From NCBI GenBank assembly GCA_021791895.1, contig JAJYVS010000002.1, forward strand, positions 1 to 64,000: a stretch of DNA of 64,000 nucleotides, read 5' to 3'. The notes under the pieces were generated by a model. That model was not told where the DNA came from. It searched no databases and saw only the letters and a list, made by a program, of their open reading frames with translations. Each line of letters begins with the position of its first letter. Position 1 is the stretch's first letter. Made by a program: the position numbers and the translations under genes. This DNA is from Actinomycetes bacterium. GTDB lineage: Bacteria; Actinomycetota; Acidimicrobiia; Acidimicrobiales; RAAP-2. Below are positions 1-64,000 of the stretch, in pieces.

Positions 1-2
1 GC

Positions 3-185
3 TGGGCGGCAGTCGAAGGCGTCGTCCGCCAGCGCGGGGCCACGGCCATCGCCGTCCACCATCACCGCGTGGGGGAACGCCGAGGTCGAAACGTCGGCCG
101 CGTCGCAGCGGCCCGCAAGCTTCTCACCCTCGTCTACTACGGCCTGCGTGACGGCGAGATCCGCTGCCTGGCCAAGACGGGGTGA
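3..185 (+). mobile_element. C-terminal fragment of an IS110/IS116/IS902-type transposase, cut by the window edge
   Basis: Frame 3 reads ...HHRVGERRGRNVGRVAAARKLLTLVYYGLRDGEIRCLAKTG* ending at TGA 183-185, matching the C-terminal style of IS110-family transposases. Confidence 0.7.
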
Positions 186-623
186 GACCCCGAACGGACG
201 CAACGTGGTGCGAGCTCGCCACTTGTCATGGTCCCCGCCTCCTGGCGGCGCGGCCGCGCGCTTGATTGAGCCCACCAGGTTGCGGCCGAACCACTCCATG
301 TCGCCGCCGCGCGACGAAGAGATGACCGGCACCCGGGTTCCGGGTTGCCCAGCCAGTACCGCCTGGCACTGGAGACGGCACGCCACGCGTCCCACCTCGG
401 CACGACCACGGGGGCGCGATCAGGAAGCCCTGGCGGGCTTCCCTCCCATGGTGTGATCGACCGCTGACCGGGCCGTCAAGGCTTCCCCTACGGGCGGCCT
501 GCGGCCGGCCTTGACCGCCCTCCTCGAGCCGCGTCCGATTCTGCGGCTCTGGTTCGTCGCGCCCTGCGACGGATGCCGACTGCTCGCTCTTCCCCTCAGG
601 AGAGGATCAGCGGAGCCGGCATT

Positions 624-950
624 TCATGCCGGCACTCTCTTGACAGGGGGCGCTCCTTCAGAGATGACATGGCGGTAGAGGGACATCGGGGCAACGCCGA
701 GTTCCGCGGCCAGACTCCTGATGGTCATGTCCTCGTAGCCACCGGCCTGCACAACCCGCATGGCGGTGGCGACCACCTGCTCGCGCGAGATCGTCCCCCA
801 CGGAGCTCGCTGACGAGTCAGCTGGGTCGGTGAACTCATGAGCCCGGTCCCGGGTGCAGGCTCGCTCGGCGCACGACGAGGCATGCTACTCAGCCCCTGG
901 CCAGGACACTCGGGGTGAGTGTGCTGCGTCCTCTCGCAGGCGGCGAACAT
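624..950 (-). pseudogene. Truncated TetR-family regulator (N-terminal HTH only)
   Basis: Translation has ...TISREQVVATAMRVVQAGGYEDMTIRSLAAELGVAPMSLYRHV (TetR HTH), then unrelated ISEGAPPVKRVPA*. No ligand-binding domain. Confidence 0.7.
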
Positions 951-990
951 CGATTGGGGACGCGCCGGGGCCGATCACGTCCGGAACGGT

Positions 991-1839
991 TCAACCCTTG
1001 ACGGCACCGGCGGTCAGCCCGGCGACCAGCTGGCGCTGGAAGAGGAGCAGGAGGATCGCGATGGGCAGTGCGGCGAGGATGGTCCCGGCGAACACCACGT
1101 TGAACTGGCTGAAGTTGGCCCCACTCAGCTGGCGCAAGCCGATCTGCACGGTACGGACACTGTCGGTCTGGGTCACCACCAATGGCCAGAGGTACTGGTT
1201 CCATGCCGACAGGAACGCGAACAGGGCGAAGGCCGCGATCACCGAGCGGTTGATGGGGGCCACGATCCGGAACAGGAACTTCAGGTGTCCGCAGCCGTCG
1301 AGCTGGGCCGCGTCGCGCAACTCGGGGGGGAATCCCAAGAAGGCCTGCCTGAACAGGAAGATCCCGATTCCGCTGGCGACGAAGGGGAGGATGAGCGACG
1401 GGAAGGTGTTGAGCAGACCCAGCCCATTGATGGTCTGGTAGTTGGGGATCAGTGTGGCCTCGCCCGGCACCATCAGTGTCGCGAGACAGGCGAAGAAGAG
1501 CACCTTGCGGGCTGGGAACTTGAGGAACACGAACGCGTAGGCCGCGAGCACCGAGGTCGTCACCTCCAAGGCGACGATGGCGAAGGTCACGATCGCGCTG
1601 TTGCGCAGGTAGATCCCGAGGCTACCTTGCCGGAAGGCGGTGACGAAGGTGTTCCACTGGGGATCGGTGGGGAACAGCGTCGGGGGTCGGTGGGTGATCT
1701 GTTGGGGGGTGAGCAGGGCGTCGACGATCGTGATGTAGATGGGAAAGAGCACGACGGCCGCCGCGCCGATGAGCACCGCGTAGCGAACCGCCAGGCGTAG
1801 GTGGCGCGTGCGGCGCGCCGAGACCTCAGTCGCTGGCAT
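991..1839 (-). CDS. Carbohydrate ABC transporter permease (MalG/UgpE-like)
   Basis: 282-aa ORF with hydrophobic segments and EAA-loop-like region RDAAQLDGCGHLKFLFRIVAPI; follows SBP and permease genes. Confidence 0.9.
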   Translation of the reverse strand: MPATEVSARRTRHLRLAVRYAVLIGAAAVVLFPIYITIVDALLTPQQITHRPPTLFPTDPQWNTFVTAFRQGSLGIYLRNSAIVTFAIVALEVTTSVLAAYAFVFLKFPARKVLFFACLATLMVPGEATLIPNYQTINGLGLLNTFPSLILPFVASGIGIFLFRQAFLGFPPELRDAAQLDGCGHLKFLFRIVAPINRSVIAAFALFAFLSAWNQYLWPLVVTQTDSVRTVQIGLRQLSGANFSQFNVVFAGTILAALPIAILLLLFQRQLVAGLTAGAVKG

Positions 1840-2719
1840 AGCTCACCCGCCGTTGGAAGAAGAAGAACTGCACGAAGGTCAAGACGAGGAGGATCCCGAA
1901 GAGGGCTATGGAGAGCACGGCCGCGTACCCGGGGTTGTTGAACTGGAACGCCTGTTGGTAGATGTCGTAGATCAGCACGAGCGAGGCATGGTTCGGCCCG
2001 CCCTGGGTCAGAAGGTCGATCTGGCCGAACGACTGGAATCCGCCGATCACGCCGATCACCGCAGCGAAGAAGAGGATCGGTGAGAGCAGGGGGAGCACGA
2101 TCTGGCGGAACCGCACCGAGCCCGATGCACCGTCGACCTTGGCCGCCTCCAGTACCTCCTGGGGGAGCGACTGGAGCGCCGCGCTCATCAAGATGAACGT
2201 GAAGCCGATGTTCTGCCAGACGGTCACCATTGCCACAGCTGGCAGGGCCCAGTGTGGATTGGCGAGGACCCCGTTCCCGCCCGCCTTGCCGAACAGGTAG
2301 CTGAGGACCCCGATCTGGGGGTTGAGCAGCGTGAGGAAGGCGACCGACGCGACCGCGGTCGAAGTCGCGACGGTCGAGGAGTAGATGGTCCGAAAGGCGC
2401 GTATCCCCGGCACCTTGGTGTGGGCCAGGTTGGCCAGGAGCAGACCGATGACGATCCCGGTGGGGACCGTGAGCAACACGAAGAACGCCGTCCGGCCGAG
2501 GTCGCTCACGAACTCCGACGACCCGAGGACCTGGCCGTACTGGTGGAACCCGACGTAATGAGACGGAAGGTTCGGTGTCGGGGGCGCGAGGAAGAACCCG
2601 AGGTAGGCGGTCTTGACCAGCGGGTAGAAGACGAACAGTCCGAAGGCACCCAGGGCGGGCAGGACGAGCAGGTAGCCGAGCGCTCCTTCGCGCAGACGTC
2701 GGAGTGTCCTCGCGCTCAA
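1826..2719 (-). CDS. Carbohydrate ABC transporter permease (MalF/UgpA-like), probable TTG start
   Basis: In-frame part of ORF 1826..3982: LREGALGYLLVLPALGAFGLFVFYPLVKTAYLGFF... and EVLEAAKVDGASGSVRFRQIVLPLL. Upstream part is antisense noise over the SBP gene. Confidence 0.85.
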   Translation of the reverse strand: MSARTLRRLREGALGYLLVLPALGAFGLFVFYPLVKTAYLGFFLAPPTPNLPSHYVGFHQYGQVLGSSEFVSDLGRTAFFVLLTVPTGIVIGLLLANLAHTKVPGIRAFRTIYSSTVATSTAVASVAFLTLLNPQIGVLSYLFGKAGGNGVLANPHWALPAVAMVTVWQNIGFTFILMSAALQSLPQEVLEAAKVDGASGSVRFRQIVLPLLSPILFFAAVIGVIGGFQSFGQIDLLTQGGPNHASLVLIYDIYQQAFQFNNPGYAAVLSIALFGILLVLTFVQFFFFQRRVSYASD

Positions 2720-2739
2720 CCCTGCGCCCGCCGAGCGAC

Positions 2740-4197
2740 TCAGACCCGTTGGTTGTAGGACCGGATGGCGCTGTTGGCGGCCGAGGCGGCCTGGCTGAGC
2801 GCCTGCTTCGCCGGCGTGCCGTTGGACAGAGCCGCCAGGGCGTTCTGGATGGCGGTGTCGATCTGGTTCGCGGCGCCCGAGACATACCCCGCACAAGCCG
2901 GGTTCACCGGGCTCGACAGCAGTTGCTGGTACGGGACCCGGTAGCCGGGAACCGACTTCCACGCCTTGGACAGTGTCGGGTTTGACAACGAAGCCTTGCG
3001 CACCGGCACGTACCCGGTGCCCACCGCCCAGGTGGCCTGCTGGGCCGGCGAAGTCAGGAACTTGATGAACTGCCACGCCGCGTCCTGGTGGGCCGCCGAC
3101 TTCTTCACGATGTACAGACCGGCACCGCCGATGAAAACGCCACCGGCCTTCGTCGGCTTGGACCCAGGAGAGGGGATCGGCCCGACCCCCAGCTTCACAT
3201 TGGCGTATTGCTTTTGGGTCAGCACCGAGAGGATGGTGCCGAGCGCGGCGGAGGTGTCGAGCGTCATCGGTGCGATACCCGAGCCGATCGCCAGCAGGTT
3301 GTCGTAGACGCCGGTACCGGTGGGTGCGGTCTCCTGTGCCAACTTGTCGTTGAGCATGCCGGACCACCAGCTGAAGATGGACCTCCCGAGCGCGTCGTCG
3401 AACGTCACTGCGGTGGCGCGTCCTTTGCGGCCGTTGCTGTGGTTCACGACCGTCTTGTTCCCGAGCGACATGAACAGCTCGAAGGTCGCCGGCGCGCCCT
3501 TCAGGCTCATCCCGTACTTGGCCGCACCGCTTGAGACGATCTTCTTGGCCGCGCTTCGCAGCGCGTTCAGTGTCGTCGGCGGCTTGGTCGGATCGAGGCC
3601 CGCCTTGGCGAGCACGTTCTGGTCGTAGTAGAGGACCTGGCTGGAGATGTTGAACGGCATGGCCCAAAGCGTGCCGTTCACCCGGAAGTAGTTGAGCATC
3701 GAAGGGACGTAGTCCCCGAGTGAGTAGTGGTCGGCCGCGACGGCGGAGCCCACGGGAACCACACTCTGGCTGTCGATGAGCAATTGGATGAGCGAGGTCT
3801 CCCACTGGAGGACGTCGGGGAGCTTCGAGGTCCCGGCCGAGAGCGCCGTCGTGTAGGCGGTCAGGGTGTCGGTGTAGCTGTTCTGACCGACCAGGTTGAC
3901 CCTGACGTTCTTCTGGGAACGCTGGAACTGGGCGGTCAGCTTCTGGAGGGTCTGGAGATTGGCCTCGGTCATGGAGTGCCACATGGTGATCGAGACCGGC
4001 TTCGACTTGGACCCCTTCGCCGCCCCGATCGGGAATTTCGACTTCGCCTCTGCTACTCCGGGAAGCAACAGGCCGACCCCGGCGCCGACACCGACCGCAG
4101 CGGCGCTCCGGAGCAGGTCACGACGGGTGAACGCCGGACCTCCCGTGAGGGCCGAGAGGACCGAAGCACTCAGGGGCTCTCGGTCGTCATTGTCCAT
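2740..4197 (-). CDS. Extracellular sugar-binding protein of an ABC transporter, Tat-type signal
   Basis: 485 aa with TRRDLLRSAAAVGVGAGVGLLLPG signal and SBP family 1-like body (SITMWHSMTEANLQTLQKLTAQFQ). Confidence 0.9.
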   Translation of the reverse strand: MDNDDREPLSASVLSALTGGPAFTRRDLLRSAAAVGVGAGVGLLLPGVAEAKSKFPIGAAKGSKSKPVSITMWHSMTEANLQTLQKLTAQFQRSQKNVRVNLVGQNSYTDTLTAYTTALSAGTSKLPDVLQWETSLIQLLIDSQSVVPVGSAVAADHYSLGDYVPSMLNYFRVNGTLWAMPFNISSQVLYYDQNVLAKAGLDPTKPPTTLNALRSAAKKIVSSGAAKYGMSLKGAPATFELFMSLGNKTVVNHSNGRKGRATAVTFDDALGRSIFSWWSGMLNDKLAQETAPTGTGVYDNLLAIGSGIAPMTLDTSAALGTILSVLTQKQYANVKLGVGPIPSPGSKPTKAGGVFIGGAGLYIVKKSAAHQDAAWQFIKFLTSPAQQATWAVGTGYVPVRKASLSNPTLSKAWKSVPGYRVPYQQLLSSPVNPACAGYVSGAANQIDTAIQNALAALSNGTPAKQALSQAASAANSAIRSYNQRV

Positions 4198-4302
4198 GCG
4201 CTGATGCTAAGCCCGCCGATCCTCCCATTGATAGGGACCAAATTCCCTGGATTCGGGGTGTCGGGAACCTAACATCGTCCTACGTAGACCCTGCCCTCGC
4301 TG

Positions 4303-6520
4303 GTGCGACGAACGCACACGGACGGCTCTCTAGCCGGGGCGACCCGTTTCGACACCAGGGGAGCGAAGCACGACCGACGCCGCTGGCGACTGCCGGGCTC
4401 TCTCCCCGCGTGGATCGTCCTCGTGATCGGCGTCCCCACCTCGGTGATCGGGGCCGCACGGTGGCAGAGCTACGCCTCCAACCAGCAACGACAGCGGCTG
4501 AACACGACCACCGAGACCGTGGCCTCCACGTTGTCGGCCCATCTCCAACGAGACCAGGACCTGGTCCAGGTCTCCGGTCGACCGTCGCCACCGGGTTGAC
4601 CACCACCAACGCATCGCTCGAACAGCTCTTCACGACCATCGGGCCGCAGCGCTACCCGGGGGCCGTGGGGCTCGCCTACGTGGAGAAGGTCAACGCCGGC
4701 TCGCTCTCCACCTTCGAGCGCCAGGTGAACGCGGATCCTGCGCTGGGCCAGGCGGTGACGTTCACGCTGAGTCCGCCGGGCACCCGCCCCTAGTACTGCC
4801 TGACCCGTCTGATCGCCGCACACCGGGCGAACGTCACCCAGGGGGGGAGCCAGCCCACGAGTCTCGGTGCCGCCCTGCCCTCGTTGCTCAACCCCGGCTT
4901 CGACCACTGCGACAGCGCCTTCAACGGGCTGCTGCACGCGGCGGCCCGGACCGGCGCGCCCGAGATGGGTCAGATCCTGCCCCTCCTCAGAGCGTCGGTG
5001 CCGGGAGCGGTCAAGCTCGGCGCTGCGTCCCAGGCCTCCGACCTCATCGAGATGGCCCTGCCGGTCTAAGCCGCCGGCCAACCCACCGCCGTCGCCGCGG
5101 AGCGCGAACAGGCCGTCATCGGCTGGGCCGCCGGCCTCATCAACCCGGGCCAGGCGACGGCTCCGATCCTCCAGAGCGTGGGCGGTCTGTCGATCGCGCT
5201 CAGCTACCGGAACCCGATCGGACAAGACTCCGTGATCGCCACCGCTGGTCAGCGAAGCAGCTCCGACGTCTTCCGGAGGGTGCAGCTGTCCCTCCCGGGG
5301 ACCTGGGACGCCCTGATCGGGCTCCCACCCGACGCCGCCTCGCCCACGGTCCAAGCCTTGGGCGTCTTGGACGTCGGACTGATCCTGACCGTCTTGCTGT
5401 TCACCCTGCTGGTGCGCATGGCCAAGGCCCGGGAGCGGGCGCAGAAGGTGGCGTCGTCGACGAGCGCCGAACTGGCACACCGGAGCCTCCACGACCAGCT
5501 CACCGGACTACCGAACCGGGACCTCATCTTCGACCGGGCCGGCCACATGCTGGCCCGGTCCAAACGCGACCTCGCACCGCTGGCCGCCTTCTACATCGAC
5601 CTCGACAACTTCAAGGCCATCAATGAGTCGTTGGGGCACGCGACCGGCGACCACCTCCTGAGGGCGATCGCCCTCAGGAGGTGGTCGCCGGTCCGGGCGT
5701 CCGACACGCTCGGCCGGGTCGGCGGTGACCAGTTCGTCGTCCTGGCCGATGCCATCTCCATCAACGAAGGACCCGATCCCATCGCCCGCAAACTCCTGGG
5801 CGCGTTCGCCCAACCCTTCTCGGGCCTGAAGCCGGGCACACCGTTGCGGGTCTCGGCCACCTTCGGTGTGGCCCGGGGCCAGCGCGACAGCGCGGCGGAG
5901 CTCATCCGGGATGCCGGTATCGCGCTCAACGCGGCCAAGAGCACGGCCAAGGGTCGGTGCCTGTACTTCGAGCCCGAGACGCAGACAGCGGCCCGTGGTC
6001 GGCTCGATCTCGAGCTCGACCTGCGGATGGCGGTCGAGCAGAACCAGTTCGTCGTCTACCAGCCCATCTTCCGCCTGCACGACTCGAGCCCCGCTACCTG
6101 ACCATCGAGGTGACCGAGAGCGTGCTCATGGACGACGCCGACGAGGCGATCAGGCATCTGCTCCGGCTCAAGTCCCTCGGGGTGCGGATCGCGATCGACG
6201 ATTTCGGGACGGGGTACTCCTCGCTCTCGTACCTCCGCCAGTTCCCCGTCGACGTCTTGAAGATCGATCGCTCCTTCGTTTCGTCGTCACAAGACTCCCA
6301 GGGGCGGGCGCTCCTCCACACGATGGTCTCGCTCGGACGCTCCATGGGCGTCGAGACCGTGGCAGAAGGCATCGAGCAGGAGGCCGAGCTGCGAATCCTC
6401 CAGGCCGAAGGGTGCAGCACCGGTCAGGGTTATCTCCTGGCCAGTCCCATGGGCAAGGACGTGCTCTGGAGCCGCCTCACGCGAGCCCCGGTCCCGGCGG
6501 GCGTTGAGGTCCCCCTGCGG
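4303..6520 (+). pseudogene. Degraded CHASE-GGDEF-EAL signalling protein
   Basis: Pieces in frames 1, 0 and 2: CHASE-like 4303-4599/4584-4793, in-frame TAG (4791-4793) and TAA (5067-5069), GGDEF (DQLTGLPNRD...GRVGGDQF) and only the C-terminal half of EAL (LTIEVTESVLMDD...IAIDDFGTGYSSLSYL...VAEGIE). Confidence 0.85.
5642..5693. repeat. 52-bp perfect palindrome with no spacer
   Basis: GACCGGCGACCACCTCCTGAGGGCGA|TCGCCCTCAGGAGGTGGTCGCCGGTC. ORFs on both strands encode TGDHLLRAIALRRWSPV. Confidence 0.97.
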
Positions 6521-6524
6521 CCGC

Positions 6525-7562
6525 TCAGCCGAGTTCGGCCAGCACGGCCTCGATGTCCGCGTCCACCACGCCAGGCACGGCGATCTGGCTGATGGCGAGA
6601 TCCGGATCCTTCAGCCCGTGGCCGGTCAGCACGCAGACCACGGTCGACCCCGGAGGGACCTCGGTGGCCAGGAGTCCGGCCACCGAGGCGGCCGATGCCG
6701 CTTCGCAGAAGACCGACTCCTCTTCGGCCAGGAAGCGATAGGCGGCCAGGATCTCCTCGTCGGTGACGGCACGGATGGCCCCACCCGACTCGTTCGCCGC
6801 CGCGGTCGCGGCGTACCAGCTGGCCGGGTTGCCGATGCGGATGGCGGTGGCGACCGTCTCGGGCTCCTCGACGACGTGCCCGAGCACGATGGGCGCGGCG
6901 CCGGCGGCCTGGAACCCGAGCATCCGCGGCAGCTTGGTCGACCAACCGGCATCCTGATACTCGCGATAACCCCGCCAGTAGGCGGTGATGTTGCCCGCGT
7001 TGCCCACCGGGATGCAGTGGACGTCGGGCGCGTCGCCCAGCACGTCGACGATTTCGAATGCCGCCGTCTTCTGACCCTCGATGCGCAACGGGTTGACCGA
7101 GTTGACCACCGTCACCGGGGCTCGTTCGGGGAGAGCCCGGACGATGTGCAGGGCCTGGTCGAAGTTGCCCCGCACCTGCAGGACTCGGGCCCCGTGGATG
7201 AGGGCCTGGGCGAGCTTGCCCAGCGCGATGTGGCCCTCGGGGATGAGGACCACGCAGCGAAGGCCGGCTCGACTGGCATAGGCCGCGGCGGACGCCGAGG
7301 TGTTCCCGGTCGACGCGCACACCACCGCCTTCGTCCCCTGACCGAGCGCGCTCGAGATCGCCACAGTCATGCCCCGGTCCTTGAACGAACCGGTGGGGTT
7401 GGCCCCCTCGACCTTCAAATAGACGGTCGCACCGACCCGCTCGGAGAGCCGAGGGGCGGGCACCAGCGGCGTGCCCCCCTCGAGCAAGGTGACCACCGGA
7501 TCGCCGTCGCGGATCGGCAGGTACTGGCGATACTCCTCGATGACCCCGCGCCAGCCGGGCAT
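6525..7562 (-). CDS. thrC: Threonine synthase
   Basis: 345 aa with PLP motif [28 protein letters not shown] and [13 protein letters not shown]; adjacent to hom. Confidence 0.95.
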
Positions 7563-7563
7563 C

Positions 7564-8910
7564 TCAGGCGCCGGGGCTTGGACCGGAGCTCTCGGTTCCG
7601 ATCACTCGCAGCACGGCACCGATCCGGTCCACGACCTCGAGCTTGCGCAGCTCGGCGACCGTGTCCGACACCGCGCCGCCGTCGGCCATGTGGGTGAGGA
7701 AGATCAACCGCGCCTCGTCTCCCAGCCCCTTCTGTTCCATCCAACGGATGGAGACGCCGTGCTCACCCATGACCCCGGCCACCGAGGCCAAAACCCCGGG
7801 CCGGTCGATCACGTCCATGCTCAGGTAGAAAGGCGAACACAGCTTCTCGATCGGCACCAGATCGACCGCCACCCGACGCGACGCCGGCGGGGTGGATCCG
7901 CCGTGACGGAGGTGGCGCGCCGCCACGATGAGGTCCCCCAGCACCGCGCTGGCCGCAGCACTGCCCCCGGCGCCCTGGCCGTAGAGCATCATCTCCCCGG
8001 CGTGCTCGCCCTCGATGAACACCGCATTGTTTGCCCCGTTGACCGATGCGAGGGGGTGGCCCGAGGGAACCACCGCCGGGTGCACGCGCACCGAGATCGC
8101 CGAACCCCCCCGGACGCGTTCGGCCACGGCCAGGGGCTTGATGACGTACCCGAGCTGGGCGGCGTAGCGGACGTCGGATTGGGTGACCGCGGTGATCCCC
8201 TCCCGATGCACGTCGTCCACCACCACGTTGGCACCGAAGGCGAGGGTGGCCAGGATCGCCGCCTTGGCCGCGGCGTCGTGCCCCTCGACGTCGGCACTCG
8301 GGTCCGCTTCGGCCAGGCCAAGTTCCTGGGCCTCGGTCAGGGCCTCCTCGTAGGTCGTCCCCTCGGTGGCCATCTTGCTCAGGATGAAGTTGGTGGTCCC
8401 GTTGACGATGCCCATCACCCGAAGGATCCGCTCGCCGGCCAGCGACTCCCGGAGGGGTCGCACGATGGGGATCGCACTGCCCACCGCCGCCTCGTAGAGG
8501 AGGTCCACGCCGTTGCGCGAAGCGAGGTCGGCGAGCTCGCCGCCCACCCGGGCCAAGAGCGCCTTGTTCCCGCTCACGACGGACTTCCCGGCACCGAGCG
8601 CCGCCTCGACCAGGCGCTGCGCCGGGTCGAGGCCCCCGATGAGCTCCACGACCACGTCGACGTCGTCCCGTTCGACAAGGCTCTTGGCGTCCTGGGTGAG
8701 CAGGTCGTGCGGGAACCAAGGCCGCACCGAGCGGGACTCTTCGGGCCGGCGGACGGCGATCCCCACGATCTGGAGCCTGACCCCTGCCGACAGTTCGATC
8801 TCGCGCCCATTGGCCGGATCGAAGATCATCTCGACCAGGGCGGTGCCCACGTTGCCGCAGCCGAGCAACGCCACCCGGACGGCGGAGGCGTCGTGACCGG
8901 TCGCGCTCAC
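7564..8910 (-). CDS. hom: Homoserine dehydrogenase with C-terminal ACT domain
   Basis: 448 aa: [60 protein letters not shown]. Confidence 0.97.
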
Positions 8911-8956
8911 CCGATCACGCTACCGCCTGGGATGGCGGGACCTTCGACCTCCGGGC

Positions 8957-10276
8957 TCAGACGTCGAGGCGGAGGAGGTCCTCGACCGTCTCCCCCCGGA
9001 CCACCACCCTTGCCTCCCCCTCGGCCACGAACACGACCGGCGGACGGGGCACCTTGTTGTAGTTCGACGCCATGGAGTAGCCGTAGGCACCGGTGACCGG
9101 CGTCGCCAGCACGTCGCCGACGACGAGGTCCGCCGGGAGGCGGGCCTCACCGACCAGCACGTCGCCGGTCTCACAGTGCTTGCCGACGATGCGCACCGAG
9201 CGGGGCCTCTCGGCGTCGGTCGCCCGGGGCAGGAACGCCTCGTAGCCGCTGCCGTAGAGCACGGGCCGAGGGTTGTCACTCATTCCACCGTCCACCGACA
9301 CATAGGTCCGCACGCCCGGTAGCTCCTTGATCGACCCCACCCGGTACAGGGTCACCGCGGCAGCGGCGACGATCGAGCGCCCCGGCTCGGCCGTCACTCT
9401 CGTCCCGGGGGGCACTCCCACCTTCGCGAGGGCGACCCGGGTCGCGTCAGCCCACTCGGTGATGCTGGGTGCCTGCTCGCCGTTCACGTAGGCGACGCCG
9501 AGACCGCCGCCGACCACGAGCTCGGGCAGTCCGAGCGGGGCGGCGAAGCTGCCGAGCACCTCGGCTGCCTGCTCGAAGGACTCCACGTCGAAGACCTGAC
9601 TGCCGATGTGGGCATGCACCCCGACCAGCTCGACACCACCCATGAGCTCGAGCGCCGCGACCGCCTTGGCAGCCGCCCCCGACGCCACCGAGAAGCCGAA
9701 CTTGGTGTCCTCCTGGCCGGTGCGGACGAACTCGTGGGTGTGCGCCTCGATGCCTGGCGTCACCCGGACCAGTACGCGAGGACGGGTCGCCCGGGGTGGG
9801 GCGTCGTCGGTGAGGCGGCCGAGCCGCGTGATCTCGTCGAACGAGTCGACCACGATCCTGCCGACCCCGACCTCGAGTGCCCGGGCCAGCTCCGCGTCCG
9901 ACTTGTTGTTCCCGTGCAGGACCAGGCGGTCGCCGGGGACCCGGGCGGCCAGGGCGACTTCGAGCTCCCCCCCGGTCGACACGTCCAGACATAGGCCCTC
10001 TTCGTGGGCCAACCTGGCCATCGCCTTGCACAAGAAGGCCTTGGTGGCGTACGCGACGCCCTCGCCGAACGCCTCGCGGGCCTCCCGGCAGCGGGCACGG
10101 ATATGTCCCTCGTCGTAGACGAACAGCGGCGTCCCGTGCCGTTCGGCCAAGCCGACGAGATCGACGCCGGCAATCGCGAGACGCCCGGACGGATCGATCC
10201 AAGCGCTGTCGGGCAGGAGTCGAGGTTCCAGGGGTGCTCCGGCGCCGCCGGTCCGGCCCTGGCGACGACGGGTCAT
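8957..10276 (-). CDS. lysA: Diaminopimelate decarboxylase
   Basis: PLP decarboxylase fold III: YATKAFLCKAMARLA, HAHIGSQVFD, EPGRSIVAAAAVTLYRVGSIKE, CETGDVL. Start ATG 10274-10276 chosen because the longer ORF runs through a tRNA gene. Confidence 0.95.
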   Translation of the reverse strand: MTRRRQGRTGGAGAPLEPRLLPDSAWIDPSGRLAIAGVDLVGLAERHGTPLFVYDEGHIRARCREAREAFGEGVAYATKAFLCKAMARLAHEEGLCLDVSTGGELEVALAARVPGDRLVLHGNNKSDAELARALEVGVGRIVVDSFDEITRLGRLTDDAPPRATRPRVLVRVTPGIEAHTHEFVRTGQEDTKFGFSVASGAAAKAVAALELMGGVELVGVHAHIGSQVFDVESFEQAAEVLGSFAAPLGLPELVVGGGLGVAYVNGEQAPSITEWADATRVALAKVGVPPGTRVTAEPGRSIVAAAAVTLYRVGSIKELPGVRTYVSVDGGMSDNPRPVLYGSGYEAFLPRATDAERPRSVRIVGKHCETGDVLVGEARLPADLVVGDVLATPVTGAYGYSMASNYNKVPRPPVVFVAEGEARVVVRGETVEDLLRLDV

Positions 10277-10303
10277 GTCCGACACGATACGGTGAACGGC
10301 CCA

Positions 10304-10375
10304 GCCCCAGTAGCTCAGCGGATAGAGCAACGGCCTCCGGAGCCGTGTGCGCAGGTTCGAGTCCTGCCTGGGGCG
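10304..10375 (+). tRNA. tRNA-Arg(CCG)
   Basis: Acceptor GCCCCAG/CTGGGGC, D-arm TAGCTCAGCGGATAGAGCA, anticodon arm ACGGC-CTCCGGA-GCCGT (CCG), T-arm with GGTTCGAGTCC. CCA is not encoded. Confidence 0.97.
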
Positions 10376-10549
10376 CCCCCGGGATCGCCGTGGCTGGGCG
10401 CTCACCCTCCCAGCGGCTCGGCACACCAGCCGTCGATTCTCGGAGCCCCGACCGACGGGACCGGGCTCGTGACCCTTCGTGACAGGCCAGGGTTCGTTGC
10501 GACGCCTCCGAGGCGCGGGACCGGTTGTCCGGCTCGGGCAAGATGGGGC

Positions 10550-11240
10550 GTGCCCGGCAACGCCCGCTACGACGGCATGGCCGACTGGTACGACGACAGG
10601 TTCCGCGACTACGGGTCTGGCCGCGGGACCGCCGGCCTAGCGGCCACGCACCTCGGCGCTGGTCACGGTCGACCGCTCATCGACGTCGGCTGCGGCACCG
10701 GGCTGAACTTCAACGAGGTGCAACGGCAGGGATGGAGCATCGTCGGCGTCGACCTCTCGGCCGACCAGCTGCGGATCGCGCGCCGGCGGTGCGACTCGGT
10801 GCACCGGGCGGACGGTTGCGCGATCCTGGTGGCTGACGACTCCTTCGACATGGCCGTGGCCACCTTCATTCACACCCACGTGGACGACTTCCCCGAGTGC
10901 TGCGGGAGCTGACCCGGGTCCTTCGCTCCGGGGGGCGTTTCCTCTACATCGGTCTGCATCCCTGCTTCGTCGGCCCCTTCGTGCTCAGGGACGACGAAGC
11001 GCGGGATCGGCGCTTCACCTCACCTCGGGGTACGGCGACAGCACTCGCGTCCACGCCGGAAGCGGGAGCCCGACCAGCCCGGGCCCGAACCGAAGGGTCG
11101 GGGCGAAATGGCTCCCGCTGGCCGAGTTTCTCGCCGCCTTCTTCGACTCCGGACTCCGGATCCGGACCTTCAGTGAGTTCGGGGGCGTCGTCGTGTTGTG
11201 GAACCTCCCACTCGAGGCGACCTCGGCCCGGGGGGCCTGA
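10550..11240 (+). pseudogene. SAM-dependent methyltransferase, interrupted by two frame changes
   Basis: Frame 2: RYDGMADWYDDRFRDY...LIDVGCGTGLNFNEVQRQG...VDDFPE; frame 1: VLRELTRVLRSGGRFLYIGLHPCFVGPFV; frame 0: YGDSTRVHAGSG...WLPLAEFLAAFFDSGLRIRTFSEFGG...*. Confidence 0.75.
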
Positions 11241-11337
11241 GCCGACCAGGACACCGGGCGGTCGGACGCCGCGCCGCGGCGGGCCCGAGGAGCGCCCACC
11301 CGGGTACATTCGACCGACGACGTGAGAGGGGGAGACC

Positions 11338-12153
11338 GTGGCCGAGGGACGGGTTGAGATCAGAGAAGACGTGGTGTTCGGGAGCGGTGGTGGTCGCGAC
11401 CTCCGCTGCGACGTGTACACCCCCCCGGACGACGAGGCCGGCCGACCGGCCGTCCTCCTGGTCCACGGGGGCGGGTGGCGCTCGGGGGAGAAGACCCAGC
11501 TGCGCGGGTACGGCATCCTCCTCGGGCGAGCCGGCTACGTGTGCGTGGCGACCGAGTACCGCCTGGTCGACGAATCCCCGTGGCCGGCCCAGATCCACGA
11601 CGTGAAGGCAGCCATCCGTTGGATGCGCGCCAACGCCGGGGAACTCGGCATCGACCCGACCCGCATCGCACTCGAGGGCAACTCCGCCGGTGCACACCTC
11701 GTGCTCTTCGCCGCCGGCACCCCGGGCGCCGCCCCCTACGAGGGGGAAGGAGGGAACCCGGGGGTCGACACCTCGGTCGGTGCCGTGATCGCCGTCTACC
11801 CCCCGACCGTCTTCTCCTTCGGCGCGCGGGCGCACGGCGCGGTCCCCATCGAAGCCCTCTCGGACCACCCCACCGCCGAGCTGGCGGAGTCGGCGAGCCC
11901 CGCCGGCCTGGCCGGGCCCCACTTCCCGCCGACCATGCTGGTGCACGGCACGTCCGACGCCACGGTGCCGGTGTCGGCGAGCTTCCTCATGTACGAGCGC
12001 CTGGTCGAGCACAAGGTCCCGACCGAGCTGCACATCTACGCTGAGCAACCCCATGCCTTCGACGCCGATCCGCGCTTCGGCCGGCCGACGAGCGAGCTGA
12101 TGACGCTGTTCCTCAGCCGGTACCTGCGGGCCAAGGCATCGGCACCGGCCTAG
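11338..12153 (+). CDS. Alpha/beta hydrolase (esterase/lipase, HSL/BD-FAE-like)
   Basis: 271 aa with VHGGGWRSGEK, EGNSAGAHL nucleophile elbow, and C-terminal EQPHAFD. Confidence 0.9.
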   Translation: MAEGRVEIREDVVFGSGGGRDLRCDVYTPPDDEAGRPAVLLVHGGGWRSGEKTQLRGYGILLGRAGYVCVATEYRLVDESPWPAQIHDVKAAIRWMRANAGELGIDPTRIALEGNSAGAHLVLFAAGTPGAAPYEGEGGNPGVDTSVGAVIAVYPPTVFSFGARAHGAVPIEALSDHPTAELAESASPAGLAGPHFPPTMLVHGTSDATVPVSASFLMYERLVEHKVPTELHIYAEQPHAFDADPRFGRPTSELMTLFLSRYLRAKASAPA

Positions 12154-12193
12154 CCCGGAGCGCGCCGGGAGGAGGGCCTGGACCGAGAGCGGT

Positions 12194-13924
12194 TCACATG
12201 CGCTCTGGCGCCTCGATGCCGAGATGGGACAGGCCGACCCGGAGCACCCGGGCGGAGAGGTCGCAGAGGGTGAGCCGGCTCGACCGCTGGCGCTCGTCTT
12301 CGACCAGGACCCGGCAGTTCTCGTAGAAAGCGGTGAAGGCCGAAGCCACCTCGAAGAGGTAGCCGCAGAGCTTGTGGGGGCTGTAGGTGGCCACCGTCTC
12401 CTCGAGCGCCCAGGGAAAGCCGAGCAGCTGGAGGCCGAGCGCCCGCTCGTGGGGATCGTCGAGGACCGGCGGCACCGGATCGGGTACGTCGACCTCGCCC
12501 CTTCGGAAGATCGACCGGATCCTGGCGTGTGCATACTGCAGGTACGGCCCGGTGTCGCCCTCGAACGCGAGCATCCGATCCCAGTCGAAGACGTAGTCGC
12601 GGCCCCGATCGGTGGACAGGTCGGCGTACTTCACCGCTCCGATCCCGACTTGCGCGGCCACCGCGTCGTCGTCGACCCCGGCAGCGTTGTTGGGGTCGAC
12701 CTCCCGCCGCTGCGCGATGGCGCTGCGGGCCCGCTCGATCGCCTCGTCGAGCAGGTCGACGAGCTTCACGGCTCCCCCCGATCGAGTGGCGAGCATCCGA
12801 TGGTCGCTCCCGAGCACGCTGCCGAACGAGACGTGCACGGCCTCGACGCCGGGCCCGAGCCAGCGGGCCATGGACGCCACGGCGAAGCACATCTGGAGGT
12901 GCTGGGACTGGGGAGCCCCGACGACGTAGAGCAGGCGGGTGGCACCGAGCTGCCGGACCCGGTAGCGGATGGCGGCGAGGTCCGTGCCAGCGTAGCCGTA
13001 GCCTCCGTCCGATTTCTGGACGATGAGCGGTAGCGGGTCCCCGTGGCGGTTGGTGAAACCGGGCGGGAACACACAACGGGCTCCCTCGTGGAGCACGAGG
13101 AGGCCCTGGGCCTCGAGCTCTTCGACGACCTCGGGGAGCATGGGGTTGTAGAAGCTCTCGCCGAAGACGTCGTCGTCAGTCAGCTCGACGCCGAGCTTCT
13201 GGTAGACGAGGTCGAAGTACCGGATGCTCTCGGCCACGAGCACCCGCCAGAGCCGGAGGGTCTCGGCGTCGCCGGACTGCAGGAGGACCACCCGACGCCG
13301 ACTGCGCTCCGCGAACGCGGGGTCGGTGTCGAAAGAGGCCCGGGCCCGTTGGTAGAAGTCGGTCAGATCGCCGGCCGAGAGCTCGTGGGCCGCCTCCTCC
13401 TCGCCCAGATCGACGAGGTGCTCGATCAGCATCCCGAAGGGGGTTCCCCAGTCCCCGATGTGGTTCTCCCGCCTCACGTCGTGCCCCAAGAAGGCAAGCA
13501 TTCGGGCCAGTGCATCCCCGATGACCGTGGTGCGGAGGTGACCGACGTGCATCTCCTTGGCGACGTTGGGGGCCGAGTAGTCGACCACCACCGTCTCGGA
13601 GCGGTCGGTCCGCTCGACGCCGAGCCGTTCGTCGGCCGCCATGGCTGCCAGTCGCTCAGCCAGGAATTCCGACGCGTAGGTCAGGTTGATGAAGCCGTTC
13701 CCGCTGATCTCGACCTGCTCGCAGAGGTCGGCGATGTCGAGTACCTCGACGACGGACTTGGCGACGTCGACGGGGTCGTGCCCGAGTGATCGGGCGACGG
13801 CGATGGCGCCGTTGGCCTGGAGGTCCGCCCGGCCCGAGGGACGCACCACGGGGTCGGCACCGGGGGAAACCGAGTCGAAGGCTCTGGCCAAGCGCTGCTC
13901 GACCAGGCTCCGGACGTCGTCCAT
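12194..13924 (-). CDS. argS: Arginyl-tRNA synthetase
   Basis: VVVDYSAPNVAKEMHVGHLRTTVIGDALARML (HIGH-type motif) and C-terminal DALR-like domain. Start 13924 (MDDVRSLVEQ) or 13939. Confidence 0.97.
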   Translation of the reverse strand: MDDVRSLVEQRLARAFDSVSPGADPVVRPSGRADLQANGAIAVARSLGHDPVDVAKSVVEVLDIADLCEQVEISGNGFINLTYASEFLAERLAAMAADERLGVERTDRSETVVVDYSAPNVAKEMHVGHLRTTVIGDALARMLAFLGHDVRRENHIGDWGTPFGMLIEHLVDLGEEEAAHELSAGDLTDFYQRARASFDTDPAFAERSRRRVVLLQSGDAETLRLWRVLVAESIRYFDLVYQKLGVELTDDDVFGESFYNPMLPEVVEELEAQGLLVLHEGARCVFPPGFTNRHGDPLPLIVQKSDGGYGYAGTDLAAIRYRVRQLGATRLLYVVGAPQSQHLQMCFAVASMARWLGPGVEAVHVSFGSVLGSDHRMLATRSGGAVKLVDLLDEAIERARSAIAQRREVDPNNAAGVDDDAVAAQVGIGAVKYADLSTDRGRDYVFDWDRMLAFEGDTGPYLQYAHARIRSIFRRGEVDVPDPVPPVLDDPHERALGLQLLGFPWALEETVATYSPHKLCGYLFEVASAFTAFYENCRVLVEDERQRSSRLTLCDLSARVLRVGLSHLGIEAPERM

Positions 13925-14007
13925 GCGCCATCTTCGCACCCTGAAGATGCCGGCCCGGTCGCCCGGACCCCGAATGCCCTGGGCCAGGGAGGGGGCAGAA
14001 TGGGTCC

Positions 14008-16695
<2,688 letters not shown>

Positions 16696-17448
16696 TTAGC
16701 CCGTCCCCACCGCCCAGAAGAGCTCGGCGAGACGACCCTCGGCCAGCCCCGCCGAGGTGGCCGCGCCACCGGCCCTCGTCGCCAGGCGGTCCCGAAGCCC
16801 CGGATCGTCGGTCCCCTGGCTCCGGTGGCAGGAGAGCGCGGCGAGTTTACCCTCGAACGCCTCGGTGACGTCGACGGCGAGGTTGGCGGCCGGGGCGGCC
16901 ATCAGCCACAGGGCGCGCACGGTGTGGGGCTCCAGACCCTCCTCCAGGAGCTCGGGGTGGGCAAAGGGGTTCCGACTGTCCGGATACACGGCGTCGACCG
17001 CCGCCTCGCCCGCCGCGAGGTGGTCCGGATGGCTGGCGAAGATCACGTTCCAGTTCCGCTCGGGAGAGGGCGCAATCACGAGGTCGGGGCGGAACTCCCG
17101 GACCACCCGGGACAGGTCGCGGCGCAGCTCCAAGGTGGCGGAGACCCGGCCATCGGGATAGCCGAGGAACGTCACCTCGCTCACACCCACCGCCGCTGCC
17201 GCCGCGAGTTGCTCGCCCCGGCGGATCTCGGCCATCTGGCCGCGGGACATGGCCCGGTCATCGCCACCCGCCTCGCCGTCGGTGATGATGCAGTACCGGA
17301 CGGCGGCACCGGCACGGCGCATCGTGGCCACCGTGGCCGCGCACCCGAAGTCCACGTCGTCGGGGTGGGCGCAGATGGCCAGCACCCGGTCGAAGGACTC
17401 CTCCTCGCTCGACCAGAGCCGCGGCGACACCGAGGAGGGAAAGGTCAT
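16696..17448 (-). CDS. PIG-L (LmbE) family deacetylase
   Basis: VLAICAHPDDVDFGCAATVA, IITDGEAGG, FASHPDHLAAGEAAVDAVYP. Confidence 0.93.
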   Translation of the reverse strand: MTFPSSVSPRLWSSEEESFDRVLAICAHPDDVDFGCAATVATMRRAGAAVRYCIITDGEAGGDDRAMSRGQMAEIRRGEQLAAAAAVGVSEVTFLGYPDGRVSATLELRRDLSRVVREFRPDLVIAPSPERNWNVIFASHPDHLAAGEAAVDAVYPDSRNPFAHPELLEEGLEPHTVRALWLMAAPAANLAVDVTEAFEGKLAALSCHRSQGTDDPGLRDRLATRAGGAATSAGLAEGRLAELFWAVGTG

Positions 17449-17476
17449 CGCCTCGTTGTCCCGGCCCGTTGCCGGC

Positions 17477-18757
17477 TCAGAGCACGCTCTCGTCTTCGGA
17501 GGGCTCCCACCCGGCCAGATCGGCCAGACGGGGGTCGTTGGAGAACATCTCGACGATCGGGATCCGCAGCCCCAACCGACGCTGGATGACCTCACCCTCG
17601 ACCAGCTGGTTCCAGAGCAGCAGAGTCACAGCCACCCCGGTCTCCCCGGCCCGAGCGGTCCGGCCCGAGCGGTGCAGGTACGCCTTGTGGTCCTCGGGCG
17701 GGTCGTAGTGGAGGACGACATCGACGTTGTCGATGTGCAGCCCCCGGGCCGCCACGTCCGTCGCGACGAGGACCGAGAGTTTCCCGGAAGCGAAGTCGGC
17801 CAGGGCGCGCTCCCGGTTGACCTGCCGAAGGTCTCCGTGGATGGCGGCGCTCCTCACCCTCTCGCGGGCGAGCTGTTCCACCAGTCGGTCCGCCCCGCGT
17901 TTGGTGCGCACGAAGCACAGCGTCTTGTCATACGAGCGGCAAATCGCCGCCGCCACCTTGACCTTGTCCATCTGATGGACCTGAAGGAACCGGTGGTGCA
18001 TGGCCGCCACCGTCTGGGTCCCCGACGCGACCTCGTGGAACACGGGATCGTTCATGTACCGCTTGACCAGCCGGTCGACCGCCCCGTCCAGGGTGGCCGA
18101 GAACAGCAGGGTCTGGTGCGGCCGCTCGAGCCGGCGAAGGACCCACTCGACCTGAGGCATGAAACCCATGTCGGCCATGCGGTCGGCCTCGTCGAGCACC
18201 AGCACCTCGACGTCGGCGACGCTCAGTTCACCCCGGTCACCGAGGTCGATGAGCCGACCGGGCGTCGCGATGACGACCTCCACCCCCTTGCGGAGCTGCG
18301 CCACCTGGCGTTCGATCTCGGCTCCCCCGTAGACAGCCGCCACCCTGAGCCCGACCGCACCGGCGAGCGCGTCGAGGACCCCGTGGACCTGGAGGGCCAG
18401 CTCCCGGGTGGGCAAGAGCACGAGGGCGTGGGGTCGGGCCGGCCGCCCGCCGGCTGGCCGGGCGCCGTCACGCGCCGCCGCCGTGCGTTGGAGCAGGGGG
18501 AGACCGAAGGCCAGGGTCTTCCCCGATCCGGTCTTGGCCTTCCCGCAGACGTCCCGACCGAGCAGTCCGTCGGCAACTGTCAGGGTCTGGATGGGAAAGG
18601 TGGTCGTGATCCCCTGGTCGGCCAGGGCCTTGACCAGCTCGACGCTAACGCCCAGGGAGTCGAAGGTCTGGCCGGTCTCGTACTGGTCGCCTCCAGGCTC
18701 CCCCTCGCGGGCCACGGCACCCCGGCCATCGTCGGGCAGGAGGCTGTTCGAGGTCAT
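17477..18757 (-). CDS. DEAD/DEAH-box RNA helicase
   Basis: AKTGSGKT, PTRELA, VLDEADRM, SATL, HRSGRTARAG. Confidence 0.96.
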   Translation of the reverse strand: MTSNSLLPDDGRGAVAREGEPGGDQYETGQTFDSLGVSVELVKALADQGITTTFPIQTLTVADGLLGRDVCGKAKTGSGKTLAFGLPLLQRTAAARDGARPAGGRPARPHALVLLPTRELALQVHGVLDALAGAVGLRVAAVYGGAEIERQVAQLRKGVEVVIATPGRLIDLGDRGELSVADVEVLVLDEADRMADMGFMPQVEWVLRRLERPHQTLLFSATLDGAVDRLVKRYMNDPVFHEVASGTQTVAAMHHRFLQVHQMDKVKVAAAICRSYDKTLCFVRTKRGADRLVEQLARERVRSAAIHGDLRQVNRERALADFASGKLSVLVATDVAARGLHIDNVDVVLHYDPPEDHKAYLHRSGRTARAGETGVAVTLLLWNQLVEGEVIQRRLGLRIPIVEMFSNDPRLADLAGWEPSEDESVL

Positions 18758-19023
18758 GCGATGCGCTCTCTGGTTCTCGTGGTGGGGGCCCTCAAGACCG
18801 ACCCGGTCGGCACCGACCTCGATCGCGAGGAACCGCGTAACGGGCGCGCCAGCACCGGTTGGAAGACGGGCGAATCCCTTCGGCGGCCAGGTTACCAGGA
18901 GCCCGGTTCGTGGCTGCGCACCGGGGACCGTTACCATCGGTCGACGAGCGCTGAACTGGCCCGACCCCAGCGATCGGCGCCGCCCCGCCCCGCGCGCCGC
19001 GCCCGGAAGACAGAGTAGGAGCC

Positions 19024-20541
19024 ATGGTCGAACTCCAGGAGCGCCCCGACGCCGATCGCCTGACCACCCGGCCCAGCCTGGTGCTCCTCATCGTGGTGAT
19101 CGGGGTGCTGATGGCCGCGGTCGACACGACCATCGTCGTGTTGGCGCTTCCGGCCATGGAGCGGTCGCTGCACATCTCCCTGTCGTCGGTCATCTGGGTG
19201 ATCGTCGGGTACCTGCTGGTGATCACCGTGACCGCCACCCAGGTCGGGCGGCTCGGCGACATGTTCGGGCGCGTGAGGATGTACGAGGCCGGGTTCTTGG
19301 TGTTCATCCTCGGCTCGGCGCTCTGCGCGCTGGCCAACAACGGAGCGACGATCATCGCCTTCCGGCTCCTCCAGGGCCTGGGGGGCGCGTTCATTACCGC
19401 AAACAGCGGAGCGGTGCTGGCCGACAACTTCCCGCCGGAGCGGCGGGGCCGGGCGTACGGCTTCAACGCTGTGGGGTGGAACGTCGGGGCCATCCTCGGG
19501 ATCCTCCTCGGCGGCCTGATCATCACCTACATCTCGTGGCGCTGGATCTTCTGGATCAACGTCCCCACCGGCATCTTCGCCCTCGCCCTGGCCGTGCCCT
19601 ACCTGCATGACCGAGGAGAGCGGGAGCGCCAGCGCATCGACTGGCCCGGGATGATCACCCTCGGCGTCGGCTTGTTCTTCATCCTCTGGGCGATGGTGAA
19701 GCTCTCCACCTCTAACTTCAACGGCGGCGAGGAAGTATCGCTGGCCGTTGGGCTGTTCTTCGTGATCGTCTTCGTGTTCGTCGAACGGACCGTCAAGTCA
19801 CCGATGGTCAACCTCTCCATGTTCAAGATCCCGACGATGCCTTCGGCCCTCTTGGCGTCCATGTTCCAGGCCATCGGGACCTTCGCGGTCCTGTTCTTGG
19901 TGATCATGTACCTCCAGGGTGTGAGAGGGCTCACACCGCTGCACGCCTCGCTCCTGCTCGTACCGGGATATCTGATCGGCGGGCTCTTCGCCCCCATCGG
20001 CGGCCGACTGGCCGACCGGATCGGGCCGGTCATCCCGGCCACCGCCGGGCTGATGGTCCAGATCGCCGCCTTGGCGATCTATGCCCAGCTCGGCCCACAC
20101 AGCAGCTTCATCGTGGTCGTGGTCGCGGCGACGGTGAACGGCATCGGGAGCGCCGGCTTCTATCCGGCCAACACCACCGCGGTCATGGCGGTCTCCCCTG
20201 GACGGGCGTTCGGCATCGCCTCGGGTCTCCTGCGGACGTTCTCGAACGTCGGGATGGTCTTCTCGTTCGCAGTTGCCGTCCTGGTGGCCGCCCGATCGAT
20301 CTCCAAGCGAACGGCCTTCCAGATCTTCGTCGGCACCACGTCGCTGCCCCACCGCCTCACGGTGACGTTCGGCAACGGGCTGCACGCCGCCTTCTACTCG
20401 TCAATGTCGTTCTTGGTGATCGCCGCGGTGCTCTCCGCCACGAGGTTCCTGCGTCGAAGGCCCGGCCCCACCTCCCCGGGCCAGGCCGGGCCGGACTCAG
20501 AGGATCAGGTGACCACAGCCGACATCGGAGCGGCCGGCTGA
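19024..20541 (+). CDS. MFS drug-efflux-type transporter (EmrB/DHA2-like)
   Basis: 505 aa, many TM segments; AAVDTTIVVLALPAMERSL, GRLGDMFGRVRMYEAGF, NVPTGIFALALAVPYL. Confidence 0.93.
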   Translation: MVELQERPDADRLTTRPSLVLLIVVIGVLMAAVDTTIVVLALPAMERSLHISLSSVIWVIVGYLLVITVTATQVGRLGDMFGRVRMYEAGFLVFILGSALCALANNGATIIAFRLLQGLGGAFITANSGAVLADNFPPERRGRAYGFNAVGWNVGAILGILLGGLIITYISWRWIFWINVPTGIFALALAVPYLHDRGERERQRIDWPGMITLGVGLFFILWAMVKLSTSNFNGGEEVSLAVGLFFVIVFVFVERTVKSPMVNLSMFKIPTMPSALLASMFQAIGTFAVLFLVIMYLQGVRGLTPLHASLLLVPGYLIGGLFAPIGGRLADRIGPVIPATAGLMVQIAALAIYAQLGPHSSFIVVVVAATVNGIGSAGFYPANTTAVMAVSPGRAFGIASGLLRTFSNVGMVFSFAVAVLVAARSISKRTAFQIFVGTTSLPHRLTVTFGNGLHAAFYSSMSFLVIAAVLSATRFLRRRPGPTSPGQAGPDSEDQVTTADIGAAG

Positions 20542-20565
20542 GCTGGCCGAGGGCGGCCTCGACCC

Positions 20566-21345
20566 ATGCCTGAGCTCGTCGAGGTCGAGCTGTCGAGACG
20601 GCTCGCCGAGGGCCTGTCGGGAAGAACCGTCGCCGCGGTCGACCTTCTCGATTCCCGGGCCAGCGCCCTCGGCCCGAGGGCACTGGCCGACGCCTTCGCC
20701 GGGGCGACCTTTGCCTGGCCGAGACGGCGGGGCAAGCTTCTGCTCCTCGACACCGACGGCCCCACGCTCGGCCTCCACTTCGGCATGACCGGACGCCTGG
20801 TCCTCGACGGGCGGGCGGCCCTCGACCGGCTCCTCTACTCCCCCGAGCGCCTCGAGCACCGGTGGCTCCGCTTGGTCGTCACCACCGACGACGGCGGCCG
20901 ACTCGAGCTCCACGACCCGAGACGGCTCGCCCGGGTCACCGCCGATCCCGACGAGGAACTCCTCGGGCCCGATGCCGCCGGCGTCTCGGTCACCCAGCTC
21001 CAATCGGCGCTCGGCCGATGCGACGGCCGTGCGCCGCTCAAGGCCCGTCTGCTGGACCAGAGCCGGCTGGCCGGCGTCGGGAACCTGATCTGCGACGAGG
21101 TGCTGTGGAGAGCCGACCTGTCGCCTCGACGCCCGGCCGGCTCCCTGGACCGGGTCGAACTGGCTCGCCTCCACCGACAGCTGAGGACCACGATCGATCG
21201 CCTGCTGGCCGGGGGCGGATCGCACACCGGAGAGCTGACGCCCCTGCGGCACCCCGGGGCACACTGCCCGAGGGACGGGTCCCCGCTAGCCCGGGCGGTG
21301 GTCGGTGGCCGCACCACCTACTGGTGTCCGGCCCACCAGCGCTAG
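20566..21345 (+). CDS. Fpg/Nei-family DNA glycosylase
   Basis: Starts MPELVEVE, LHFGMTGRL, H2TH GVGNLICDEVLWRADLSP, atypical C-terminal finger. Confidence 0.92.
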   Translation: MPELVEVELSRRLAEGLSGRTVAAVDLLDSRASALGPRALADAFAGATFAWPRRRGKLLLLDTDGPTLGLHFGMTGRLVLDGRAALDRLLYSPERLEHRWLRLVVTTDDGGRLELHDPRRLARVTADPDEELLGPDAAGVSVTQLQSALGRCDGRAPLKARLLDQSRLAGVGNLICDEVLWRADLSPRRPAGSLDRVELARLHRQLRTTIDRLLAGGGSHTGELTPLRHPGAHCPRDGSPLARAVVGGRTTYWCPAHQR

Positions 21346-21363
21346 GGCGCCGCACCGGGGCAA

Positions 21364-21834
21364 TCAGCCGGCCGACCGGACCTCCTCGAGCACCTTCGCG
21401 GCGTGGCCGTCTGCTCGGACGTTGTACCAGGCCCGCACGATCACTCCTTTGTCGTTCAGGAGGAAGGTCGATCGGATGACACCCAGGGTCTTCTTCCCAT
21501 AGAGGGTCTTCTCCCCCCAGGCCCCGTAGGCCTCCATGGTCTGGTGCCCGGGGTCCGAGAGCAACGGGAACTTGAGGCCGTACTTCTCCCGGAAGCGCTG
21601 GTGCTTCGCGGCGCCGTCCGGGGAGATGCCCACGACCGTCACCCCGGCGCGGCTGAACACGCTCAGGTTCTCGTTGAACTGACAGGCCTCCTTGGTGCAC
21701 CCCGGGGTGTCGTCGGCCGGGTAGAAGTAGACGACCGCCGGAGCGCCCTTCAGGTCCTTGAGGCCGATCTTCTTGCCGTCCTGGTCTGGCAGGGAGAACG
21801 CCGGCGCCTTGTTGCCTGCCTCTAGTTTGGGCAT
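21364..21834 (-). CDS. Thiol peroxidase/peroxiredoxin (BCP type)
   Basis: MPKLEAGNKAPAFSLPDQDG...VVYFYPADDTPGCTKEACQFNENL. Confidence 0.95.
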   Translation of the reverse strand: MPKLEAGNKAPAFSLPDQDGKKIGLKDLKGAPAVVYFYPADDTPGCTKEACQFNENLSVFSRAGVTVVGISPDGAAKHQRFREKYGLKFPLLSDPGHQTMEAYGAWGEKTLYGKKTLGVIRSTFLLNDKGVIVRAWYNVRADGHAAKVLEEVRSAG

Positions 21835-22002
21835 TTGTCTCCTCCTCGGTGCTCGCCTCATCGAAGAGTGAGCAGTGGCACGGGTCCTGACCGTCTTCGT
21901 TACCACCCCCGAGACCTCGGGGCCAACGTCGAACCGGCGTCGGGGGCTTGTGGAGAAGGCGCTGCCGGGGTCCCGGTGATCAGCTACCCGGTCACGGACG
22001 TT

Positions 22003-22020
22003 CCGGCACCGGTGCCGGAT
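22003..22020. promoter_or_regulatory. 18-bp perfect palindrome, candidate operator
   Basis: TCCGGCACCGGTGCCGGA in the intergenic region upstream of the molybdoenzyme operon. Confidence 0.4.
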
Positions 22021-22182
22021 CTTTGCTTGAGCTCACCTTGATTCGGGACTTTCGGCCCTGCCCGGCCGCGACCGGGCCCTGCAGGCTGGTTGAGGCCATA
22101 CGACCACGGGGGGGGCGCCTGGGTTCGAACGCGGACCGGAAGGACTCGGTGAGGCGAGGTGAGGCGAGGCTCTGAGCAGGCG

Positions 22183-24933
22183 ATGGCGGACCGGCTGCGC
22201 TTTGACCGCGTGGCCTGGGGGTCACACTGCGTGGACTGTTACCCGGGGGCCTGCCCGTACCGGGTGTACGTGCGTGACGGCCAGGTTCTTCGCGAGGAAG
22301 TGGCGGGCACCATGGTTCCCTTCGAAGAGGGTGTCCCGGACATGAACCCCCTCGGCTGCCAGAAGGGCGCGGCCTGGTCCCAACAGCTCGACGGAGCGGA
22401 CCGCCCCCTGTATCCGATGCGCAGGGTGGGCGAACGAGGCTCGGGGCGCTGGGAACGGATCACGTGGGACGACGCTCTCATCGCCGTCGCCGACGCCATC
22501 ATCGACACCCTCGAAGAGGAAGGCAGCGAGGCCATCGTCCACGAGGGTTCTCCCGAGGTCGTGGCGGTGCCGGCCGTTCATCGCTTCATGAACCTGCTCG
22601 GCGGGATCGTTACCGACATCAATGGATCGATCAACGATCTGGCGATTGGTCACCACCTGACCTTCGGACGCTTCTACCCCATCTACTCGAACGACGACAT
22701 CTTCCACTCGGAGTTGGTGATCCTGTGGAACACCAACCCGGCGTACACCGCCATCCCCTTCTTCCACTACATGGCCGAAATGCGTTACCACGGTGGGGAG
22801 GTCGTGCTGCTCTCGCCGGACGTCTCTCCCACCCACTCCCACGTCGACTACCACGTCCCGCTCGAATGGGGGGCTGATCCCGCCTTGGCACTGTCCATGT
22901 GCCAAGTGGTCGTGGAAGAAGGCCTCGTGGACGAGTCCTTCGTCTCGACCCAGACCGACCTGCCCCTCTTGGTACGCAGCGACACGGGCCGGTTCCTGCG
23001 CCAGAACGACCTCGTGGCCGGAGGTTCCGACGACGTCTTCTACCACCTGAGAGCCGACGGTGAACTGGTCGCGGCCAGCCGGACCGAGCTCTTGCTCGAC
23101 TTCTCCCCCGCCCTGTCGGGCTCGGCGACGGTGGCGTTGGTCGAAGGAGGAGAGGTTCGGGTCCGCCCGCTCATGGCCCGCCTCACCGAGATGCTCGACG
23201 ACCGCTATCGCCCCGAGCAGACCCAGTCCCGGACCGGGGTGCACCCGGACACGGTGCGGACCCTGGCCCGCAAGGTGGCCACCCGCAGGACCAAGGTGCT
23301 CATGGGGATGGGGGCGTGCAAGACCTACCACTCCGACCTGTACCAGCGCACCATGAACCTGTTGTTGGCACTGACGGGGAACTGGGGTCGGAAGGGAACC
23401 GGGATCAACTGCTGGGCCGTCGGACTCTTCGACGGCCAGACGACCGCCCTGGCCAAGCAGCGGGTCGGGGTCGAAGGTGCCGAGGCGGTGCTCGCCGGTC
23501 TCACCGCATTGGAGGCCGGCATTCGTTCCGAAGACCCCAGCCTCGACGACACCTTGGCCAGCATCGAGCTCACGCGACGCATGGCGGGCGGCGGCGGGCG
23601 CGCCATGTTCCCCGCCTTCTTCCTCTGGTACTGGCATGGAGGGTTCCAGGGGCGCTGGAACAATCGGTCTTGGAACGACCCCGCCATGGCCCGCTCCTTC
23701 GAGGACTACTTCGACGAAGCCGTCAGCGCTGGGTGGTGGAAGGGCCTAGAGAAGCCCGGCCCGGAAGTGACGCCCCGGGTGATGATCGAATGCGGCGGCA
23801 ACCAGCTGCGGCGAACCCGAGGCGGCCAAGGGGCCCTGCTCGACTCGTTGTGGTCGCAGCTACGGCTCGTGGTGACCGTCGACGTCCGGATGTCCGTGAC
23901 GGCATTGCACTCCGACATCGTCCTGCCCGCCGCCCATCACTACGAGAAGGTCGCCTTCCATCTCCCGAGCCCCTCCATGCTGACGCTCACCCTCTGCGAC
24001 AAGGCGGTCGAGCCTCCGGGTGAGGCCAAGGAGGAGTGGGAGATCTTCTCGCTCCTGTGCCGGGTCCTGGCCGATCGGGCGGCGGCGCGGGGCATCGAGA
24101 CATTCTCGGTGGGGGGCGAGGGCGAGGTGCTGGCCGACCCGGTCCGCCGCTACGACGACCTCTGGGAGAAATTCACCCTCGGCGGCCGACTTCTCAATAC
24201 CGAGGACGTCGGGGACGAGATGGTCCGCGACACCACCTACGCCGGCACGCTGCCCGAGGGGACCACGCTGCAAACCCTGCGAGAGCAGGGATGGATCCGG
24301 TTCATCGGTTGGGGCTCCTCCCCCATGGCCAAGGGGCAATCCTCCCCATGGCCCGAACGCGAAACCCACGTGCCGTTCCGCGACCACGTGGAGCGGGGAA
24401 CTCCCTATCCGACCCTCACGCGCCGGGCGCAGTTCCTCATCGAGCACCCCTGGTTCGTCGAGGCCGGGGAAGACCTCCCGGTGCACAAGGAACCTCCGAA
24501 GATGGGCGGGGACTACCCGTTCAAGATGACCGGTGGTCACAACCGCTGGTCCATCCACGCCATGAACATGGGTAACCCGGTGCTGCTCCAGACCCATCGG
24601 GGGGAGCCTCACGCGGTCATGAACCCCGATGACGCCGCGCGCCTCGGCATCGAGGACGGCGACCTGGCGAGGGTGTTCAACGACGTCGGTGACTTCAAGG
24701 TCAGGGTGAAGACGTCATCGGGACAGCGTCCCTTCGGACTGTCGGTGTACAACGGCTGGGAAGGCCACATGTTCCGCGGGGGGCGGGGCTCCAACGAAGT
24801 GGAGCCCGGCATGGTCAAGTGGCTTCAGATGGCGGGCGGCTACGGCCATTTGCGCTACGCGCCGATGGAGTGGCAGCCGGTTCCGGTGGACCGACCGATC
24901 TTCGTCGACATCGCCCGGGAAGAGGTCTTCTGA
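22183..24933 (+). CDS. Molybdopterin oxidoreductase, class II DMSO-reductase-like catalytic subunit
   Basis: HCVDCYPGACPYRVYVRDGQVLREE, VPDMNPLGCQKGAAWSQ, LWNTNPAYTAIPFFHYMAEMRYHGGEVVLLSPD, QTDLPLLVRSDTGRFLRQNDL, GGHNRWSIHAMNMG, LQMAGGYGHLR. Longer GTG start at 22159 possible. Confidence 0.92.
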   Translation: MADRLRFDRVAWGSHCVDCYPGACPYRVYVRDGQVLREEVAGTMVPFEEGVPDMNPLGCQKGAAWSQQLDGADRPLYPMRRVGERGSGRWERITWDDALIAVADAIIDTLEEEGSEAIVHEGSPEVVAVPAVHRFMNLLGGIVTDINGSINDLAIGHHLTFGRFYPIYSNDDIFHSELVILWNTNPAYTAIPFFHYMAEMRYHGGEVVLLSPDVSPTHSHVDYHVPLEWGADPALALSMCQVVVEEGLVDESFVSTQTDLPLLVRSDTGRFLRQNDLVAGGSDDVFYHLRADGELVAASRTELLLDFSPALSGSATVALVEGGEVRVRPLMARLTEMLDDRYRPEQTQSRTGVHPDTVRTLARKVATRRTKVLMGMGACKTYHSDLYQRTMNLLLALTGNWGRKGTGINCWAVGLFDGQTTALAKQRVGVEGAEAVLAGLTALEAGIRSEDPSLDDTLASIELTRRMAGGGGRAMFPAFFLWYWHGGFQGRWNNRSWNDPAMARSFEDYFDEAVSAGWWKGLEKPGPEVTPRVMIECGGNQLRRTRGGQGALLDSLWSQLRLVVTVDVRMSVTALHSDIVLPAAHHYEKVAFHLPSPSMLTLTLCDKAVEPPGEAKEEWEIFSLLCRVLADRAAARGIETFSVGGEGEVLADPVRRYDDLWEKFTLGGRLLNTEDVGDEMVRDTTYAGTLPEGTTLQTLREQGWIRFIGWGSSPMAKGQSSPWPERETHVPFRDHVERGTPYPTLTRRAQFLIEHPWFVEAGEDLPVHKEPPKMGGDYPFKMTGGHNRWSIHAMNMGNPVLLQTHRGEPHAVMNPDDAARLGIEDGDLARVFNDVGDFKVRVKTSSGQRPFGLSVYNGWEGHMFRGGRGSNEVEPGMVKWLQMAGGYGHLRYAPMEWQPVPVDRPIFVDIAREEVF

Positions 24934-26243
24934 TGCGCGACGTCTACGTCCTGGCTGTTGGGATGACGACGTTCGGCAAGTATCCAGAGCTCGGGATCAA
25001 GGAGCTCAGCGCCCGAGCGGTGACCGAGGTCCTGGTTGATGCGGCGTTGGACCCCACCGCCATCGAGGCGGCCTGGTTCGCCAACGCCGGTTGGGGGATG
25101 GCAACGGGCCAGCACTGCATCCGCGGTCAAGTGGCCCTCGCTCCCCTCGGCATCGAGGAGATCCCGGTGATGAACGTGGAGAACGCGTGCGCCGGTGGGT
25201 CGTCGGCCTTCCACGGCGCCTTTCTCGGAATCGCCGCCGGCGCCTACGACGTGGCGCTCGCCGTCGGTGCCGAGAAGTCATTCGTACCGGCGGGCGGCGA
25301 CCCCGAGGCGCGTCGACGGGGGTTCGAGAGCTTCATCGCTGGCACCGACGTCGAGGTCACACAGGCCTTTCTCGAACGGATCAGGGCCGAGGCCGAGCAA
25401 CGCCGGGCCGATCTCGAGGCCCGCGGCGAGGTGAAGAAGGGTGGAGGCGAGGCACGCAGCCCGTTCATGGACCTCTACTCCATGGCTGCCCGGGGCCACA
25501 TCGAGCGCTACGGGACCACGCAGCGCCAGCTGGCCGTCATCGCCGCCAAGAACCACCGCCACGGTGCCCTCAACCCCCACGCCCAGTACCGCATGGCCAT
25601 GACGGCCGACGAGGTGCTCGACGACCGCCTCGTCTCCTGGCCTCTCACGAGGTCCATGTGTGCGCCCACCGGCGACGGTGCCGCTGCGGCGGTCCTGGTG
25701 GCCGGCGACCGGCTGGCTCCACTCGATCGCTCCCGAGCCGTTCGGGTCCGAGCGTCGGTGCTGGCCTCGGGGCGCCTTTCGGCCGGCGGCGGGCACCTGG
25801 TTCCACCGGCACAGCGTGCCTACGAAGCCGCGGGCGTGGATCCCGATGACGTGGACGTGGCCGAGGTCCACGACGCCACGGCCTTCGGAGAGCTGGCCCA
25901 GACCGAACGCCTCGGTTTCTGCGCCGAGGGACAGGGCGGCCCGTACGCCGAGTCGGGCGCCACCTCGCTCGGGGGTGCCCGCCCGGTCAACCCGAGCGGC
26001 GGGCTCGAGTGCCGTGGACACCCGATCGCCGCCACCGGCCTGGCCCAGATCACCGAGATCGTGACCCAGCTGCGGGGCGAGGCAGGCGATCGCCAAGTCC
26101 CCGGAGCCCGTCTCGGTCTGATCGAGAACGGCGGCGGGTTCATCGGCACCGGTGAGGCCGCCGTCTCCATCCACGTCCTCGAGGCCCCGCCCGGCCGATC
26201 GGGCCCACGGTCCGCTCGGCCGGTAGCGGGCGACCACCGATGA
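24933..26243 (+). CDS. Thiolase / SCP-x-type acetyl-CoA acyltransferase
   Basis: VMNVENACAGGSSAFHGAFLGIAAGAYDVALAVG (active-site Cys), VAEVHDATAFGEL, NPSGGLECRGHPIAATGLAQITEI. ATG overlaps the TGA of the preceding gene. Confidence 0.92.
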   Translation: MRDVYVLAVGMTTFGKYPELGIKELSARAVTEVLVDAALDPTAIEAAWFANAGWGMATGQHCIRGQVALAPLGIEEIPVMNVENACAGGSSAFHGAFLGIAAGAYDVALAVGAEKSFVPAGGDPEARRRGFESFIAGTDVEVTQAFLERIRAEAEQRRADLEARGEVKKGGGEARSPFMDLYSMAARGHIERYGTTQRQLAVIAAKNHRHGALNPHAQYRMAMTADEVLDDRLVSWPLTRSMCAPTGDGAAAAVLVAGDRLAPLDRSRAVRVRASVLASGRLSAGGGHLVPPAQRAYEAAGVDPDDVDVAEVHDATAFGELAQTERLGFCAEGQGGPYAESGATSLGGARPVNPSGGLECRGHPIAATGLAQITEIVTQLRGEAGDRQVPGARLGLIENGGGFIGTGEAAVSIHVLEAPPGRSGPRSARPVAGDHR

Positions 26244-27838
26244 CCGCCGAGCCCACGACCCTCGGGGAACTCGTCCGAGCCCAGTCCGACCGGTTCGGGC
26301 ACGCGCCGTTCCTCTTCTTCGGGGACCGCACCCTGTCCTTCGCCGACCTCGACGATCAGGTCGAACGGGTCGCCCGCGGCCTGGCCGAGCTCGGAGCCGG
26401 TCCGGGCACGGGGGTAGCCGTCCTCATGCCGAACTCGCCGGAGTGGCTCATTGCCTTCTTCGCCGTCCAACGCCTGGGCGCCTACACGGTCCCGGTCAAC
26501 GTCGCGCTCAAGGGTGAGGGCCTTCGGCACGTGATCGGCCACTCCGACGCCGGGATCCTCGTGACGGCGGCGGAGTACGCCGAGGCGGTCCAGGCCGTGA
26601 CGCCCGGGTTGCCCGGCCTGCACCGGGTGGTGGTGGACGAGCAGCAGGCCTCCGCCGACTGGCGGCGTCCGTCCGGGTGGATCGCCCTCGGTGAGCTCGA
26701 AGGGATGGCACCGGGTCCGATCACTCGCCGCACCGCCGTCACCGGAGGGATCAGCACGATCATGTACACCTCGGGCACCACCGGCGCCCCCAAGGGTGTG
26801 GTCAGCCGCTACGGCGGGCTGAACCTATCGGGCATGCGGATGCTGGCGGGCGGGCTCCAAGCCGACGACGTGCTGTACACCTGTCTGCCCCTGTTCCATG
26901 CCAACGCCCTGCTGCTCACCACGGCGCGGGCCCTGGCGGCAGGGCGCCCGATGGCACTGGCCCGACGTTTCTCGGCGAGCCGGCTCTGGGAGGACACCCG
27001 CCGCTACGGCGTGACCACCTTCAATGCCCTGGGGGCGATGGTCCCGATCCTCGTCAAACAGCCCGAACGGCCCGACGACGCCGACAATCCGGTGCGGACC
27101 GTGTTCAGCGCCGCGTGTCCGGCTTCGGTGTGGGCCGAGTTCGAACGTCGCTTCGACGTGCGGATCATCGAGGGCTATGCGGCCGTCGACGGCGGCGGCT
27201 ACATGACCATCAACTTCGGACAGTCCCCGCCGGGGTCGATCGGCAAGGCGCCGGGTGGTTGGCGAATCGTCGATGACGACGGTCGTGACGTCGCCGTCGG
27301 GGAGACCGGCGAGCTCCTCTTCGAGGTGGACGACCCAACCCGGCGCAAGGTCGAGTACTACAAGAACGAGGCCGCCGGATCGGCCCGGATCGACGGAGGA
27401 TGGTTCCGGACCGGCGACCTCATGCGCTCCGACGCCGAGGGCAACCTGTACTTCGTCGACCGGAAGACGGACTCGCTGCGACGACGGGGCGAGAACATCT
27501 CCTCCTGGGAGGTCGAACGGGAGCTCGACCGCCATCCGGCCCTGCTCGAGTCCGCCGTCTTCGGCGTGCCCTCCGAACTCGGAGAGGACGAGGTCATGGC
27601 GGTCGTCGTGGTCAAGGAGGGCTGCCAGGTCACCCCGGAGGAGCTCGTGGCCTTCGCCGAGGAGCGAATGGCCGCCTTCATGGTGCCGCGGTTCATCGAG
27701 TTCAGGGAATCACTCCCGAAGACCGAGACCCACCGGACCCGCAAGGGCGAGCTCAAGCGCCAGGGAGTCGGGCCGGCCACTTGGGACCGCCAGGCGAGCC
27801 CGTCCCGGGCGGACCGGGGGAATCCGCGAGCCGGATAG
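26240..27838 (+). CDS. AMP-dependent acyl-CoA synthetase/ligase
   Basis: MYTSGTTGAPKGVVSRYGG, GWFRTGDLMRSDAEGNLYFVDRKTDSLRRRGENISSWEVE. Confidence 0.94.
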   Translation: MTAEPTTLGELVRAQSDRFGHAPFLFFGDRTLSFADLDDQVERVARGLAELGAGPGTGVAVLMPNSPEWLIAFFAVQRLGAYTVPVNVALKGEGLRHVIGHSDAGILVTAAEYAEAVQAVTPGLPGLHRVVVDEQQASADWRRPSGWIALGELEGMAPGPITRRTAVTGGISTIMYTSGTTGAPKGVVSRYGGLNLSGMRMLAGGLQADDVLYTCLPLFHANALLLTTARALAAGRPMALARRFSASRLWEDTRRYGVTTFNALGAMVPILVKQPERPDDADNPVRTVFSAACPASVWAEFERRFDVRIIEGYAAVDGGGYMTINFGQSPPGSIGKAPGGWRIVDDDGRDVAVGETGELLFEVDDPTRRKVEYYKNEAAGSARIDGGWFRTGDLMRSDAEGNLYFVDRKTDSLRRRGENISSWEVERELDRHPALLESAVFGVPSELGEDEVMAVVVVKEGCQVTPEELVAFAEERMAAFMVPRFIEFRESLPKTETHRTRKGELKRQGVGPATWDRQASPSRADRGNPRAG

Positions 27839-27860
27839 GGACGACAGGAGGGAGCATTCG

Positions 27861-28670
27861 ATGGAGCTGAAAGAGGTCGTCGGCCGGAGGCGCAGCATTC
27901 GCTTCTACCTCCCTCACAAGCCGGTCGAACGGGCCAAGATCCAAAAGATGTTGCACGCCGCCCAGCGGGCCTCGTGCGTCGGCAACGTGAACAACACCAG
28001 TGCCGTCGTCATCTGGCGCGACGAGGCGTCTGCCGAGCTCCTGAAGCGCATCACCCCCCCGCTCGGTTACCAGCAGATGCAGACGGCGCCGGTCTTCATC
28101 CTCTGGTACGCCGACACTGACGCCTACGAGATCGAGCGTTGGACGGGACACCTGCTCGACCTGGCGGACCAGCGTCGGATCGGCGTCGATGTCGAGGAGA
28201 CCAAGACACAGATCAACGACGTGTTGAAGCCGGTCTTTGGGTCGATGTGGAAGGACATGGCCGTATCCCCGCTCGCCTTCATGGACGTCGGCCAGGCCGT
28301 GGCCCAGGCCACCCTGGTCGCCTATGACGAAGGCCTGGGTACCTGCTGCATGTCGAGTCCGCGTCTCGAACAGGTGGCGAATCTGCTCGACCTGCCCGAC
28401 ACGGCGGTGCCGATCTGCCTGCAGTCGGTCGGCTACCCGGCCGAGTCGTGGGAGGCCGGGGGCCAGACCCGCAAGGCCCCCTTTGAACAGCTGTTCCACG
28501 AGGGGCGTCATGGACGGCCGTTCCTGCCCGACCCCGAGGTCGAGGAGCAGCTGCGGACCGAGAAGCTGCTCCAGCGAGAGGCTCCTCTACCCGATCGGGA
28601 CGACGAACTGCGCTACGTCGTGCGTGCCCTCGGGCTGGAGGGTGAATTCGTCCACTTCGACCGATCCTGA
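27861..28670 (+). CDS. Nitroreductase-family flavoprotein
   Basis: ELKEVVGRRRSIRFYLPHKPVERAKIQKMLHAAQRA..., DVGQAVAQATLVAYDEGLGTCCM, CLQSVGYPAE. Confidence 0.85.
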   Translation: MELKEVVGRRRSIRFYLPHKPVERAKIQKMLHAAQRASCVGNVNNTSAVVIWRDEASAELLKRITPPLGYQQMQTAPVFILWYADTDAYEIERWTGHLLDLADQRRIGVDVEETKTQINDVLKPVFGSMWKDMAVSPLAFMDVGQAVAQATLVAYDEGLGTCCMSSPRLEQVANLLDLPDTAVPICLQSVGYPAESWEAGGQTRKAPFEQLFHEGRHGRPFLPDPEVEEQLRTEKLLQREAPLPDRDDELRYVVRALGLEGEFVHFDRS

Positions 28671-28690
28671 TCCGAGAGGGGGCCAGGCCC

Positions 28691-29893
28691 ATGACGACGA
28701 TCGAGTTCGAGACGTCCCTCAGCGACGAAGAGGCCGCGGTGCGCGACACCGCGCACCGATTTGCCGAAGAGGTGCTGCGACCGGTCGGGAGGGCCCTCGA
28801 CAAGATGCCGGACCCCGAAGCCGTCGTGGCCCCGGACTCCCCGCTCTGGGACGTCTTCGCCCGCTACCGCAAGCTCGGGGTTCGCGACCTCGACGACACG
28901 CAATCCGCGCTCGAACCGAGCGATCGGGCCCGGGTGCAGTCGCTCGTGTCAGAGGAGATGGGCTGGGGGGACGCCGGTCTCGCCATCAGTCTCGGGGTCT
29001 CGCAGTTTCCCCGCACACTGGCTCGGTTGTCGGGCAACCCCGAGCTGATCGAGCGCTTCGGTGGCGACGAGGTGATCGGCTGTTGGCCGATCACCGAGCC
29101 CGATCACGGGAGTGACCAGCTGATTTACGCCGGCCGCATGCACGAGATGCCGGGGAGGCCGAACTGCGTCGCGCGACGTGACGGCGGCGACTACGTCATC
29201 GAAGGCCAGAAATCGGCATGGGTGTCCAACGGCACCATCGCCACCGCTGCCGCCCTCTTCTGCGCGGTGCAGGACTCCGACGGCAGGATCAGCGGGCCGG
29301 CCGCGTTCCTCGTTCCGCTCGAAGAGCCCGGGGTTCGACGGGGAGCCCCGCTCGACAAGATCGGCCAGCGAGCGCTCAACCAGGGGGAGATCTTCTTCGA
29401 CCAGGTTCGGATCCCGGCGTCGTACCTCGTGCTCCCACCCGAGCTCGGGCCCTGGAGCGCCGACTCGGTCCTGGCCAATGCGAACGCTGGGATGGGCGCG
29501 ACCTTCGTCGGTGTGGCACGCGCGGCGCTCGAGATGGCGGTCGAGTACGCCAAGGAGCGGGTCCAGGGTGGCACCGCGATCATCGGGCACCAGAGCGTGC
29601 GCGCCCGCCTCTTCCGCATGTACCGACTCACCCAGGCGGCGCGGGCACTCAGCCGCCATACCCTCGTTCACAACAGCGCCACGATGCCTGCGGACATCGC
29701 ACTGGCCATCGCCTCGAAGGTCACGGCGACCGAGACGGCTTTCGAGGTGGCGAGCATGGCGCTCCAGATCTTCGGGGGCAACGGTCTGACCCGGGCCTAT
29801 CCCGTGGAGAAATTGCTGCGGGATGCCCGCGCTTCGATGATCGAAGACGGGTGCAACGAGGTGCTCGGAATCATGGCCGCCGGGCGCCTCTGA
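28691..29893 (+). CDS. Acyl-CoA dehydrogenase
   Basis: WPITEPDHGSDQL, GQKSAWVSNG, VRARLFRMYRLTQAARAL, QIFGGNGLTRAYPVEKLLRDARASMIEDGCNEVL. Confidence 0.94.
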   Translation: MTTIEFETSLSDEEAAVRDTAHRFAEEVLRPVGRALDKMPDPEAVVAPDSPLWDVFARYRKLGVRDLDDTQSALEPSDRARVQSLVSEEMGWGDAGLAISLGVSQFPRTLARLSGNPELIERFGGDEVIGCWPITEPDHGSDQLIYAGRMHEMPGRPNCVARRDGGDYVIEGQKSAWVSNGTIATAAALFCAVQDSDGRISGPAAFLVPLEEPGVRRGAPLDKIGQRALNQGEIFFDQVRIPASYLVLPPELGPWSADSVLANANAGMGATFVGVARAALEMAVEYAKERVQGGTAIIGHQSVRARLFRMYRLTQAARALSRHTLVHNSATMPADIALAIASKVTATETAFEVASMALQIFGGNGLTRAYPVEKLLRDARASMIEDGCNEVLGIMAAGRL

Positions 29894-30002
29894 CTGCGGG
29901 TGCTAACCGGTTCGACTCGGTCTGCGCACCCAGGGGCGGGGAACCGGCCGGGTCGGGGCCCTCGGAGGTGAGCAGCCCGGGTCGATGTGCGACGCTTCGG
30001 AC

Positions 30003-30884
30003 ATGGACATCCACCTCGTCGACGGCACCTATGAGTTGTTCCGGCACTTCTTCGGTCAACCGCCCCACGCGGCGACCGACGGGAGCGAAGTGGGGGCGGT
30101 CCGGGGCGTGCTGCTCTCGGTGCTGAGCCTGCTCGCCGAGGGCGCGACCCATCTCGGTGTGGCGACCGATCACGTCATCGAGTCGTTTCGCAACCAGCTC
30201 TGGCCCGGCTACAAGACCAGCGAAGGGGTCGATCCGCTGATCATGGGCCAGTTCGAGCTGCTCGAGTCGGCGCTCGGAGCCCTGGGGGTTGTCGTGTGGG
30301 CGATGGTCGAACTCGAGGCCGACGACGCGTTGGCGTCGGCCGCCGCGAGCACCGCGGCCGATCCGAGCGTCGAACAGATCGTGATCTGCACGCCGGACAA
30401 GGACCTGGCCCAGTGCGTGGTCGGCGAACGGGTGGTACAGCTCGACCGGCGGCGGGCGACGATCATCGACGAAGACGGGGTCGTGGCCAAGTTCGGTGTC
30501 AGCCCGGCCTCGATCCCAGACTGGCTCGCCTTGGTGGGCGACTCGGCCGACGGTTTCCCCGGTCTCGCCGGCTGGGGGAAGGTCTCGGCGTCGGCCGTCT
30601 TGGCCCACTACGGCCACCTCGAATCGATTCCCGACCAGGCGACCGACTGGGAGCCGTCGCTCCGCGTGCGGAAGGCGTGGGGCCTCGCCGCCCGGCTGGC
30701 CGACGAACGCGAGCTGGCCCTGCTCTTTCGGGACCTCGCGACGCTGCGGGTAGACCGCTCCCTCGTCCAGAGCGTCGACGAGCTGCGATGGCAAGGACCG
30801 ACGGACCGCTTCGAGGAGGTCTGCGCCTACCTGCGCGACGAACCCATGGCCCGACGAGCGCAGTCGCTGGCCCGGGGGCGCTGA
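30003..30884 (+). CDS. 5'-3' exonuclease (FEN/PIN-type)
   Basis: MDIHLVDGTYELFR, PGYKTSEGVDPL, EADDALASAAA, VICTPDKDLAQCV, LALVGDSADGFPGLAGWGKVSASAVL. Confidence 0.9.
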   Translation: MDIHLVDGTYELFRHFFGQPPHAATDGSEVGAVRGVLLSVLSLLAEGATHLGVATDHVIESFRNQLWPGYKTSEGVDPLIMGQFELLESALGALGVVVWAMVELEADDALASAAASTAADPSVEQIVICTPDKDLAQCVVGERVVQLDRRRATIIDEDGVVAKFGVSPASIPDWLALVGDSADGFPGLAGWGKVSASAVLAHYGHLESIPDQATDWEPSLRVRKAWGLAARLADERELALLFRDLATLRVDRSLVQSVDELRWQGPTDRFEEVCAYLRDEPMARRAQSLARGR

Positions 30885-30925
30885 GCGGGCCGGACCTCCC
30901 CCGGAACCCTGGCTATGGTGGGCTC

Positions 30926-32050
30926 GTGCCTCCCGAGAAGCTCCATTGGGCCCACCTGTACGAAGAAGTGGTCACCTCAGGCCTGTGCACCGGGTGCTCG
31001 GCCTGCATCGTGGTGTGCCCCTACGACGTGCTCGAGTACGACGACCAGGACGGTCACTACAAGCCGTTCCACGTCGCCGAGGAGGGTGGGACCGACGACT
31101 GCACCCACGGGGTCAAGGGCTGCACGCTGTGCACTCGGGCCTGCCCCCGATTCCGGGACTGGGAGACCGAGATCGACCACTACCTGTTCGGACGGGACCG
31201 AACCGAAGACGAGGTGTCCGGGATCACCTCCGAGGTCGTGTTGGCCCGGGCCACCGATCCCGACCTGCTCGAGGCCGGCCAGGACGGTGGGTTCGTCTCA
31301 GCCCTGCTCCTCTGGGCCCTCGAGCACGACGAGATCGATGCCGCCCTCGTGTCGGACCTCGAGGGCGACGGCACCAGCTGGCGGGCGGTCCCGGCTGTCG
31401 CCCGCACCAGGGAGGAGATCTTGAAGACTGCGGGCTCTCGCTACACCTACTGCGCCAACCCGATGGCCTACGCAGAGGCGACCGGGAGCGGGGCCGAACG
31501 GCTCGCCCTCGTGGGCATGGGCTGCCAGACGTCGGCCACGGCGGTGATGTCGGCCCGCAAGGCCGGCAAGGTCGCTAGGAGGTTCAGCCTGTCGATCGGG
31601 CTCTTGTGCTCGAAGACCTTCGACGACGCCATCTTCTCCGAGCTCTTCGAGGCTCGCTACAACCTGGCACGCGAGCAGATCAAGAAGATGAACATCAAGG
31701 GCGTCTTCCAGCTTTGGATGCAAGACGGCTCCTATCACGAGGTGCCGCTCAAGGAGGCCCATGGGTGGACCCGCGAGGGCTGCAAAGCCTGCCCGGACTT
31801 CGCGGCCGAGCACGCCGACATCTCGACCGGCGGGATCGGGGCGTTCAACGACTGGACCCTCGTCCTCGTCCGCACCGAACGGGGACGGGAGATCTTCGAC
31901 GCCATGGTCAAAGACGGGGCGGTCGAGCTGCGCCCGATCGACGAAGACCCCGGCGCGGTCTCCCTTCTGCGCCGCCTCTCCACCGTCAGCCGGAAGCGCT
32001 GGCCGACAACCGCGGTCCCGATGCCGGGGCGTATCCCGGTCCGCGCCTAG
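30926..32050 (+). CDS. F420 hydrogenase/dehydrogenase beta-subunit (FrhB)-like protein with ferredoxin-type Cys motifs, GTG start
   Basis: CTGCSACIVVCPYDVLEY, CTLCTRACPRF, DGGFVSALLLWALEHDEIDAALV, GMGCQTSATAVM, GLLCSKTFD, CKACPDFAAEHADISTGGIG. Confidence 0.9.
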   Translation: MPPEKLHWAHLYEEVVTSGLCTGCSACIVVCPYDVLEYDDQDGHYKPFHVAEEGGTDDCTHGVKGCTLCTRACPRFRDWETEIDHYLFGRDRTEDEVSGITSEVVLARATDPDLLEAGQDGGFVSALLLWALEHDEIDAALVSDLEGDGTSWRAVPAVARTREEILKTAGSRYTYCANPMAYAEATGSGAERLALVGMGCQTSATAVMSARKAGKVARRFSLSIGLLCSKTFDDAIFSELFEARYNLAREQIKKMNIKGVFQLWMQDGSYHEVPLKEAHGWTREGCKACPDFAAEHADISTGGIGAFNDWTLVLVRTERGREIFDAMVKDGAVELRPIDEDPGAVSLLRRLSTVSRKRWPTTAVPMPGRIPVRA

Positions 32051-32362
32051 CGGAGCTCGGCGGATCGGTCGGCCAGCGCGGTCGGTTCGATCGGAGCTCG
32101 CGGTGTTGGGGTCCCGCGTCGCCGGTCTCTCACCAGGCTGGGCCCGACGGTACACTCGGCGCATGGGAGCTCCGACGAATCCCCGAGCACCGATTGCGTC
32201 CATGGCCGTGGCGTTCGGCCGGTCGAACGCCGCTGCGAAACCGGGGCCGCGACTGCGTTCCTTTGGCCTGGGGTTCTGTGCGCTGGCGTTGATCGCGCTC
32301 TGGGGCCTTCGAGCTTCTCGGGCTCCGAAGCGACGTAGCCAACCAGAGGACTTGGGTTTCTC

Positions 32363-33055
32363 CTAGCTCCTCTCGGAGGTCAGGGCCCGGGCACGGGCGA
32401 AGACGGCGTCGAACATCTCCTCGGTCAACATCTTGGTGAAGGTGTTGCGCTGGCTCGGGTGGTAGGAGGCGATGATGCTCCGACCGCAAGGCAATGCGAA
32501 CTCTGCCAGGTGGGCGAAGCGCGGCCGGGGTGAGATCCCGAGCACCCGGGCCAGCGAAGCGAGGGCGAACGCGCCGAGAGCCACGAACACCCGCACTTCG
32601 CTCAGCAGTTCGATTTCGGCCTCCAGGTAGGGCTGGCAGGCGTCGCGTTCTTGCGAGCTCGGGTGGTTCTCCGGCGGGGCGCAGCGGACCGATGCCGTCA
32701 CGAAGGCGCCGGAGAGCTCGAGACCGTCGTCTCGGCCGGTGCTGGTGGGCCGGTTGGCGTACCCGGCACGGTAGAGGGCCCGGTAGAGCCACTCGCCCGA
32801 GCGGTCGCCGGTGAACATGCGCCCGGTCCGATTCGCCCCGTGAGCCGCCGGGGCCAGCCCGACGACCACGAGCCGGGCCCCGGCGTCCCCGAAACCGGGA
32901 ACCGGGCGGGCCCAGTACACCTGATCGGCGAAGGCCGCCCGCCGGTCGGCGGCCACCTGCTCCCGCCAGGCCACCAGTCGCGGGCAGCGTCGGCACGCCA
33001 CCACCTGGGCCTCCAACGAGGCCAGGCGGCGGTGGCTCGAGTCGTTCGGGGACAT
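32363..33055 (-). CDS. Uracil-DNA glycosylase, family 5 (UDGb)-like
   Basis: CRRCPRLVAWREQVA, VVVGLAPAAHGANRTGRMFTGD, SYHPSQRNTFT. Confidence 0.92.
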   Translation of the reverse strand: MSPNDSSHRRLASLEAQVVACRRCPRLVAWREQVAADRRAAFADQVYWARPVPGFGDAGARLVVVGLAPAAHGANRTGRMFTGDRSGEWLYRALYRAGYANRPTSTGRDDGLELSGAFVTASVRCAPPENHPSSQERDACQPYLEAEIELLSEVRVFVALGAFALASLARVLGISPRPRFAHLAEFALPCGRSIIASYHPSQRNTFTKMLTEEMFDAVFARARALTSERS

Positions 33056-33079
33056 CCCCGGAGCCTACGATCAGGGGTC

Positions 33080-33787
33080 GTGCCTCCCTCGACCAGGACC
33101 ACCGTCGCCCGAGGAACGCGACCTGGGGCCCGCGGGCGCAGCGGAGCCACCCGACGCCAGCGCCCTGCGACCGTGGTATTCCTGGTCCGCCACGGCCAGA
33201 CCCCGACGACCGGCAAGGTGATGCCGGGACGGGCCCCCGGCCTGCACCTCTCACCCAAAGGGCGCGAGCAGGTCCAGGCAACCGCCGACCGGCTGGCGGC
33301 GGTCTCCCCGCCACCGGCCGCCGTCTACTCGTCACCGATGGAGCGGGCCCGGGAGACCGCGGCGCCGATTGCCCGGGCCCTCGGCCTCCGGGTGCGGACG
33401 CACAGCGGCCTCCTCGACGCGGCGGTCGGCGAGTGGGAAGGCAAGAGCCTCCGGGTGCTCGCCCGCAAGCCCGAGTGGCGCACCGTGCAAGGGTGGCCGA
33501 GCGGGTTCCGCTTCCCGGGCGGGGAGTCCTTCGCCGAGATGCAGACCCGGGTCCTCCAGAGCGTGCTCGACCTCGCCGCAGAGCACCAGGGTGAACGGCT
33601 CGTGTGCGTCTCGCACGCCGATCCGATCCAGATGATCGTGGGCTCGATGGCCGGAATGCCGCTCGACATGTTCCAACGGATCGCCATCTCCCCCGCGTCC
33701 GTCTCGGCGATCGCCATCGGGCCGGGCCGACCGGGCGTGCTCTGTGTCAACTCGACCGGATCCCTCGCCGAGTTGGTTTCGTCATGA
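33080..33787 (+). CDS. Histidine phosphatase (MSMEG_4193-type phosphoglycerate mutase family)
   Basis: VFLVRHGQTPTTGKVMPGRAPGLHLSPKGREQV...SSPMERARETA...CVSHADPIQMIVG. Exact start uncertain. Confidence 0.9.
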   Translation: MPPSTRTTVARGTRPGARGRSGATRRQRPATVVFLVRHGQTPTTGKVMPGRAPGLHLSPKGREQVQATADRLAAVSPPPAAVYSSPMERARETAAPIARALGLRVRTHSGLLDAAVGEWEGKSLRVLARKPEWRTVQGWPSGFRFPGGESFAEMQTRVLQSVLDLAAEHQGERLVCVSHADPIQMIVGSMAGMPLDMFQRIAISPASVSAIAIGPGRPGVLCVNSTGSLAELVSS

Positions 33788-34275
33788 CCGAGTACGACCT
33801 CGAGGCGCCCGACGAGTTCACCGTGGGCACGGTCGGACCGGTGGGCCAGCGGACCTTCCTCATCCAGTGCCGCCAGGGCCGCCAACTGCTCACGCTCAAG
33901 GCCGAGAAGCAGCAGGTCGCCGTGCTGGCCAGCTACCTCGCCCGGATCGTGCGCGAGGTCGGGCGGCCCGGTGCCCTCCCCCGCGAGGTGGTCTTCCGGG
34001 CCGACGAGGAGCCGGCGTGGGTGGTCGGCACCATCGGCGTCTCCTACGACGAAGGGACCGAGAGGATCGTGGTGGTCGCCGAGGAGGTCGGCGACGACGA
34101 GGACACCTCGGTGGCACGGATCTCGATCACGCTCGAGCAGGCGGCGGCCTTCGCCGTCGTCGCCACCGGGCTGGTCGAGGCGGGACGACCGCCGTGCCCG
34201 CTGTGCGGCATGCCTCTTGACCCCTCGGGACACGACTGCCCGCGCACCAACGGGCACCGGCCGCCCAAGACGTGA
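33784..34275 (+). CDS. DUF3090 family protein
   Basis: MTEYDLEAPDEFTVGTVGPVGQRTFLIQCRQGRQLLTLKAEKQQVAVLASYL, C-terminal CPLCGMPLDPSGHDCPRTNGH; overlaps neighbours. Confidence 0.88.
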   Translation: MTEYDLEAPDEFTVGTVGPVGQRTFLIQCRQGRQLLTLKAEKQQVAVLASYLARIVREVGRPGALPREVVFRADEEPAWVVGTIGVSYDEGTERIVVVAEEVGDDEDTSVARISITLEQAAAFAVVATGLVEAGRPPCPLCGMPLDPSGHDCPRTNGHRPPKT

Positions 34276-34997
34276 GCGGGCCGACGGGACCGGGTGACGA
34301 GACCGCCCGCCGAGTGCTGTGCGACGGCGAGGTCACCGTGCACGGGCGGATCGCCGGGAGCTCGAACGTCACCCTGTTCGTCACCTGCGAGCTCGAAGGG
34401 GTCGAGCTGGCCGCGGTCTACAAGCCGGCCCGGGGTGAGCGGCCGCTGTGGGACTTCCCCAACGGCCTCTACCGCCGGGAGGTCGCTGCCTACCTCCTCT
34501 CCGAGGCGATGGGCTGGGGGCTCGTGCCCCTCACCGTCGAGCGCGCCGACGCGCCCATGGGGGTGGGTTCCTTGCAGCGCTTCGTCGACGAGGACGGCGA
34601 GTCCCACTACTTCACCCTGCGCGACGAGGGTCGTTTCACCGAGACCCTCCACCGCATCGCCGTCTTCGACGTGGTGGCGAACAACGCCGACCGCAAGAGC
34701 GGCCACGTGCTTCGTGCCGGGGAACGGCTGTGGGCGATCGACAACGGGCTCTCGTTCCACCGCCAACCCAAGCTGCGCACGGTGATCTGGGACTTCGCCG
34801 GAGACCCGCTCACCGAGGACGAGGCTGAGGTGCTCCGACACCTCGTCACCGGCCGCCTCCCCGAGGAGCTCGACGAGCTCTTGGAGCCGGTCGAGCTCGC
34901 GGCCATGTGCCAGCGGGCCTCCCGGTTGCTCGACGAGGGGCGGCTGCCGGCCCCCGGCGACGACGACTGGCGCCCCTACCCCTGGCCGCTCGTCTGA
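34272..34997 (+). CDS. SCO1664-family (PI3/4-kinase-like) protein
   Basis: VYKPARGERPLWDFPNGLYRREVAAYLLSEAMGWGLVPLT, DVVANNADRKSGHVLR, WAIDNGLSFH. Confidence 0.88.
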   Translation: MSGPTGPGDETARRVLCDGEVTVHGRIAGSSNVTLFVTCELEGVELAAVYKPARGERPLWDFPNGLYRREVAAYLLSEAMGWGLVPLTVERADAPMGVGSLQRFVDEDGESHYFTLRDEGRFTETLHRIAVFDVVANNADRKSGHVLRAGERLWAIDNGLSFHRQPKLRTVIWDFAGDPLTEDEAEVLRHLVTGRLPEELDELLEPVELAAMCQRASRLLDEGRLPAPGDDDWRPYPWPLV

Positions 34998-36178
34998 GGG
35001 CTGAGCGACACTCCGAGATCGGCTCGGATCGCGCCCTCGACCGCCACTGACAGCACCTGGGCCCCGCCTGGCGTGATGTGGGTGCCGTCGGGCTCCCGCA
35101 CGTTCACCTCCTGTCCGTTCTCCACCAGGTACGGGGTGAACTGACCGCTCGGCGTGCCGAGCACCGTCCAAGACGAGACGTAGTCGACGTTGGGGTTCTT
35201 CGCCGCCGCCTGCTGGAACAGCCCGTCGATCCGCTGCATGGCGGCGGACAGCCCCGGGGCCTGCATCGGCGGCATCCCGACCCACAACACCCGGGCCCCC
35301 TGGGCGGTCGCCTCGTCCATGAACGCGAGGACCCGGGAGCGGTAGATGCCGTCCCACGCGCTGGTCCCGAAGGGCACGTCGGGCGGCCCGGGGAAGTCCT
35401 GGGCGTCGTTGGCCCCCATCATCACCACGACGACCTGGGGCGTGTACCTGGCCAGGTCGGTGGCCAGCTCGGCCGGCCAGTTGTAGTAGTCGGGCCGGGT
35501 CAGCCCGGTGGACACCTGCCCGTCCAAGGTGGCCTGGACCACGCCCGTCTGGTCGAGGTCGTTGACCAACACGTCGCCGAGGTCGATGCCGAGCGAGTCC
35601 CCCACGACCAGTACCCGGAGGGGATCGGTGGCGGTCGGGTGCCGGTTGAGCGGGGGCAAGGTGGTGGTGGTGGTGGTCACGGCGGTCTTGCCCGGGCCGC
35701 CCGACTTCGAGAATCGGGACCTCGGCGGGAGCGCAACGGCCGACCCGTTCCCCGGGCGGTTGCCATGACGGCCGATGATCCCGTCGCCCACCGACACGAC
35801 GTGGGAGAGCCCGAGGTCCCGGCTGAGGGTGGCGATCGGACCGAGGATGTCGAGCGAGACGGTGCGGCGGGTCCCGATCGGGGACACCTGCGCGTTGTGC
35901 TGCAGCGTCGGGGCGTCGAGCACGAGCCAGATGGCGAACCCGGCCAGACACACCCCGAGGACCCTGGTCCACCCGGCCCGGCCGGGTTCGCCGTCCTCTG
36001 GCGGGCTCGGGGGCCGGCTCGGCGTCGCCGGGGTGACCGCCCGGTGCCACAGTCGGACCACGGCGCCGACAACCCCGGGCCGTCCCGACGCAGCGGGACC
36101 CCGCTCGGCGCGGGCCCGGCCCCTCGCCCGGTGGGTGGCACCCGGGCCCGACCGGTCCATCGCCTCTGGCCCGGCCAT
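34976..36178 (-). CDS. SGNH/GDSL-type hydrolase (DUF459-like), membrane anchored
   Basis: TM segment VLGVCLAGFAIWLVLDA, RVLVVGDSLGIDLGDVL, VVVVMMGANDAQDF, EPDGTHITPGGAQVLS. Confidence 0.87.
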   Translation of the reverse strand: MAGPEAMDRSGPGATHRARGRARAERGPAASGRPGVVGAVVRLWHRAVTPATPSRPPSPPEDGEPGRAGWTRVLGVCLAGFAIWLVLDAPTLQHNAQVSPIGTRRTVSLDILGPIATLSRDLGLSHVVSVGDGIIGRHGNRPGNGSAVALPPRSRFSKSGGPGKTAVTTTTTTLPPLNRHPTATDPLRVLVVGDSLGIDLGDVLVNDLDQTGVVQATLDGQVSTGLTRPDYYNWPAELATDLARYTPQVVVVMMGANDAQDFPGPPDVPFGTSAWDGIYRSRVLAFMDEATAQGARVLWVGMPPMQAPGLSAAMQRIDGLFQQAAAKNPNVDYVSSWTVLGTPSGQFTPYLVENGQEVNVREPDGTHITPGGAQVLSVAVEGAIRADLGVSLSPQTSGQG

Positions 36179-37608
36179 CAGAACCGGTAGTAGATGAACG
36201 GGGCGACCCCGCTCGGGCCGAGGGTGGTGATGCCGAGGAGCACCACGCCGAGCGCACCCGCCTGCACCAGGGCCCGCTGCTCGGAGAACACCCGCTGGAC
36301 CCGGCCAAGGACGTCGGGCGGGACGAACTGGGCCGCGAGCACGCCGGCGATGACGAGGACGAGCAGGGGCGTGACGAGCGTCGGGGTGACGCCCCACCCG
36401 GTGACGAGCCGGGAGAGGATCGCCCAGGCGTTCGAGAACGACGCCGCGTTGAAGAACACCCAGCCGAGGCACACGAACTGGAAGGTCCAGAAGCGCTGCC
36501 GGGCCACCCGCCACGGGCCCTCAGCGACCGCCGGCAGGCCCCGGGCGACCCGGGAGCGCCGGCGCAGATGGCCGACGGACTGGCCGCCGCCGTGCAGCGC
36601 CCCCCAGATGATGAAAGTCCAGTTGGCGCCGTGCCAGAGCCCGCCGAGGACCATGGTGAGCATGATGTTGCGGACGACGAACGCGTCCGACCCCCGGTTG
36701 CCACCGAGGGGGATGTAGAGGTAGTCGCGCAACCACCGGGACAGAGTGATGTGCCACCGGCGCCAGAAGTCCTGCAGGTTGCGGGCCGTGTACGGCGCGT
36801 CGAAGTTGATCGGGAAGCGCACCCCGAGTAGGAGTGCGAGACCGATCGCGATGTCGGTGTAGCCGCTGAAGTCGCAGTAGATCTGCACCGCGTAGCCCCA
36901 GGCGCCGAAGATCACCTCGAGGCCCGAATGGGCGTTCGGGGCAGTGAACACCGGCTGGACGATCGCCGAGGACACGTACGAGGAGATGACGACCTTCTTG
37001 AACAGGCCGGCCATGATCATCCAGATGGCCCGGGAGAAGTCGACCTCGGCCGCGTTCTTGCGCCGGCGGATCTGGGGCAAGAGCTCCTCCCCCCGGACGA
37101 TCGGACCGGCGATCAGATGGGGGAAGAAGCACAGGTAGGTGGCGAGGTCGACCGGCCTCGCCACCGGGAGCCGGCCCCCGTAGACGTCGACCACGTAACT
37201 GATCGCCATGAAAGTGAAGAACGAGATGGCGACGGGGAGCGTCGGCTCCACCAACGGGATCAGCCGTCCAACCCCGAGGCCGTGCAGGACGTTGTCGACG
37301 TTGACGGCGAAGAACCCGTAGTACTTGAAGTACCCGAGCAGGCCGAGCAGGCCGATCAGCGAGAGGATCAACCAGGTCTTGGCGGCGCGGGGTGACTCGG
37401 CTCGACGGGACGCGCCGCGTGCGCCGAGGTGGGCGATGACCGTCGAGGCCAAGAGGAGGAATACGAAGTGCCAGTCCCACCAGCTGTAGAAGAGGTAGCT
37501 GAGGGCGATGATGGCCAGCTTCCACGGCGTCGGGTACGGGTTGAGCAGCCAGCTCGCCACGAAGGCGACGAGGAAGAAGATCGCGAAGTCGATGGTCGGG
37601 AAGAGCAT
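36178..37608 (-). CDS. MBOAT-family O-acyltransferase (AlgI-like)
   Basis: 476 aa: [99 protein letters not shown]. Confidence 0.95.
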
Positions 37609-37730
37609 GGGCGCGACGCTTGGGCGAGCGTACTTCCGACCCCGCCTGTTGATCGGGGCGCGATCAGCTCAGAGCGACGAGGGGTGACCGCCCCGTGGCC
37701 GGGGTGGACCCGACCGAGGGACCCGAGAGC

Positions 37731-38693
37731 TCAGCGGCTCTTCAACGCCTCGATCAGGGCCGGCAGCACCTTGTGCACGTCGCCGACGATGCCGAGGTCG
37801 GCGACCGAGAAGATCGGTGCGTCCTGGTCCTTGTTGACCGCGACGATGTGCTTGGACCCTTTCATGCCCACCAGGTGCTGCGTGGCGCCCGAGATGCCGC
37901 AGGCGAGGTAGAGGTTCGGCTTGACGGTCTTGCCGGTCTGGCCGACCTGACGGGCGTAGGGGACCCATCCGGCGTCCACGATGGCCCGGCTGGCCCCCGG
38001 CGCGCCGTTGAGCAGCTTGGCCAGCTGCTCGATCAGCTCGTAGCTGTCGGCCGAGCCGAGCCCCCGGCCGCCGGAGACGACGACGCCGGCCTCGTCGAGC
38101 TTGGGTCCACTGCGCTCCTCCACGTGGCGGGAGACGACCCGGGCGGCCGCGGTCGGCCCCGCCTCGGGCGCGGCCGTCTGGACCACCTCGGCGGGGCCAC
38201 CGCCGGCGGATTCGGCGGCGAAGGACTTCGCCCGGACCACGTAGAGGAAGGGGCCCTCGCCGGTGAACCGGGCGGTCGCGGTCTGGGAGCCTCCGAACAA
38301 GGAGTGCTGCGTGCTCAGGCCGTCGTCGCTCATCCCGACGATGTTGGTGATGACCGGGCGGTCCAGCTTGACCGACAGTCGCCCGGCCACGTCCCGTCCG
38401 TCGTAGCTGGCCGGGAAGAGGATGGCGTCGGGCCGTTCACCCCCCTCGACGAGGGCGGCCATGGCGCTCGCGACGGGGGCGCCGGGCAGGGCCTCGCCGG
38501 TGTCGCCGAGGTCGTAGACCTTGGTCGCGCCGTACTCGCCGAGGACCGCGGCGTGCTCGGCGGCACCGCCGCCCCAGGCCACGGCGGTGACGCTGGCGCC
38601 GATGGTTCGTGCCTTGGTCAGGAGTTCCAAGGAGAGCGAGGTGGGCCCGGCCTCACCGGTTTCGGCCAGCACCCAGACGTTGTCGAGCGCCAT
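37731..38693 (-). CDS. etfA: Electron transfer flavoprotein alpha subunit
   Basis: [73 protein letters not shown]. Confidence 0.96.
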
Positions 38694-39469
38694 CAGATGA
38701 CCTTCAGTTCTTCGAGAAAGGCGAGAATCCGCTCGGCCCCGTTGCCCTCGTCGACGACGATCTCGCCGCCCTCGCGGGCCTCGGCGTCGGCGACGTCGGT
38801 GACCTCCTGTCGGGCACCGGCCGAGCCCACCTGACCCCCCTCGATCCCGAGGTCGGCCACGGCGAGCACGTCGACCGGCTTGGACTTGGCCGCCATGATC
38901 CCCTTGAACGACGGATACCGGGGCTCGACCACCCCGGCGGTCACGCTCACCACCGCCGGGAGCGGGCACTCGACCTCGTCGAAGCCGGCCTCGGTCTGGC
39001 GCTCGACCCGCACCGTCGACCCGTCGACGGCGATCTTCTTGGCGAAGGTGACCGACGGCAGGCCGAGCAGCTCGGCGATCTGGGCCGGGATCGTCCCGGT
39101 GTACCCGTCGGTCGACTCGGTGGCCGTGAGGACCAGGTCGGGCTCCGCCCGGGAGATGGCCGCCGCCAGCACCTTGGCCGTCCCCAACGAGTCGGTCCCC
39201 GAGAGGGCGTCGTCGCTCACGAGGATGGCCCGGGCCGCCCCCATCGCGAGGGCGGTGCGCAGGCCCGAGGTCTCCCCGCCGGGGGCCATGGACACCAGGA
39301 TCACCTCGTCCCCGTCCCCACTGGCCAGTTGGAGACCCATCTCGACCCCGTAGGAATCGGAGTCGTCCAGGATCAGCTTGCCCGATCGGTCCAGGTTGTG
39401 GGTGACCGGGTCCAGCGCCGACGGCGCGGCAGGATCAGGGATCTGTTTGACGCAGACAACGACGTTCAT
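38693..39469 (-). CDS. etfB: Electron transfer flavoprotein beta subunit
   Basis: MNVVVCVKQIPDPAAPSALDP..., DSYGVEMGLQLA, TATESTDGYTGTIPAQIAELLGLPSVTFA. Confidence 0.96.
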   Translation of the reverse strand: MNVVVCVKQIPDPAAPSALDPVTHNLDRSGKLILDDSDSYGVEMGLQLASGDGDEVILVSMAPGGETSGLRTALAMGAARAILVSDDALSGTDSLGTAKVLAAAISRAEPDLVLTATESTDGYTGTIPAQIAELLGLPSVTFAKKIAVDGSTVRVERQTEAGFDEVECPLPAVVSVTAGVVEPRYPSFKGIMAAKSKPVDVLAVADLGIEGGQVGSAGARQEVTDVADAEAREGGEIVVDEGNGAERILAFLEELKVI

Positions 39470-39485
39470 CACCGGCCATTGTTCA

Positions 39486-40214
39486 TTACCCGGGCAAGCT
39501 CTCGCCATTCCTCGGCCGCCGCCCCTCGGCCCGCTCGGCCGCCATGGCCAAGGCGGCGGTGAGCCGGTCGGTGATGATGGTGTCCACCCCGGCGTCGAAC
39601 ATGGCCGCCAGGTCGGGGTCCAGGTTGGGGGTCCAGACGTTGACCGCCATCCCGGCCTGGTGGCAACGGGCCACGAAATCCCCTTTCACCAGGGAGAAGT
39701 ACGGATGGATGGCCTGGTAGCGGCGGTCCAGCGCGCTGGCCAGTACGCCACCCAGGTCGACCGCGCTGCCGAGCAGCCACCCGATGGGAAGCGCCGGCTC
39801 GGCGGCCCGCACGGCCTCGATGGTCGGGGCGTCGAAGGAGGAGACGATGACCCCATCGACCCGGTCCTGCTCGGTGAGTTCGGCGGCCACCGCCCGGGCC
39901 AGAGACCCGCTCGGGTCATAGCCGGGGTCGCCCGGCCAGTTCTTGACCTCGACGTTCATCGCCATGCCCTCGCAGGCCGAGATCGCCGCGCCGAGCAGGG
40001 GCACGTGGGGGGGCAGCTCGGCGAGCTCGGTCTCGTGGACCAACCCGACGCCGGGCACCTCGGCGTCGTGGTGAATGACGAGGGCGCCGTCGGCGGTGCG
40101 ACGGACGTCGAACTCGACGCCGTCCGCTCCCAACCGACGGGCCTCCACGAAGGCCTCGACCGTGTTCTCCACGAAGCCCTCGGTGCAGCCCCGGTGGCCG
40201 AAGACGAGGCTCAT
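39486..40214 (-). CDS. Glycerophosphodiester phosphodiesterase
   Basis: FGHRGCTEGFVENTVEAFVEARRLGADGVEFDVRRTADGALVIHHDAEV, NVWTPN, GVDTIITDR. Confidence 0.93.
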   Translation of the reverse strand: MSLVFGHRGCTEGFVENTVEAFVEARRLGADGVEFDVRRTADGALVIHHDAEVPGVGLVHETELAELPPHVPLLGAAISACEGMAMNVEVKNWPGDPGYDPSGSLARAVAAELTEQDRVDGVIVSSFDAPTIEAVRAAEPALPIGWLLGSAVDLGGVLASALDRRYQAIHPYFSLVKGDFVARCHQAGMAVNVWTPNLDPDLAAMFDAGVDTIITDRLTAALAMAAERAEGRRPRNGESLPG

Positions 40215-40362
40215 GACCCTCCTCCCACCCGCATCGGCCCCTCCTAGCACAGCATTCGCCTCGCCGGGACGAAACACCGCCAAAACCCTCTTGTCATCGA
40301 GCGTTCACGTCGATAACCTTCTCGTGCCCCGTTTCTCTTGTGGGTGTTGTCACCGCCGGGAC

Positions 40363-40380
40363 TTGTGAATTTGATCACAA
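40363..40380. promoter_or_regulatory. CRP-type inverted repeat TTGTGA-N6-TCACAA
   Basis: TTGTGAATTTGATCACAA, 20 bp upstream of the whiB ATG. A second partial match TGTGG-GTGTTG-TCACC lies at 40339-40354. Confidence 0.65.
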
Positions 40381-40399
40381 ACGGGTGGAGGACCTGGTC

Positions 40400-40690
40400 A
40401 TGGCGCTGATGTGGAACCGCACCGTCGATTGGGATGCGGACGACTGGCGACAGTTCGCTGCCTGCAAGGACACGGTGCCTGATCTGTTCTTCCCCATCGG
40501 CACCACCGGACCCGCCGTTGACCAGATCGATGCGGCCAAGCGGGTCTGCGGCGGCTGCACCGTCCAGGAGCCCTGCCTCAACTTCGCCCTCGCGACCAAC
40601 CAGGAGTCCGGGGTCTGGGGCGGCACCTCCGAGGAGGAGCGCCGCAAGCTGCGCAAGGCCTGGCTGGCGGCCCGGCGTCGGGCCGGCTGA
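40400..40690 (+). CDS. WhiB-family Fe-S transcriptional regulator
   Basis: WRQFAACKDTVPDLFFP...AKRVCGGCTVQEPCLNFAL...GVWGGTSEEERRKLRK: four-Cys pattern plus G(V/I)WGG. Confidence 0.95.
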   Translation: MALMWNRTVDWDADDWRQFAACKDTVPDLFFPIGTTGPAVDQIDAAKRVCGGCTVQEPCLNFALATNQESGVWGGTSEEERRKLRKAWLAARRRAG

Positions 40691-40697
40691 ACCCCGC

Positions 40698-42227
40698 TCA
40701 GTGCCTGGGGGCCACGGGGACCGAGATCCGGACCACCGTCCCACCGCCCTCGGGCCGGGGCACCCTCGCCATCTCGATCGACCCGCCCAGCTGGGCCACC
40801 ACCAGGTCACGCACGATGGACAGCCCGAGGCTGGTGGTGCGCTCGATATCGAAGCCCTTGGGCAGGCCCACGCCGTCGTCGCGCACCTCGACGCCGAGGC
40901 CCTGGTCGTCGTGGTCGAGCAGTACCCGGACGCGGCCCGACACCCCCCCCGACCCGTTGGCCTTGCGCTTGGGCGAGCGGCCGGACCGGAGGGCCCGGCG
41001 ATCGACCCCGAACGCGTGCTCCACCGCGTTCTGGAGCAGCTCGGCCAACGTCACCGCCAGCGGGGTGGCCACGTCGGCGGGGAGATCGCCGAGGTCGCCC
41101 TCCACCTCGATCGTCACCCCGGGCGGGCCCACCACCGAGTCCTCGGCCATCTGCACCAAAGCGCGCACGATCTCGCCGAAGGCGACCTGGTCGCCCGGGT
41201 CCCGCGACAGGATCTCGTGGACGATCGCGATGGACCGGACCCGGCGTTCGGCCTCGTGGAGCGCCTCGCGCCCGGCCCGCTCGGTGACCCGGCGGGCCTG
41301 CAGACGGAGCAGCGAGGAGATGGTCTGGAGGTTGTTCTTGACCCGGTGGTGCACCTCGCGGATGGCGGCGTCCTTCGACAGGAGAAGGCGGTCGAGCCTT
41401 CGCACGTCGGTGACGTCGCGCACCAAGATGACCGCGCCGGTGACCGAACCGTGGATCACGAGCGGGATGCAGTGGACGAGGACGATGACGTCGGGGCGCC
41501 GCTCGACCTCCTCGACCACCGGCCGCTTGGTCGTGAGCGCCCACTCGACCGCCGACTCCTCCACCCCGAGATCGACCAGGCGCCGGCCCTCGGGCACCGA
41601 GTACACGCCCATCCGGTGGAAGGCGTTCATGGCGTTGGGCGAGGCGAACTGCACCCGCCCCTCCTCGTCGACCACCACCACCCCGTCGCCGACGCGGGGC
41701 GACTCCTCTGACCCCACGTCGTTATCGGGGAACGGGAAGGCCGACTCGGCCACCATGGCCGCGAGCCGGTCGAACGCGTCGAAGTAGATCCGCTCGTAGC
41801 TCGGTCCAGACGGGCCGAGCTGCTCCAGGCCGATGCGGACCACGACGGCGATGACCCGGTCGGCGAAGCGCACCGGGATGGCCTCCGAGGCGATAGGCCC
41901 GGACGCCGAGATCCCCTCGACCTCGCCCCGGACGATTTCGCCCTTCTCCATGGCGTCGGCGGCGATCGACCACGCCTGACGCGACGGCGATTGGCCGACC
42001 AGGTCCTGATTGAGCCGGGTCGGTCGGTTGGACGGCCGGATCTGGCCCAGCACCACGAGCTCGGAGTCCCCCTCGTCCTCCAGGCCCGAGGCCGGCACCA
42101 CCAGGACCAGGTCGGAGAAGGAGAGGTCCGATAGCAACGACCACGAGCCGAGGAGGCGCTGCAGGTGGGCGTGCTCGTCGGGGTTCAAGACGGCGTGGAG
42201 CCGGGCCAGTTCACCCGGGGTGGCCAC
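40698..42227 (-). CDS. PdtaS-like sensor histidine kinase (GAF/PAS, HisKA_2, HATPase)
   Basis: VHHRVKNNLQTISSLLRLQARRV (HisKA_2 H-box), LAELLQNAVEHAFG, VEVRDDGVGLPKGFD, LGLSIVRDLV. Confidence 0.93.
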   Translation of the reverse strand: MATPGELARLHAVLNPDEHAHLQRLLGSWSLLSDLSFSDLVLVVPASGLEDEGDSELVVLGQIRPSNRPTRLNQDLVGQSPSRQAWSIAADAMEKGEIVRGEVEGISASGPIASEAIPVRFADRVIAVVVRIGLEQLGPSGPSYERIYFDAFDRLAAMVAESAFPFPDNDVGSEESPRVGDGVVVVDEEGRVQFASPNAMNAFHRMGVYSVPEGRRLVDLGVEESAVEWALTTKRPVVEEVERRPDVIVLVHCIPLVIHGSVTGAVILVRDVTDVRRLDRLLLSKDAAIREVHHRVKNNLQTISSLLRLQARRVTERAGREALHEAERRVRSIAIVHEILSRDPGDQVAFGEIVRALVQMAEDSVVGPPGVTIEVEGDLGDLPADVATPLAVTLAELLQNAVEHAFGVDRRALRSGRSPKRKANGSGGVSGRVRVLLDHDDQGLGVEVRDDGVGLPKGFDIERTTSLGLSIVRDLVVAQLGGSIEMARVPRPEGGGTVVRISVPVAPRH

Positions 42228-42230
42228 GGG

Positions 42231-43124
42231 CTAGCCCCGTTCCTTCGCGCCGGCGGGGTCTTCGACCGGCACGCTCCGGCTCCGACGGGCCGAGAAGGCG
42301 ACCAGCTCGCGGACCCCGGCCGACGCCAGGAGGTCGCGCAGGTCGTCGGCCCGCTCGGCCACCCGGTCCTCGCCGTGGGCGTCCGAGGCGGTGGTGAACC
42401 CGACGCCGCGCCGGGCGAAGCGCTCGAGCAGGCCGAGGGCCGGGTACTGCTCGGCGCAGGTCTTGCGCCAGCCGGCCGAGGACACCTCAGCGGCGAGCCC
42501 ACTCGAGGCCGCCGCCTCGGCCAGCCGCTCCCACCACTCCTCGGGGGCGTCGGGGACCCGGCCCGCCACCTTCACGAGGTCGGGGTGGGCGAGGACGTCA
42601 CAGGCTCCACTGGCCGCCGTCTCCTCGATGGCCTCGACGTAGGCCGTCCAGGACGTCTCCACGGAGCGGCGCGGCCACTCGGCCATGTGCAGCGGGTCGG
42701 AGAGGTCGTCGAAGCGCCAGGCGCCGATCCAGTGCACCGAACCCAAGAGCACGTCGAAGGGGTAGCCGGCCACGAGCTCGGCCACCCGGTCCATGCGCCC
42801 CCGGTAGTGGTCCACCTCGAGCCCCACGACCACCGGCAGCCCGGAGGCCTTGGTCGCGACCGCCGCCTCGACGTAGGCGTCGAGGTCGTTGCGGGCGTGG
42901 TGGTCGAAGTAGCGGCGCATCGACGCGGCCAGCTCGGCCGGCTCGTCGTCGAACAGCCCGGCCACGATCGGTTCGCACTGGACGAAGCGAAACAGGTGCT
43001 CGGTCAGGGCGATCTCGACCACTCCGGCCGCCAGGGCCCGTTCGCAGTACCGGACGATCTGGTCGGTCCGGAGGGACACCTCGGCGTCACGGTGCTCCCA
43101 GAGGTGCAGGTGGTAGTCGAGCAA
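42231..43124 (-). CDS. PHP-domain phosphoesterase
   Basis: MLDYHLHLWEHRDAEV, IALTEHLFRF, DVLAHPDLVKVAGR, TTASDAHGEDRVAE. Confidence 0.88.
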   Translation of the reverse strand: MLDYHLHLWEHRDAEVSLRTDQIVRYCERALAAGVVEIALTEHLFRFVQCEPIVAGLFDDEPAELAASMRRYFDHHARNDLDAYVEAAVATKASGLPVVVGLEVDHYRGRMDRVAELVAGYPFDVLLGSVHWIGAWRFDDLSDPLHMAEWPRRSVETSWTAYVEAIEETAASGACDVLAHPDLVKVAGRVPDAPEEWWERLAEAAASSGLAAEVSSAGWRKTCAEQYPALGLLERFARRGVGFTTASDAHGEDRVAERADDLRDLLASAGVRELVAFSARRSRSVPVEDPAGAKERG

Positions 43125-43248
43125 CGCCGCCCTCTTCGTTCAGGCCGCCGCGACCGACGACGAGCTCACCGCGGTCATCGTAGAAGACCCGGCCGAGCGG
43201 CCCTCGACACCCACGCACGGGTACCGGGCCCCGGGCTGGGAGCGACCC

Positions 43249-44409
43249 TCAGTGCCAGATCGTCTCGCCCAGCGCGAACAGCCCGGACAGGCTGGCGATG
43301 TCGTGCGCGAAGGCGGGAGCGCTCGCCACCACCTCGGGCGTCTGAGCCAGCTCGTCGCGCTGTTCGGCCTCGCGGCGGGCCACCAGGCTGAAGTTGATGA
43401 AGCTCTCCGCCACCTCGCGCAGGAGCGGAGCGGTCAGCGCGGGATCGGTGTCGAGCCTGGTCGCCACCTCCTCGGCCCGATCCTCGAGCGCGCTCGCCGT
43501 GGCCAGGGCCTCGGGGTCTCGCAGGTAGTCGGGGAGGGTCCGGTTGAGCACCACCGCCCCGAGGTGGAGGTGCCGGCGGAGCAGCTCCTCGGAGAAGAGC
43601 TCGGCCTCGGCCAACGGGGTGCTCTCGAGCGTGCTCACCACGACGAAGGTGGTGCGGCGCTCCCCGAGCAGCCGCACGACCGCCTCGGCCCGCTCGATGA
43701 ACCCGGCGTGCATCGACTGGAACAGGATGAAGAACTCGGAGATGTCGGTGAGGAACTGGGTGCCGAGCACCCGGTCGGCAACCTGCTGGAAGGGCCGCGA
43801 GGCCATGGTGATCACCTTGGACCGGTACGGGACGATCAGCCACCGCAGCAGGCGGCTCGAGAAGAACTCGGCCATGCGTCTTGGGGCGTCGAGGAAGTCG
43901 AGCGCGTGGCGCGACGGCGGCGTGTCCACCACGATGAGGTCGTAGGCCCCGGTGGAGTGGATCTCGAAGAGACGCTCCATGGCGATGTAGTCGTGGCTCT
44001 GGACGAAGCGACCCGAGATGTTCCGGTAGAGCGGGTTCCTCAGGATCTCCTCTCTCGTCCGGACGTCGGGGGCGTGACGCTCGATCAGGGCGTCCCAGCT
44101 CGCCTGGGTGTCGAGCATGGCCGCCCACAGCTCGCCCCTCGGGGTGACCCCGGCCTCCTTGAACCACTCGGGCAGGATGCGGCGCTCGGCGTTGCCGATC
44201 CCGGCTAGGCCGAGCGCGTCGGCCAGCCGTCGCGCCGGGTCGACCGTGAGCACCAGCACCTTGCCCCCGTGGTGACAGGCGGCCATGACCGCGGTGGCGG
44301 CGGCCACCGTGGTCTTGCCCACCCCGCCCGGACCGCAGGTGATCGCGATCTCCTTGGAGGCGAGGAGCCGGTCGAGGGAGGGCCGGGGCGGGGGGCTCGG
44401 GATCGTCAC
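43249..44409 (-). CDS. ArsA/TRC40-family ATPase (copy 2)
   Basis: ITCGPGGVGKTTVAAATAVMAACHHGGKVLVLTVDPARRLADALGL, VDTPPSRHALDFLDAPRRM. Confidence 0.92.
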   Translation of the reverse strand: MTIPSPPPRPSLDRLLASKEIAITCGPGGVGKTTVAAATAVMAACHHGGKVLVLTVDPARRLADALGLAGIGNAERRILPEWFKEAGVTPRGELWAAMLDTQASWDALIERHAPDVRTREEILRNPLYRNISGRFVQSHDYIAMERLFEIHSTGAYDLIVVDTPPSRHALDFLDAPRRMAEFFSSRLLRWLIVPYRSKVITMASRPFQQVADRVLGTQFLTDISEFFILFQSMHAGFIERAEAVVRLLGERRTTFVVVSTLESTPLAEAELFSEELLRRHLHLGAVVLNRTLPDYLRDPEALATASALEDRAEEVATRLDTDPALTAPLLREVAESFINFSLVARREAEQRDELAQTPEVVASAPAFAHDIASLSGLFALGETIWH

Positions 44410-45374
44410 AGACCCAGCTCGTCGACCAGGGCCGAGGCGACCTGCCTGGTGCTCCGCAGACCGCCGACCCGGGTGAACAGGTAGGGCACGAGGAGCATCG
44501 GCACCGCCGGGTCCAGGCGCGCCTCGAGTCGTTGGAGGTGCAGCGCTCGGGCCCGCCGCATGCTCACCGCCAGCCGGGCCGCCTCGAGGACCGGGGACGC
44601 GTCGCCCCCGAGGACCGCGGAGATGACGGCGGTTCTCGACGGAGTGCGCAGCTGTTCGAACACCTCCTCCTCCCGGGTCGTGAAGAGCTCGGGGAGGACC
44701 CGGTTGACGACCACCGCGACCACCGACGCCGAGGTCTCACGGGCGATCCGGTCGGTCAGCTCCAGGGTCTCTGAGACCGGCATCTCCTCGGGGGTGGTCA
44801 CCGGGACGACCCCGGTGCGCTCCGGGTTCGACAGGATCTCGATCATCCAGTCGGTCTGGCTCCGGATCTGGCCCACCTTGACCAGGTCGTTGATCGCCTG
44901 GGGGGCACCGAGCTGGCCCACCACGTGCCCCGAGGCCGGCGCGTCGACCACCACCAGGTCGAAGTGGCGCTCCCGGACCTCCCAGCAGAGCTTGCCCACC
45001 GTGAGGATCTCCCGGACCCCCGGCGCCGCCGTGGCCACGAAGTCGAAGGCTCGGGCCAGCGGGCCGATCCGGCCGGTCACCGGGATCCGGAGGTTCACCT
45101 TCAGGTACTCGCGCAGAGAGGCCTCGGTGTCCATCGACATCACCCAGATCCCCGGAGCGACCTGGGAGGGGGTGAACCGGGTCGGCCCGGACTCGAACAT
45201 GGCGCCCAACCCGCCGGTGGCGTCGATGTCGCAGGCGAGCACCCGCTTGCCCTGCTCGGCGCCCAGCTGGGCCAGTGCGGCGGCGACGGTGGTCTTTCCG
45301 ACCCCACCCTTGCCGGTGACGAAGAGCAGCTCGCGGTGGAACAGCCCCACCGGGGCTTCGGAGGCTCGGGTCAT
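44406..45374 (-). CDS. ArsA/TRC40-family ATPase (copy 1)
   Basis: LLFVTGKGGVGKTTVAAALAQLGAEQGKRVLACDIDATGGLGAMFE, VVVDAPASGHVVGQL. Confidence 0.92.
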   Translation of the reverse strand: MTRASEAPVGLFHRELLFVTGKGGVGKTTVAAALAQLGAEQGKRVLACDIDATGGLGAMFESGPTRFTPSQVAPGIWVMSMDTEASLREYLKVNLRIPVTGRIGPLARAFDFVATAAPGVREILTVGKLCWEVRERHFDLVVVDAPASGHVVGQLGAPQAINDLVKVGQIRSQTDWMIEILSNPERTGVVPVTTPEEMPVSETLELTDRIARETSASVVAVVVNRVLPELFTTREEEVFEQLRTPSRTAVISAVLGGDASPVLEAARLAVSMRRARALHLQRLEARLDPAVPMLLVPYLFTRVGGLRSTRQVASALVDELGL

Positions 45375-45405
45375 CGCCGACCGGCCATCCCCGACGTCGG
45401 GCCGG

Positions 45406-45639
45406 TCAGGGCGCCCCGAACCCCACCCTGCGCTCGTTCGACGGCGCACCGACCTCGACGTAGGCGACCTGGCCGGTCGGCACGGCGACCCGCCGGCCCC
45501 GTCGGTCGGTCAGCCACAGGACGCCGCCACGCTCCAACAATGCCTCGATCTCCTTCAGGACCGTCTCACGGTCGGCCCCGTCCCCGAGGTCGATTTCGAG
45601 CTCCTTGGGGGTCTGGGCGATCCCGATGCGCACTTCCAA
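45406..45639 (-). CDS. DUF3107 family small protein
   Basis: LEVRIGIAQTPKELEIDLGDGADRETVLKEIEALLERGGVLWLTDRRGRRVAVPTGQVAYVEVGAPSNERRVGFG; start TTG 45639 or GTG 45633. Confidence 0.75.
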   Translation of the reverse strand: MEVRIGIAQTPKELEIDLGDGADRETVLKEIEALLERGGVLWLTDRRGRRVAVPTGQVAYVEVGAPSNERRVGFGAP

Positions 45640-45735
45640 CTGCGGCTCCTCTCTGGGTCCCCTGAGGTGGTGGTCGAGCCACCGGCGCGGGGCCGGCCGG
45701 GGTCCGACGTTACCGCCCTCGGGCACACTTGGGGC

Positions 45736-46956
45736 ATGGTTCGCCACGACGAGGCCGGCGGAGCCGGTACACGCTCGGAGCGGTGGGCGGCCACCATGGC
45801 CGGCTTCGCGACCGGGGGCGCCCGATCCTTGGGGGTCGAAGGCTCCGAGGCCGAGGGGCACGGGGCCGGTGGGCTCAAGGTGGCCCATGCCGACTCCGCC
45901 GCCCTACTCGTCCCGGGCTCCGAGCGGGCGGCGGGGCCCCTTGCACCTTGCGATCGGCGGTTCCGGGAGCAGGCCGAGGACGCCGCCCTCGTGGCCGGGG
46001 CCACCAGGGCTCGGGGGGCCGGGGACCGGGCCCGGCCCGAGGCGCCCGACCCCTGGCGGACCTGCTTCGAACGGGACCGCGACCGCATCCTGCACTCGAG
46101 CGCCTTCCGGCGTTTGGCCGGCAAGACCCAGGTGTCCATCTTCCCCGAGGACCACTCGCGGACCCGGCTCACCCACGCCCTCGAGGTCGCCCAGGTGGCC
46201 ACGAGCGTCGCCCGGGCCTGCGGGCTCAACGTCGCGTTGACCGAGGCGATCGCGTTCGGGCACGACTGCGGCCACGGGCCCGGGGGCCACGCCAGCGAGG
46301 ACGCCTTCGCCCCTTATCTCGACGAGGGCTTCGACCACGCCCCCTGGGGGGCGCAGGTCTCGCTCGCCCCGTTGAATCTGTGCGCCGAGACCCTCGACGG
46401 GATCGCGAACCACAGCTGGTCCCGGCCGGCACCGGCCACGTGCGAGGGCGAGGTGGTGAGCTGGGCCGACCGCATCGCGTATGTCTGCCACGACTGGGAG
46501 GACGCCGTCGCCACCGGGATCGTCGCCCCCGAGCGACTCGACCCGGTCGTCGCCGAGCGCTGCGGGACGAGGCGCGCCCAGCAGCTCGGAACCTTCATCG
46601 AGGCGCTCGTCTCCACCACCCGCGCTGCCGGCCGGGTGGCGATGGACGCCGCCCATGCGGAGGCACTGGCCCGGTTCCGGAGGCTCAACTACGAGCACAT
46701 CTACCTCCGGGCCGCCTCGGTGGCCCAGGCCGAGGCGGTGATCGCCCTGCTCCGGGCCCTCGTCGAGCACTACGCGGACCGGCCAAACGCGATCCCCTCG
46801 GTGCGAGAGGCGGGCGGCCTTGGCGCCGGGGGCGCCGTGGCGATCCGGGCGGCGGTGGGCTATGTGGCCGGGATGACCGACCGGTTCGCCTGTCGTCAGG
46901 CCGTCGCGCGCCTCGGCTGGGACCGTTCCAAGCTCCCGAGGGCCATCGAGAGCTGA
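45736..46956 (+). CDS. dgt: dGTP triphosphohydrolase-like HD protein
   Basis: SSAFRRLAGKTQVSIFPEDHSRTRLTHALEVAQVATSVARACGLNVALTEAIAFGHDCGHGPGGHASED. Confidence 0.92.
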   Translation: MVRHDEAGGAGTRSERWAATMAGFATGGARSLGVEGSEAEGHGAGGLKVAHADSAALLVPGSERAAGPLAPCDRRFREQAEDAALVAGATRARGAGDRARPEAPDPWRTCFERDRDRILHSSAFRRLAGKTQVSIFPEDHSRTRLTHALEVAQVATSVARACGLNVALTEAIAFGHDCGHGPGGHASEDAFAPYLDEGFDHAPWGAQVSLAPLNLCAETLDGIANHSWSRPAPATCEGEVVSWADRIAYVCHDWEDAVATGIVAPERLDPVVAERCGTRRAQQLGTFIEALVSTTRAAGRVAMDAAHAEALARFRRLNYEHIYLRAASVAQAEAVIALLRALVEHYADRPNAIPSVREAGGLGAGGAVAIRAAVGYVAGMTDRFACRQAVARLGWDRSKLPRAIES

Positions 46957-46975
46957 GCGGCCCGAGGCCCGGTGC

Positions 46976-47776
46976 TCAGTGCTCCCCGAAGAGCAGCGCC
47001 GCTCGTTGGTCCCAGGCGGCCCGGAGCATGTCGGGATGGGTGATGACGTAGAGGCGTCCCTCGGTGACCGCGTCGAGCACCGCGTCGGCCACCTGCTCGG
47101 GCGGGATGCCCGAGTCGACCAGCGGGGAGAGCGCCTTGCCGTCATCGTCCTCGTGCACCGATCGCACCCGGTCGGGCATGTTGCGGGCGGAATGGGCGAT
47201 CTTGGTCTGCACGAACCCCGGGCACACCACCGAGACCCCGACCCGGCTGCCCGACCCGGCGAGCTCCTGGGCCAACGACTCGCTCAGGCCGACCACCGCG
47301 AACTTCGTCGTGCAGTAGATCCCGAGCACCCCCACCCCCTGGAGCCCGGCCATCGAGGCGGTGTTCACGACGTGGCCCTCGTCCTGGGCCATCAGCGTCG
47401 GCAGGAAGACGTTGCAGCCGTTGACCACCCCGAACAGGTTGACCCCGACCACCCACTCCCAGAACTCGATCGGGCTCTTGGCGACCGACCCCCCGACCAC
47501 CCCGGCGTTGTTGCACACGACATGGACGGCGCCGAAACGGTCGAGGACCGCGTCGTGCAGCCCCACGACCGACGCGTGCTCGGCCACGTCGGTGACGATC
47601 CCGACGACCTCGGCTCCCGCTGACGCCAGGTCCTCGGTCGCCCGGTCGAGCGCCGGCTTCTCGATGTCGGCCAGGACCACCCGCATCTGCTCGGCGGCGA
47701 AGCGCCGAGCCATGGCCAGCCCGATGCCGCTCGCCCCCCCGGTGACGACGGCGACCTTCCCCGCGAGATCCCTCAC
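46976..47776 (-). CDS. SDR-family oxidoreductase, GTG start
   Basis: VAVVTGGASGIGLAMARRFA, CNNAGVVGG, NTASMAGLQGVGVLGIYCTTKFAVVG (YxxxK). Confidence 0.94.
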   Translation of the reverse strand: MRDLAGKVAVVTGGASGIGLAMARRFAAEQMRVVLADIEKPALDRATEDLASAGAEVVGIVTDVAEHASVVGLHDAVLDRFGAVHVVCNNAGVVGGSVAKSPIEFWEWVVGVNLFGVVNGCNVFLPTLMAQDEGHVVNTASMAGLQGVGVLGIYCTTKFAVVGLSESLAQELAGSGSRVGVSVVCPGFVQTKIAHSARNMPDRVRSVHEDDDGKALSPLVDSGIPPEQVADAVLDAVTEGRLYVITHPDMLRAAWDQRAALLFGEH

Positions 47777-47807
47777 CCTGCGCTCCCTCCCGACCGTCGT
47801 CCGACGC

Positions 47808-48953
47808 TCAGTGCAACGACAGCTCCCGACGGTAGACGCGGGCCGGGCCGAGGGCGACCAGCCGCTCGGCCAGGGCGGCGAACGCCGAGGAGGCATCGGA
47901 CTCGGGGTCGGTGACCGTGATCGGCCTCCCCTCGTCGCCACCCTCGCGCAGGGCGGGCAGCAGGGGGACCTGACCGAGCAGCGGGACCCCGAGGTCGGCG
48001 GCCAGCTGGGCTCCCCCACCCTCCCCGAACAGCCGGTACCGGGTCCCGTCGTCGCCGGTGAACCAGCTCATGTTCTCGATGACCCCCCGCACCGAGAGCT
48101 TCAGCTTGCGGGCCGCGTACGCCGCCCGCTGGGCGACCCGCTGGGCGGCCGGCTGGGGAGTGGTCACCACGACCACCTCGGCCCGCGGCATCACCTGGGC
48201 CAGCGACAGGGTGACGTCGCCGGTTCCCGGGGGCGTGTCGACGACGAGGAAGTCCGGCTCCCCCCAGTAGCAGTCGCCCAGGAACTGTTCGATCGCCTTG
48301 TGCAGCATCGGTCCCCGCCAAATCACCGGCTGGTCCTCGGGCACGAAGTAGCCCATCGACAGGCAGCGCACCCCGTGCACGACGGTCGGGATCACGAGAT
48401 CTCCGAGGACGACCGGCTCCGCACCCCCCCCGAGCATCGTCGGCACCGAGAAGCCGTAGACGTCGGCGTCGAGCAACCCCACCCGGTTCCCGGCCCGGGA
48501 GAGCGAGATGGCCAGGTTGACCGCCACCGAGGACTTCCCGACGCCGCCCTTTCCCGAGGAGACCCCGATGACCCGGGTGGTCGATCCGGGCTGCAAGAAG
48601 GCCTGGACCGGCGGTCCGGGCTCATGAACGTGGGCGTGGCCGTGGGCGGCCTCGTCCCCGGCCATCCGTCGACGGAGCGCGCTGCGCAGCGTGGCCACCT
48701 CGGGCTCACCCATCACCGAGGTCGTGACGTCGACCTCGCCGGCGCCACCGCCGGCCCGCGCCGCCCGCCCGAGGTCCGCCGCCACCCGGTCCCCCTCGGG
48801 CCACGCCGGCGAGGGCAGCGCCAGCTCGATCTCAATCCGGCGACGACGGGCATGAACGGCGCGCAGCATGCCGGTCTCGGCCAGCGGCAACCCGAGCGTC
48901 GGATCGACCACGGCGCCGAGGGCCTCCTCCAGCGCCTTCCCGTGGGATGCCAT
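47808..48953 (-). CDS. mrp: Mrp/ApbC-type Fe-S carrier ATPase
   Basis: VIGVSSGKGGVGKSSVAVNLA, GLLDADVYGFSVPTMLG, DFLVVDTPPGTGDVTLSLAQ. Confidence 0.95.
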   Translation of the reverse strand: MASHGKALEEALGAVVDPTLGLPLAETGMLRAVHARRRRIEIELALPSPAWPEGDRVAADLGRAARAGGGAGEVDVTTSVMGEPEVATLRSALRRRMAGDEAAHGHAHVHEPGPPVQAFLQPGSTTRVIGVSSGKGGVGKSSVAVNLAISLSRAGNRVGLLDADVYGFSVPTMLGGGAEPVVLGDLVIPTVVHGVRCLSMGYFVPEDQPVIWRGPMLHKAIEQFLGDCYWGEPDFLVVDTPPGTGDVTLSLAQVMPRAEVVVVTTPQPAAQRVAQRAAYAARKLKLSVRGVIENMSWFTGDDGTRYRLFGEGGGAQLAADLGVPLLGQVPLLPALREGGDEGRPITVTDPESDASSAFAALAERLVALGPARVYRRELSLH

Positions 48954-49039
48954 CGACGCGTCCTTCCCGCTCGTCTTCTCCGCGCCGGCCGCCGAAGCCT
49001 CTCGGGGCCGCGCTCGTCCTCCCAGGTAGACTACCGATC

Positions 49040-49816
49040 GTGCGTTCGGGCCCGAACCGGGCGGCGGGACCGCAGGGCGTCGGCATCGCCAATCGCGACG
49101 ACGTCGAGCAGCAGGCGGCCGACGCCCGCTTCGCCTCGGTGGTCTCGGCTGTCACCGACGCCTTCGGCGACCCCACCCGCCGGGAGATCTTCCTCTACGT
49201 CCGCTCGCACCCAGCCGCCTCCGTCGCCCAGGTGGCCTCGACGTTCTCCCTGCACCCCAACGTGGCCCGCCACCACCTCAACCGGCTCGTCGCCGGTGGC
49301 TACCTGCGGGTGTCGATGACCCGCGACGCCCCGGCGGTCGGTCGCCCGGCCCAGCGCTTCTTCCCGGTCGACGTCGACCCGGCCGGCGGCTTGGTCGACA
49401 AGCGGGACGACCTCCTCGTCCTCTTGCTCCAGGAGGCCCTCGAGCTGCTCGGCCCGGAACAGGCCGAGCAGATGGCGGCCAAGGTGGGCGAGGACTACGG
49501 CCGGGCCCTGGCCACCCGGATGTCCCCCGAGGCCTCCCAGCGTTCGGTGCGGGCGGCCATGCGGACGATCGCCGCGACCCTGACCGCCCACGGCTTCGCC
49601 GCCCACGTCGAGCACCACGGGTCCAACACCGCCGTCGTGGCCGAGCAGTGCCCCTTCGGCGACGCGGCCTCGGTGCCCCCGGTCCTGTGCGCCGTGGACC
49701 GGGGCATGGTGAAGGGGCTCTTGTCCGGCCTGTGCGGGGACCCGAAGAAGGGCGCCCTCCCCATCGTGCTGTCGTCGCGGGCCCGCGGCGACGACACCTG
49801 CGCCGCCACCGCCTGA
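49040..49816 (+). CDS. SufR/ArsR-like HTH regulator with conserved Cys
   Basis: VTDAFGDPTRREIFLYVRSHPAASVAQVASTFSLHPNVARHHLNRLVAGGYL, C-terminal EQCPFGDAASVPPVLCAVDRGMVKGLLSGLCG. Confidence 0.88.
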   Translation: MRSGPNRAAGPQGVGIANRDDVEQQAADARFASVVSAVTDAFGDPTRREIFLYVRSHPAASVAQVASTFSLHPNVARHHLNRLVAGGYLRVSMTRDAPAVGRPAQRFFPVDVDPAGGLVDKRDDLLVLLLQEALELLGPEQAEQMAAKVGEDYGRALATRMSPEASQRSVRAAMRTIAATLTAHGFAAHVEHHGSNTAVVAEQCPFGDAASVPPVLCAVDRGMVKGLLSGLCGDPKKGALPIVLSSRARGDDTCAATA

Positions 49817-49818
49817 GG

Positions 49819-50961
49819 GTGGCCAGGCACTACCTCGACCACGCCTCGAGCTGCCCCCTGCGGCCCGAGGCCCGCGCCGCCATGGTGGCCGAGCTCGATG
49901 CCGCCGGCGGCGACCCCGGTCGGGTCCACGAGGAGGGTCGGGCGGTCCGGGTTCGCATCGAGGTCGCCCGCGACCAGGTCGCGTCGTTCCTCGGGGTGCG
50001 TCCCCGTCAGGTCGTGTTCACCTCCGGGGGCACCGAGGCCGTCAACGCCGCCGTCTTCGGGGCCTCCCGGGCCCGGCCCGGCCGGGCCATGGTCGCCGCG
50101 GCCGTCGAGCACTCGGCGGTGCGGGAGGCGTCGGTCCGGTCGGGGACGGTGCTTGAGCTCGCCGTCGACGGGGCCGGGAGGATCGAGCTCGGGCACTTGG
50201 CCGAGCTGCTCGGCTCGCCACCGCCCGGCGGGGTGGCGCTGGTCCACTGCCAGTGGGCGAACCACGAGACCGGGACGCTGCAGCCGGTCGGAGCCGTCGT
50301 CGCGGCGTGCCGGGAAGCGGGTGTGCCCGTCCACGTCGACGCCTGCGCGGCGGTCGGGCACGTCGGGACGGACCTGGGCGCGCTGGACGCCGACCTCGTC
50401 TCGGTCAGCGCGCACAAGTTCGGCGGGCCGGCCGGGGTCGGTGCCTTGGTGGTGGGCGCCGGGAGACGCTTCGAGCCCTTCGTGGTCGGTGGCCACCAGG
50501 AACGGGCGCGGCGGGCCGGCTTCGAGAACGCCCCGGCCATCGCCGGCTTCGGGGCGGTCGCGGCCACCCTGGCCGCGCCCGACCGGCTCGAGCGCGAGGC
50601 CGAGCTCGCCCGTCAGAAGGTGGCCGGGCTGCTCGACGCCGCCCTGGTGATCGACGGCGTGGCGCTCCTCGGCGACCGGCGGCCCGAGGGGCGCCTCCCT
50701 CACCTGGTGTGCCTGGGGCTCGAGGGCGTGGAGGCCGAGCCGGTCCTCATCGGCCTGGACCGGGCCGGCATCGCCGTCCACTCCGGCTCGGCCTGCTCGT
50801 CGGAGACCCTCGAGCCCTCGCCGGTGCTCGCCGCCATGGGAGTCGACGCCGAACGGTCGCTCCGCCTCTCGGTCGGCTGGTCGACCACCGAGGAGGACGT
50901 GGCCGCGTTCGCAACCGCGTTCGCCCCGGTGCTCCAGGGCCTCCGGGCGCTCCGGACCTGA
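49819..50961 (+). CDS. Cysteine desulfurase (NifS/IscS-type)
   Basis: YLDHASSCPLRPEA, FTSGGTEAVNAAVFG, HVDACAAVGHVGTDLGALDADLVSVSAHKFGGPAGVGALVV, HSGSACSSETLEPSPVLAAMG. Confidence 0.94.
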   Translation: MARHYLDHASSCPLRPEARAAMVAELDAAGGDPGRVHEEGRAVRVRIEVARDQVASFLGVRPRQVVFTSGGTEAVNAAVFGASRARPGRAMVAAAVEHSAVREASVRSGTVLELAVDGAGRIELGHLAELLGSPPPGGVALVHCQWANHETGTLQPVGAVVAACREAGVPVHVDACAAVGHVGTDLGALDADLVSVSAHKFGGPAGVGALVVGAGRRFEPFVVGGHQERARRAGFENAPAIAGFGAVAATLAAPDRLEREAELARQKVAGLLDAALVIDGVALLGDRRPEGRLPHLVCLGLEGVEAEPVLIGLDRAGIAVHSGSACSSETLEPSPVLAAMGVDAERSLRLSVGWSTTEEDVAAFATAFAPVLQGLRALRT

Positions 50962-50985
50962 GCCCAGCAGCGCACCCGACCGGCC

Positions 50986-51696
50986 ATGGCCCCGCCTAGC
51001 GTGGACCCCGCCGGCCCGACGCCGGCCGGGGCGAGAGCCGAGGCGACGATGCGAACGCTGGAACCCGACTACGACAGCGACCCGGGGCGTTGGTCCTCCT
51101 ACCAAACCCCCACCGACGTGCACCACGTGGTCGGGCCGGAACTCGCCGGCCCGGTCCTCGACGTCGGGTGCGGGGAGGGCCGGCTGGCGTCGGTCCTGCG
51201 CGACGGGGTCGCCTGGGTCGGCCTCGACGCCTCCTGGAGCCAGCTGCGGGCCAACCCCCACCGCCCGCTGGTGCGGGCCGACATGGGCGCCCTGCCCTTC
51301 GTCGACGGGGCGTTCGCCGAGGTGACCCACCTGTGGTGCCTCTACCACCTCGACGACCCGGTGGCGGCGGTCGCCGAGGCCAGGCGGGTGCTGCGCGCCG
51401 GAGGCCGCTACTACGCCTGCTCTGCCGCCCGCGACAGCGACCCCGAGATCCTGCCCGAGGGCTATCCGCGCTCGACCTTCGACGCCGAGGAGGCGCCGGG
51501 CATCGTGGCCGAGGCGTTCGGCGAGGTCGAGGCGGAACGCTGGGACGGCCGGTTCTACGCGCTCGAGACCCGCGACGAAATCCGCGCCTACTGCCGCCAC
51601 AACTTCATCCCGGCCGAGCGGGCCGAGTCGGCCGAGCTCCCGCTCGAGCTCACCAAGCGGGGGGTGCTCGTGCGGGCGATCCGGGCACCGGGCTGA
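50986..51696 (+). CDS. Class I SAM-dependent methyltransferase
   Basis: VLDVGCGEGRLASVLRDGVAWVGLDAS, ADMGALPFVDGAFAEVTHLWCLYHLDDPVAAVAEARRVLRAGGRYYA. Confidence 0.92.
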   Translation: MAPPSVDPAGPTPAGARAEATMRTLEPDYDSDPGRWSSYQTPTDVHHVVGPELAGPVLDVGCGEGRLASVLRDGVAWVGLDASWSQLRANPHRPLVRADMGALPFVDGAFAEVTHLWCLYHLDDPVAAVAEARRVLRAGGRYYACSAARDSDPEILPEGYPRSTFDAEEAPGIVAEAFGEVEAERWDGRFYALETRDEIRAYCRHNFIPAERAESAELPLELTKRGVLVRAIRAPG

Positions 51697-51729
51697 GCGG
51701 CCCGGGAGCCCGAATTCCCGGCGGGTGCC

Positions 51730-52608
51730 CTACCCCGAGCGAACCCCGGAGGGCAGCGGCTGGCCCGCCTCGGTGAAGGCCTGGGCGATGAGCTTGGCCG
51801 CCGCGCTCACCCGGTCCCTCGGGGGGTGCTCGGCCAGGAACGCCCGGTACTGCTTCACCGCCGTCGCGGCGTCGTGGCCCTGCTCCAGGTCCATGGTGCC
51901 CAAGAAGAGGTGGGCGGCGTAGTCGTCGGGCTGCACGGCCAACGACCGCTCGACGAGGGACCGGCCCTGGCGCTCCTGGGCCCGGTCGCCGGCCGTGAAG
52001 CCGGCCTCCCACTCGAGGTACCCGGTCTCGGCGAGCGCCTGAGGCTGGTTGGGGTCGGAGGCCAAAACGTTGCGGTAGAGGGCGAGGGCCTGGCTCAGCG
52101 AGGTGCTCGTGCCCTGGTTGACGAGGCTGGCGGCCTCGTTGAGCTCCGCCGTGATGTCCTGGGGCGTGCTGCCGGTGGCCGGCTGACCGGGCAGGCGCGG
52201 CGCGGTCAGGTGCATCACGAGAAGCGTGGCCCCGGCGGCCAGGGCGGCCAGGGCCAAAGCGGCCAGCCAACGCGGCCGGCGACGGCGAGCCCGGCCCCTC
52301 GCCACGGCCTCCTCCTCGTCCGAGGCCGTCCCCGCCATAGCCGCCCCGGCGCCCGCGGCCGTCGCCGCCGCTCGCTCGGCGTCCTCGGCCCGATCCAGCT
52401 GGGCCAGTTCGTCGACGACGGCAGCCAGGCGATTCCGGTCCCGGCCGAGGAGCGCCTCGTAGTCCTCGGGGCCGATGTCCCCGGCGGACCGCTCGGCCTC
52501 GAGGTCCGCCAGCGAGCGGTCCAGGAAGTCCCGCTGGTCCTCGAGGTGCCAACGCCGGTCCCGTTCCACCGGGGGTTCGGCCACCACCGGTCGGCGGACC
52601 CGGCTCAC
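51730..52608 (-). CDS. ccmI: CcmI-like/TPR c-type cytochrome biogenesis protein, GTG start
   Basis: Overlaps ccmH; membrane segment WLAALALAALAAGATLLVMHL and TPR-like C-terminus; N-terminal DRSLADLEAERSAGDIGPEDYEALL is CcmI-like. Confidence 0.75.
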   Translation of the reverse strand: MSRVRRPVVAEPPVERDRRWHLEDQRDFLDRSLADLEAERSAGDIGPEDYEALLGRDRNRLAAVVDELAQLDRAEDAERAAATAAGAGAAMAGTASDEEEAVARGRARRRRPRWLAALALAALAAGATLLVMHLTAPRLPGQPATGSTPQDITAELNEAASLVNQGTSTSLSQALALYRNVLASDPNQPQALAETGYLEWEAGFTAGDRAQERQGRSLVERSLAVQPDDYAAHLFLGTMDLEQGHDAATAVKQYRAFLAEHPPRDRVSAAAKLIAQAFTEAGQPLPSGVRSG

Positions 52609-53048
52609 GGCGAGCCCCGGAGCGCGACGAGGGCCCTTCCTCGTCGCCAGAACAGCAACCCGAGGGCCGCCGCGGCGCCCGCTAGCACGACGACCGGGAG
52701 CACCCAGACCACGGTGTCGAGCCCCGAGGCCGGTGGGGCGAGGAGGATCGACGGCCCGTAGCGCTCGACGAAGGAGCGATCGATGGCCGCCGCGGTCGCC
52801 CCCGAGCGCAGCATGGCCTGAATCTGTCGGCGGGCGGCGATGGCGCTCGGGGCCTCGGACTGGGCGACCGAGATGTCCTCGCAGCTCGGGCACCGGATGC
52901 GGCTCTCCAGCGCGGCCGCCCGTTGGGCGAGGGTCGGCGGACCGCTCCTCCCGGCCCCCACGTACAGGGCGACCGCGGCCATGAGGGCCAGAGCGACCGC
53001 CGAGCCCACGGCGAACACCCGGCGACCGCGCGCCCGGGTCTCAGGCAC
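52605..53048 (-). CDS. ccmH: Cytochrome c maturation protein CcmH
   Basis: ESRIRCPSCEDISVAQSEAPSAIAARRQIQAMLRSGATAAAIDRSFVERYGPSILLAPPASGLDTVVWVLPV. Confidence 0.92.
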   Translation of the reverse strand: MPETRARGRRVFAVGSAVALALMAAVALYVGAGRSGPPTLAQRAAALESRIRCPSCEDISVAQSEAPSAIAARRQIQAMLRSGATAAAIDRSFVERYGPSILLAPPASGLDTVVWVLPVVVLAGAAAALGLLFWRRGRALVALRGSP

Positions 53049-53634
53049 GGCGGGCCGCCGCGGCCGTGGAGATCAACTGGCCGTAGCTCATGGGGCCGGC
53101 GAAGGCCGCCACCACCGTGCCCGTCCGGTCGACGAAGAAGGTCATGGGCGGCGACCCCACGCCGAACTCGCTGGCGAACCGGCCCGACTGGTCGGGGAGC
53201 GTCGGCCAGCTCACCCCCCACTGCGTGAGGAACCGGCGGGCCCCGGCGGTCGAGTCGTCGATGTCGACCGAGACCAGCTTGACCGGCAAGCCCTGTTCCT
53301 CGGCCACGAAGGCGAAGCGGGCCAGGTTGGGCTCCTCTTCGGCGCACGGGGGGCACCAGCTGGCGAAGAAGTTGACCACGACGACCTCCCCCCGGTCGGC
53401 GGCCAGCGACACCAGCTGACCCTCGAAGCTCCGGGCGGAGATCGGCGGGACCGGGTGGCCGACCAAGGGACTGTCGACCGACGCGGCCTGTGAGGACGGC
53501 CGGGTGGCCACCACCACCGCCAGAACGACGAGGGCGACGACCACCAGCCCGGCCACCCAACGGGCGGTGTGGCGGCGTCGCCGGGGCGCGCCCGTTGGTT
53601 TGGGGTCCGTCGTGCCGGTGACGGCCAAGGTCAC
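53041..53634 (-). CDS. ccmG: TlpA/CcmG-type thioredoxin
   Basis: VVVNFFASWCPPCAEEEPNLARF, FFVDRTGTVVAAFAGPMS. Confidence 0.9.
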   Translation of the reverse strand: MTLAVTGTTDPKPTGAPRRRRHTARWVAGLVVVALVVLAVVVATRPSSQAASVDSPLVGHPVPPISARSFEGQLVSLAADRGEVVVVNFFASWCPPCAEEEPNLARFAFVAEEQGLPVKLVSVDIDDSTAGARRFLTQWGVSWPTLPDQSGRFASEFGVGSPPMTFFVDRTGTVVAAFAGPMSYGQLISTAAAARRA

Positions 53635-53635
53635 C

Positions 53636-55750
53636 TCACCTCCCGCCGGTCGTGACCGGTTCGGGGCTCCCCCCGGCGGGTCCGGCGAGCAGCACCGGTT
53701 CGGCGGCGGTCTCGTCGGGCCCGACCGACCGGGCCCGCTCGTCGGGCACCTGGGCCCCGGGGGCCGGTTCGGTCGGGCGGTGCCGCCGGCCGGGGATCAG
53801 GGCCAGCAACCCGCCCACGCCGATCAGAAGGCCGCCGGCCCACAGCCAGGCCACCAGGGGCTCGACCACCACCCCGATGGCCACCGCGCCCTTCGGGAGC
53901 CCGGGGAACTGCTCGGCGCCGGTCGCCGGGCCGACCCCGCCGAACTCGGTCACGGTCAGGTACACGTCGCCGGTGACCCCCGAGTCGATGGCCGGCGTGC
54001 CGACCGCCTGGGAATTGGTCCCGGCGAACTGGGTGACGGCGGGCCGAAAGACCCCGCCCCCGTCCACCTTGATCAATGCCTCGGTCGCCGTCTTGGCCGG
54101 CGTCCGAACGGTCGCCAACCCCTCGAAGACGAAGCGGTGTCCGTCGAAGACCGCCGGCTGGCCGAGCCGCAGGGCCAACTCGCCCCGCTGGGCGAAGGAC
54201 GTGGCGGCCGTGATGCCGACGGCGACCACGACCACCCCGAGGTGCACCACCATGCCCCCGTTGGCCCGGTTGAGCAGCCCCCGGATCCACCCCCGGCCGT
54301 GGCGGAGGCTGGTCACCACCGCGAGCACGATCGACCGCAGCGCCGAGGCCGCGGCGAAGGCGCCCAGTCCGAACGCCACCAGCGGGACCACGCCCCGGAC
54401 CCCGCCGGCCACGCAGCCGACGATCGTGAGGACCCCCACCCAGGCCGCCGGGCCGAGCCGTCGCCACAGCACCGGCACGCTGAGGGCCCGCCATGACAGC
54501 GCCGGGGCGAGCGCCATGAGGACCAGGAGGGCGAGTCCGACCGGAATGGCCACGGTGTTGAAGTACGGCGCCCCGACCGTGACCGCCTGGTTCTCGAGGG
54601 CCTGGTAGAGGAGGGGGAAGACCGTCCCCAAGAGGACCACGAAGGCGAACCCGACGAAGAGGAGGTTGTTGAGGAGGAACGCCCCCTCCCGGCCGAGCGG
54701 CGCGTCGATGCCCCCGGGCGAGCGGATCCGGTCCCCCCGCCAGGCAATCAGACCGAAGCCGACCACCACGACGAGGAGGAAGAAGGCGATGAGGATCGGG
54801 CCGAGCGTCGAGTCGCTGAAGGCGTGCACCGACTCGATGACGCCGGAGCGGGTGAGGAACGTGCCGAGGATGGTGAGCGAGAAGGTCGCCACCGAGAGGG
54901 ACAGGTTCCACACCCGTAGAAGGCCCCGACGCTCCTGGACCAGCACCGAGTGGAGGTAGGCGGTGCCGCACAGCCAGGGCAGGAGTGCCGCGTTCTCCAC
55001 CGGGTCCCAGGCCCAGAACCCGCCCCACCCGAGCACCTGGTACGACCACCACGCCCCGAGCATGATGCCGACCGACAGGAAGGTCCAGGCCACGAGGGTG
55101 AAGCGTCGGGTCTCCACCTGCCAGCGGTCCCCCACCCGCCCGGTGGCGAGCATGCCCACCGCGAAGGCGAAGGGGACGGTGAAACCGACGAAGCCGAGGT
55201 AGAGCATCGGCGGGTGGATGGCGACCAGAGGGTTGTCCTGGAGCAGGGCGTTGGGCCCGGCGCCGTGCGCCGGCGCCGCCCCGACCACGTGGGCGAAGGG
55301 GTTGGCCGGCCCGACCATGAGGCCGACGAAGAAGGCGGCGACGCAGAACATGACGAGCGTGGCCCAGGCGACGACCGGATCCTTGGCGTCGCCACGGAAC
55401 CGCCAGACCACGACCGACACGAACACCGCGAGCAAGAAGCCCCACAGGAGGATCGATCCGGCCAATGCCGACCACATCCCGGTGATCGAGTAGAGCAGGG
55501 GCGTGGCCCGGCTGTTGTTGTCGGCCACGAACGCGATGGAGAAGTCGTGGGTGACGAGGGCGTGTTCCATGGCGCCCACCGCCAGGGCCATCCCCGCCAG
55601 CAGCACCGGCGCGAGCAGCCGAGCGTCGAAGCGGGGGTCGGGGTCCCGCCCCTGGTGATGGCGAAGGAGGGAGACTCCCGTCGCCACGGCGCCGACGACT
55701 GCCGCGGCGAAGGCCAACCAGATCCCGATCGTCCCGAGGGCGGCGTTCAT
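53636..55750 (-). CDS. ccmF: Cytochrome c maturation heme lyase CcmF
   Basis: 704 aa: SITGMWSALAGSILLWGF, MLYLGFVGFTVPFAFAVG, GAWWSYQVLGWGGFWAWDPVENAALLPWL. Confidence 0.95.
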   Translation of the reverse strand: MNAALGTIGIWLAFAAAVVGAVATGVSLLRHHQGRDPDPRFDARLLAPVLLAGMALAVGAMEHALVTHDFSIAFVADNNSRATPLLYSITGMWSALAGSILLWGFLLAVFVSVVVWRFRGDAKDPVVAWATLVMFCVAAFFVGLMVGPANPFAHVVGAAPAHGAGPNALLQDNPLVAIHPPMLYLGFVGFTVPFAFAVGMLATGRVGDRWQVETRRFTLVAWTFLSVGIMLGAWWSYQVLGWGGFWAWDPVENAALLPWLCGTAYLHSVLVQERRGLLRVWNLSLSVATFSLTILGTFLTRSGVIESVHAFSDSTLGPILIAFFLLVVVVGFGLIAWRGDRIRSPGGIDAPLGREGAFLLNNLLFVGFAFVVLLGTVFPLLYQALENQAVTVGAPYFNTVAIPVGLALLVLMALAPALSWRALSVPVLWRRLGPAAWVGVLTIVGCVAGGVRGVVPLVAFGLGAFAAASALRSIVLAVVTSLRHGRGWIRGLLNRANGGMVVHLGVVVVAVGITAATSFAQRGELALRLGQPAVFDGHRFVFEGLATVRTPAKTATEALIKVDGGGVFRPAVTQFAGTNSQAVGTPAIDSGVTGDVYLTVTEFGGVGPATGAEQFPGLPKGAVAIGVVVEPLVAWLWAGGLLIGVGGLLALIPGRRHRPTEPAPGAQVPDERARSVGPDETAAEPVLLAGPAGGSPEPVTTGGR

Positions 55751-55766
55751 GGTGTCCGACGACCCG

Positions 55767-56252
55767 TCAACGGACCGTGCCGTTCGGGGCCCTGACCCGT
55801 CGAGGGTGGGCGGCGATGTAGTCCGCCGAGTGCTTCACCATGATCTGGTTCGACAGGAACAGTGACGAGCCCGGGTGGGCGAAGTGCCCGACCACCACCA
55901 CCGGGATGTCCGACTGGAACAGCTGTGGGGGCGAGCCGGTGCTGTGCACCGGCACCCGCAGGTGCCCCTCCGCGACGCTGAAGTCGGCTCCGGTGGGCGT
56001 GCGCCGGATGCTGCCGGGGACCACCACGCCCTCCAGCCGGAAGGTCGACGTCCCGAGGGTGGCCCGGTGCGCCAGGGCCTGGGCGACCGTGTCGAAGTAG
56101 TTGAGCGAGCTCCCCAACCCCTCCACCAAGAGGAAGACGAGCGCGCCGAGGAGGACCACGCCGACGAACCACAGCCGGTGCCGGGTCCGCCGGCGGAGGC
56201 GTCCGACGTCGGCCGGCGGTGCCGAGCGGTCGACCAGCGCGGCGTCGCTCAC
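55767..56252 (-). CDS. ccmE: Heme chaperone CcmE, GTG start
   Basis: One TM segment, RLEGVVVPGSIRR, QSDIPVVVVGHF, QIMVKHSADYIAAHP (HxxxY). Confidence 0.88.
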   Translation of the reverse strand: MSDAALVDRSAPPADVGRLRRRTRHRLWFVGVVLLGALVFLLVEGLGSSLNYFDTVAQALAHRATLGTSTFRLEGVVVPGSIRRTPTGADFSVAEGHLRVPVHSTGSPPQLFQSDIPVVVVGHFAHPGSSLFLSNQIMVKHSADYIAAHPRRVRAPNGTVR

Positions 56253-56410
56253 GGCTCGTCCGCACCGGGGCCCGAGGGGGTCACGAGGTCCTCGGCGTCG
56301 ACGGCGAGCTCGGCTCGCCGCCCGAGGGCGCGGCGGCGGAGCACCAACGAGAGCGCGTAGAGGAAGAGGACCGAGAGCCCCACGGCGTAGCCGGCGTCGA
56401 CGTAGCTCAC
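56249..56410 (-). CDS. ccmD: Small membrane protein CcmD
   Basis: VSYVDAGYAVGLSVLFLYALSLVLRRRALGRRAELAVDAEDLVTPSGPGADEP, overlapping ccmC and ccmE. Confidence 0.75.
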   Translation of the reverse strand: MSYVDAGYAVGLSVLFLYALSLVLRRRALGRRAELAVDAEDLVTPSGPGADEP

Positions 56411-57219
56411 GGTGCCACCCGGCTCGGGGAATGGAGGGGTGCCGACCCGCCGGCGACGGTCTCGGCCGGCATCGCCTCGGCCCCCTCGGCCCAACGCTCC
56501 TCCAAGGACACCTCGAGCGAGGCGGCACTGGTCCGGTCGGCCAGCACCTCGATGCGGTAGCGGACCGCCACCATCCAGACGAAGACCAAGGTGAGGGCGA
56601 CGAACCCCAACAGCAACGTCCAGGCCATCGAACCGTGGATGGTCGGCGAGAGGTTGGGGTTCAGCACCGTCGCCCCCTGGTGCAAGGTCTGCCACCAGAT
56701 GACCGAGAAGTGCACGATCGGCACGTCGACGAACGCCACCAGGGCCGCCACCGCGCAGCGCTTGGCCCGGACCTCGGGTTCCGCCGGCACCCGGCGCAAG
56801 GCCAGGTAGCCGAGGAACAGCACGAGGAGGAGGGCGGTGGAGGTGAGACGGGCGTCCCAGGTCCACCACACCCCCCAGGTGGGCCGACCCCACAACATGC
56901 CGGTCGCCAAGGTGAGCGCGTTGAACACCACCCCCACCTCGACCGAGGCCGCCCCCAGGCGGTCCCAGAAGAGCGAGCGGGTCCGGCGCCACAGGTACAA
57001 GAGGCTGCTCAGCGCGGCCAGGCCGAAGGCCAGGTAGAGGGCCACCCAGGCGATCGGCGGGTGCAGGTAGACCAGGCGCACCAGGTTGCCCTGGACCTTG
57101 TCCGGCGGCGTGACCCACAGCCCCAGCCAGACCGTGGCCGCCGTGGCCAGAGCGCCCAGCACCCCGACCACCCGCACCCAGCGGGGCAACGGGGCCGAGC
57201 GGACCGATGGCGCCCTCAT
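56407..57219 (-). CDS. ccmC: Heme export permease CcmC
   Basis: RLVYLHPPIAWVALYLAFGLAALSSLLYLWRR, GRPTWGVWWTWDARLTSTALLLVLFLGYLALRR, IHGSMAWTLL. Confidence 0.95.
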   Translation of the reverse strand: MRAPSVRSAPLPRWVRVVGVLGALATAATVWLGLWVTPPDKVQGNLVRLVYLHPPIAWVALYLAFGLAALSSLLYLWRRTRSLFWDRLGAASVEVGVVFNALTLATGMLWGRPTWGVWWTWDARLTSTALLLVLFLGYLALRRVPAEPEVRAKRCAVAALVAFVDVPIVHFSVIWWQTLHQGATVLNPNLSPTIHGSMAWTLLLGFVALTLVFVWMVAVRYRIEVLADRTSAASLEVSLEERWAEGAEAMPAETVAGGSAPLHSPSRVAP

Positions 57220-57884
57220 CCCGCCTCCAGCAGCGGTCCGTACAGGACGATCCCGACGACCAAATAGGTGAGGGCGAACGGTCCGAGGACCCGGAGCCAG
57301 GACACCCCGTCGGCCACCGGTCCGGCCAGCGCGCCGGCCCAGGCCCGTGAGGCGGCCAGGAGCACCGGGGCGAGGATCGGGAGGACCAACAGCGGCAGGA
57401 GGGTCTCTCGCACCCGCAGCCCGGCCGACAGCGCGCCGTAGAGCGTGCCGGCGCAGGCCAGCCCGATCGTGGCCAGGAGCGACGCGACCAGGGCCAGCCA
57501 GACGGCGTGCACGTGCACCCCGAAGAGCACGGTCATCGAGGCCCACAGCACCACCTGGAGCACCGCCAACTCGGCGGCGATCGCCGCCGCCTTGCCCAAG
57601 AAGACGCCCGCCGGGTCGATGCCCGAGGCCCGGAGCCCGTCACGGGTCCCCTCGCCGGCCTCGATGGCGAAGCTGCGCTGGGTGGCGAGCACCGTCGAGA
57701 ACAGGACGGCCAGCCAGAAGAGGCCGGGCGCGGCCGACGCGAGGGTGTGGCGGACCGGTCCGAGCGCGAACGCATAGAGCACGAGGGAGAGCACGGCCAC
57801 CGGGACCACCTGCCACAGCGTCACCCGAGAGCGCAGCTCGATGCGGATGTCCTTCCCCGCGACCAGAAGGGCGTCACGCCACAT
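57216..57884 (-). CDS. ccmB: Heme exporter CcmB
   Basis: WRDALLVAGKDIRIELRSRVTLWQVVPVAVLSLVLYAFALGP..., LLPLLVLPILAPVLLAASRA. Confidence 0.92.
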   Translation of the reverse strand: MWRDALLVAGKDIRIELRSRVTLWQVVPVAVLSLVLYAFALGPVRHTLASAAPGLFWLAVLFSTVLATQRSFAIEAGEGTRDGLRASGIDPAGVFLGKAAAIAAELAVLQVVLWASMTVLFGVHVHAVWLALVASLLATIGLACAGTLYGALSAGLRVRETLLPLLVLPILAPVLLAASRAWAGALAGPVADGVSWLRVLGPFALTYLVVGIVLYGPLLEAG

Positions 57885-58590
57885 GGCTGTCCCCTTCGCC
57901 CAAGCTCGAGAGCTTGGCCCGTCGGGAACCGGACCGGAGCTCGGTGATCCGACCTCCCCCCATGACCGCTTGGCGGTCGGAGAGGGCCGCGGCTGCTTCG
58001 GGCTCGTGAGACGAGAAGACCACCGCCGCCCCGCCGGCCGCGGCCCCAGCGATCAGCCCGGCCAAGAGCTCGCGGGCACCGGGGTCCAACGCGGCGTGCG
58101 GCTCGTCGAGCAGCCACAGCTCGGGCGCCCGGGCGACGAGCGCGGCCAGGGCGACCCGTCGACGCTGCCCGGCGGAGAGCCCCCCGACCGGCGTCGTCGC
58201 CAGCCGGCCGATGATCCCGACTCGTTCGAGCGCCCCTGCCACCTCGCCGGCGGCCACGCCGGCGGCCCGCAGCGCGAACCGGACGTTCTCCTTGGCGGTC
58301 AACTCGTCGTAGAGGCTGGGGGCGTGGCCGAGCAGACCCACCCGGCGTCGCACGGCCGCCGGTTCCTGGCAGAGGTCGACCCCGAGGACGAGGACCTCGC
58401 CGGAGCGGGGCGGCACCAGCCCGGCCAACACCCGCAGCAAGGTCGTCTTCCCGGCGCCGTTGGCGCCGACCACCGAGACGACCTCGCCGCGCGACACGGT
58501 GAGGTCGACTCCCGAGAGGGCGGGGAAGCGGCCGGTGAGCGCCACCGCGCCCCGGAGGCGGACGACAGGATCCATGGGGATTTGCGACAT
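57874..58590 (-). CDS. ccmA: Heme exporter ATPase CcmA
   Basis: VVGANGAGKTTLLRVLAGL, GGLSAGQRRRVALAALVARAPELWLLDEPHAALD. Confidence 0.93.
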   Translation of the reverse strand: MSQIPMDPVVRLRGAVALTGRFPALSGVDLTVSRGEVVSVVGANGAGKTTLLRVLAGLVPPRSGEVLVLGVDLCQEPAAVRRRVGLLGHAPSLYDELTAKENVRFALRAAGVAAGEVAGALERVGIIGRLATTPVGGLSAGQRRRVALAALVARAPELWLLDEPHAALDPGARELLAGLIAGAAAGGAAVVFSSHEPEAAAALSDRQAVMGGGRITELRSGSRRAKLSSLGEGDSHVA

Positions 58591-58633
58591 GCTACGAGTC
58601 GTCGCGCCGCCGGGGCCAAGCGCCCCGGGGTCG

Positions 58634-59434
58634 TCAGCTCGTCGCCAGCCGCCCGAGCCCCATGTGCTCCATGAGCTGCTGGATCTGGACCGCCAGCCAG
58701 CCCTGGTGATCGGTCAGAAGCACGATGCCGAAGGTGACGAGGATCCCCCCGGCCACGAGGACCACGACCTCGGCGACCCGGCCCGCCCGGGCGAAGAAGG
58801 AGGTCAGCCGGCCGAGGAAGAGGCCGGTGGCGAGGAACGGCGCCCCGAGCCCGAGGGCGTAGGCGAACAGGAGAATCACCCCACCGCCCAACGTGGCCCG
58901 GGAGGCGGCGAGCGCCGTGACCGCCCCGAGGACCGGACCGATGCACGGGGTCCAGGCGAACCCGAACGCTGCGCCGAGCACCGGAGCGGCCCAGCCTCCG
59001 AGGGCGCCGGGAACGAACCGGAACCGGCGCTCGGCCAGCACGCCGGCCCCGAGGTTCCGGGCCCGTGGGCCGAAACGGGCCCAGAGCGAGGCGGGGAGCC
59101 CCGCGACGAGCAGGACCACGCCCAGCAGCACGACGACGACCCCAGCCGCCAGGGTGAGCGTGTGGCGGTGGCTGCCGAGCAGGTGGCCGAGGCCCGAGGC
59201 CGCCGCGCCCAATGCCACGAAGACCGCCGTGAAACCGGCCACGAACCCGACGAGGTCCCGGCCGAGGCGGCGTGCCGGAACGTCGGGCGTGCCAGCCCGG
59301 CCGGCCTGGGCGGCCGAGAGGCCCGACACCATCGAGACGTAGCCGGGCACCATGGGCAGAACGCACGGGGAGAGGAACGACACCACCCCGGCGCCAAAGG
59401 CCACGATTACCCCGAGCGGGCTGGCCGTCACCAT
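58634..59434 (-). CDS. ccdA: Cytochrome c biogenesis transmembrane protein CcdA
   Basis: VVSFLSPCVLPMVPGYVSMVSGLS, FAWTPCIGPVLGAVTALAAS. Confidence 0.95.
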   Translation of the reverse strand: MVTASPLGVIVAFGAGVVSFLSPCVLPMVPGYVSMVSGLSAAQAGRAGTPDVPARRLGRDLVGFVAGFTAVFVALGAAASGLGHLLGSHRHTLTLAAGVVVVLLGVVLLVAGLPASLWARFGPRARNLGAGVLAERRFRFVPGALGGWAAPVLGAAFGFAWTPCIGPVLGAVTALAASRATLGGGVILLFAYALGLGAPFLATGLFLGRLTSFFARAGRVAEVVVLVAGGILVTFGIVLLTDHQGWLAVQIQQLMEHMGLGRLATS

Positions 59435-59473
59435 CGGGTGCGCTCGTCGGTGGGCGGGGACCGGTCGGCGAGC

Positions 59474-61444
59474 TCAGCCACGTTCACGGTTCTGCCGCGC
59501 CACGAGCTCCATGTCGGCGTCGACCATCATGTGCACGAGGCTCGAGAAGTCCACCTCGGGCTTCCAACCGAGCACCTCGCGGGCCCGGGTCGGATCGCCG
59601 ACCAGCAGGTCCACCTCCGCCGGCCGCATGAACCGTTCGTCCTGGGTCACGTGGTCCCGGTAGTCGAGGCCCACGCGGCCGAACGCCAGCTCGCAGAACT
59701 CCCGCACGGAGTGGGTCGTGCCGGTGGCCACCACGTAGCTCGTCGGCTCGTCCTGCTGCAACATGAGCCACATGGCCCGGACGTAGTCGGCGGCGTAGCC
59801 CCAGTCCCGCTGGGCGTCGAGGTTTCCCATGGCCAGGGTGCTCTCGAGGCCGAGCTTGATCCGCGCCACCCCGTGGCTGATCTTGCGGGGGGCGAAGTCG
59901 AGCCCGCGGCGCGGCGAGTTGTGGACGACCACGAACCCGACGCCCGCGGCGAACTTGTTCGACTCGGTGGCGAGGTCGCACATCCAACCCCGGTAGGGAC
60001 GGACTTCGACCCGCGCGACCCGTTCGGGTGGGACCGGCGGCCGGGACCCCTCAGGTCCGGCCGGGCGCGCCGAGACGAGATACCGCTCGCCGTCTTGGCC
60101 CGATCGCACCTCGACGAAGACCATCTGCCCGAGCGTCCTGCGGGCCATCCAGACCAGCCCGGCAGCCAGGAGCGGGGAGGTGGCGCCGAACGCGCCGGCT
60201 CCGTGGTCCGCCCCGATCCCCTCGACGAGTCGGTACGCGGCGAGGAAGGCCCCCTGGAGGTGGGGCGCCGCGTTCAGGATCCGCTTGGGCACCCGCCCCG
60301 GCCCGTCCCGCCCCGACAGCTCGGTCCCCACCATCCGGAGGTAGGGACGGGCACCCCGCAGCTCGATCAGGGGCTCCGTCCGCCCGCCGGACCCGGTGCC
60401 CGAACACTTGGTGGCGGTGCCGCCGGTCACCCTCGTCCAGCATGCCGCCGCCTGCGCCAGGACGCTCTCGTCGGCACACCCGATGGTTCCCGCCTCGTCG
60501 TCCCCGAACGACCCACCGGCCGCCAGCGCACCGAGCAGCCACGCCTCGTCGGTGGTGAGCGTCGTCTCGAAGGTGTGCCCCGGCTGCTCGGCGAGGCGGA
60601 CGTCGTCGCCCTCGGCGAACCGGCGCGCCGGCTGCTCGCCGTTTGGGGTGAACACGATGTGGTCGGGGGTGCTCTGCACGATCCCGCCGTGCCCATGGAC
60701 AACGATGCTCTCCGCCTCGTACCACCACCCGGAACGGAGCCAGCAACGGCTCCAGCCCTCGCCGTCCCAGACCTCGAGCCCGTCCCCGTCGCGCTGCACC
60801 CGCCCCGTCGCGGCGTCTCGGGCGTCCACGCCGAGCAGCTCGCCGATCGCCACGACGTCGATGAGCCCGTGCCGGCGGACGACGACGGGAGTCTCGAAGG
60901 GCACGCTCTCGTGGTTGAACAGGATCCCCGAGCTGGCGTGCAGGCCGTAGCTCTCCGCGTAGTTCACGGTGATCCAGTGGCCGTACACCTTGGCCACGCC
61001 GTAGGGACTCCGGGGATAGAACGGCGTGGTCTCGCGCTGGGGGACCTCGAGCACCTTGCCGAACATCTCGCTCGAGCTCGCCTGGTAGAAGCGGATCTCG
61101 GGGTCCACGATCCGGATGGCGTCGAGCATGCGGGTGACCCCGAGGGCGGTGGTCTCACCGGTGAGGACCGGCTGGACCCAGGAGGTCTGGACGAAGGACT
61201 GGGCCGCCAAGTTGTACACCTCGGTGGGGCGGTGCTCGCGCAGCACATTGATCATCGACACCTCGTCGAGCAGGTCGCCGGGCACCAACGTGAGGCGGTC
61301 CTGGATGTGCGCGATGCGCTCGAAGTTGAGGGTGCTGCTGCGACGCAGCATCCCGATGACTTCGTAGCCACGGTCGAGGAGGTACTCGGCGAGGTAGGAA
61401 CCGTCCTGACCGGTGATGCCGGTGATGAGCGCACGGGAGGGCAT
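59474..61444 (-). CDS. gmd: GDP-mannose 4,6-dehydratase precursor containing an intein
   Basis: Extein: [92 protein letters not shown]. 656 aa total. Confidence 0.95.
59918..60907 (-). other. Intein (330 aa) in gmd, Ser1 ... His-Asn / Ser+1, with LAGLIDADG-type endonuclease remnant
   Basis: Block [19 protein letters not shown], Block [16 protein letters not shown]-like [11 protein letters not shown] and [10 protein letters not shown], Block [21 protein letters not shown], Block G VVVHN/S. Splits the GMD motif FNHESPRRG. Confidence 0.93.
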
Positions 61445-61483
61445 CCGACAGTTCTACCCCTGGAATCGGGGCCAGTCTGCTAG

Positions 61484-61939
<456 letters not shown>

Positions 61940-61988
61940 CGCTTCGCCAAGGGACCGGCGCCGCGAACCGGCGCCCCGGTCCCCTACA

Positions 61989-63023
61989 GTGCCGACCGTG
62001 CCGGTGGCCGCCGTGGTCTCGTTCCGCCTGGGCGGCACCGATGGGGTGTCGATCGAGGCCGCGAAGTGGTGCGACGCCCTCGCGGCGCTCGGCTACGAGC
62101 TGGTCACAGTGGCCGGTGAAGGCCCGGTCGACCATCTGGTCGACGGCCTCGGCATCGGCGCGGCCACCGGCCCGGACCGCCCGGCCATCGAGCGGGCGCT
62201 CGAAGGCGCCGACCTCGTGGTCGTCGAGAACCTCTGCTCCCTGCCGCTCAACCCCGCCGCTGCCGAGCTGGTTGCCGAACTGTGTCGGGGGCGGCCCGCC
62301 GTCCTGCACCACCACGACCTCTCCTGGCAACGACCAAACCTAGGCCAGGCCCCGCCACCGGACGATCCCGACTGGCGGCACGTCACCATCAACCAGCTCA
62401 GCCGGGACCAGCTCCGAGCACAGGGGATCGAAGCGGTCACCATCTACAACCGTTTCGACACCACCGCCTCGGCCGGCGACCGGGCATCCACGCGTTCGGC
62501 GCTCGGGATCAGCCCGAGGGACCGGCTCTTCCTCCAGCCGACCCGGGCGCTGCCCCGGAAGAACGTGGGCGCGGCCCTGGCGCTCTCCGAGGCCCTCGGT
62601 GCCACCTTCTGGCTGCTCGGCCCGGCCGAGGACGGCTACGGCCCCGAACTCGAGGACCTCCTGGCCCGCTGCAGTTGCCCGGTCGTCCTCGGTCGGGCGC
62701 CGGCGGACACCGCTGACGCCTACGCCGCCAGCGACCTCGTGGTGCTCCCGTCGGTTTGGGAAGGGTTCGGCAACCCGACCGTCGAGTCCGCGGTCCACCG
62801 ACGACCGCTCGTCGTCGGCCCCTACCCGGTGGCCGGGGAGCTGGCCGCGTTCGGGTTCCGTTGGTTCTCGGTCGACGACCGCGAGGCGCTGGCCCGCTGG
62901 CTGGATCGCCCGGACCCGACCCTCCTCGAGGACAACTGGGAGGTCGCCGACACCCACTTCTCGCTGCGCGACCTCCCCGCACTCATCGCGGCGGTCCTCG
63001 AGACGCTGCCGGTCCAGTTCTGA
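61989..63023 (+). CDS. Glycosyltransferase (GT4-like)
   Basis: LFLQPTRALPRKNVGAALALSEAL, YAASDLVVLPSVWEGFGNPTVESAVHRRPLVVGPYPVAGEL. Confidence 0.88.
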   Translation: MPTVPVAAVVSFRLGGTDGVSIEAAKWCDALAALGYELVTVAGEGPVDHLVDGLGIGAATGPDRPAIERALEGADLVVVENLCSLPLNPAAAELVAELCRGRPAVLHHHDLSWQRPNLGQAPPPDDPDWRHVTINQLSRDQLRAQGIEAVTIYNRFDTTASAGDRASTRSALGISPRDRLFLQPTRALPRKNVGAALALSEALGATFWLLGPAEDGYGPELEDLLARCSCPVVLGRAPADTADAYAASDLVVLPSVWEGFGNPTVESAVHRRPLVVGPYPVAGELAAFGFRWFSVDDREALARWLDRPDPTLLEDNWEVADTHFSLRDLPALIAAVLETLPVQF

Positions 63024-63103
63024 GCGATCTGCACCGCGCGTCACGCGCGGACGTTCAAACACTGTGGCGGCCGACACCGGGGGTAGCCTGGTCCTGGGCC
63101 ACC

Positions 63104-63784
63104 ATGCTCACTAAGACCGTCACTCCGCCCACTCGAAGCCCGCGCTCTCGGCGCCTCGGCGCCACCGAGCGGCGCGAGCAACTGGTGCTCACCGCGCAAC
63201 GCCTCTTCGGTGAGCGCGGCTACCGCGCGACAACCATGGAGGACATCGCCCAGGCAGCCGGGGTCACCAAGCCCCTCCTCTACCAGCACTTCACGTCCAA
63301 GCGCGCCCTGTATCTGGAGCTCCTCCAGCAGGTGTCGCGCGAACTGCTCGCCGGGCTGCGTTCGGCGCACGGCAAGGCGGGCAGCCCGCGCGAGCTCGTG
63401 GAAAACGGCTATCGCGCCTATTTCGAGATGCTCGTGACCCACGCCGACGCGTTCCGGCTGCTCTTCGGGCGCCACGCCCCCGACGACCCCGAGTTGTTGG
63501 GTGCAGTCCGGGCGGTCGAGCACGAGGTGCTCGAGGTGATCGAATCCAAGATTCCCGGGACCCTCGGGGTCGAGCACCGCCGGTTGCTCGCCTACGCGCT
63601 CATCGGCATGGCCGAGGGCGGCTCACACTTCTGGGTCGACTCGACCCGCAAGGGTGCTCAGGCGACCGCGGCGGACGTGGAACTCCTCGCGAAGAGGATC
63701 GCTGACATGGCATGGAAGGGTCTGCGCGGCATCGAGGTCGGGAACGACGTCGGACTCACAACAGCCGGGCCAACCGTTCGGTGA
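63104..63784 (+). CDS. TetR-family transcriptional regulator
   Basis: RREQLVLTAQRLFGERGYRATTMEDIAQAAGVTKPLLYQHFTSKRALYLELLQQV. Confidence 0.93.
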   Translation: MLTKTVTPPTRSPRSRRLGATERREQLVLTAQRLFGERGYRATTMEDIAQAAGVTKPLLYQHFTSKRALYLELLQQVSRELLAGLRSAHGKAGSPRELVENGYRAYFEMLVTHADAFRLLFGRHAPDDPELLGAVRAVEHEVLEVIESKIPGTLGVEHRRLLAYALIGMAEGGSHFWVDSTRKGAQATAADVELLAKRIADMAWKGLRGIEVGNDVGLTTAGPTVR

Positions 63785-64000
63785 GGGTCCAGAGCTCCTG
63801 CGCGCAGGCCACGTAGACCTCGACGTCACCCCCGGCGGGGTCGGCGACGTCCTCGCCCGGGTTGAGTGGGAGATCGGCCAGACCGAGCGACCTGACGCGC
63901 CGAGACAGGTCACCGCCACCGGGTTCGAGACGGGCGCACAGCTGCCGGATGGTGGCGCAGCAGTCGGCGACCTCGGGGTGGTGCCGGCGGACGAAGCGCA
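63756..64000 (-). CDS. Partial low-molecular-weight protein-tyrosine-phosphatase-like protein (C-terminus)
   Basis: Minus-strand frame ...CARLEPGGGDLSRRVRSLGLADLPLNPGEDVADPAGGDVEVYVACAQELWTLTERLARLL*: LMW-PTP-like (D)VADPxGG...Y tail. Cut by the window edge. Confidence 0.55.
   Translation of the reverse strand, partial: RFVRRHHPEVADCCATIRQLCARLEPGGGDLSRRVRSLGLADLPLNPGEDVADPAGGDVEVYVACAQELWTLTERLARLL

Follow-up and report, generated by a model that had tools for sequence, protein, structure and literature searches.

Gene content of the locus

The window analysed here, a stretch of 64,000 nucleotides, belongs to contig C92 of an Acidimicrobiales metagenome-assembled genome (MAG) of 2.83 Mb, distributed over 102 contigs and 87.6% complete (G000). 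At its centre of interest are five genes encoded on the same strand:

22183-24933, plus strand: EbdA-like molybdoenzyme alpha subunit (P0001), 916 aa, Tat leader absent
24933-26243, plus strand: SCP2/lipid-transfer-type thiolase, Cys, HD and GHP motifs retained
26240-27838, plus strand: AMP-dependent acyl-CoA ligase, nearest NCBIfam model PRK06155 (under cut-off)
27861-28670, plus strand: nitroreductase-family protein, 269 aa, with homologs that track alpha genes in five genomes
28691-29893, plus strand: acyl-CoA dehydrogenase, 400 aa, Glu retained at the usual catalytic-base motif

Judging from gene spacing, this arrangement appears operon-like. The overlaps announced by the sequence-only reading that preceded this work were recovered exactly, with 1 bp shared between the alpha stop and the thiolase start (TGATG, 24931-24935) and 4 bp between the thiolase stop and the ligase start (ATGA, 26240-26243), and the nitroreductase and acyl-CoA dehydrogenase genes do follow on the same strand, after gaps of 22 and 20 bp, respectively. 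Genes that overlap, or nearly so, offer no sign of separate transcription units at the level of gene arrangement. Scanning for promoters and terminators revealed no promoter-like site and about as many terminator-like sites as shuffled sequence would give, which leaves the transcription unit undefined. The operon lies between a formamidopyrimidine-DNA glycosylase gene on its upstream side and a 5'-3' exonuclease gene on its downstream side, an order shared with the sister genome (G039), and its five genes include neither an alcohol dehydrogenase nor an enoyl-CoA hydratase.

Several features were additionally observed in and around the operon. Around the usual catalytic Lys of the ligase, THR replaces the GK of other ligases, and most of its homologs located beside alpha genes carry THR or TQR at this position. 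Two genes downstream of the operon lies a gene for an FrhB/FpoF-like coenzyme F420 oxidoreductase (30926-32050), and in L091 and L102 the alpha clusters are adjoined by cofD, involved in F420 biosynthesis; a tie between the alpha system and F420 is possible. Genes for EtfAB are found on the minus strand (37731-39469), and their product is a possible acceptor for the acyl-CoA dehydrogenase.

A full-length relative of EbdA

P0001 is a full-length relative of EbdA, the alpha subunit of ethylbenzene dehydrogenase (EBDH), within class II of the DMSO reductase family. EBDH represents a family of periplasmic enzymes with members that carry out oxygen-independent hydroxylation of hydrocarbons. In a sequence search against solved structures, it matched EbdA (2ivf_A) from end to end (residues 6-910; 700.8 bits, E=2.9e-209), far ahead of PcrA (430 bits), NarG (about 148 bits) and formate dehydrogenase H (82 bits), which upholds the class II affiliation initially proposed from motifs. 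Its score against TIGR03479 was 809 bits, under the cut-off of 984.75 bits, and the NCBIfam ebdA cut-off was likewise unreached. The top fold match of its AlphaFold model (mean pLDDT 71) was again 2ivf_A, with a TM-score of 0.89 and 37% identity. The distance between the EbdA and formate dehydrogenase H scores (701 vs 82 bits), together with an Asp at the Mo-ligand position, rules out membership of class I or of the formate dehydrogenases, and P0001 groups next to the EBDH clade.

Alignment with 62 relatives allowed the putative active site to be delineated. D152, the counterpart of EbdA D223 and invariant in 62/62 sequences, is the predicted Mo ligand, while H15, C19, C24 and C59, which align with EbdA H82, C86, C92 and C127 and are conserved across the alignment, are the candidate ligands of the FS0 cluster. 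The equivalent of EbdA Lys450 (K380) is also conserved. By contrast with EbdA, a Ser occupies the His192 position in P0001; this active-site His is missing from S25DH too (PMC6153880), and other residues take its place in Ahy, Cmd and S25d sequences (PMC7803848). In the same alignment, the chlorate reductase subunit ClrA keeps both the Asp and the Lys. Given their presence in ClrA and the loss of His192 from P0001, the retained residues fail to single out hydroxylation, which is nonetheless a plausible chemistry for the window enzyme.

An alternative would be a cytoplasmic enzyme working reductively, drawing electrons from Etf, ferredoxin or a flavoprotein and acting on a pathway intermediate by removing a hydroxyl or reducing some other oxidised group. 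Class II does include the reductases PcrA, ClrA and NarG (PMC10100899), and a cytoplasmic location would fit such a role. However, the nearest relative of P0001 among characterised enzymes is a dehydrogenase that oxidises hydrocarbons, the protein is distant from PcrA and NarG, and the presence of ligase, acyl-CoA dehydrogenase and thiolase genes next to it points to oxidative catabolism; we consider this alternative unlikely.

A Tat-less clade adjoining the EbdA group

The lack of a twin-arginine leader, already noticed from the sequence, was verified: no Tat motif was found in P0001, and its start lies 10 codons past an upstream in-frame stop, an interval in which a leader would not fit. P0001 is apparently cytoplasmic. 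A Tat-type motif was detected in 7/7 proteobacterial and archaeal references (L145, L146, L163-L167; upstream of the called start in L164), and in none of the 50 rows of the P0001 clade, where the Tat scan retrieved just scattered RR pairs.

This clade gathers 35 of the 46 rows of the bootstrap tree, with support of 100/98. Its neighbour is a single Tat-bearing Dehalococcoidia alpha (87/77), followed by the EbdA group (four rows), outside which P0001 falls. A quick tree of 62 rows recovered the same clade with 50 rows. In these trees, which hold no named S25dA, AhyA or CmdA sequence, the position of the Tat-less alphas as a clade adjoining the Tat-bearing EbdA group, not nested in it, is well-supported; the phylogeny of the Mo subunit suggested by the sequence-only reading thus places P0001 beside the EbdA group. 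A second Tat-less group (L091_12709, L036_1910 and L149_6517) was found at a distance from the P0001 clade, and two changes of Tat state would suffice to explain the tree.

Partner subunits and a probable assembly gap

The G000 assembly, window included, yielded neither a gamma gene nor a beta gene of the EBDH-like kind, in agreement with the initial observation that no FeS beta or heme gamma gene adjoins the alpha gene. The best beta match of the genome (120 bits) lies on contig C4, beside a TtrA-like Mo enzyme. The isolation of the alpha gene had led to its description as an orphan, and this part of the claim is not supported by the examination of relatives, in which members of the gamma (PF09459/TIGR03477), beta (TIGR03478) and delta (TIGR03482) families occur, with profile scores under the NCBIfam cut-offs yet at the top of their lists. 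Among named relatives, the Acidimicrobiaceae isolate clean1687 (L029) comes closest by this gene, its alpha being 97% identical. The sister genome carries a 97% alpha ortholog on contig C70 and two gamma-beta pairs on contig C71, one of them accompanied by a delta chaperone gene. More broadly, relatives display a recurrent core, alpha1-gamma-beta-delta-alpha2-F4-F6-F7-F8, with the window-type alpha directly behind it in both copies of G066, and separated from it by one intervening gene in L034. The search for beta and gamma partners was therefore negative in the G000 assembly and positive in the sister species and other relatives, where these genes lie elsewhere in the genome or next to the alpha gene, respectively.

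The architecture of the assembly itself most likely accounts for this discrepancy. Contig C16 of G000 starts inside cofD, followed by genes for an acyl-CoA dehydrogenase, a nitroreductase and a thiolase that are 93-98% identical to those of the sister genome on contig C71, immediately after its second beta gene. Furthermore, alpha fragments are found at the ends of contigs C81 and C89; considered as potential pieces of the window gene, they proved to be alpha1-type paralogs. An assembly gap accounts most simply for the lack of partners, and the alpha1-gamma-beta-delta-alpha2 cluster of G000 most likely falls within it. That the alpha subunit would instead dispense with dedicated beta and gamma subunits, acting by itself or with some generic ferredoxin or flavoprotein, appears quite improbable: the absence of such subunits from the window and the assembly, and the occurrence of orthologs on short contigs devoid of recognised partners (L031, L032), would agree with this scenario, but the two gamma-beta pairs of the sister genome, the probable gap in the corresponding region of G000 and the position of the G066 alphas behind the core all oppose it. 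The window alpha would rather be a member of a multi-alpha system.

Altered gamma subunits and additional core proteins

In EBDH, the heme b of the gamma subunit is ligated by a Met and a Lys (PMC8840923). Our gamma alignment shows a TMG/SMG Met and a GRKS/LKA/IKA Lys kept in 6/6 Tat-bearing references; as judged by alignment rather than by structural coordinates, these are the putative heme b ligands. Of the 12 core-cluster gammas of the relatives, 11 have Gly and one has Ala at the Lys position, and half have exchanged the Met, whereas one gamma of the sister genome retains both residues. Loss of this presumed high-potential heme ligand from many gammas would also suit the reductive alternative. 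The beta subunits retain 15 conserved Cys, which fits the expectation for three [4Fe-4S] clusters and one [3Fe-4S] cluster. As for the other core proteins, F6 and F7 are small membrane proteins with one conserved His in each, and F4 (L030:5990-7537 and homologs) is a strongly conserved protein of ~500 aa with only a sub-threshold nitroreductase match. A MobA-like family (Mo-cofactor guanylyltransferase, from by-eye sequence reading) was also observed near the alpha cluster (L094:19181-19906, L100:1144-1788).

A recurrent CoA-thioester module

The coupling of the molybdoenzyme to a CoA-thioester pathway, central to the sequence-only reading, gained support from the search for conserved neighbourhoods. 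The four CoA-module families recur together next to Tat-less alphas, in varying order, in this genus, L033, G066, G036 and the region shared by G039 C71 and G000 C16, where the set comprises acyl-CoA dehydrogenase, nitroreductase and thiolase. Identity to the window module reaches 65% for the thiolase, 62% for the ligase, 45% for the nitroreductase and 37% for the acyl-CoA dehydrogenase of L033, and 39-50% for G066 and G036. The most compelling indication that the alpha genes act jointly with the CoA genes comes from the nitroreductase homologs, since their match segments in five genomes are confined to alpha neighbourhoods or a matching contig end (13/13): the match on C16 sits at the contig end corresponding to the missing cluster, and those on C83 belong to a short contig starting with delta. 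A functional link between this alpha type and CoA-thioester genes is therefore supported at the level of gene context.

These genes could in principle be functionally unrelated neighbours brought together by chance, as the G066 CoA proteins are not strict orthologs of those of this genus (about 39-47% identical, vs 79% for alpha) and their gene order differs. The recurrence of the same families beside Tat-less alphas in separate contexts, such as L033, and the confinement of the nitroreductase segments render this explanation very improbable.

The surroundings of another alpha1-type copy encode an SDR, two nitroreductases, EtfAB and two OYE/FadH-like reductases, as well as a thiolase in the sister genome. 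The EtfAB and OYE/FadH-like proteins could be invoked in favour of a reductive enzyme. In addition, FadH/OYE- and BaiCD-like reductases near other alphas weakly hint at cyclic substrates, such as a cyclic terpenoid or a steroid-like compound.

Distribution across bacterial lineages

Within its own family, some match to the window alpha was detected in 44 of 151 genomes, many of the matches being distant Mo enzymes, and strong full-length matches were restricted to about a dozen. An even sample of 398 genomes across the phylum provided no strong match besides G000, indicating that the family is rare in the phylum. Beyond it, 10 of 198 Dehalococcoidia genomes had a strong match, and plasmid records yielded distant class II relatives only. 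High paralog numbers were encountered in one Dehalococcoidia MAG (G541; L148, L149, L150, L151, L152), with 16 class II alpha matches, and in the Acidobacteriota MAG ATN3, with 11, counts that binning errors could affect in single MAGs. One of the G541 alphas has as its neighbour a flavoprotein with similarity, under cut-off, to 4-oxocyclohexanecarboxylate 2-dehydrogenase and 3-ketosteroid dehydrogenases. Paralogs of the Tat-less clade are numerous in Acidimicrobiales and Dehalococcoidia, and in one Acidobacteriota MAG.

A putative cytoplasmic system for oxygen-independent oxidation

Altogether, the explanation we favour, and hold to be probable with substantial room for doubt, is a cytoplasmic EBDH-like system for oxygen-independent oxidation, with several alphas, feeding CoA-ester degradation. 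The window alpha would assemble in the cytoplasm with shared beta and gamma subunits, and the complex would oxidise an activated C-H bond with water. By way of the Fe-S clusters of beta, electrons would reach an acceptor distinct from the cytochrome c of the periplasm, a part that may fall to F6 and F7, the small membrane proteins of the core, with nitrate as the final sink via NarG. The NarG of G000 is separate from P0001 and scores over its equivalog cut-off, and its role as electron sink is plausible. The product may first be oxidised to an acid by an enzyme encoded outside the operon; the ligase would then activate this acid, with the acyl-CoA dehydrogenase and the thiolase carrying out its shortening, leaving the nitroreductase-family protein with an accessory redox role. 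Counting against this scheme are the absence of gamma and EBDH-like beta genes from the assembly, the residues shared with ClrA, the lack of alcohol dehydrogenase and enoyl-CoA hydratase genes in the operon, and the THR motif of the ligase, which makes its activity uncertain.

Among known systems, NarGHI is a class II Mo enzyme with an Fe-S beta subunit on the cytoplasmic side, but P0001 matches NarG far more weakly than EbdA. With EbdABC(D) of Aromatoleum aromaticum (2ivf), the system shares a full-length alpha with the Mo-ligand Asp, the His/Cys3 FS0 cluster and the Lys450 equivalent, as well as the gamma, beta and delta families of its relatives. It differs by the missing Tat leader, the Ser in place of His192 and the adjoining CoA-module genes, and, in relatives, by the alpha-gamma-beta-delta order, the several alphas per genome and the frequent loss of the conserved gamma Lys. 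The steroid C25/C26 dehydrogenases of Sterolibacterium denitrificans similarly comprise several alpha paralogs with fewer beta and gamma genes, for which sharing was proposed (PMC6016249), and lack the active-site His (PMC6153880), but have Tat leaders and a periplasmic assignment (PMC7411048). By published description, AhyABC, the alkane C2-methylene hydroxylase of Desulfococcus oleovorans, is also EBDH-like, with the Asp kept and His192 replaced (PMC7803848). A published listing places the characterised EBDH, S25DH and p-cymene dehydrogenase enzymes in the periplasm (PMC10100899), and substrate oxidation by EBDH uses cytochrome c or high-potential acceptors (PMC8840923).

A cytoplasmic EBDH-like branch was undescribed in the literature searched, most subscription journals lying outside its coverage. 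We regard as evenly balanced the broader proposal that such a branch is common to uncultured Acidimicrobiales, Dehalococcoidia and Acidobacteriota, combining few gamma-beta-delta sets per several alphas, a largely lost heme b ligation in gamma, a different electron acceptor and alphas feeding their own CoA-degradation modules. If true, this large, many-alpha branch would widen the places where oxygen-independent C-H oxidation is to be expected and would imply a new electron route, and the alpha clade, together with its nitroreductase partner, would provide marker genes for finding such pathways.
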